A stretch of DNA of 25,348 nt from a virus. The stretch lies in the IMG/VR virus record IMGVR_UViG_3300032267_000595, positions 1-25,348 of that record. One strand, given 5' to 3'. Below the pieces are notes generated by a model. The model was not told the DNA's origin and did no database searches. It saw only the letters and a list, made by a program, of their open reading frames with translations. Both the position numbers and the translations under genes were made by a program. Of this stretch, positions 1 through 25,348 are shown one piece after another (the stretch's first letter is position 1; every line of letters starts with the position of its first letter).

Positions 1-2
1 AG

Positions 3-98
3 ATGAATGAGCAGCAACACCTCTACTCTCAACATGGCGCCGAGCGTCTGTCAGCCATTCTTCGATACAAAAGGAAAAAGGAGGCCGACCGTGACTGA
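3..98 (+). CDS. Small basic protein, SAILRYKR family (31 aa, may be 5' truncated)
   Basis: A 31-codon frame opens at ATG 3 and ends at TGA 96-98. It ends in a basic tail containing SAILRYKRKK. The same peptide is encoded in the same frame by the short gene at 1032-1115, which is the main reason to take it as real. Its stop lies inside an 8-nt overlap (GTGACTGA) with the next gene, as expected for a translationally coupled operon. The window starts 2 nt before the ATG, so the ribosome binding site is not visible and the true start may lie further left. Function is unknown. The protein is too short to model a domain, and a competing frame from ATG 7 also covers this stretch. Confidence 0.45.
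   Translation: MNEQQHLYSQHGAERLSAILRYKRKKEADRD
51..74 (+). repeat. 24-nt direct repeat, copy 1 (second copy 1074-1097)
   Basis: TCAGCCATTCTTCGATACAA followed by AAGG occurs identically at 51-74 and 1074-1097. In both places it lies at the 3' end of a short frame (3-98 and 1032-1115) and encodes SAILRYKR. A polypurine ribosome-binding stretch for the next gene follows. The copies probably mark a duplicated small gene or gene junction. Confidence 0.9.
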
Positions 99-315
99 CG
101 ACATCGTGACCCGACTGCGCCATGTGGCATGGCTGGCCGAAGAAGGCAGCGACGTGACCGACCTCGCTGCCACCGCCGCTGACGAGATCGTGCGCCTGCG
201 TGACGCTGGCAACCAACTGCACGCATGGGTAACGGTCAACGCAACGAGCATCCAGCAGGAACGCGTTTCCCATGACAAAGTGCTCACCGCATGGGAGGAG
301 GCCTGCCGTGGCTGA
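91..315 (+). CDS. Small helical phage protein of unknown function (74 aa)
   Basis: I chose GTG 91 because AAGGAGG-like sequence (AAAAAGGAGG, 73-82) lies 8 nt upstream, and because the start overlaps the previous stop by 8 nt. An in-frame ATG at 7 would give 102 aa but has no visible ribosome site and would translate through the preceding small gene. The product begins MTDDIVTRLR and has a heptad-like pattern around residues 20-40 (ATAADEIVRLRDAG), so a short coiled coil is likely. Short TDDIVTRLR...ADEIxRLR proteins are common in phage genomes from memory, but none has a role I can name. The stop (313-315) lies inside the GTGGCTGA overlap with the next gene. Confidence 0.75.
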   Translation: MTDDIVTRLRHVAWLAEEGSDVTDLAATAADEIVRLRDAGNQLHAWVTVNATSIQQERVSHDKVLTAWEEACRG

Positions 316-1039
316 CGATCTAAACAAAGGAAACACGATGCACATCAAAATCGACACAACCAAACTGCTCAACTTGCTGGGCGAGAACGGCGAACACTGG
401 GTTCAAGGCAAGTGGGGTGACGACACCGCCATGTGCCTGCACGGTGCGATTCGTCGTTGCCAGCCGCAACGGGGTGACGCCTACCTCATTGAACAAGTGG
501 CACGACTGCAAGGTTGGGGCACCAACTGGAACGACAACAACAACACTGATTGGGCACAGGTGCGTCGCTTGATCGTGTCAGGCCTTGAAGTGACAGACGC
601 TGATCTTGCCGACACGTTCGGCCCACAGTGGGAGCAGATTGTTGCGTTGGTGCGCCGTGCCGCAGTGCTGACAACCGACGAACTAAAGCGGTTATCGGCC
701 GCTCGGGCCACCGCTCAGGACGACGCTCAGGACGACGCTCAGGACGCCTCTCAGTACATCGCTCGGCGCGCCGCTCGGTACAACGCTTGGTACACCGCTT
801 GGGCCGCCGCTTGTGGCGCCGCTCAGGACCACGCTCAGTACGACGCTCAGTACGACGATTGGTACGACGGTTGGTACAACGCTCAGGACGCCGTTCGGGC
901 CGCCGCTCGGGGACTTGTCATTCGTGACCTAATCGGCCAGCGCGGATTCACCCAACAGCACTACGACCTACTGACACAACCGTGGAGCAAGGTGATCGGC
1001 CCTGTTCATCCTGATGACAAGCAGGCCGACCGTGGCTGA
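308..1039 (+). CDS. DUF6197-like protein with 18 tetrapeptide A-x-x-x repeats (243 aa)
   Basis: GTG 308 has a very strong ribosome site (GGGAGGAGG, 293-301) and an 8-nt overlap with the previous stop, so it is preferred over ATG 338. The N-terminal region (about residues 20-105) contains CLHGAI (43-48) and WND (74-76), which resembles the DUF6197 family; that match is from memory. Residues 132-203 are 18 tetrapeptides starting mostly with Ala, then Q/R/W, then D/Y/A, then a variable residue (AQDD, ARYN, AWYT, AQYD). The C-terminal 40 residues (GLVIRDLIGQRGF...PWSKVIGPVHPDD) resemble the tail of repeat proteins seen in other phages. No enzyme motif is visible. The repeat DNA is described separately. 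A helical, possibly fibrous or multivalent binding role is only inference. Confidence 0.85.
   Translation: MADDLNKGNTMHIKIDTTKLLNLLGENGEHWVQGKWGDDTAMCLHGAIRRCQPQRGDAYLIEQVARLQGWGTNWNDNNNTDWAQVRRLIVSGLEVTDADLADTFGPQWEQIVALVRRAAVLTTDELKRLSAARATAQDDAQDDAQDASQYIARRAARYNAWYTAWAAACGAAQDHAQYDAQYDDWYDGWYNAQDAVRAAARGLVIRDLIGQRGFTQQHYDLLTQPWSKVIGPVHPDDKQADRG
701..916 (+). repeat. 18 tandem 12-bp coding units, pattern GCT-YRG-NNC-NNC
   Basis: Eighteen consecutive 12-nt units encode tetrapeptides. In the first 17 units the third base of every codon is fixed (T, G, C, C) in 67 of 68 codons; the exception is TGT in unit 10. First and second codon positions vary freely. Slot-1 alanine is always GCT, whereas alanine in slots 3 and 4 is always GCC. 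Slot 2 is only CAG, CGG, TGG or TGT. The last unit (GCT CGG GGA CTT) is degenerate. This is an in-frame tandem array with mostly amino-acid-changing differences. Confidence 0.95.
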
Positions 1040-1115
1040 CGACAACGCGCAACTATACCGAAATAGGTATAGTTCAGCCATTCTTCGATACAAAAGGGAA
1101 AAGGGGAAAGAATGA
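1032..1115 (+). CDS. Small basic protein, SAILRYKR family (27 aa)
   Basis: GTG 1032 opens a 27-codon frame (MADDNAQLYRNRYS, then SAILRYKREKGKE) ending at TGA 1113-1115. It starts within an 8-nt overlap (GTGGCTGA, 1032-1039) with the stop of the repeat protein, and its own stop overlaps the next ATG by 4 nt (ATGA, 1112-1115). Both ends are therefore placed as in a coupled operon. It shares SAILRYKR with the frame at 3-98 and MADD with the start at 308. A perfect 9-bp inverted repeat (1051-1074) lies inside it. Upstream only GCAGG is seen as a ribosome site. Function is unknown; it could be a leader peptide for the P-loop gene. Confidence 0.5.
   Translation: MADDNAQLYRNRYSSAILRYKREKGKE
1051..1074. 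promoter_or_regulatory. Perfect 9-bp inverted repeat
   Basis: AACTATACC, a 6-nt GAAATA spacer, then GGTATAGTT form a perfect hairpin or dyad. It is AT-rich and lacks a following T-run, so a classical terminator is unlikely. It lies 38 nt upstream of the P-loop gene start. It could be an operator, or an RNA hairpin that affects translation of the gene at 1112. Confidence 0.7.
1074..1097 (+). repeat. 24-nt direct repeat, copy 2 (first copy 51-74)
   Basis: This is identical to 51-74 and in the same reading frame of the short gene at 1032-1115. It sits between the inverted repeat at 1051-1074 and the start of the P-loop gene at 1112. Confidence 0.9.
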
Positions 1116-1486
1116 TGTTGTACATCGTAAGGGGTCTGCCCGGTTCGGGTAAGACCATACTGGCACACAAGTTGGCACAACTTGTGTGTGAGGCCGACCA
1201 GTACATGGTCGATGAGCAGGGAGATTACAAGTTCGACCCCACTCGCCTGCGCGAGTGCCACGACAAGTGCTACATCGCGGTGGCACGTGGACTCCGCATC
1301 GGCCTAACCGTGGCCGTGTCCAACACATTCTCCCAGCGCTGGGAGTTTGCCAAGTACGTTGCCCTTGCGGAAGACGAGGGCGTAACGTATCAGGTCATCA
1401 CCTGCGAGGGTGACCCGTTGTGGCAGAACGTCCACAACGTGCCGAAAGAAACCATCCAGCGGATGAAAGACCGCTGGGAATTGTAA
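1112..1486 (+). CDS. P-loop ATPase / polynucleotide-kinase-like protein (AAA_33 type, 124 aa)
   Basis: The protein begins MMLYIVRGLPGSGKT, a textbook Walker A motif (GLPGSGKT, residues 8-15) on the first beta strand. Later, VSNTFSQRWEFAKYVALAEDEGVTYQVITCEG (in two parts, about residues 68-100) matches the 'DNT..E...Y...A' region of N4BP2-like/AAA_33 kinases. At 124 aa it is close to a minimal kinase core, with no phosphatase domain. Such phage proteins are thought to phosphorylate nucleic acid 5' ends or other small substrates; the substrate here is not readable. The start has GGGGAAAG upstream and overlaps the previous stop as ATGA; ATG 1115 is an alternative. Its TAA stop lies inside the 13-bp palindrome at 1482-1494. 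Confidence 0.85.
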   Translation: MMLYIVRGLPGSGKTILAHKLAQLVCEADQYMVDEQGDYKFDPTRLRECHDKCYIAVARGLRIGLTVAVSNTFSQRWEFAKYVALAEDEGVTYQVITCEGDPLWQNVHNVPKETIQRMKDRWEL

Positions 1487-1494
1487 CCGTTACA
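1482..1494. promoter_or_regulatory. TGTAAC-C-GTTACA palindrome (site 1)
   Basis: This perfect dyad with a 1-nt centre is flanked by T and A, giving TTGTAACCGTTACAA. It contains the TAA stop of the P-loop gene and directly abuts the AAGGAGAG ribosome site of the next gene. It is a member of the dispersed family described in the findings. Confidence 0.85.
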
Positions 1495-1503
1495 AGGAGA
1501 GAT

Positions 1504-1635
1504 ATGAAGACTCATTGGAATAAGCGTAAATGCCGCAAATGCGGCCAGCACATCGACCCGAACTCAGGCCCGTGGGTGAAAGTCTCGCCAACGGGTGACG
1601 AGAGTCACTACCACAAGGAGTGTGGCCGTGACTAG
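1504..1635 (+). CDS. Small zinc-binding protein (43 aa)
   Basis: ATG 1504 has an ideal ribosome site (AAGGAGAG) 4-5 nt upstream, formed next to the TGTAACCGTTACA palindrome. The protein has two metal-ligand pairs, C10-x2-C13 and H37-x2-C40, with a basic N terminus (MKTHWNKRKCRKCG). That is a minimal treble-clef or zinc-ribbon arrangement. The stop TAG lies in an 8-nt overlap (GTGACTAG) with the next gene. It may be a nucleic-acid or protein adaptor, but no specific function can be assigned. Confidence 0.75.
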   Translation: MKTHWNKRKCRKCGQHIDPNSGPWVKVSPTGDESHYHKECGRD

Positions 1636-1819
1636 TTGCATGACATGCCGAGACGAGGGCACCATTGAGGTGCCGGTACGTGACGACACGGACCTTGTGC
1701 CGTGTCCGCACTGCCGCCCAGAGATGTGGCCCGACGGGTTTCCCGGTGTTAGGGCCGGTGACCGAATCATAATCCAAGCAAGCAAACACTTCCGCAATAA
1801 GGACTGGAGCAACCAGTGA
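1628..1819 (+). CDS. Small protein with two CxxC knuckles (63 aa)
   Basis: GTG 1628 follows AAGGAGTG and overlaps the previous stop by 8 nt; ATG 1640 is a less likely start. Residues 4-7 (CMTC) and 26-29 (CPHC) form two zinc knuckles spaced 18 residues apart, followed by a basic/aromatic tail. The spacing recalls a rubredoxin-like or DnaJ-type zinc ribbon. The gene ends in a GTGA overlap with the following gene. Unknown role. Confidence 0.75.
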   Translation: MTSCMTCRDEGTIEVPVRDDTDLVPCPHCRPEMWPDGFPGVRAGDRIIIQASKHFRNKDWSNQ

Positions 1820-2013
1820 ACATAAACATCATCGTCAGCAACCCGCAGTTCGATTACCATTCGGAGGCCCCGTACGCGCATACAGTATTGCGGGACAATG
1901 GGACAAGCGTTACGTTGCTGTTTGAGGACGCTCTTCAGCGGGCGCTGTTCTTCCGTCGTCTGGCGTCCGAAGCCAGCGCCATGCTGGAAACAGAGGGGGT
2001 GGAGAATGCCTGA
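1816..2013 (+). CDS. Hypothetical protein (65 aa)
   Basis: GTG 1816 overlaps the previous TGA by 4 nt (GTGA), a coupled start without a separate strong ribosome site. The product (MNINIIVSNPQFDYH...) mixes beta-like N-terminal and helical C-terminal segments (LFEDALQRALFFRRLASEASAMLETE). I do not recognise a family. The stop is in an 8-nt overlap (ATGCCTGA) with the next gene. Confidence 0.7.
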   Translation: MNINIIVSNPQFDYHSEAPYAHTVLRDNGTSVTLLFEDALQRALFFRRLASEASAMLETEGVENA

Positions 2014-2089
2014 CGAACTGCGCCGTGCTGCTATCGCGGCTCTTATCAGCCTTATCGTGTTCATCCCAGTCATGTGGATGGTGAAGTGA
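2006..2089 (+). CDS. Single-pass small membrane protein (27 aa)
   Basis: This very short gene has a clear ribosome site (GGGGGTGGAG, ending 2004) next to ATG 2006, and has 8-nt and 1-nt overlaps with its neighbours (ATGCCTGA upstream, TGATG downstream). The product is a charged head (MPDELRR) followed by a hydrophobic helix of about 18 residues (AAIAALISLIVFIPVMWM). It is therefore likely inserted in the host inner membrane. It is too short for a typical holin, and I assign no function. Confidence 0.65.
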   Translation: MPDELRRAAIAALISLIVFIPVMWMVK

Positions 2090-2388
2090 TGGCAGTACGA
2101 CGCAACTATTGGGCCATGTACCCCAATCATGAAAATCCAAATGGGATGAACCTGCTCACCCAAACTGGACTTGCCATGCTCTTCGGAGTGAAGCAAGTAA
2201 CAGCAGCAGCGTGGGTAGTTCGTCCTGACTTCCCAGAACCAGCAATCATAAGCCTTGACAATGCAGTGCTCTGGGACACTGTAACTGTTACAGAGTGGTA
2301 TGACAAGACAATGAAGAACAACGCACTGCATCAAGCGTGCCGACTTCGTAACTATAACAAGTCCAACGACAACAACAACAACAAGTAG
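2089..2388 (+). CDS. Helix-turn-helix DNA-binding protein (99 aa)
   Basis: ATG 2089 overlaps the preceding TGA by 1 nt; GTG 2074 is a possible longer start. Residues about 21-52 (NLLTQTGLAMLFGV, then KQVTAAAWVVRPDFPEP) read like the winged HTH of MerR/AlpA/excisionase-type proteins: a short helix pair followed by 'RPDFPEP', where family members often have '.DFP.P'. A low-complexity tail (SNDNNNNK) from AAC repeats ends the protein. One of the 13-bp palindromes (2280-2292) lies inside the gene, so autoregulation is conceivable but unproven. It resembles the other small HTH gene at 14968-15171 in type but not closely in sequence. Confidence 0.75.
   Translation: MAVRRNYWAMYPNHENPNGMNLLTQTGLAMLFGVKQVTAAAWVVRPDFPEPAIISLDNAVLWDTVTVTEWYDKTMKNNALHQACRLRNYNKSNDNNNNK
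2280..2292. promoter_or_regulatory. TGTAAC-T-GTTACA palindrome (site 2)
   Basis: Perfect 6+1+6 dyad inside the HTH gene, read there as the codons of the peptide VTVT. Confidence 0.8.
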
Positions 2389-2405
2389 GAGAACCACAAT
2401 GGCTA
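2387..2405 (+). repeat. Repeated translation-start module, copy 1 (copy 2 at 5251-5269)
   Basis: AGGAGAACCACAATGGCTA is identical at 2387-2405 and 5251-5269. It holds the ribosome site, spacer, ATG and first codon of two unrelated genes. Confidence 0.85.
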
Positions 2406-2800
2406 CTGTCCGTGTAGACCGCACCACCCTCATCAACACTCTTCGCACCAAGGTCGCAGAGGCCAAGGTCGTCTGGGATGCGTACGACAAGGAGATGGAT
2501 GCGCACGAGAAGGCCCGCAAGAAGAACATCGAACAGTTCAAGAAGGACGTGCTGACCGGCAAGTTCAAGAACGAACAGGTAGACATCCATGTCCGTGAGG
2601 ATTACTACGCCCAAAAATGGAATGCAGTCATCACGTTGGAGTTCCCTGAGAAGTACAAGGGGGAGCGCCCTCAGATTGATTGCAGCGTCCCGACTCGCTT
2701 CGACATCTCAGAGATCGAAGGCATTCTCCGACTGTTGGAGATGACCACCGACGACCGTATCAACGTGTCGATGCTGAAGAACATCAGCAGGTACCTGTGA
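2399..2800 (+). CDS. Hypothetical protein, helical N-terminus (133 aa)
   Basis: ATG 2399 follows AGGAGAACCACA, the same initiation module as the MoxR gene. Residues 1-60 are strongly helical and charged (LRTKVAEAKVVWDAYDKEMDAHEKARKKNIEQF), suggesting a coiled coil; residues 60-133 look like mixed alpha/beta. The gene is followed by a strong hairpin, so it is probably the last gene of its operon. I do not recognise a family. Many phages carry similarly sized coiled-coil proteins of unknown role. Confidence 0.75.
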   Translation: MATVRVDRTTLINTLRTKVAEAKVVWDAYDKEMDAHEKARKKNIEQFKKDVLTGKFKNEQVDIHVREDYYAQKWNAVITLEFPEKYKGERPQIDCSVPTRFDISEIEGILRLLEMTTDDRINVSMLKNISRYL

Positions 2801-2806
2801 TCTTCA

Positions 2807-2842
2807 GGCACAACCAACTCTTTGACAGGAGTTGGTTGTGCC
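2807..2842 (+). terminator. 14-bp perfect hairpin, likely transcription terminator
   Basis: GGCACAACCAACTC, an 8-nt loop (TTTGACAG) and GAGTTGGTTGTGCC form a perfect 14-bp stem 6 nt after the stop of the upstream gene. Only CTTGG follows, so there is no T-run; actinobacterial terminators often lack one. The loop holds a TTGACA hexamer, but no -10 box lies at the right distance. Confidence 0.75.
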
Positions 2843-2917
2843 TTGGAGGCACGACTGGTAAACTTTACGGAACCATTACGAAACCCACGTCAAGTGGGTC
2901 TTAGGAAAGGAGAAAGC
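2843..2917 (+). promoter_or_regulatory. Intergenic leader of the lytic transglycosylase gene
   Basis: No gene is seen here. The stretch holds a small palindrome GTAAACTTTAC (2858-2868), a weak possible promoter (TTGTGC 2836-2841, 17 nt, TAAACT 2859-2864), and a 6-bp hairpin ACCCAC-GTCAA-GTGGGT (2883-2899). The AGGAAAGGAGAAAG ribosome site follows, just before ATG 2918. A promoter here fits the terminator immediately upstream, but the boxes are poor matches. Confidence 0.4.
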
Positions 2918-3301
2918 ATGAAGCGACGACTCGCTGCAATGCTTCTGGCTACCACGGCCCTCACGGGCCTCCCTGCTAAGGCAGACGCTGCCGTTGGGAG
3001 GTGTCAACAGTACGAGCCTGCACTTGCGGCCCTTGCCCCTAAGGGGGGATGGGACGTGAACCGCATGTCACGACTGATGTGGCGTGAGAGCCGCTGCACG
3101 CCTGATGTACGGTCGAAGAGCCGTGACTCGGGTCTGCTCCAGATCAACGACGTGAACCATAAGTACCTGACCATGCGACTGGGCGCACCAGTCACGTCAT
3201 GGCTGCTCATGAATCCGACGTACAACATCTGGAGTGCTGCTCGTCTATGCGAGTACGCACGAAAGGCATGGGGCAATTGTTATGCCCCTTGGGCATTGTA
3301 A
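2918..3301 (+). CDS. Secreted lytic transglycosylase / lysozyme-like (SLT) protein (127 aa)
   Basis: ATG 2918 has a strong ribosome site (AAAGGAGAAAG). A classical signal peptide occupies residues 1-24 (MKRRLAAMLLATTALTG..AKADA) with an AxA cleavage signal before AVGRC. The mature part has WRESRC with a probable catalytic glutamate E57, then SGLLQIN (71-77) and YNIWSAARL (102-110), the successive motifs of the SLT lysozyme-like superfamily. It should cleave peptidoglycan glycan strands outside the membrane, either in lysis or in local wall opening. It is short, with no wall-binding domain. Two or more cysteines (29, 60, 111, 121) may form disulphides. The stop TAA lies in palindrome site 3. 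Confidence 0.85.
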   Translation: MKRRLAAMLLATTALTGLPAKADAAVGRCQQYEPALAALAPKGGWDVNRMSRLMWRESRCTPDVRSKSRDSGLLQINDVNHKYLTMRLGAPVTSWLLMNPTYNIWSAARLCEYARKAWGNCYAPWAL

Positions 3302-3309
3302 CCGTTACA
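3297..3309. promoter_or_regulatory. TGTAAC-C-GTTACA palindrome (site 3)
   Basis: Perfect dyad extended to TTGTAACCGTTACAA (3296-3310). It overlaps the TAA stop of the lytic transglycosylase gene exactly as site 1 overlaps the P-loop gene stop. Confidence 0.85.
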
Positions 3310-3325
3310 ACACAACCAAGACAGA

Positions 3326-3355
3326 TAAGAGGGAGGGGGAAACCCCTCCCTCTTA
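3326..3355 (+). terminator. 13-bp hairpin capped by a GAAA tetraloop
   Basis: TAAGAGGGAGGGG, GAAA, CCCCTCCCTCTTA is a perfect 13-bp stem with a GNRA-type loop. It lies 25 nt after the transglycosylase stop and 6 nt before the GGAGG ribosome site of the next gene. It is followed by CATTT only. It could terminate transcription, protect an mRNA 3' end, or regulate the next gene. Confidence 0.75.
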
Positions 3356-3369
3356 CATTTGGAGGAACC

Positions 3370-3930
3370 ATGAACCAACCATCACAAAAGCAAATGGACT
3401 GGATAAAAGTCCTAGTGCAGGAGCGGAGGCAGGGGCTTACGCCTGCACCGGAATGGCTCAAGCCGCCCACCACTTCGTGGGAGGCGAGCCGCCTCATCAA
3501 CAACCTCAAAGGTATCAAGAAGGATATCTACAATATCCCTGACCCTGAGGTTGGCTTCTATAAGGTGGGGGACACCGTGGTGTTCGCCTACCGTGCTCGT
3601 AGTGGGCACATCACTAGCAAGTCGTTCGCCGGTCGTTGGGAATACACCGGTAAGAAAGCCTTGACAGGCTGCACTCCTGACGCGATGATGACGGACAAGG
3701 AGGTGGCTGAACTCGGGCGCACCATCAGCAAGGATGGTAAGGGCACGTGCGTTGTGTGCCTAGCGGAAGGACGAGACCCCACGCTAACCGACGCCCGGTC
3801 CATTGCCGCTGGTTACGGGGCCACGTGTGCTGCCCGTTTCGGCTGGCGTTACCCATCACAACAAGAAGCAGAAACAATCATTGCCTCATGGGCTGTAACC
3901 GTTACAATGGAGGATATGAACCGTGTCTGA
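3370..3930 (+). CDS. Phage protein with DUF6011-like Cys motif (186 aa)
   Basis: ATG 3370 follows TTTGGAGGAACC. The N terminus (PSQKQMDWIKVLVQERR, residues 4-20) is a helical segment common at the start of phage proteins that carry small zinc motifs. Near the C terminus, CVVC, then TLTDARSIAAGYGATCAARFG resembles the DUF6011 pattern in which two CxxC-type cysteines precede an 'S-I..G.G..C' element; this family call is from memory. In between lies a beta-rich stretch (VGDTVVFAYRARSGHITSKSF). The gene contains palindrome site 4 and ends in an 8-nt overlap (GTGTCTGA) with the next gene. Confidence 0.75.
   Translation: MNQPSQKQMDWIKVLVQERRQGLTPAPEWLKPPTTSWEASRLINNLKGIKKDIYNIPDPEVGFYKVGDTVVFAYRARSGHITSKSFAGRWEYTGKKALTGCTPDAMMTDKEVAELGRTISKDGKGTCVVCLAEGRDPTLTDARSIAAGYGATCAARFGWRYPSQQEAETIIASWAVTVTMEDMNRV
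3894..3906. promoter_or_regulatory. TGTAAC-C-GTTACA palindrome (site 4)
   Basis: Perfect dyad near the 3' end of the DUF6011-like gene, read as VTVT, 17-29 nt upstream of the GTG 3923 start. As at site 1, it precedes a ribosome site (TGGAGGA). Confidence 0.85.
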
Positions 3931-4183
3931 CACAGATGACCTTATCGAACGTGACCGGCAGCGGGTGTTGGCTGTGTACTCAGCCACCGGCGACCCACAA
4001 CTCTACGAAGAGTGGATGGGCAACTACATCGACACAGAGTATTGCGACGACTGTGGTGACGAGTTGACGGGGTCGGTGTGGTACATAGCCGTCCTCATCA
4101 AGCCCGTAACGTCTGCCAACGTGGGCGAGTCGGCGCAGTTGTGCCCCGAGTGTGGTGCCCGTCAACATGAGGGGGAGCAATGA
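3923..4183 (+). CDS. Zinc-ribbon protein (86 aa)
   Basis: GTG 3923 overlaps the preceding stop by 8 nt and has TGGAGGA upstream. C41/C44 (CDDCG) and C74/C77 (CPECG) form a four-cysteine zinc ribbon separated by about 30 residues of predicted beta structure. The N-terminal 35 residues are helical and acidic (TDDLIERDRQRVLAVY). Function is unknown. It is followed by an ATGA overlap with another cysteine-rich gene, so the two are likely made together. Confidence 0.75.
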   Translation: MSDTDDLIERDRQRVLAVYSATGDPQLYEEWMGNYIDTEYCDDCGDELTGSVWYIAVLIKPVTSANVGESAQLCPECGARQHEGEQ

Positions 4184-4509
4184 CACCCTTTGATAGGTGG
4201 CTTACCACTCAGCCCGATAACAGCGTACTCAAGCAAGTCGACTGCGGAGAGTATGAGGATGATGAGGGCGATTACGTTGGTCCGGTAGACGAGTGGAAGT
4301 GCGACTCATGCCGTGACTACATCGGAGCGATTCTCGTAGATAGCGAGGATGGCCCTGCCTACGTCAAGTGGATTGACTGTTGGCAGGATGAAGAGTATGA
4401 CAAGTTGTACTGTGAGGGCTGCGCCCTTGCTGGTGATGAGCCAGACGATGACGAGGGCTGTGGAAAATGGGGATGCAAGGAGTGCTACCCCGGAGAGGAT
4501 GAGGAATGA
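4180..4509 (+). CDS. Acidic cysteine-rich protein (109 aa)
   Basis: ATG 4180 overlaps the previous TGA by 4 nt and has GGGGGAG upstream. The protein is very acidic (EYEDDEGDY, GDEPDDDEG, PGEDEE) and has cysteine pairs C41/C44 and C78/C81 plus a terminal cluster C94, C99, C102, so it may bind one or two zinc ions. Strong acidity together with zinc motifs is seen in DNA-mimic or RNA-polymerase-binding phage proteins, but that is only a possibility. No family recognised. Confidence 0.75.
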   Translation: MTPFDRWLTTQPDNSVLKQVDCGEYEDDEGDYVGPVDEWKCDSCRDYIGAILVDSEDGPAYVKWIDCWQDEEYDKLYCEGCALAGDEPDDDEGCGKWGCKECYPGEDEE

Positions 4510-4670
4510 TCATCGCAATCGTTGGTAATCCCGTGGAGGGATTCGACTATTACGGGCCGTTTGATGACATGGGCACTGCGGTGGAGTGGTGCGAAGACAT
4601 GATTGTCACAGGTGATTGGTGGGTCTCGCTCGTAGAGTCGCCCGCCTCGTTCAACTACATGGAGAACTGA
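4506..4670 (+). CDS. Small acidic protein (54 aa)
   Basis: ATG 4506 lies in an ATGA overlap with the preceding gene and follows GAGAGGATGAGG. The product (MIIAIVGNPVEGFDYYGPFDD...) looks like a short beta-alpha-beta unit: a hydrophobic strand, a helix (MGTAVEWCEDMI), then a strand (DWWVSLVES). Phages often carry such small proteins, with a pattern like '..I.GNP..G....GPF.....A..W', but I know no function. The stop is 1 nt before the next ATG. Confidence 0.7.
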   Translation: MIIAIVGNPVEGFDYYGPFDDMGTAVEWCEDMIVTGDWWVSLVESPASFNYMEN

Positions 4671-4671
4671 G

Positions 4672-5196
4672 ATGCCTAACTGGTGCTTCAACCATCTTTA
4701 CATTACAGGGGATAAGGAATCCCTTGACAAGTTCGCTTCTCAGGTAGACGAGGGCGCCCAGCCCGAGGACGACTTGTCAATCATCAAAACCTTCCTACCT
4801 ATTCCTGACGACTTGGGCGATGGGTGGTACGACTGGTGCATCACGAACTGGGGCACCAAGTGGGGTGACTGCCACACCCACAGAGAAAAAGCGGGTGAGG
4901 GGCTGCACTACGTGTTCTACACCGCATGGAGTCCTCCCATTGAGGCCATCATCAGCATCAGCAAGTTGTTCCCCGACCTCAAGTTCGTTATCGTCTACGA
5001 AGAGGGCGGCATGGAGTTCATGGGTGGTGAATACATCCGCAATGGTGAAACCGTTATGGATGTAAGCGCCTCTTATCCTGAAATCCCTGACATTGATGAG
5101 GACGACCTTTCGTATGACCCGTACGATGCTCTCAATGACGCTGTGTTCCAGAAGTTCAATAAGTTGGCAAACGACTTGCGCGCTGCCGCTAGGTGA
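4672..5196 (+). CDS. YubB / DUF1281-like ferredoxin-fold protein (174 aa)
   Basis: The N terminus MPNWCFNHLYITG is the hallmark of the YubB/DUF1281 (Api92-like) family, found on plasmids and phages. Further support comes from a conserved Trp-rich centre (WYDWCITNWGTKWG, about residues 52-65) and an alternating beta/alpha layout (FYTAWSPPIEAIISISKLFPDLKFVIVYEEGG). The molecular role of the family is not established. The C-terminal 35 residues are acidic then helical. ATG 4672 follows ATGGAGAACTGAG. It is the last gene before a 66-nt gap leading to the MoxR gene. Confidence 0.85.
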   Translation: MPNWCFNHLYITGDKESLDKFASQVDEGAQPEDDLSIIKTFLPIPDDLGDGWYDWCITNWGTKWGDCHTHREKAGEGLHYVFYTAWSPPIEAIISISKLFPDLKFVIVYEEGGMEFMGGEYIRNGETVMDVSASYPEIPDIDEDDLSYDPYDALNDAVFQKFNKLANDLRAAAR

Positions 5197-5262
5197 CAAA
5201 GGTCACAGCATTTACAAGATGTAACAAGTTACAATCCAACCCTGAATACAAGGAGAACCACA
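5197..5262 (+). promoter_or_regulatory. Intergenic leader upstream of the MoxR gene
   Basis: A 66-nt gap with no gene. It holds TTTACA (5211-5216), the spaced palindrome at 5220-5233 and an AAGGAG ribosome site. No convincing -35/-10 pair with correct spacing is visible, although this is a natural place for a promoter and the palindrome would then be an operator. Confidence 0.35.
5220..5233. promoter_or_regulatory. TGTAAC-AA-GTTACA palindrome (site 5, 2-nt centre)
   Basis: Both half sites are perfect, but the centre is two bases rather than one. It is the only truly intergenic family member not touching a stop codon, lying 30 nt upstream of the MoxR gene start. Confidence 0.75.
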
Positions 5263-5269
5263 ATGGCTA
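5251..5269 (+). repeat. Repeated translation-start module, copy 2 (copy 1 at 2387-2405)
   Basis: Identical to 2387-2405. It contains the ribosome site and the ATG of the MoxR gene. Confidence 0.85.
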
Positions 5270-6528
5270 GTGCCAAGCAACTGCGTGCCCAGCAGCGTGT
5301 CGTCATCAAGAGCGGCCCGTTCGGGGGACTTCACGCCACCGTTATCGACCCTGCGGTCATCCCTGACGGTATGTATAACCAGCGCAAGATTCTCGTCAAC
5401 ATCGACGGTGTCGGTGACGAGTGGGTAATCCCCAAGTTGGTCATGCTGCCCGGACAGCCTCCCGTCGCAACCGCCGCCCCGTCCCATGTTGTAACCGTTA
5501 CAGCACCTAATCCAATGGTCGTTATGTCCGTGACCAAGATTGAGTCGCTGGATGACCCCGTGCTTGACCAGTTCCGTCCGACCCGTCCCAAGATTCTCAA
5601 GGAGTACGTGTCCCGTACTCTGCCGGGGAACATCAAGGACATCGACGTGCTCGTCAACTACTGGTCACGCCGTGATAGCAGCGGTTATGCAACCAACGTC
5701 GGTCTCGTCGGTGACACTCAGTCCGGTAAGACGATGCTCGTTGAGGTCATGGCGTTCGTCATCGCTGAGCGCATGGGCCTCAGCAAGCCCCTGCCGGTGT
5801 TTACTCTGGCCGGTTCGTCCGCTATCACCGACCACGACCTGTTCGGTCAGTATCGTCCCGACGATTCCGGTGAGTTGCGCTGGATGGAGGGTATCGTCGC
5901 CCTCGCAGTGCGGCTGGGTGGCATTTTGTACCTTGACGAGGTCAATGCAATTCCCGGTAACGTAACGTCGGCTATCCACCCCGTGTTGGATGACCGGCGT
6001 TACTTCACCAACTACCGCAAGCCGATTCGCACCGAGCACGGCAACTACATGCCCGAGGTCACCAAGTGCTCCACCGACTTGTGGACGCTGTGCACCTACA
6101 ACCCCGGTTATGCCGGTATGAGCAAGACCAACGAGGCATTCGCCAATCGTTTCGTGTGGCTGCCTTGGGGTTATGACGAGGAAGTAGAGAAGCGCCTCAT
6201 CAAGTCGCCTGCTATCAGGCTGCTGGGTCAGGCTCTCCGTACTGCACGTGAGACCCGTGCTATCACAACCCCTGTCGGCACCTCCGCTTTGCAGCGGTTG
6301 GAGCAAGACCTCATCGGTCTTGGTGTCGACTTCGCCCTGTGGGCATTCAGCGGGCAGTTCACCAGTAAGGCCGAGGCTTCCGTTGTCGAAGAAATCATCA
6401 ACGACAAGAGCATCCGCATGATGCTGGAGGCTGAGGAAGAGGCCCGTAAGCCCAAGGAAGAGACTCCCGCTGAGGAAGTCATTGACGAGACTGTAACCGT
6501 TAACAACGAGGGATGGAGTGCATTCTGA
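5263..6528 (+). CDS. MoxR/CbbQ-type AAA+ ATPase with N-terminal KOW-like domain (421 aa)
   Basis: Walker A is GDTQSGKT (150-157) and Walker B is ILYLDEVN (221-228). A sensor-1-like LCTYNP and the motif NEAFANRF, which has the MoxR-type second-arginine context, follow. The layout matches the MoxR/CbbQ/NorQ/GvpN group of AAA+ ATPases, which act as ring-shaped chaperones or remodelers working with VWA proteins. The first 62 residues (QRVVIKSGPFGGLHATVID...) resemble a KOW/SH3-like nucleic-acid- or ribosome-binding module, which is unusual for MoxR. The C-terminal tail is acidic and disordered. Its stop overlaps the VWA gene start by 1 nt (TGATG), so the pair is co-translated. Palindrome sites lie at both ends of the coding region. 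Confidence 0.9.
   Translation: MASAKQLRAQQRVVIKSGPFGGLHATVIDPAVIPDGMYNQRKILVNIDGVGDEWVIPKLVMLPGQPPVATAAPSHVVTVTAPNPMVVMSVTKIESLDDPVLDQFRPTRPKILKEYVSRTLPGNIKDIDVLVNYWSRRDSSGYATNVGLVGDTQSGKTMLVEVMAFVIAERMGLSKPLPVFTLAGSSAITDHDLFGQYRPDDSGELRWMEGIVALAVRLGGILYLDEVNAIPGNVTSAIHPVLDDRRYFTNYRKPIRTEHGNYMPEVTKCSTDLWTLCTYNPGYAGMSKTNEAFANRFVWLPWGYDEEVEKRLIKSPAIRLLGQALRTARETRAITTPVGTSALQRLEQDLIGLGVDFALWAFSGQFTSKAEASVVEEIINDKSIRMMLEAEEEARKPKEETPAEEVIDETVTVNNEGWSAF
5490..5502. promoter_or_regulatory. TGTAAC-C-GTTACA palindrome (site 6)
   Basis: Perfect dyad inside the MoxR gene, read as VTVT, exactly in the linker between the KOW-like and AAA+ domains. Confidence 0.8.
6492..6504. promoter_or_regulatory. TGTAAC-C-GTTAAC imperfect palindrome (site 7)
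   Basis: The left half is perfect and the right half is GTTAAC(A), an inserted A relative to GTTACA. It lies 24-36 nt upstream of the VWA gene start, inside the MoxR C-terminal tail. Confidence 0.6.
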
Positions 6529-8552
6529 TGACCTACATGGATAAGAAGCAACTTAACAATCGTCGTTCCAGCGTTCGTAACACCCTCAAAGCAGAGAAGG
6601 AGCGTGCGCTTGGTACTCAACGAGCGCACGCTCTTGAGACTCTGCTGCGCCGTAAGCGCATGGCAGAGGAAGTCAACGACCGTAAGAAATCATCACAGGG
6701 TGCCTTGCTGCACAGTACGGCGGACTTGGCACACAAGGTGCTTGGTGCTTTCGGTGTGGACGTTCCCGTGCAGGTGGAGCAACTGCCCCCGTATCATGGC
6801 AGTGACTTCAAGGCTTACACGGACTTCAAGCGCATCTATGTGTCAGCCAAGACCGAGGGCCTCAACTTCACAGACTTTGAGTCTGTCGCCAAGTATGTGT
6901 TCACAATCAAGGGCGCTGTGTACCACGAGGGTGGTCACATCCTGTACACCTTCCCGTTCATGCACCTCCTTGAGAAGATTCAGACGTCCGGGGCGACCGA
7001 TGAGATTCGTGACCGCGCGAGGAGGTTGCGTGAGGTCGACCGGGGTGACCAGCAGTTGATGCAGCGCAGTTGGAACATCATCGAAGACCAGCGCATGGAG
7101 ATGGCCATGGTCACTGTGTCACCGGTGCTGGCCAACTACTACACAGCGACTGCACTCAACGTGGTGGTCAACCATGACGACCTTGGTGGTTCGTGGCCTT
7201 ATGTAACAGGCCGTCTGTATCTGCCGTATGACCTGCGTAAGTCAATGCGCAAACTGGCCAAGAAGCACAACGCTGCCTTGGTTCCTCTCATCGACTCCGC
7301 TGTCGCTAGGTATCGGGTGGCTCGCACCGACGAGGAACTGTTCAATGCTCTGTGTGACTTCCATGCGCTGATGATGCAGTGGGGTCTTATGGGCACTAAG
7401 CATGAGTCTGAGCATCAGTCGCACCGATTCGGTAGCCAACTGCCGAAGCAACTCCCCGATATGGACGGTGCCACCGGCTACGAGGATGCTGACGACGACG
7501 AGTATGAGGACTCCCCCGACGACAGTCAGGGTGGCCCCAGCCAGCCGCAGCAGCCTGACGCTGGCGAGGACGACGCAGGGTCGCAATCGGGCGCTGGTCC
7601 AGACGACAGTGACGGCGAGGACGAGGATGACGACGGCAGCACCCCATCCCGTAGCAACAGCCCCAAACCCGGTAACGACAATAACGGCGATATCAACGAC
7701 GGTCAGGCTGCGTCTAAGGGTAACGGTGCTGGGCGGGGACAGAGTGACGTGCAGGACATGATCAATGACATCCTTGAATCAGTCAAGCCTACGGTTAACA
7801 GTGATGTCCGGTCGTTCGTAACCAAGGTCAACGAAGAACTGAGCCAAGAACTCAAGCGTGACCCCACGGCGAAGCCGATGGACGCAGAGAGCATCGCTAA
7901 GGCCATTACCATCAAGGGCGGTATCATCGGCTCGCTGGAGCATCTGCTTGACCAGACCAACCCGTCGTGGCGATTCCGTCAGGAGATGGGTGTGCTTGAC
8001 CCGACTGCGTATGTGATGCGGGAGCCGGGGGACACCGACTATTGGTCAGGTCTTGACGATAGCGGCAGTCACGGTTATGACCTGTCGGTGTCCGTCGTGC
8101 TTGACACGTCGTACTCCATGGAGCATCACACCAAGCAGTTGTCCGTTGCTGCTCTCAGTATCCGACTCGCTTGTGATGAACTGGATATTCCCTGTGATGT
8201 CTCCACGTTCAATAGCGTGGAGGGTGCGGTGTACCGAGCGGGTGAGCAGACTACTCCCTACTTGGTCTACGCCAACGGTGGTACCGAACCGGCTGCAATC
8301 CTGTCGATGCTTGACTCGCAGCGACATGACAAGCGGCGTCATCTCGTACTCATCCTTACCGATGGTGATTGGTCTGATACCCCGTCGCTGTCTCCGTTCG
8401 GTAGCCCCGGCAGGTACTTCCTGCTGCTGGGGTTCGGTATGTACAGCACTGCCATCCTCAGGAATAAGAATCCCAATGCGTGTGTGGCCATCAATGACCT
8501 CATGCGTATGCCCGCTGAGTTCACCAAGTCCCTCGCTGGGTTCATGGCGTAA
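6528..8552 (+). CDS. VWA-domain protein with N-terminal HExxH metallopeptidase-like region (CobT/DUF2201 type, 674 aa)
   Basis: Three parts can be seen. Residues 1-270 contain YHEGGHILY with an HExxH zinc motif at 133-137, followed some 50 residues later by WNIIEDQRME, matching the third-ligand 'EDxRxE' helix of CobT-like and DUF2201 proteins. Residues about 320-415 are a long acidic, Ser/Pro/Gln-rich disordered linker. Residues about 520-674 are a von Willebrand A domain with a MIDAS site: DTSYS at 526-530, a threonine near 586 and TDGD with aspartate 612. CobT-like and ViaA-like proteins of this kind are partners of MoxR ATPases, and the ATPase lies directly upstream with a 1-nt overlap. 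The target is unknown. ATG 6528 follows GGGATGGAG; ATG 6513 is possible. Confidence 0.9.
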   Translation: MTYMDKKQLNNRRSSVRNTLKAEKERALGTQRAHALETLLRRKRMAEEVNDRKKSSQGALLHSTADLAHKVLGAFGVDVPVQVEQLPPYHGSDFKAYTDFKRIYVSAKTEGLNFTDFESVAKYVFTIKGAVYHEGGHILYTFPFMHLLEKIQTSGATDEIRDRARRLREVDRGDQQLMQRSWNIIEDQRMEMAMVTVSPVLANYYTATALNVVVNHDDLGGSWPYVTGRLYLPYDLRKSMRKLAKKHNAALVPLIDSAVARYRVARTDEELFNALCDFHALMMQWGLMGTKHESEHQSHRFGSQLPKQLPDMDGATGYEDADDDEYEDSPDDSQGGPSQPQQPDAGEDDAGSQSGAGPDDSDGEDEDDDGSTPSRSNSPKPGNDNNGDINDGQAASKGNGAGRGQSDVQDMINDILESVKPTVNSDVRSFVTKVNEELSQELKRDPTAKPMDAESIAKAITIKGGIIGSLEHLLDQTNPSWRFRQEMGVLDPTAYVMREPGDTDYWSGLDDSGSHGYDLSVSVVLDTSYSMEHHTKQLSVAALSIRLACDELDIPCDVSTFNSVEGAVYRAGEQTTPYLVYANGGTEPAAILSMLDSQRHDKRRHLVLILTDGDWSDTPSLSPFGSPGRYFLLLGFGMYSTAILRNKNPNACVAINDLMRMPAEFTKSLAGFMA

Positions 8553-8563
8553 AGGAGATAACA

Positions 8564-8710
8564 ATGCGTTACGAAATCACAGTCACGTTCTCAGCAGATG
8601 ATGAGGACGTGGCGCAGGCTTACCTAGACATCATTACAAGTATCGCCCCGTGGATGGTTGACAATATCAAAGCGAGCATGAAAGAACCGTACAACTATGC
8701 AGCACCCTAG
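8564..8710 (+). CDS. Hypothetical small protein (48 aa)
   Basis: ATG 8564 has an excellent ribosome site (AAAGGAGATAACA). The product starts MRYEITVTFSADDEDVAQAYLDII, a beta strand followed by a helix. The next protein contains a similar strand-acidic-helix pattern (LDVTVTFVMEDEATALNHYDI), so the two may be distant duplicates. The gene overlaps the next by 14 nt. No known family. Confidence 0.7.
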   Translation: MRYEITVTFSADDEDVAQAYLDIITSIAPWMVDNIKASMKEPYNYAAP

Positions 8711-8951
8711 CCAAATCTATCCGAAGCGTAATCTCTCTTTCAAGTTGGATGTAACAGTTACATTCGTTATGGAAGATGAGGCCACAGCGCTCAATCACTA
8801 TGACATCGGCAAACTCATGCTTGATGTATCCGAGGCACTTGAAGAATCCTTGGCCACCACCTTGGAGAGCGAAGCAATGGCTCTTGAAGACGGTGCGCGA
8901 GTTAACAAGGTAATAGCAGAAGTGACTATCCCTAACCGAAAGGACGCGTGA
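8697..8951 (+). CDS. Hypothetical protein (84 aa)
   Basis: ATG 8697 lies 14 nt before the stop of the previous gene and has only AAAGAAC-like sequence upstream, so initiation may depend on coupling. The protein has a strand (FKLDVTVTFVM) and two acidic helices (EDEATALNHYDIGKLMLDVSEALEESL and ESEAMALEDG), then a final strand (VIAEVTIPN). Palindrome site 8 lies inside the first strand codons. It ends in a TGATG overlap with the helicase gene. Unknown function. Confidence 0.7.
   Translation: MQHPSQIYPKRNLSFKLDVTVTFVMEDEATALNHYDIGKLMLDVSEALEESLATTLESEAMALEDGARVNKVIAEVTIPNRKDA
8750..8762. promoter_or_regulatory. TGTAAC-A-GTTACA palindrome (site 8)
   Basis: Perfect dyad within the 84-aa gene, read as VTVT. 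Confidence 0.8.
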
Positions 8952-10405
8952 TGGAACTGGATGACTTCCTTAGCGCCATTGACAATACAACCGCTACCCC
9001 CAGCACCCCAGCGGTGACGGCGTTGGCCCCGGTCGACCTGCAACTGGACCTGCTGCCGTATCAGGAGGAGGCGCGTGACTTTGCCCTTACGAACGAGTCG
9101 TCTTATCTAGCCCTTGATATGGGGTTGGGTAAGACGGCGGTTGCTATCGCTATCGCAGCAGCATCCAAGAACGCTGGACTCACGCCCATCGCAATCGTGG
9201 TGCCGCCAAGTCTGCGAACAAACTGGGTGCGTGAAATCCAGAAGTTCGCACCGTGGCTGCGGGGCATCGTCATTGACGGTACTAGGGCACGTGCTCTTCC
9301 CAACGTCGACCTGTACATCGTGGGCGATAGCGTGCTCACCCACTGGGAGCCACAGTTGACTGGGCGCGTCAAGACGCTCATCGTTGATGAGGCGCACCGC
9401 CACAAGAATCACGACAGCAAACGTGCCAAGGCGCTTACGACTATCGCTGGGGGTGTTACTGGTCGCAAGGTTCTGCTGTCCGGTACCCCGACTCCCAACG
9501 GTAGGCACGCTGAGTTGGCGGGCCAACTGGACATCCTCGGACAGAAGGCATGGACCGCTATCGGCGGTAAGGGTAAGTTCTGGAACTACTACTGCCCCAA
9601 GGTCAACTCATGGGGTTCTCGTGGTAACAACGACACGCAGGGCTTGCACCAAGCAATGCAATCGTTCATGATGCGCCGTAAGCGAGATGATGTGCTTGAG
9701 TTGCCTAACAAGGGCAGGTCTGCTATCGCTATCGAAGGTTCGGGTAAGGCAGCCCGTGACTACCCCCGCATCGAAGACGACCTTATCGCCTTCTTGCAGG
9801 GCGAGGACAAGAGCATCAGTGGTGCGCTCAAGTCGGAAGCACTGGTGCGGATGGGCCTGTTGCGTAGGACTGCTGGCATGGCCAAGGTGGGAGGGGTCAT
9901 CGAACACGTGAAAGAACTGCTTGACTCGGAACCGGGCGGTGTGTTCGTGGTGGCGGAGAACGTCGATGTGATGGACGCTCTGTATGACGGCCTTATCAAG
10001 TACGGATGTGCCGTGGTAAGGGGTGGTATGACTGACAAACAGAAGACGGAGGCAGTCGACGCCTTCAACAGCGGGGCAGCACGTGTGCTCGTTGGGCAGA
10101 TCGTTGCTGCTGGTGTGGGCCTCACCCTCCACGGCGGTGGACTCAATCACAAGGTGGTGGTGGCACAGTTGCCGTGGACACCCGCTGACTTGCGGCAGGC
10201 CGAAGACCGACTGCACCGCATCGGCCAGACCCACGATGTACACGTGGAAGTTACGTTGTGCAGCCTTGAGAATCGCTGGACCATTGACGAGCGGTTGTGG
10301 TCGGTTCTTGAGCAGAAGGCTTTCGCCACTGGTGAACTCATCGACGGCGAGGGAGAGTACCTCTTGGAGGGTATCCAAGAGGGAGTGTTGGACAGTTACC
10401 GATAA
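8951..10405 (+). CDS. SNF2-family DNA helicase/translocase (SMARCAL1-like, 484 aa)
   Basis: The superfamily-2 motifs occur in order: Q-like LLPYQEEARDFAL (34-46), Walker A DMGLGKT (56-62), DEAH (146-149), SGTP (177-180), and in the second RecA domain VLVGQIVAAGVGLTLHGG, then QAEDRLHRIGQ (416-426), the diagnostic SNF2 motif VI. At 484 aa it is a compact two-domain core with no extra domain, like the DEAD/SNF2 translocases found in many phages. It likely moves along duplex DNA during replication, recombination or fork remodelling. ATG 8951 overlaps the preceding stop by 1 nt and follows GAAAGGA; GTG 8948 is an alternative. Confidence 0.93.
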   Translation: MELDDFLSAIDNTTATPSTPAVTALAPVDLQLDLLPYQEEARDFALTNESSYLALDMGLGKTAVAIAIAAASKNAGLTPIAIVVPPSLRTNWVREIQKFAPWLRGIVIDGTRARALPNVDLYIVGDSVLTHWEPQLTGRVKTLIVDEAHRHKNHDSKRAKALTTIAGGVTGRKVLLSGTPTPNGRHAELAGQLDILGQKAWTAIGGKGKFWNYYCPKVNSWGSRGNNDTQGLHQAMQSFMMRRKRDDVLELPNKGRSAIAIEGSGKAARDYPRIEDDLIAFLQGEDKSISGALKSEALVRMGLLRRTAGMAKVGGVIEHVKELLDSEPGGVFVVAENVDVMDALYDGLIKYGCAVVRGGMTDKQKTEAVDAFNSGAARVLVGQIVAAGVGLTLHGGGLNHKVVVAQLPWTPADLRQAEDRLHRIGQTHDVHVEVTLCSLENRWTIDERLWSVLEQKAFATGELIDGEGEYLLEGIQEGVLDSYR

Positions 10406-10414
10406 GGAGTGACC

Positions 10415-10615
10415 ATGAGCAGCGGAGTTATGTACATTGATGTAACCGAAGGTGATGATCTAACGGTCATAGTCAACGGAACGCCGTGCAACGTCGATAT
10501 CGACGCTGAGGGTGTTCGATTCTCCGTGTGGGGCGAAGAGGCAGATGCCCCACACGGGATGCTCAGTATCACGTGGAGTGACATTATCCAGCAGGTAGAA
10601 CAGGAGACAGAATGA
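10415..10615 (+). CDS. Hypothetical small acidic protein (66 aa)
   Basis: ATG 10415 is 5 nt after AAGGAG; GTG 10409 would overlap that site. The protein is acidic and beta-rich (MYIDVTEGDDLTVIVNGTPCNVDIDAEGVRFSVWGEE). No motif is recognised. Its stop forms an ATGA overlap with the next gene, suggesting co-translation downstream of the helicase. Confidence 0.7.
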   Translation: MSSGVMYIDVTEGDDLTVIVNGTPCNVDIDAEGVRFSVWGEEADAPHGMLSITWSDIIQQVEQETE

Positions 10616-10890
10616 ACGAGGACGAGTTTTACCCAGACGAGCCAGTAGGCGGGGTTATCGTCGTAGATAACCCCGGACGTGAGAAGTACCACGTGATCAG
10701 AGTCAAAGAGATTGTGTGGACGGACGTTGAAGTGAGGTGGGAGTCCACAAGGAGCCGGTATTTAGTGAAGGTGTACTTGAGTGACCACGCATGCCCAGTC
10801 GTGTGCTCCACCTACGACGAGGCCGTCGCTAAGAAGTGGGCTAAGGTGCTGGCCGTATCAGCCCATTTCCTTAATACGTCAAGCATATAA
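10612..10890 (+). CDS. Hypothetical protein (92 aa)
   Basis: ATG 10612 overlaps the previous TGA by 4 nt and follows CAGGAGACAGA. The first 20 residues are acidic; residues 25-80 alternate strands (EKYHVIRVKEIVWTDVEVRWE, RYLVKVYLSD) with a helix (TYDEAVAKKWAKVLAV). No family recognised. Its TAA stop lies inside palindrome site 9, and the gene is followed by a 71-nt gap. Confidence 0.7.
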   Translation: MNEDEFYPDEPVGGVIVVDNPGREKYHVIRVKEIVWTDVEVRWESTRSRYLVKVYLSDHACPVVCSTYDEAVAKKWAKVLAVSAHFLNTSSI

Positions 10891-10898
10891 CAGTTACA
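10886..10898. promoter_or_regulatory. TATAAC-A-GTTACA near-palindrome (site 9)
   Basis: One mismatch to the family consensus (A instead of G at base 2). It overlaps the TAA stop (10888-10890) of the 92-aa gene, in the same arrangement as sites 1 and 3. Confidence 0.65.
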
Positions 10899-10961
10899 TC
10901 ACTAACACTGATAAGTGACAAGTAGTTGCAAAGCAAGAACCACCTAGATAGGATACCTACC
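10899..10961 (+). promoter_or_regulatory. Intergenic leader with a weak promoter candidate
   Basis: No gene. TTGCAA (10926-10931), 17 nt, TAGGAT (10949-10954) is the best promoter-like pair, but the -10 box would sit only 8 nt from ATG 10962 and overlaps the AGATAGGA ribosome-like stretch. A near-leaderless transcript would result. I treat this as a low-confidence call. Confidence 0.3.
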
Positions 10962-11327
10962 ATGAGTTCCCAACTGGAATCACTTAACAAGACCATCCGT
11001 CAGTACCTCGCCACTAGGGCCGCTGCCAAGTCGGCGCAAGAGGCGGCTGATGTACTGGAAACCATCATCAAGGCAGAAATGATCGGACAGGGGTTGTCAA
11101 CCGTAGAGTGCGACGGTAAGGTCGTCACTCTCGTGCACTCCGCTAAGCGGTCATTCGATGCTTCACTTCTCAAGAATCTTGTGAAGCCAGCGGTGTTCTC
11201 CGCTGTGACTGAGCAGGAAGTCAAGAGCAAACTGGTTGACGCAGCCATTACAAGCGGTAAGATTGACAAGACAGTCGTTGACCAGATCACAACCACAACC
11301 CCATACACACAAATCAGGATCAAGTGA
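10962..11327 (+). CDS. Coiled-coil phage protein (121 aa)
   Basis: ATG 10962 follows AGATAGGATACCTACC. Residues 1-55 are a long helix (LNKTIRQYLATRAAAKSAQEAADVLETIIKAEM in two parts), then a small beta hairpin (LSTVECDGKVVTLVHSAKRSFD) and further helices (LLKNLVKPAVFSAVTEQEVKS). The order helix, 'G..V...G..V.L....R..FD' hairpin, helices is common in phage proteins that lie beside recombination or replication genes, but the family has no name I can give with certainty. The gap before the next gene is 1 nt. Confidence 0.75.
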   Translation: MSSQLESLNKTIRQYLATRAAAKSAQEAADVLETIIKAEMIGQGLSTVECDGKVVTLVHSAKRSFDASLLKNLVKPAVFSAVTEQEVKSKLVDAAITSGKIDKTVVDQITTTTPYTQIRIK

Positions 11328-11328
11328 A

Positions 11329-11706
11329 ATGAACCACGAAACCAACACCCAGACCCTTGACATCAAGACCCTCATCCACCTGCTGATGGAAGAGGACATG
11401 CCCCACGGGCGCATCCTCAGCCTCATCGCACGGGAGTGCAACCTCCCCGAGGAGAAGTTGATGTCGGCGGTGACCGGCGCTAACAAGCCCGAGACCACCC
11501 GTAAGAACATCGCATGGAGCGACGAGGCTGTTAACCGGCTCATCGCTCTCTGGAACGGTGGCGAGAAGCCCAGCAAGATCGCTGCACAGTTCGGTTGCAG
11601 CACCCAGACGGTGTACCAGCGAGTGCGTATCCTGCGCCAGACCCGTACCGACGTGATGAAGCGTGTGTACCAAGGTACCCCCCGCAAGACCACTGTCACG
11701 GAGTGA
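11329..11706 (+). CDS. GcrA-like / Myb-like HTH DNA-binding protein (125 aa)
   Basis: Residues 62-103 (AWSDEAVNRLIALWNGGEKP, then SKIAAQFGCSTQTVYQRVRILR) match the GcrA/sigma-like HTH pattern, an acidic 'W.DE....L..LW..G' helix followed by 'IA..FG.s..tV..RV..L'. The first 60 residues are helical (LIHLLMEEDMPHGRILSLIARE) and could dimerise or contact RNA polymerase. It may regulate phage transcription. ATG 11329 starts 1 nt after the preceding stop, with only weak ribosome-site sequence (CAGGATCAAG). It is the last gene before a strong terminator. Confidence 0.75.
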   Translation: MNHETNTQTLDIKTLIHLLMEEDMPHGRILSLIARECNLPEEKLMSAVTGANKPETTRKNIAWSDEAVNRLIALWNGGEKPSKIAAQFGCSTQTVYQRVRILRQTRTDVMKRVYQGTPRKTTVTE

Positions 11707-11718
11707 CCAAACAGCAAC

Positions 11719-11753
11719 AGAGGGGGTGGGGGTTCGCCTCCACCCCCTCTTTG
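11719..11753 (+). terminator. 14-bp terminator hairpin with UUCG tetraloop
   Basis: AGAGGGGGTGG plus GGG, TTCG, CCT plus CCACCCCCTCT form a 14-bp stem with one G-U pair and an extra-stable UUCG loop. TTT follows. It lies 12 nt after the HTH gene stop and is the most canonical terminator in the window. Confidence 0.85.
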
Positions 11754-11802
11754 CGTTACGACCCCAACACGCAGCAACCGCTGCGCCGTCCAAAGGAACG
11801 AT

Positions 11803-11958
11803 ATGAGTAACCAAACCAAAGAGCGGCTGTGGATGGTGTTCTGGATTCTGTTCGCCATCGCAATGTTGCATGCCTGCCTCAACCCCACGGTGTCGTCAGA
11901 CCCACAAGATGACGACTGTGTTGAAATCCTGATGCCAACGGGGTATGAGTGCGCATGA
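11803..11958 (+). CDS. Small membrane-anchored protein (51 aa)
   Basis: ATG 11803 follows AAAGGAACGAT. A short charged head (MSNQTKER) precedes a hydrophobic segment (LWMVFWILFAIAMLHACLNP, about residues 9-28), then an acidic tail with two cysteines (DPQDDDCVEIL...YEC). It is probably a single-pass inner-membrane protein. The placement of C25 after the hydrophobic segment hints at, but does not meet, a lipobox. No lysis-protein identity can be claimed. It overlaps the HNH gene by 4 nt (ATGA). Confidence 0.65.
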   Translation: MSNQTKERLWMVFWILFAIAMLHACLNPTVSSDPQDDDCVEILMPTGYECA

Positions 11959-12446
11959 GCATGTGCCGAGGCCCAGTGTGTAATAACAAGGCAGTGGCTA
12001 AGGGCCTTTGCGCTAGTCATTACAAGCAGTTACAGCGTGATGGTGTGCTGCACGCTATTGAGAAGACACAACTTCCCGAGGACAAGTTCTGGAAGTTCAT
12101 TGACAAGCGAAGCAAGAAGTTCGATGGGGACGACTCACCCTGCTGGACGTGGACCGGCCCTGTTGATAAGGGGTATGGGCGCATGTACGTTGGAGGTAAG
12201 GCGTACCAAGTCCACCGCTGGTCATACGAACAGCACAAGCACGTGACACTCACCAAGGAGGAAACCCTTGACCACCTATGTCGTAATACCCTTTGCTGTA
12301 ACCCTGACCACTTGGAAAAGACTGCTCTGGCTGAGAACATCTCACGGCAGCATCTCTACTACTCATTGCAAGCAGAGATAACAAGACTACGAGACTTCCT
12401 CTGGGATATCGGTTACAACCCTGACACACTACAAAAAGAACTCTAG
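11955..12446 (+). CDS. HNH endonuclease (163 aa)
   Basis: The N terminus holds a zinc knuckle (C4, C9, C19, H22: CRGPVC...KGLCASHY). The nuclease core follows: CWTWTGPVDKGYG (63-75), VHRWSYE (86-92), DHLCRN (106-111) and CCNPDHLE (114-121). This is the typical phage HNH with paired cysteines and a terminal N-P-x-H. It makes double- or single-strand DNA cuts. It is either a free-standing homing endonuclease or a phage DNA-metabolism nuclease. ATG 11955 overlaps the preceding stop; GTG 11949 is an alternative. The last 25 residues are a helix (LQAEITRLRDFLWD) that may bind DNA. It lies just downstream of a terminator, as free-standing HNH insertions often do. Confidence 0.9.
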   Translation: MSMCRGPVCNNKAVAKGLCASHYKQLQRDGVLHAIEKTQLPEDKFWKFIDKRSKKFDGDDSPCWTWTGPVDKGYGRMYVGGKAYQVHRWSYEQHKHVTLTKEETLDHLCRNTLCCNPDHLEKTALAENISRQHLYYSLQAEITRLRDFLWDIGYNPDTLQKEL

Positions 12447-12454
12447 GAGCCACC

Positions 12455-12886
12455 ATGCAGACGTTTGTTCCCCACGGGCCGTTGTTCAGTGAAACGGCCA
12501 GAACACTTGATATGAAGAGATTAGGTAAGCAGCGAGTAGAGGTGTACCAAATCATCCGTGCTCTCACCGGAGAGCAGAAGGGGTGGTGGCACCACCCTGC
12601 CGTGAAGATGTGGGACGGTTACGAGTTGGCCCTGACGCTCTATGGAATCGCGATGTGTGACGAGTGGGTCAAGAGGGGTTACAAAGATTCCCTCAAACCC
12701 AAACTGACCGTGTACTTGAAGCAGTTTATGGACGACCAACAGACGGTGGACTTCCCCCGGTGGCTGTGGGACTCGGACGTAATCAAATCCCACCGGTCTA
12801 ACCTCATCCGCAAGTACGCAGACCATTACGGCCCGATGTGGCCTGATACCCCTAACGACCTTCCCTATGTGTGGCCGGTGGCGTGA
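12455..12886 (+). CDS. MSMEG_6728-family protein, pyrimidine-dimer DNA glycosylase-like (143 aa)
   Basis: The sequence has the signature of this actinobacterial family: MQTFVP, a helix with LDMKRLGKQRVEVYQIIRAL (18-37), then HHPAVKMWDGYELAL (46-60) and a conserved C-terminal helix pair (SDVIKSHRSNLIRKYADHYGPMWPD). The family is distantly related to T4 endonuclease V, which excises UV-induced pyrimidine dimers; the biochemical activity of MSMEG_6728-type members is less certain. ATG 12455 has TAGGAGCCACC upstream. It overlaps the following zinc-finger gene by 1 nt (TGATG). Confidence 0.85.
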   Translation: MQTFVPHGPLFSETARTLDMKRLGKQRVEVYQIIRALTGEQKGWWHHPAVKMWDGYELALTLYGIAMCDEWVKRGYKDSLKPKLTVYLKQFMDDQQTVDFPRWLWDSDVIKSHRSNLIRKYADHYGPMWPDTPNDLPYVWPVA

Positions 12887-13107
12887 TGACACTCAAGCAA
12901 GTATTCAGCGAAGAAACCCAGTGCCGAACCAAGGAAGGACATCTCAAGCGCACGTTCCATAGCAAGGCAGACGCCAAGCGCGCTGCAAAGCAAGCGCCCA
13001 CCGTAATGGGTGGTGGCAGTGGTAGAGGAATGATGGAAGCGTACAAGTGCCCGCACTGTGGGTTCTTCCACATCGGTCACGCACGACCCCGCTCAAGCGG
13101 TAAGTAA
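12886..13107 (+). CDS. Small Cys2-His2-type zinc-finger protein (73 aa)
   Basis: ATG 12886 overlaps the preceding stop by 1 nt. The C-terminal finger is Y-K-C55-P-H-C58-GFF-H62-IG-H65, a pattern very common in small phage proteins ('Y.CPHC..WHl'). The N-terminal 40 residues are basic and helical (HSKADAKRAAKQA). A nucleic-acid-binding role is likely. This is the last rightward gene; its 3' end overlaps the leftward deaminase gene by 15 nt. Confidence 0.75.
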   Translation: MTLKQVFSEETQCRTKEGHLKRTFHSKADAKRAAKQAPTVMGGGSGRGMMEAYKCPHCGFFHIGHARPRSSGK

Positions 13108-13488
13108 TAGTTGCCGTGCTCGTTGCTTGAGTAAGCCGTCAGGGGTAGTCCACACAACGGTGTGCACCCCATGCTTGTCAAGCAACGCCTGACACCTAGC
13201 GCACGGCTTAGCGCTACCAAGGTCACCCGACCTAGTGACCCGCGCCACATACAAGGTGGCTCCGTCAGAAAACCCTGCCTTACGGATAGCGACGGCCTCG
13301 GCATGGTATGAAACGCCAGACAGTTCTACCTGCGACGGGTCGTTACGGTAACGATTGAAGCCAACGCTCAGCAGGCTTCCCCCCTTGACGAGAACAGCCC
13401 CCACACGCCATTGTTCGTGGGGGGCCTGTTCTGCTTGGGTGATGGCTCGGTTGAGCCAACGGATATCAGAAGAGGAAATCGCCGCCAT
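13093..13488 (-). CDS. Cytidine/deoxycytidylate deaminase-family protein (131 aa)
   Basis: The zinc-site motifs are YHAEAVAI (H62, E64) and KPCARCQ (C96, C99), the HAE...PCxxC signature of the CDA/dCMP deaminase superfamily. The predicted core starts with WLNRAITQAEQAP, RVGAVLVKGG and SVGFNRYRND. It should deaminate a cytosine nucleotide, most likely supplying dUMP for thymidylate synthesis, though other CDA substrates are possible. ATG 13488 follows TTAAGGAGCAACTCGCAA on the minus strand. A longer in-frame start at 13569 would run through the WhiB gene and is rejected. It overlaps the WhiB gene by 23 nt at its 5' end and the rightward zinc-finger gene by 15 nt at its 3' end. Confidence 0.88.
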   Translation of the reverse strand: MAAISSSDIRWLNRAITQAEQAPHEQWRVGAVLVKGGSLLSVGFNRYRNDPSQVELSGVSYHAEAVAIRKAGFSDGATLYVARVTRSGDLGSAKPCARCQALLDKHGVHTVVWTTPDGLLKQRARQLLLTA

Positions 13489-13903
13489 TTGCGAGTTGCT
13501 CCTTAACCCACTCTTCGGTCTCCCCGATGATACGGGACAACGTGGCAACCGGGGTCTTGTCCTTCGCACGCCTCAGCGTGGCGTAGGCATCGGTCAGCCT
13601 GAACTTGGTGTGCTCTTCAGAGATGTTCTCAGAGGTGATGCTGCGCCGGTCGGTAGGAGACAATCCACCGTAAGTGCCCACCTTGATGAAGTTGTCGACA
13701 GCAAACTTGAGGCAGTCAAACCTAACGCTGCACTGCATGCAGAAGACCTTTGACTTGCCAGCGTTGATTACCGACAACGGCCCCTTCTCTGGAAAGAAGA
13801 CGTTTACATCCGTACCTCGGCAGGCTGCTACTTGCCGCCAAGCATCGTTACCCCATGACGCTAGTTGGGGGAGTTGGATGTATTCGTTCGTGTCAACCGA
13901 CAC
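13466..13903 (-). CDS. WhiB-family iron-sulfur transcription regulator, divergent (145 aa)
   Basis: Four cysteines, C28 (AACRG), C55, C58 (CMQC) and C64 (FDCLKFAV), match the WhiB [4Fe-4S]-binding set. The turn GTYGGLSPTDRRSI (76-89) corresponds to the WhiB G[VI]WGG turn plus basic DNA-contact region, with Trp replaced by Tyr. VFFPEKG (35-41) is also a family motif. A C-terminal extension of about 55 residues (KFRLTDAYATLRRAKDKTP...) is not part of the core. Phage WhiB proteins can bind sigma-factor domain 4 and alter host promoters. GTG 13903 has CTAAGGAGCCACA upstream. It follows the glycosyltransferase gene by 9 nt. Confidence 0.88.
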   Translation of the reverse strand: MSVDTNEYIQLPQLASWGNDAWRQVAACRGTDVNVFFPEKGPLSVINAGKSKVFCMQCSVRFDCLKFAVDNFIKVGTYGGLSPTDRRSITSENISEEHTKFRLTDAYATLRRAKDKTPVATLSRIIGETEEWVKEQLANGGDFLF

Positions 13904-13912
13904 TGTGGCTCC

Positions 13913-14992
13913 TTAGAGGTTAGAGATGATGTCAGCAAGCCGATTAGCACCGATAGGAAGGTCGTAGACAACGAGCCGTTCCCTGTTCAAAGCCGCCTCC
14001 TCATTCCGCACTTCTGCGGAGTAGAGAGACTTGAGGTGCTTGATCCAGTTCATGGGCCGCTTGGCTATCCTACCGATGCCGTCAGCGGCGAGGTCGATGT
14101 AGGAGTCAAGCGCTTGCGCCACAAATGGTATCCCCGCGGCGGCGTATTCCAAACCTTTGATCGAAGATTTTGCCCGATTGAACGGTGTGTCCTTGAGAGG
14201 GACGATACCTATATCCATAACCAAAAGAGATGGATAATCCTCTGCCCTTGAGAGGGGCAAAGTGGTCACCGCGTCGTAAGGCACCCCAATGCGTGACGCA
14301 AAGGATGGATATTGGATGTTGTTGCCGCTGTGATGAAGCCTTATCTCACCACTGTTGAACATAGGGCGCAGGATGCCCGCAACGGTTTCCAAGTCGCGGC
14401 TGCGGTGAGCAGTAGACCCAACCCACCCGACTACCGGAGGGCCATCATCGACATGCTTTCGGGGAGTGAAAGCCTTCAGATCGACAGTGTTAGTCGCTAC
14501 TACGATCTCCGCTTTCACCCATGGCCTAATGCGGTCAGCCAAGTAAGAAGTGCTAACCGTTACCAAATCTGATTTGCTCAATATGCCCTTGTAGTGGTTG
14601 ATGTTTTCATCAGGGTATTCCTTTGGGTGGTTAAACTTGAAGGCCATGTTCGTGGGATCGACACCCCAGTACCAGTCATCAATGTCGTTGATGATCTTCT
14701 GGCCGGTGGCACGGGCTTTGAGAATGTTCTCAGCCAAGCCCCGGTGAGTAAGCCGCTGCATGATGATGACATCAACCTCATGCTGGTTACCGTCTTTATC
14801 CATGATGATGAAATAGGAGCCGTTGAACGCCAGAAGCCCCACCTTTATGGTGAAGGGGAGCAACGGCAGGTACTTGCCTACGCGCGCCCATCCCGAACCA
14901 CCCCACACGTCGAAAGGTTGACCGTGGTCTCTGGGGTGCGTCCAGTCAGCCGACGCTACGCCTAACCTCAGAGTGCTTTGCGACGAACCCAT
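13913..14992 (-). CDS. GT-B fold glycosyltransferase (359 aa)
   Basis: The C-terminal domain shows the group-1 glycosyltransferase pattern: VVGWVGSTAHRSRDLETVAGIL (nucleotide-sugar-binding strand and helix), then SRAEDYPSLLVMDIGIVPLKD, then FNRAKSSIKGLEYAAAGIPFVA (donor-site E and 'K.lEyaAaG.P' motif). The N-terminal domain carries WGGSGWARVGKYLPLLP, like the acceptor-binding GG-loop. It should transfer a sugar from a nucleotide sugar to an unknown acceptor, such as phage DNA, a virion protein or host wall. ATG 14992 has TTCGGAGCATC upstream; the longer frame to 15109 overlaps the HTH gene and is rejected. It is flanked by an excisionase-like HTH gene and a WhiB gene. Confidence 0.85.
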   Translation of the reverse strand: MGSSQSTLRLGVASADWTHPRDHGQPFDVWGGSGWARVGKYLPLLPFTIKVGLLAFNGSYFIIMDKDGNQHEVDVIIMQRLTHRGLAENILKARATGQKIINDIDDWYWGVDPTNMAFKFNHPKEYPDENINHYKGILSKSDLVTVSTSYLADRIRPWVKAEIVVATNTVDLKAFTPRKHVDDGPPVVGWVGSTAHRSRDLETVAGILRPMFNSGEIRLHHSGNNIQYPSFASRIGVPYDAVTTLPLSRAEDYPSLLVMDIGIVPLKDTPFNRAKSSIKGLEYAAAGIPFVAQALDSYIDLAADGIGRIAKRPMNWIKHLKSLYSAEVRNEEAALNRERLVVYDLPIGANRLADIISNL

Positions 14993-15171
14993 GATGCTCC
15001 GAACTCCCGTATCTCGTTGAGATTCCACAGAGGGGTAGCCGCCAACTTGCCAATGGGCTGCGGGAAGTCTTTGCGGCGGCGAAGAGCGTGAATCTGCTGT
15101 TTGGGGCAACCTAGAGCGTGAGCGACCTCGGCTGTCCCACCTATGAGGGAAACGGGGATTGATGTATCCAT
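14968..15171 (-). CDS. Excisionase/AlpA-like small HTH protein (67 aa)
   Basis: ATG 15171 follows AAGGATAACC. The fold is a small winged HTH: LIGGTAEVAHALGCPKQQIHALRRRKDFPQP (residues 9-39, in two helices and a turn), with a 'DFP.P' and then PLWNLNEIREF, the usual wing and third helix of MerR/AlpA/Xis proteins. It may bind DNA as a regulator or as an excisionase; no integrase or attachment site is seen in this window. It overlaps the glycosyltransferase start by 25 nt. Confidence 0.8.
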   Translation of the reverse strand: MDTSIPVSLIGGTAEVAHALGCPKQQIHALRRRKDFPQPIGKLAATPLWNLNEIREFGASWVRRKAL

Positions 15172-15173
15172 GG

Positions 15174-15563
15174 TTATCCTTTTGTCAAGTCGTATACGAG
15201 GGATAGTAGATCATAAGGTTGTCCGCTCTTAGGTAGCGTGTCTACATCTGCATAGACATCATCCCAGTTAGGAGCGTCCCGACAACCTTGGCAGGTGCAT
15301 CCGAAGCGTTTGTACTCTATGGACCCATGCCGTAGGGTATGGGGCTTCTTACGGTCTTGTGGGGTAAACCCACCCCATAGTCCCCATACCTCATCGTTGC
15401 TTTCACAGTAGGCGAGGCACTCCTTCCACACGGGGCAGGCGTAGCACACGTACTTGCCGATGGCGTAGTAGTGGTTGGGCGACTGGGCGTCAAGAGGAGG
15501 AAAGAAGAAGTCGGGGTTGATACCCTTGCACAGTGCGTCTTCTAACCAGTCCATAGAGTGCAT
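15174..15563 (-). CDS. WhiB-family iron-sulfur transcription regulator (129 aa)
   Basis: The core is canonical: MDWLEDALC (C12), FFFPP, YVC40YAC43PVWKEC49LAYC, then GLWGGFTPQDRKK (61-73). A C-terminal HGS..Y..FGCTC..C segment (C89, C91, C94) is the extra Cys cluster seen in many phage WhiB proteins. It should bind a [4Fe-4S] cluster and modulate transcription via sigma factor. The start is uncertain: ATG 15563 has no clear ribosome site, and the usual WhiB start MDW would be ATG 15554. TATAAT sits at 15567-15562, so transcription could begin at about 15555 and give a leaderless message from 15554. The palindrome at 15570-15583 lies just upstream. Confidence 0.92.
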   Translation of the reverse strand: MHSMDWLEDALCKGINPDFFFPPLDAQSPNHYYAIGKYVCYACPVWKECLAYCESNDEVWGLWGGFTPQDRKKPHTLRHGSIEYKRFGCTCQGCRDAPNWDDVYADVDTLPKSGQPYDLLSLVYDLTKG

Positions 15564-15569
15564 TATAAA

Positions 15570-15583
15570 CTGACACCTGTCAG
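15570..15583. promoter_or_regulatory. CTGACA-CC-TGTCAG palindrome in the WhiB promoter region
   Basis: A perfect 6+2+6 dyad immediately upstream (on the minus strand) of TATAAT 15567-15562, in the position of a -10/-35 spacer. It also holds the stop (15582-15580) of the 44-aa gene. A CTGACACCT half-like copy occurs again near 15728-15738. An operator for autoregulation is a reasonable inference. Confidence 0.6.
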
Positions 15584-15714
15584 CGCTTGTGGATGCCCCG
15601 AGCGTAAGCACGGTCGTAGACCGCCTGATTGAACTTCATCATGAGAGTCACCGTGGCGATGCTGGCGAGGGTGCGGACTGCCTTATCAAACTTCTCTTGG
15701 TCTTTCGTGGTCAT
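15580..15714 (-). CDS. Small basic protein (44 aa)
   Basis: On the minus strand ATG 15714 opens a 44-codon frame (MTTKDQEKFDKAVRTLASIA...MMKFNQAVYDRAYARGIHKR) ending at 15580. It is helical and basic. It fits tightly between the two neighbouring genes (24 nt after the 476-aa gene stop, 16 nt before the WhiB start). The ribosome site is weak (GATGGTCAC). Probably real, function unknown. Confidence 0.55.
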   Translation of the reverse strand: MTTKDQEKFDKAVRTLASIATVTLMMKFNQAVYDRAYARGIHKR

Positions 15715-15738
15715 GTGACCATCATACACACAGAGGTG

Positions 15739-17169
15739 TCAGTCGTCAACATCAAGAATGTCCGAGATGAACTGGTCGGTACGGTTACCGTCAAGTCCAC
15801 CACCGGGTAGTTGCCGAGCAACGTCACCCGCTTTCTGACCGAAGAGTCGGGACAGCACACCACTGCTGCCTCGTGCTTCCACTTCCATGCGCAACACATC
15901 ACGTGTATCGCTGATGTTCTTGAACTTGTCGATAAGGCTGAACAACCTATCCATTTCAGACGATAGGGCTGGGTCAAGACCTTGGCCTTCAAGTTCTTCA
16001 GCGAACCTCGCGAATAGAACACGGCTTGCCTGCATCTCAATCATGGCCTGTAGAACAGCGTTGAGTTGGTCCTTCGTGCGTATCTCCACGGGGAGTCGGA
16101 AACCACAATCAGAATGTTCCTTGAAAGCAGGGCAACGGGCTGCTAGATAGCAACTATTACACTGCCTTAGAGGGTTCGACTGATACCGGATAACAGGGGT
16201 TTCCTCGGGGCCAATTTCGATGGATTCCCCTTGATCTGTAAGGGTTTTAGACCCGATGGAGGCTATGCGGTCTATACCCATAACCGGTAGCAACAGACGC
16301 TCTGAGTCGTGCCGCTTTCTTAGGGGGGTGATATCAATATTCGTACCCTTAGAATCCACCAAACCGCTGGTTTGTGAAATCCCTTCGATAGCAATTATTT
16401 GCTCATCATCAAGTGTAGAGAATTCACTCTCGTCGTCACCTTCGGAGGGGTCATAGGCCCCAACTGTGCGAGTCTCCCACTGCTGCCACGACTTGATAGC
16501 AAGTGTTCCAACAGCGGTCACGTTATCTTCCATGACCTCTTGAAAGTCCACGCCCAGACGGATGATGTCTGCGCGATGCTTGCGCCGGGAACTTTCCTTC
16601 TGCTGCGCTGGGTACCTACGGAGGCCGTGGCCATCCCATACCTGAGTTTCACCGTACCTTATGGCGCTAGTCCATGACCCAACTACTACCGCATCCCATG
16701 GTAAGGCTTCGATGATGTCGGGCTTGCTCGTAATCCCGACCAACTTGGCGTCCCAACGCTGCGATAGTGACCGTATCCGAGGAAGGGTCTTGGGTGTGAT
16801 GGCTTTATCTGATATGGCTGCTCGCCCATAACGCTGGCAAAGCCACGCCAGTCTTTCCAAGTCGTCGCCATCTGACCAGACCGGTACGTACTTGTCACCT
16901 AGAAACTCCCCATCGAAGTCGGGACGACCAATGATGACTGATAGGTCGTCAGCGTAAGTCCTAACGAAATCCCCATATCGGGATACGTCCTCATCTCCCT
17001 CTGATGTGTAGAGCAAAACTTCTGCATTGTTATACACATCAGGGATACTGAACTCTTTGGTCTTAGGTATCGCTAGGTGCGTAAGGTTTACACCTACGCG
17101 CTGGATACCGTTAGAGAGGAGAAGGTTACGGTGCGAACCCTTCTCGGCTCCGCCGAAGTACACCTTCAT
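15739..17169 (-). CDS. Conserved phage protein of unknown function with a four-Cys cluster (476 aa)
   Basis: ATG 17169 follows ATGGAGAGACTAG and lies directly after the previous stop. The N-terminal half (MKVYFGGAEKGSHRNLLLSN...) has alternating strands and helices consistent with a TIM-barrel or Rossmann-like fold, including WDAVVVGSWTSAIRYGETQVW. Near residues 340-360 is a cysteine cluster (CNSC..AARC...HSDC) of metal or Fe-S type. The C-terminal 110 residues are long helices (LNAVLQAMIEMQASRVLFARFAEELEG, in parts) followed by a Gly-rich tail. I recall similar proteins in actinobacteriophages, but no function is known to me. Links to terminase or tRNA-ribosyltransferase-like folds are guesses. 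A fold search would settle them. Confidence 0.85.
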   Translation of the reverse strand: MKVYFGGAEKGSHRNLLLSNGIQRVGVNLTHLAIPKTKEFSIPDVYNNAEVLLYTSEGDEDVSRYGDFVRTYADDLSVIIGRPDFDGEFLGDKYVPVWSDGDDLERLAWLCQRYGRAAISDKAITPKTLPRIRSLSQRWDAKLVGITSKPDIIEALPWDAVVVGSWTSAIRYGETQVWDGHGLRRYPAQQKESSRRKHRADIIRLGVDFQEVMEDNVTAVGTLAIKSWQQWETRTVGAYDPSEGDDESEFSTLDDEQIIAIEGISQTSGLVDSKGTNIDITPLRKRHDSERLLLPVMGIDRIASIGSKTLTDQGESIEIGPEETPVIRYQSNPLRQCNSCYLAARCPAFKEHSDCGFRLPVEIRTKDQLNAVLQAMIEMQASRVLFARFAEELEGQGLDPALSSEMDRLFSLIDKFKNISDTRDVLRMEVEARGSSGVLSRLFGQKAGDVARQLPGGGLDGNRTDQFISDILDVDD

Positions 17170-17640
17170 CTAGTCTCTCCATGTTCTCTCAGCGGCCTTT
17201 AGTGCCTGTGATTCCATCTCTTCTACGAGACTATCCCACTGACGAATCTCTTTGCCGCGGTCCCACTCTGGGCGCACAACGAACGGTACGGAGACAAGGA
17301 TGGTGGGGATACCAAGGGCAGTTGTCTCGGCGCAGGTCTTAGGGTCGGTGTCCACGTACCACTCCACCCTTCCGAACGCAGCACCCAAGAGTTGTATCTT
17401 CTGGGCCTTTAGATCAGGGTGAGGCTCGGTGATGCACTCAAAGAAGGATGCCTTGAACCCTTCGCGCTTCAGCCAGTCTGCGAAGTGTGAGCGGTCGTAC
17501 TCCTCGTTGGATATCACCGCGAGGCGTCCCATGTAGCGCTCAAACAACATAGCCCATATGGCTCGTCCTTCGGGCACGGGCTGCCGAGATCCTACGACAT
17601 CAGCACTCCGTGATAGAACTGATAGGTTGACAATAATCAT
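17170..17640 (-). CDS. HAD-like protein lacking the nucleophile motif (156 aa)
   Basis: The order of motifs fits the haloacid dehalogenase (HAD) fold: a first strand (MIIVNLSVLS), a second-motif strand LAVISNEE with Ser, a helix carrying Lys (LKAQKIQLLG) and the fourth motif WYVDTDPKTCAETTALGIPTILV. However, the first strand has N-L-S-V instead of D-x-D-G, so the phosphoryl-accepting aspartate is missing. It may be a non-catalytic or divergent member. ATG 17640 begins 1 nt after the previous stop; TTG 17664 is possible. The 5' region shows no strong ribosome site, so expression probably relies on coupling to the zinc-ribbon gene upstream. Confidence 0.65.
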   Translation of the reverse strand: MIIVNLSVLSRSADVVGSRQPVPEGRAIWAMLFERYMGRLAVISNEEYDRSHFADWLKREGFKASFFECITEPHPDLKAQKIQLLGAAFGRVEWYVDTDPKTCAETTALGIPTILVSVPFVVRPEWDRGKEIRQWDSLVEEMESQALKAAERTWRD

Positions 17641-17641
17641 G

Positions 17642-18097
17642 TCAGTCGTACATGCGCTTTGCAACTCGTGCGCGGTGAACTACATAGGCGCTGGCGGGGC
17701 AGTAGTGGCACAGGAACTGGCGGTGCTCCTTTGGTACCCCTATCGAACGGCCAATCGTCTTACTGTCGTCCTCGTAGTCAAGGCACATATCCTTGGGGCG
17801 GTTATGACGGTCAAAGCACCGCAGCGCTTCGACCTTGAGGTCATCGCGCAGTTCCCGAACGGCCCACTCGTTCTTAGCGAGTTCACTCTTGATCTTGGTC
17901 TCGTCACCTAGGGCTTCCCACGTCTTATCGTCACAACGCAGAATCAATGCGCGATGTGCGTCGGGGTCAGGATTATCTGCCTGCTGAAGGTGGCGGTTGC
18001 AGAGTTCGATGAGTTCCATGTCGTACTCAACGGGACCGTCGTAGTCCTTCATCTTGTACATGGTTGCGCATGATTTGCAGGTAAGCAGACGGGGCAT
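17642..18097 (-). CDS. Phage zinc-ribbon protein (151 aa)
   Basis: ATG 18097 follows ATAGGAGAACAAC. The N terminus has a CxxC knuckle (MPRLLTCKSCATMYK, C7/C10), and the C-terminal third has LCHYCPA plus an earlier C (DMCLDY), a possible second metal site. The middle (YDMELIELCNRHLQQADNPDPDAH...NEWAVRELRDDLKVEAL) is helical. Proteins of this make-up recur in actinobacterial phages as far as I recall. No established function. It is followed 1 nt later by the HAD-like gene. Confidence 0.8.
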   Translation of the reverse strand: MPRLLTCKSCATMYKMKDYDGPVEYDMELIELCNRHLQQADNPDPDAHRALILRCDDKTWEALGDETKIKSELAKNEWAVRELRDDLKVEALRCFDRHNRPKDMCLDYEDDSKTIGRSIGVPKEHRQFLCHYCPASAYVVHRARVAKRMYD

Positions 18098-18145
18098 GTT
18101 GTTCTCCTATGAGTCAACTTATGGTGACGTTATCTTATATGAAGG

Positions 18146-18343
18146 TCAGCAGTAACCGCAAGGGCACCCCGTAGGGTGCTCTGGGGTTGCAATGCTGTAC
18201 TGCATCTGCAATTCATCGGCGCGCTTGATGACATCCTTGAGTTCAACAACACCACCACGATTAGGGGTGAGGTGCTTGTACACGCCGTCCTTAGCGCCTT
18301 GCTTCATATCTGAGTTCATTGAACGTGAGTCGTTAACTGCCAT
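18146..18343 (-). CDS. Hypothetical small protein with Cys tail (65 aa)
   Basis: ATG 18343 follows AAAGGACTAATC; an upstream in-frame start at 18370 overlaps the previous gene and is rejected. The product is polar (MAVNDSRSMNSDMKQGAKDG...) with one helix (ELKDVIKRADELQMQYSIA) and ends in PTGCPCGYC, a three-cysteine tail that could bind metal. The downstream 48 nt contain no gene. Confidence 0.65.
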   Translation of the reverse strand: MAVNDSRSMNSDMKQGAKDGVYKHLTPNRGGVVELKDVIKRADELQMQYSIATPEHPTGCPCGYC

Positions 18344-18356
18344 GATTAGTCCTTTG

Positions 18357-19466
18357 TTAGAATGGGCCATACTCTTTGTTATAGCGGTTGGATGCCTTAC
18401 GAGCCGCCCTAATGTCCTGCTTTTCCGTGGTGTTCATCTCTGTTGTGGGTTCTGATGAACGGTCTTGGGGGGTATTGTCTCCCCGTAACTTTTGAAATGT
18501 ACCTTTTACCTTTTCAAACATCGTAGAACGAGTAGGGCCAGTCGGTTGTACAGGCAACTCTTGGGTGGTGGGGCCGCCACTATGGCCGATGTAGGCCGCC
18601 CACGGGTCTACGTCGTGTTCACTCATGTTGTTCCAGTTCGTTGGCACGGTACCGGTTCCTCCGGGTGTATTGAGTTCAGGTGGTGTTCCTTGGTTGGGCA
18701 TACCACGGCGTGTTGGCCCCATCGTCACGGGAGTGGAGGGAGGGGTAGGAGGTGGTGTTCCTTGGTTGGGCATACCACGGCGTGTTGGCCCCATCGTCAC
18801 GGGAGTGGAGGGAGGGGTAGGAGGTGGTGCGGGGGTTGTGGTTGTGGCCGTTCCCGTGGCGGCACCACGCTGGGCACCACGGCTACTGGGGGCGGGAGTT
18901 ACTGGCGAAGTGGGAGGAGCGGGTTGGGCTGTCGTAGTCGCGGGTGCTGGAGTGCTCGCTCCTGCTGACGCCCCAGCCCGTCGTTGCGTGCGACTGCTAG
19001 GGGCCGCTGCTGCTGGCGCGCTGGCGTTAGCGTTGTTTCTATTTTGAAGGGCTTTGCTGTTAGCGATTGACTGCTGCTGTTGCTGTATGCCCTTAGCGAT
19101 GGTGTTAGTAGCCCTAACACCTCTGACAGCATTGATACCATTTCCAAGCGTATTGACCGCTCTAACTGCATTACCTAATTCAAAGTTAGGGCCAGCGAGC
19201 CGCCTATCGAAGTTAGGGTTTATCCCTGCGTTAGGGACGTTACCCATCATTGTGCCTCTTGCATAACGAGGGCCAGAGTTGAGAGTTGAGCCTATGGAAT
19301 TACCATAAAAGCCACCACCGTATTTAGCACGATCTGAAGTGTTTTGGAAGTTGGAACTCCGTCCCGCTGCGAAGTCGTTCTGGGTCGACCAATAAAGCCT
19401 GCGGATGGCTATCTCAGGTCTGTTAAGGAAGGGGTCTCCTGTTTCAAAAGGGTTGTAACCAGCCAT
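18357..19466 (-). CDS. Low-complexity Pro/Thr/Ala-rich protein, putative virion or assembly protein (369 aa)
   Basis: ATG 19466 follows TGGGAGGTGTGTG and overlaps the previous stop by 1 nt. Residues 1-120 are Asn/Gly-rich (NPFETGDPFLNRPEIAIRR...), residues 130-250 are disordered Ala/Pro/Thr/Arg, and then a 24-residue unit (TMGPTRRGMPNQGTPPPTPP plus STPV) is exactly duplicated. The C-terminal 100 residues end in a basic helix (KQDIRAARKASNRYNKEYG). It has no enzyme motifs. Composition and position among other disordered genes suggest a structural or scaffold role, but that is inference only. Confidence 0.75.
   Translation of the reverse strand: MAGYNPFETGDPFLNRPEIAIRRLYWSTQNDFAAGRSSNFQNTSDRAKYGGGFYGNSIGSTLNSGPRYARGTMMGNVPNAGINPNFDRRLAGPNFELGNAVRAVNTLGNGINAVRGVRATNTIAKGIQQQQQSIANSKALQNRNNANASAPAAAAPSSRTQRRAGASAGASTPAPATTTAQPAPPTSPVTPAPSSRGAQRGAATGTATTTTPAPPPTPPSTPVTMGPTRRGMPNQGTPPPTPPSTPVTMGPTRRGMPNQGTPPELNTPGGTGTVPTNWNNMSEHDVDPWAAYIGHSGGPTTQELPVQPTGPTRSTMFEKVKGTFQKLRGDNTPQDRSSEPTTEMNTTEKQDIRAARKASNRYNKEYGPF
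18679..18822 (-). repeat. Exact 72-bp tandem duplication inside a coding region
   Basis: The 72 bases at 18679-18750 are repeated without change at 18751-18822, followed by 7 bases of a third start (GGTGGTG). It encodes two identical 24-residue units in frame. Identity even at synonymous positions means the duplication is recent. Confidence 0.95.
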
Positions 19467-19762
19467 CACACACCTCCCAGAGTGTTCATTGAGTACCTGC
19501 CGCTGCCGTCGAATGTTCCCTCTGTTAGTTCAGAGTGCATGACAGGTAGGCCAGACACCCACGACCTGAACGTCGGGGCGTAGCGGTCGGTGTTAAGGAT
19601 GTCCATCACGGTTGGCTCTTGCTTCACCAAACCCATGCGGTCGGGAAACAACTGCTGAGGCACGGCAGGACGAATGGCCCTGATGGTATCAGGGTCACTA
19701 ATGGCTGCTTCCAACGCTTGGTCGGTAAGCATCTCCTGACGGGACTGCCACGGGCGTGCCAA
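19466..19762 (-). CDS. Hypothetical protein (98 aa)
   Basis: The frame begins with TTG 19762 (MARPWQSRQEMLTDQALEAA) 5 nt after the preceding gene; an in-frame stop upstream excludes a longer start and ATG 19732 would lack a ribosome site. TTG is therefore the best but uncertain start. The product is helical at the N terminus and ends in a Gly/Ser-rich segment. No family recognised. The gene is tightly packed between neighbours and overlaps the next start by 1 nt. Confidence 0.6.
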   Translation of the reverse strand: MARPWQSRQEMLTDQALEAAISDPDTIRAIRPAVPQQLFPDRMGLVKQEPTVMDILNTDRYAPTFRSWVSGLPVMHSELTEGTFDGSGRYSMNTLGGV

Positions 19763-19767
19763 CCTGT

Positions 19768-19941
19768 CTACTTACCCTTTACTTTCTTAAGGTTAGGGTT
19801 AGCCTTCTTTGCAGCAGGGGATGCCTTACGTGCGCCAGCGGCAAGGATGGCACCAGCGCGTTCTTCGCTGATGCCCTGCTCCTTGGCGATCTTCTTCTGT
19901 GTGGTCTTGAAGCCGGGGTGTTCTTTGCTGTGCTTAGCCAT
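19768..19941 (-). CDS. Small basic Lys/Ala-rich protein (57 aa)
   Basis: On the minus strand ATG 19941 opens MAKHSKEHPGFKTTQKKIAKEQGISEERAGAILAAGARKAS and a Lys-rich tail (AAKKANPNLKKVKGK), with TAATG coupling to the previous gene. The segment KEQGISEERAGAILAAGARKA is helical. This make-up is common in small phage proteins near structural genes and can bind nucleic acid, but no role is established. Confidence 0.7.
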   Translation of the reverse strand: MAKHSKEHPGFKTTQKKIAKEQGISEERAGAILAAGARKASPAAKKANPNLKKVKGK

Positions 19942-20204
19942 TACTTACCCTTCTTCTGGATGTTCTTAAGGGCGTTGGATGCCCGCTTGTCTTCAGGAGT
20001 CTGGTTTAGTTTGGCGCGCTGTTTTGCAGCGTTGCTCGGGACAGCCTTCAGGTTCTTTGCCTTGTCAGCAGTTCCGGGCGTGGGATTCTTCACGGAGGCC
20101 CGCTTAGTGTTGTCTTCCTTATTAGGCAAAGTGCTGATCGTAATCTTCTTACGAGGGTTGTTGTCAGCGTCTTGGTCGTAGGGCCGGTTATTTGGGTTAC
20201 CCAT
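19941..20204 (-). CDS. Small basic disordered protein (87 aa)
   Basis: ATG 20204 has a near-perfect ribosome site (AAAAGGAGTAAAA) and an 8-nt overlap (ATGGGTAA) with the previous stop. The product is Asn/Lys/Pro-rich (MGNPNNRPYDQDADNNPRKK...) ending in a basic helix (QTPEDKRASNALKNIQKKGK). It contains no known motif. It ends with a TAATG overlap with the next gene. Confidence 0.7.
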   Translation of the reverse strand: MGNPNNRPYDQDADNNPRKKITISTLPNKEDNTKRASVKNPTPGTADKAKNLKAVPSNAAKQRAKLNQTPEDKRASNALKNIQKKGK

Positions 20205-20514
20205 TTTTACTCCTTTTAGTTGGGCGGGGGATTCCGTGCGGTGAAGCCGGGTCGGAATCGTCTGTTTGGTTATAGATGTGGTGGGCGGTTGCGCCTGCGG
20301 TGAAGTGGTCGTTACGAGTAGGGGTGTCGCCAACTACTTGAAGACCCGGGATGGGGCGTTGTATAGGACCTGCATCGTCAGAGGATTTCTCATTCCACTC
20401 TGTGTACTGGCGCTCTTCCTCTGCCTTCTTTACACGGTCAGAGGACGGGATGAAATTAGCCTTGCTGTTTTTTGGTGGAGTGCTCTTGGTTTTTGATTTG
20501 CGTCCGAACTTCAT
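20197..20514 (-). CDS. Hypothetical hydrophilic protein (105 aa)
   Basis: ATG 20514 follows GGAGGTGACCTC. The N terminus is very basic (MKFGRKSKTKSTPPKNSKAN) and the rest is polar with Pro, Asp and His, consistent with an unstructured protein. It is the gene before the small basic pair at 19768-20204 and shares their composition. Function unknown. Confidence 0.7.
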   Translation of the reverse strand: MKFGRKSKTKSTPPKNSKANFIPSSDRVKKAEEERQYTEWNEKSSDDAGPIQRPIPGLQVVGDTPTRNDHFTAGATAHHIYNQTDDSDPASPHGIPRPTKRSKNG

Positions 20515-20518
20515 GAGG

Positions 20519-21028
20519 TCACCTCCACGGGGGGGCAAGGCTCTTCAAACGGCTACGCCGTTGAGCGTCAATGATTGGTTGGTCTGCTGCACCCAACCCG
20601 CGGGAAACTCCCGCTGGCCCCATTTTACCATCATTAGTAAGATGGGTGGGCATCGCACCAGAAGGGGCGAACTTCATGCCCCTTGCTTCCAACTGTATAC
20701 CAGTAAGAAGATTGAACTCATCGGGCCAGATGTAGTCGCCCGTGTTGATGCGCTCACCCTTATGCACACCCCGCGAGTAAGAGCGGGTGTTGGTGCGCAT
20801 AACAGCCGCTGTCAGTTTGTCCTGACGACGGTTAGAAGTGGACGTGCCCAGATACCCGTCTGGGTACTGAACGTCAGGGGATGTGCCCCACGCCGATAGG
20901 CGTGCATCTTGTGGACTACGGAAGGTAGGAGCAGGCCCGAGAGGTGAGGAAGACTGAGCGGAACTCTGGGGGTCGTAACTGGTGTTCCACTGAGTGAAGG
21001 TCTGTTGGTTAGCCAAGGCCCATTCCAT
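20519..21028 (-). CDS. Hypothetical protein, possible virion component (169 aa)
   Basis: ATG 21028 overlaps the preceding gene by 20 nt. It has a polar, Gln/Ser/Pro-rich first 60 residues and a more ordered second half (LTAAVMRTNTRSYSRGVHKGERINTGDYIWPDEFNLLTGIQ, in parts). No motif I recognise. Its position in a set of disordered and basic genes favours a structural, not enzymatic, role, but this is only an inference. Confidence 0.65.
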   Translation of the reverse strand: MEWALANQQTFTQWNTSYDPQSSAQSSSPLGPAPTFRSPQDARLSAWGTSPDVQYPDGYLGTSTSNRRQDKLTAAVMRTNTRSYSRGVHKGERINTGDYIWPDEFNLLTGIQLEARGMKFAPSGAMPTHLTNDGKMGPAGVSRGLGAADQPIIDAQRRSRLKSLAPPWR

Positions 21029-21143
21029 TTCCCATGCCGGTCATGAAGCCGCCTTGGCCTCCACCGGTTACTGGGACTGGGCGAGGAAGTGGCTTCTTGG
21101 GGATAGCGGTAGTCTTCTTCTTCGCTTTCTTTTTCTCAGTCAT
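21009..21143 (-). CDS. Small Lys- and Gly-rich protein (44 aa)
   Basis: Minus-strand ATG 21143 opens MTEKKKAKKKTTAIPKKPLP then a Gly-rich tail (VTGGGQGGFMTGMGNGMGLG). It starts in an 8-nt overlap (ATGACTGA) with the previous stop and overlaps the next gene by 20 nt. Such a short Lys-rich head and Gly-rich tail suggests an extended nucleic-acid-binding peptide. No family known. Confidence 0.55.
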   Translation of the reverse strand: MTEKKKAKKKTTAIPKKPLPRPVPVTGGGQGGFMTGMGNGMGLG

Positions 21144-21285
21144 ACCAGTCCTCTGCTTTGTTCTTACGCTTCTGAAGTTTGGTTTCTCTTACCATAAACT
21201 TGCTGTACTTCTTAGAGTAATTAAAAGACGACATATCTTCTTCAACTTCTTTAAGATAGTCATCTTTAAACTGTCTGTTATTCAT
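21136..21285 (-). CDS. Small charged protein (49 aa)
   Basis: Minus-strand ATG 21285 opens MNNRQFKDDYLKEVEEDMSSFNYSKKYSKFMVRETKLQ and ends KRKNKAEDWYD. It is a charged helical protein. It is placed 15 nt after the large disordered gene and overlaps the next gene by 8 nt (ATGACTGA). It is more AT-rich than its neighbours. Unknown function. Confidence 0.55.
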   Translation of the reverse strand: MNNRQFKDDYLKEVEEDMSSFNYSKKYSKFMVRETKLQKRKNKAEDWYD

Positions 21286-21300
21286 ACAGTAACAACCATG

Positions 21301-23577
21301 TCACTCTTCGCCTTCAAATGTGTATCCCGGCTCGTACTTGACCTTAGCCTCTAGGTGGCCTGCGTTAAAGGACGACGTTCTCTTAGGGAGACCCCTTAAA
21401 AGACTTTGTGCGATCCCCTTATCCACCCCAGCAAGCATAGGAGCAGCAACTGCTGCGCCATAACCACTGAGGGAGGGAGACTGCTGCTGGATGTGTCTCC
21501 GTAGTAGAGAACCGGTGGTTGCCGCTTGGCGGGACTCGCTAGGAAGGGATGGATTAGTCCACCGTTGGTATTCAAAGTTTTTTGTAAGCCCCAGTTCTTT
21601 CATGTTGCGCCTGTCCCTACTGATGACAAGGTCGGCTTCCCTGTTAGCCTGAACCTGCTCAGCGCGGCGCTCCAGACCACCGGCTAGACCACCACCATCC
21701 CTAGGTGTCCGGTTTGGTGACGATGCTCCCCCGGTCTTTTTTGCACCGGTAGGCACTGAGGGATGTCCAATTAGAATGTTTCGTGCTGCCCCGCCATAGC
21801 CACTCATACCTTCAAACATCGTGGCAGACTGCCGCAGTCGGCGGGATTGCCACTTCTGAGGGGACATGGTCTGCTTCATCATCTCTTCGTGCTTCGTGTC
21901 TTCAGCCGCTCTTTGAGCGGCGAGGCGTTCTGACCTAGCAATGTCCGAGGGGAACACGTTCGTGGTGCGTGTGCCCATTGTTAGTTCTTCTGTGCCCTTT
22001 TCCTTCTGCTTAGCAGTAAGGTCAGTAGCCAGTTCGGTAGAACGGGTAACGCGCTTTTTGGATGACCGGGGTTTGGGGTTATAAGGGGTTACCGGTTCAC
22101 GGGGTTCGACTACCGCTTCGCGGAACGAGGTGGGGTCGTCAAACACAGGGTTTGATATGTCTTCCTCAACTCCAGTGGGCTTGGGTTCTGCGGTTGCTGC
22201 TGCGTGGGATGCAATCGCTGGGGCGGCTTCGGTCTTTATGATACGAAGTATTTCCTTCATATCATCAGAAGATGATAACCGTGCGGTTTGGTCTTCAAAG
22301 TCGTCAGGGTTGCGCTGCTCCAAAGACCGTTTACCTAGTTCTAGCCTCCTAGCGTATTCGGTTGGAACGCCGTTGACTGCGGCCACGTATTCCTCGGTAC
22401 GAGTGCCCGCGGGGGCTTCGGTAGAAGGGACAGGCGGCGGCTGAAGGGGGGTTCCACCACTGGGGTCCACAGAACGCCAAGCCATGTTTCTCTTACCCGT
22501 GCGGCTACGAGGACCGGGGTTTACTTCCTTCAGGGTGCGCACTATGCGTGTGGATTGGCCGGTTTCTTTGTCCATGTGCTCTGGGAATAGTGACTCTTCT
22601 ACCCACTCGCCCTCTTTGAATCCGGGTTTCCTACGGAACCTCTGTCGCGTAGGGCGTGGGAGTGTGGTGTCAGCGGGGCGCTTGGTGCGCTGAATAACCC
22701 CGGTCGACGGAACCTCGGTCTGCATCTTGCCAATCTTCTTGTTGATGTCAGTTGCGAGTTCGTATGCGGCTGTGGGGACCTCACCCTTGGGTGAATCTGG
22801 GGACACGGCAGGAAGCACGCCGCGCATCTGGCTAATCGCTGCACCAGCGTAGCCGGTGGTAGCGGGGGCTTGGTCCCTAAGGTGCTCGGAGAGAACCCTT
22901 TGCTTGTCAGCAAGGCGGGCTTTTTCTGTAATTGGGTTGGGCAGCCCCATAGCCTTTGCTAGGCGCCCTGCCCTAGCCTCTCTTTGAGGGGATTTATGTA
23001 CGTTTTCTCCAAACAAAAAGAGTGACCGCTGGACTTGACCTTCATACGTTTCTTCGCGTGGGGTCCCCTCTGAGGTGGTACCACGACCGACCAGTTCGGG
23101 TGGAACCGGAGTCTCCACTTCGGGAGTGTTGATTCGCTTGTAATCCTGTAGGTCGGGTGTGAGCACGTCGTAGTGCTTACGGAACATGATGCGACGCTTA
23201 CCAGTGCGCATCTCAGAGGTCTTGGCAAAGGGCTTACCAACTTGGTCAGACGCCTCACTTCGGTTAGAAGGCTTGGCGGGGGGACGCAGACGCAAATCTG
23301 CTATTTCCGCCCTGCGTTTGACAGTAGAAGCACGGGGGGTGGCGGTGCGCTCCCCTGCTTTAAGAGACTCGTGTGACTTCTTACGGGACGTTGTCTTACG
23401 CTCTTTACGCGCGGCGTCAGCCTCTGCTTTAGCGGCTGCCTCTTCCTCAGGTGACATTTTGGGCGCTGCGTCCCTTGCGGCTGCACGCTGGCGTGCGGCT
23501 TCCCGCGCCTCCTCACGTGTCTGAGTCTTTTTTAGTTCCTCTAACTTTTCATTGTCCTCAGGGGATATAGAAGCCAC
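21301..23577 (-). CDS. Large disordered protein with three GYxGAA motifs (758 aa)
   Basis: GTG 23577 follows AGGAGGACAGG. The N-terminal 100 residues are charged Glu/Lys/Arg/Ala (helical, coiled-coil-like); most of the rest is disordered and rich in Pro, Arg, Thr and Glu. Three spaced segments share G-Y-[AG]-[AG]-A in a similar setting of helical, Leu/Arg-rich sequence: GYAGAA (242-247), GYGGAA (593-598) and GYGAAV (705-710). No enzyme motif. It could be an internal virion protein, scaffold or injected protein; I cannot tell which. It is the largest gene of the window and lies just after SpoVS in the operon. Confidence 0.75.
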   Translation of the reverse strand: MASISPEDNEKLEELKKTQTREEAREAARQRAAARDAAPKMSPEEEAAAKAEADAARKERKTTSRKKSHESLKAGERTATPRASTVKRRAEIADLRLRPPAKPSNRSEASDQVGKPFAKTSEMRTGKRRIMFRKHYDVLTPDLQDYKRINTPEVETPVPPELVGRGTTSEGTPREETYEGQVQRSLFLFGENVHKSPQREARAGRLAKAMGLPNPITEKARLADKQRVLSEHLRDQAPATTGYAGAAISQMRGVLPAVSPDSPKGEVPTAAYELATDINKKIGKMQTEVPSTGVIQRTKRPADTTLPRPTRQRFRRKPGFKEGEWVEESLFPEHMDKETGQSTRIVRTLKEVNPGPRSRTGKRNMAWRSVDPSGGTPLQPPPVPSTEAPAGTRTEEYVAAVNGVPTEYARRLELGKRSLEQRNPDDFEDQTARLSSSDDMKEILRIIKTEAAPAIASHAAATAEPKPTGVEEDISNPVFDDPTSFREAVVEPREPVTPYNPKPRSSKKRVTRSTELATDLTAKQKEKGTEELTMGTRTTNVFPSDIARSERLAAQRAAEDTKHEEMMKQTMSPQKWQSRRLRQSATMFEGMSGYGGAARNILIGHPSVPTGAKKTGGASSPNRTPRDGGGLAGGLERRAEQVQANREADLVISRDRRNMKELGLTKNFEYQRWTNPSLPSESRQAATTGSLLRRHIQQQSPSLSGYGAAVAAPMLAGVDKGIAQSLLRGLPKRTSSFNAGHLEAKVKYEPGYTFEGEE

Positions 23578-23620
23578 CTGTCCTCCTAAACATAAAGTAA
23601 GAACTACAACAGTTTAGCAG

Positions 23621-23905
23621 TTACCGGGATACCGGTTTGAAAGAGATAGCGGAGATCGACTCACCGTTGTCTCCTTCTATGTCATCAAATCCTATAGTAA
23701 AAAGTAAATCAACTCCGCGGGGTGCGACGAACCCACGGGCGATAGCGCAAGCCTTCACGGCTTGGTTCACAGCGCTAGCGCCGATGGCGCGCATCTTGGG
23801 GGACTTACCTGCTACTACGGCTCGGGCGACAATCGACCCAACGCTTTGGGGATTGCTGCTGCCCGATACCTTGACGATGTCGTCTGCTTCAAAGTCGCTT
23901 GACAT
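23621..23905 (-). CDS. spoVS: SpoVS-family protein (Alba-like nucleic-acid-binding, 94 aa)
   Basis: The sequence follows the SpoVS pattern closely: VKVSGSSNPQSVGSIVARAV (11-30), then KMRAIGASAVNQAVKACAIA (37-56) and RGFVAPRGVDLLFTIGFDDI (57-76). SpoVS is a small protein of about 86 aa related to Alba, known from Bacillus sporulation and from Thermus and actinobacterial genomes; a nucleic-acid-binding function is inferred for the family. ATG 23905 follows TTCGGAGTAACCAT. It sits between the Hjc-like nuclease gene and the large disordered gene. The phage may use it as a DNA- or RNA-packing or regulatory factor. Confidence 0.9.
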   Translation of the reverse strand: MSSDFEADDIVKVSGSSNPQSVGSIVARAVVAGKSPKMRAIGASAVNQAVKACAIARGFVAPRGVDLLFTIGFDDIEGDNGESISAISFKPVSR

Positions 23906-23948
23906 ATGGTTACTCCGAACTTATAGAGGTTGTGTGTCGGAGTAAAGG

Positions 23949-24311
23949 TTAATGGTATCCAGCGGACTTGAGAAGGTCAATCAAGTCAGATAGCCGCATA
24001 ACAGCGTAGGTATCACCTAGGACAGTTTTCCCCTTACCGGGCCGCTTAACAACGAGCGCAGGAACGGCGTTCCCAAGTCTGGCAGCCTGCTCAACTGTGT
24101 CATTGAGCCAACTGCTCAGAGCGAACTGCTTCTGATTCTTGCACTGGAACGTCACCTTGCGTCCAGCGGAATTAGCAACACCGTTAATATCACCAGTGTC
24201 GTTAGTGCCAGATAGAGCAGGGCGGTGCGCGTGGATGAAGCCCTCACCTATGAGGTAATCCTTGATGAGGGTTTCAAACGACGTGCCTTTCTGTTTGGCG
24301 CGGTTGGTCAT
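23949..24311 (-). CDS. PD-(D/E)XK nuclease, Hjc/Mrr-like resolvase (120 aa)
   Basis: The first helix (NRAKQKGTSFETLIKDYLIGEGF, in parts) supplies E13. The catalytic segment GTNDTGDINGV supplies D41, and VTFQCKN supplies Q56-x-K58. This gives the E...D...QxK set of Mrr-type and Hjc-type nucleases, here with Gln in place of the usual Glu. At 120 aa it is a minimal nuclease domain. It likely resolves branched DNA during recombination or packaging. ATG 24311 overlaps the preceding stop by 4 nt (ATGA), so it is co-translated with the coiled-coil gene upstream and the Cas4-like nuclease before that. Confidence 0.8.
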   Translation of the reverse strand: MTNRAKQKGTSFETLIKDYLIGEGFIHAHRPALSGTNDTGDINGVANSAGRKVTFQCKNQKQFALSSWLNDTVEQAARLGNAVPALVVKRPGKGKTVLGDTYAVMRLSDLIDLLKSAGYH

Positions 24312-24802
24312 GGGCTGAACCTTTCGTTACGAGAAGTCCGAGGGAAGGCACTCACACGTCGTGTCAACTCCCTAGACAGCAACTGTGATCCGCGTTCGCA
24401 CCTATCGAACACAGATTCGACCATCTTCCTGTAGGCGCGAGCCTTACGGTGTTCCTCTTGCTGAGCGGTGACTCGGGGGTCGATGTCGCGGCGGGCCTTG
24501 GCGATGGTGACCCTGTCGCCCTTGGCCTCAACACCCCATTGCTCTATGAGCACCTTCGACTCCAGTATGCGACAGAAGTTCGCCTCGCGCTCCTCGGCTA
24601 CCTCCGCCTGAACCAACTCAGCCTTAGCATAAGAGACCCATGCCATGAACTCTCGATACGTATCCATAAGGTCCGCGTCGTCAAGGTCATCAAGATGCAC
24701 CGGGAGATCGGGAACACCGTCGCCGGGGCGGTCAGGGAACGAGAACTTGTAAAGGAACTTGGTAAGCGGTGGGTCTTGTTGCTCTCTGCTGATAACCCTC
24801 AT
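24308..24802 (-). CDS. Coiled-coil protein in nuclease operon (164 aa)
   Basis: ATG 24802 lies in an ATGA overlap with the Cas4-like gene and follows AAGGAGTGCTTCTC. Residues 45-145 are one long charged helix (LMDTYREFMAWVSYAKAEL, EEREANFCRILESKVLIEQW, AQQEEHRKARAYRKMVESV), strongly coiled-coil-like. The first 40 residues are proline-rich and acidic. It lies between two nuclease genes, so an accessory role in recombination is likely but unproven. No family I can name. Confidence 0.75.
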   Translation of the reverse strand: MRVISREQQDPPLTKFLYKFSFPDRPGDGVPDLPVHLDDLDDADLMDTYREFMAWVSYAKAELVQAEVAEEREANFCRILESKVLIEQWGVEAKGDRVTIAKARRDIDPRVTAQQEEHRKARAYRKMVESVFDRCERGSQLLSRELTRRVSAFPRTSRNERFSP

Positions 24803-25348
24803 GAGAAGCACTCCTTCTTGAAGGGGCAGAACTTACACCCAGAGCAGGTCTTGGATACTGCCCACGTAGGACGGTCGGGTGGAGTCTGGTCATCCAGATG
24901 CTTCATAACGAGTTTGCAGCCCTCCAGAAGGGGAGCGACCACCTCGGGGTTGAACTTGACCTCAAACTCTTTTACCTGTTGTGAGGGCTTCCACTCGTAG
25001 ATGAACACGATGGTGTCGACCTTGCGGCAGTGCATGTAGATGTTCCCCTGCCGAATGTGGGCGGGAAAGGGGGTCTTGATGTTTTTCCACACCTCATCAA
25101 GGGTGAGTTTCCCCGACTCGTAGTCAGCGTAGAGCGCTGGCTTGTCCCAGCGCACAGACCCGATACCCACGCTCTTTATCTCTATGAGGGCGCGCCCCTT
25201 GTCGTCCTCTATCTCCCCGTCAGCGTGGCCGATGATACGGTGCTCGTCATCCCGTAGGGGAACTTCACGGTAGGTGATGTCAATGCCGTGGCAGTCGGGG
25301 CACTCAAGGGGAGACTTGCCGAACCACGTCGTGCTGCACTCACGGCAG
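24799..25348 (-). CDS. Cas4/RecB-like PD-(D/E)XK exonuclease with Fe-S cysteines (partial, start beyond window)
   Basis: The frame is open to the right edge of the window (about 182 codons visible), so the start lies outside. The visible part begins with CRECSTTWFGKSPLECPDC, a zinc-ribbon-like or N-terminal cluster cysteine set. The nuclease motif follows: GHADGEIEDD (catalytic Asp codon at 25221-25219) and ALIEIKSVG (E-x-K, Glu codon at 25182-25180). It ends with CSGCKFCPFKKEC, the C-terminal Cys cluster of Cas4-like exonucleases that bind [4Fe-4S]. It likely degrades DNA ends during recombination. It heads an overlapping operon with the coiled-coil and Hjc-like genes. Confidence 0.85.
   Translation of the reverse strand, partial: CRECSTTWFGKSPLECPDCHGIDITYREVPLRDDEHRIIGHADGEIEDDKGRALIEIKSVGIGSVRWDKPALYADYESGKLTLDEVWKNIKTPFPAHIRQGNIYMHCRKVDTIVFIYEWKPSQQVKEFEVKFNPEVVAPLLEGCKLVMKHLDDQTPPDRPTWAVSKTCSGCKFCPFKKECFS

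Follow-up and report, generated by a model that had tools for sequence, protein, structure and literature searches.

A gene close to one end of the 25,348-nucleotide stretch of viral DNA analyzed here (the window) encodes a tandem array of tetrapeptides in which the third base of each codon is virtually frozen by slot, whereas the first and second bases, and with them the amino acids, differ between units. In relatives, such arrays turn over in blocks, their silent bases are homogenized, and residue change is in excess at particular slots. On balance, we favor an account in which the array is a helical repeat that is re-copied in blocks under diversifying selection and that would act as a tunable interaction module against a variable defense.

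The array and the gene that carries it

The array-bearing gene and the features around it are the following:

51–81, plus strand: left copy of a 31-bp direct repeat
78–106 and 1019–1047: 29-bp repeat, the copies being 90% identical
91–315, plus strand: small upstream open reading frame
338–1039, plus strand: array-bearing gene, an open frame of 233 amino acids with its ATG at 338 and AAAGGA upstream at 326–331
338–697, plus strand: N-terminal DUF6197-like domain (MCLHGAIRRC...GDAYLIEQV...WND...FGPQW...VRRAA)
701–904, plus strand: tetrapeptide array GCT / xxG / xxC / xxC, 17 in-frame units of 12 bp within gene 338–1039
812–814, plus strand: TGT (Cys), the sole third base in the array that is off its slot
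905–1036, plus strand: conserved C-terminal cap (RGLVIRDLIGQRGFTQQHYDLLTQPWSKVIGPVHPDD...), with a degenerate 18th unit before it
1074–1104, plus strand: right copy of the 31-bp direct repeat, 97% identical

On recount, the third bases of the 17 units are T in 17/17, G in 16/17, C in 17/17 and C in 17/17 of the codons in slots 1 to 4, which is exactly the 67 of 68 given in the first-pass annotation. The interval given there, 701–916, holds as far as 904; the stretch from there to 916 is a broken 18th unit (GCT CGG GGA CTT). Wherever alanine occurs, slot 1 has GCT (13/13) and slots 3 and 4 have GCC (9/9), as had been noted, and the other genes of the window use the four Ala codons about equally (GCT 113, GCC 104, GCA 93, GCG 73). 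When the array was recoded according to the codon usage of the window, 20,000 draws gave on average 36 and at most 49 of 68 matches, and 67 was never reached. Together, the recoding test and the even Ala usage exclude codon preference as the cause of the frozen third bases, which had been dismissed as a cause at first reading, too.

The array contains no synonymous variants, and between its units pN is 0.394 versus a pS of 0.011. At minimum, the codon changes comprise 15 nonsynonymous ones at base 1 or 2, 1 nonsynonymous one at base 3 and 0 synonymous ones, which bears out the claim that nearly all differences between units change the amino acid. At neutral opportunity, this 15/1/0 distribution has a P of about 0.01; counted over whole units, third bases are spared in 25 of 26 changes (P = 0.0004). 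All four slots vary. The two slots at which relatives mostly keep Ala-Ala vary freely in the window array, where they are occupied by A/S/D/G/V and A/D/T/N/I/H, respectively.

A contig of 33,134 bp (L001), possibly from the same sample, is 100% identical to the first 3,700 bases of the window. Since it carries the identical array, an assembly artifact in this interval is unlikely. It is also the one pair available for the window's own lineage, within which no change of the array was seen. No multi-unit block is repeated within the window array, so this particular array may be old and not in rapid turnover.

The gene at 338–1039 matches the profiles PHROG 8332 (E=2.5e-21) and PHROG 762 (E=9e-6). 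Its layout of N-terminal domain, array and cap is common to the homologues L001–L012 and to Orf55 of Skermania phage SPI1, which likewise combines a homologous N-terminus and an array with the same C-terminal cap. In the N-terminal domain, 35 columns are invariant across 11 relatives. A Pfam search with the window protein gave no direct match, DUF6197 (PF19698), Imm5 (PF14423) and Imm5-like (PF21805) included; a relative that is 51% identical to it (L010) matches PF19698 above the cut-off (E=1.3e-8), and we therefore describe the N-terminal domain of the window protein as DUF6197-like. DUF6197 occurs in actinobacteria and actinophages, and the array lies outside the Pfam domain. With the patterns used, no relatives of the N-terminal domain were confirmed in bacterial genomes. 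The cap is 65–79% identical in L002, L003, L005–L007, L012 and SPI1, though the arrays that precede it differ.

The structural model of the window protein shows helices throughout the array (pLDDT 83, pTM 0.83). The array fold is nevertheless uncertain, given that the model of relative L002 has a pLDDT under 50 across most of its array and that no solved structure matched the fold of the window protein with an E below 0.001.

Among relatives, the window-type gene sits in different neighborhoods, as expected for an accessory gene. Diverged relatives of the small upstream reading frame were found by tblastn in only L002 and L003 among the loci compared, on either side of the array gene. In the window, the small reading frame and the array gene are bounded by the 31-bp and 29-bp repeats, which gives them the look of a two-gene cassette inserted or duplicated through recombination. 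The window contig carries two WhiB genes, which indicates that the phage probably infects actinobacteria. Elsewhere in the window, a perfect 72-bp tandem repeat at 18678–18829 (2.1 copies, 100%), apparently a very recent duplication, lies within a proline-rich gene at 18357–19469 on the minus strand.

Third bases and variable slots across viral arrays

Complete arrays of relatives contain about 12 to 19 units, mostly of the form [Trp/Arg/Gln/Gly]-[Asp/Ala/Val/Gly/Tyr/Asn]-Ala-Ala. Each relative is frozen on bases of its own, the Ala codon being GCT in L002–L004, GCA in L006 and GCG in L009 and L012. Some arrays encode arginine as CGG and others as AGG; the same residue choice has thus been reached via different codons. 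Ordinary synonymous variation is not general among these relatives; the arrays of L005, L007 and some others contain linked third-base variants. Those of L005 and L007 show two third-base types that are linked to particular units, as expected if blocks are copied. On contig 3300042112_000429 (L005 / L015), a second window-type gene is apparently split across both contig ends, which suggests either tandem paralogues or a circular genome cut within the array.

A degenerate pattern that left the wobble bases of Ala and of the variable residues free found at least 120 stretches in viral contigs. Two sets were used: 105 arrays (1,688 units) from among the matches listed, which also include the window relatives and phage Tweety, and 154 viral arrays (2,566 units), which add a second scan with third bases fixed in the pattern and are hence biased. 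Among the matches listed, the 105 arrays have a mean fixation of 0.95 at the third base, 0.85 at the first and 0.86 at the second. Among the arrays listed, 26–28 different third-base patterns occur (28 in the set of 105), with all four bases following GC in slots 3 and 4. Two Ala codons in the same slot are identical in 94% of cases in the viral set, versus 30% in the flanks of the same reading frames. This identity within slots, with each relative frozen on its own bases, supports the earlier proposal that array descent can be read from the wobble base. Bacterial genomes contain similar arrays with the same behavior (33 arrays). BLAST clustering places the arrays in about nine flank families.

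Two further features of this set concern individual contigs. On L085, L108 and L136, two to five adjacent paralogues (LPNAxHIDxVxA [array] LIAWDD) occur per phage contig, with a different array in each. Where slot 2 is frozen on A or G (e.g., L033, L041, L042 and L106), its acidic residue is Glu and not Asp; the two are rarely found in one array, which means that the frozen base sets the residue alphabet.

In the window, a 99-codon Arg-rich open frame at 628–927 on the plus strand overlaps the array in another frame. The third bases might accordingly be constrained at the level of DNA or RNA, be it by an overlapping gene of this kind or by a nucleic-acid structure, and the other frames of arrays are indeed open over long stretches. 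However, the fixed base varies between phages, through the 26–28 patterns, and the alternative-frame peptides vary accordingly; the mixed, linked third bases of L005 and L007 also speak against such a constraint. An overlapping reading frame was rejected on the grounds that similar frames, although open in most such arrays, are not conserved. We find a constraint at the nucleic acid level scarcely credible.

The preferred account of re-copying under diversifying selection concerns the residues as much as the silent bases. We expressed changes in the 154 viral arrays as steps per mutational opportunity, where steps are minimum allele changes and not independent events. At slot 1, nonsynonymous steps at bases 1 and 2 reach 0.42, with 0.078 for third-base nonsynonymous and 0.056 for synonymous steps; at slot 2, the corresponding values are 0.27, 0.064 and 0.059. 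At the Ala slots, nonsynonymous steps (0.045) fall below synonymous ones (0.067–0.080). The excess change, 4–7 times the synonymous rate, is limited to slots 1 and 2, and the 105 arrays that predate the biased second scan give the same slot-specific picture. Because the first two bases of the Ala codons change little, the excess is specific to slots and not to codon positions, which does not support the idea, put forward in the first-pass annotation, of a process altering particular positions, if these are first and second codon bases in general. Its other proposal, diversifying selection, fares well: an excess at slots 1 and 2 so far above the synonymous level (0.42 and 0.27 versus 0.06–0.08) is, as judged from the sequences, diversifying selection that acts on particular residues against the background of a recently common DNA unit.

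Changes at slots 1 and 2 that alter the amino acid through the third base, such as Asp to Glu or Trp to Cys, occur as seldom as silent ones. We read this rarity as selection for property-changing residues, though a process confined to the four first and second bases of these slots would look alike. It is also what directed mutation of the first and second bases of the units, by a diversity-generating retroelement or by a mutator in phase with the repeat, has in its favor, as a position-specific process would match third-base nonsynonymous steps at the synonymous level (0.064–0.078 vs 0.27–0.42). Such a process is, however, at odds with the quiet first and second bases of the Ala slots, and the substitutions are of many kinds (C/T, A/G, G/T, A/C) and not adenine-specific, which argues against a retroelement. 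Following a check proposed at the outset, we looked for a reverse transcriptase and for a template repeat. A reverse transcriptase (RVT_1) was found in 0 of 11 array-bearing records, which are mostly fragments, so that this absence is no proof; the window contains no template repeat, nor a copy of the array elsewhere that could serve as template. Taken with the phages with identical flanks described below, whose arrays differ in unit order without new point changes, these observations make directed mutation very unlikely.

The changes might alternatively reflect a neutral or structural low-complexity helix, expanded by slippage, in which the residues mirror the tolerance of an alanine-rich helix and diversifying selection plays no part. 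Trp placement along the arrays shows no helical period (observed/expected 0.87–1.08 at lags 1–12), which, like the many residues accepted, fits a neutral helix, and neutral expansion alone would account for uniform third bases. What neutrality cannot yield are nonsynonymous steps at slots 1 and 2 at 4–7 times the synonymous level, or a pN of 0.39 with a pS of 0.01 as in the window. Moreover, unrelated proteins share the residue sets Trp/Arg/Gly and Asp/Ala/Gly and encode them with different codons, and the length of the array in Tweety gp54 has a phenotype. A neutral helix therefore appears unlikely, if less so than directed mutation.

Array turnover in Tweety-type phages

An array with invariant third bases and variable first and second bases was described in 2007 for gp54 of mycobacteriophage Tweety (PMC2884959). 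Like the window gene, gp54 and its homologues (PHROG 3416) carry a 12-bp/tetrapeptide array of this type, flanked by a conserved N-terminal domain on one side and by a short C-terminal end on the other, and the copy number varies among relatives. The gp54 units have two invariant Ala-Ala slots and two variable ones, whereas all four vary in the window. Between the N-terminal domains of the two proteins, BLASTP found no match and hhalign gave an E of 0.058 and a probability of 0.9%; no DUF6197 match was found in the Tweety family. The window array is a further case of the kind known since 2007 through gp54, and it is gp54-like at the level of evolution. Among open-license papers, a search for accounts of such arrays in general led to the Tweety papers alone. 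VR2 of bbp36 in Bordetella phage BMP-1 is reported to be another short repeat of variable copy number, in a gene that the phage can do without (PMC2884959); likened here by description, it has a 24-bp unit versus 12 bp in the window.

The flanks of Tweety, Taj, DeadP and KristaRAM are without any difference over 537 bp, and their arrays comprise 48, 30, 38 and 16 units, respectively. All four arrays are drawn from the same five unit types and differ just in copy number and order. Identical flanks around differing arrays indicate that units are gained, lost and reordered much faster than point mutations arise. Copy number does differ between phages, then, as had been anticipated, both in these four and among the relatives of the window, and the mere reordering of existing units is further evidence against a process that alters particular positions. 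In 12 Tweety-type phages, pN and pS are 0.025 and 0.161 in the flanks but 0.156 and 0.006 in the array units. In the viral set as a whole, blocks of three units recur about twice as often as when the arrays are shuffled (146 vs 72 +/- 7).

In the mechanism that we propose, the gene product would be helical throughout, its DUF6197-like N-terminal domain being linked to the conserved C-terminal cap by the tandem tetrapeptide array. Units of 12 bp would constantly be gained, lost and copied in blocks, probably through unequal recombination or replication slippage, and the array would thereby be rebuilt again and again. Such re-copying would keep the silent third bases uniform within each array while they drift between phages, a pattern that the comparison of arrays shows. 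Selection would favor different residues at the variable slots, so that amino acids would diversify on a frozen silent background. PRDM9 zinc fingers and TAL effector repeats, too, have homogenized silent sites and diversifying contact residues; they are, unlike the window array, DNA-binding repeats with long units in unrelated proteins, and the analogy is an evolutionary one only.

A putative adjustable counter-defense module

Tweety mutants that escape the defense of a Phrann or MichelleMyBell prophage carry more or fewer gp54 units (PMC9262239, PMC8549241). Phage members of the Imm5 and Imm5-like families (PF14423, PF21805) also carry an array of this kind with frozen third bases, which overlaps the immunity-like domain; the window protein differs from them, matching no Imm5 profile and having an N-terminus that does not align with theirs. 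Of the 32 members of the largest array-carrying family, 7 have matches to Imm5-like immunity proteins. The phage protein at L051:3098–3949, from the same flank family, has DUF7666, Imm5-like and array regions.

From the Tweety escape mutants and the 7/32 Imm5-like matches, we infer that the array could form an adjustable interface. Changing its length and residue order would provide a quickly adjustable binding surface, or spacer, between two conserved domains, and by analogy with Tweety gp54 this might be used to neutralize a variable defense or toxin of the host or of a resident prophage. The window protein would, on the same analogy, most likely be an adjustable anti-defense protein. No defense system or partner was identified for the window phage, and the search of anti-defense libraries gave no PADLOC match. 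More tentatively, and with considerable doubt, the array proteins of the approximately nine phage flank families (Imm5-like, DUF6197-like, Tweety gp54-like and others) and of bacteria could represent a general recognition system, fast-evolving and convergently used, that tracks the variable toxins of abortive-infection or polymorphic toxin systems by shuffling and diversifying short helical units.

The combination of frozen silent bases and changing residues offers a simple sequence signature of arms-race proteins. Tweety gp54 is, in the papers that could be searched, the sole such phage protein tied to a function, namely tunable counter-defense. As the signature is shared by many phage proteins that have unrelated flanks and of which some are immunity-like, candidate anti-defense genes may be found by sequence alone, and what the units recognize becomes a question that can be tested in cultured mycobacteriophages.
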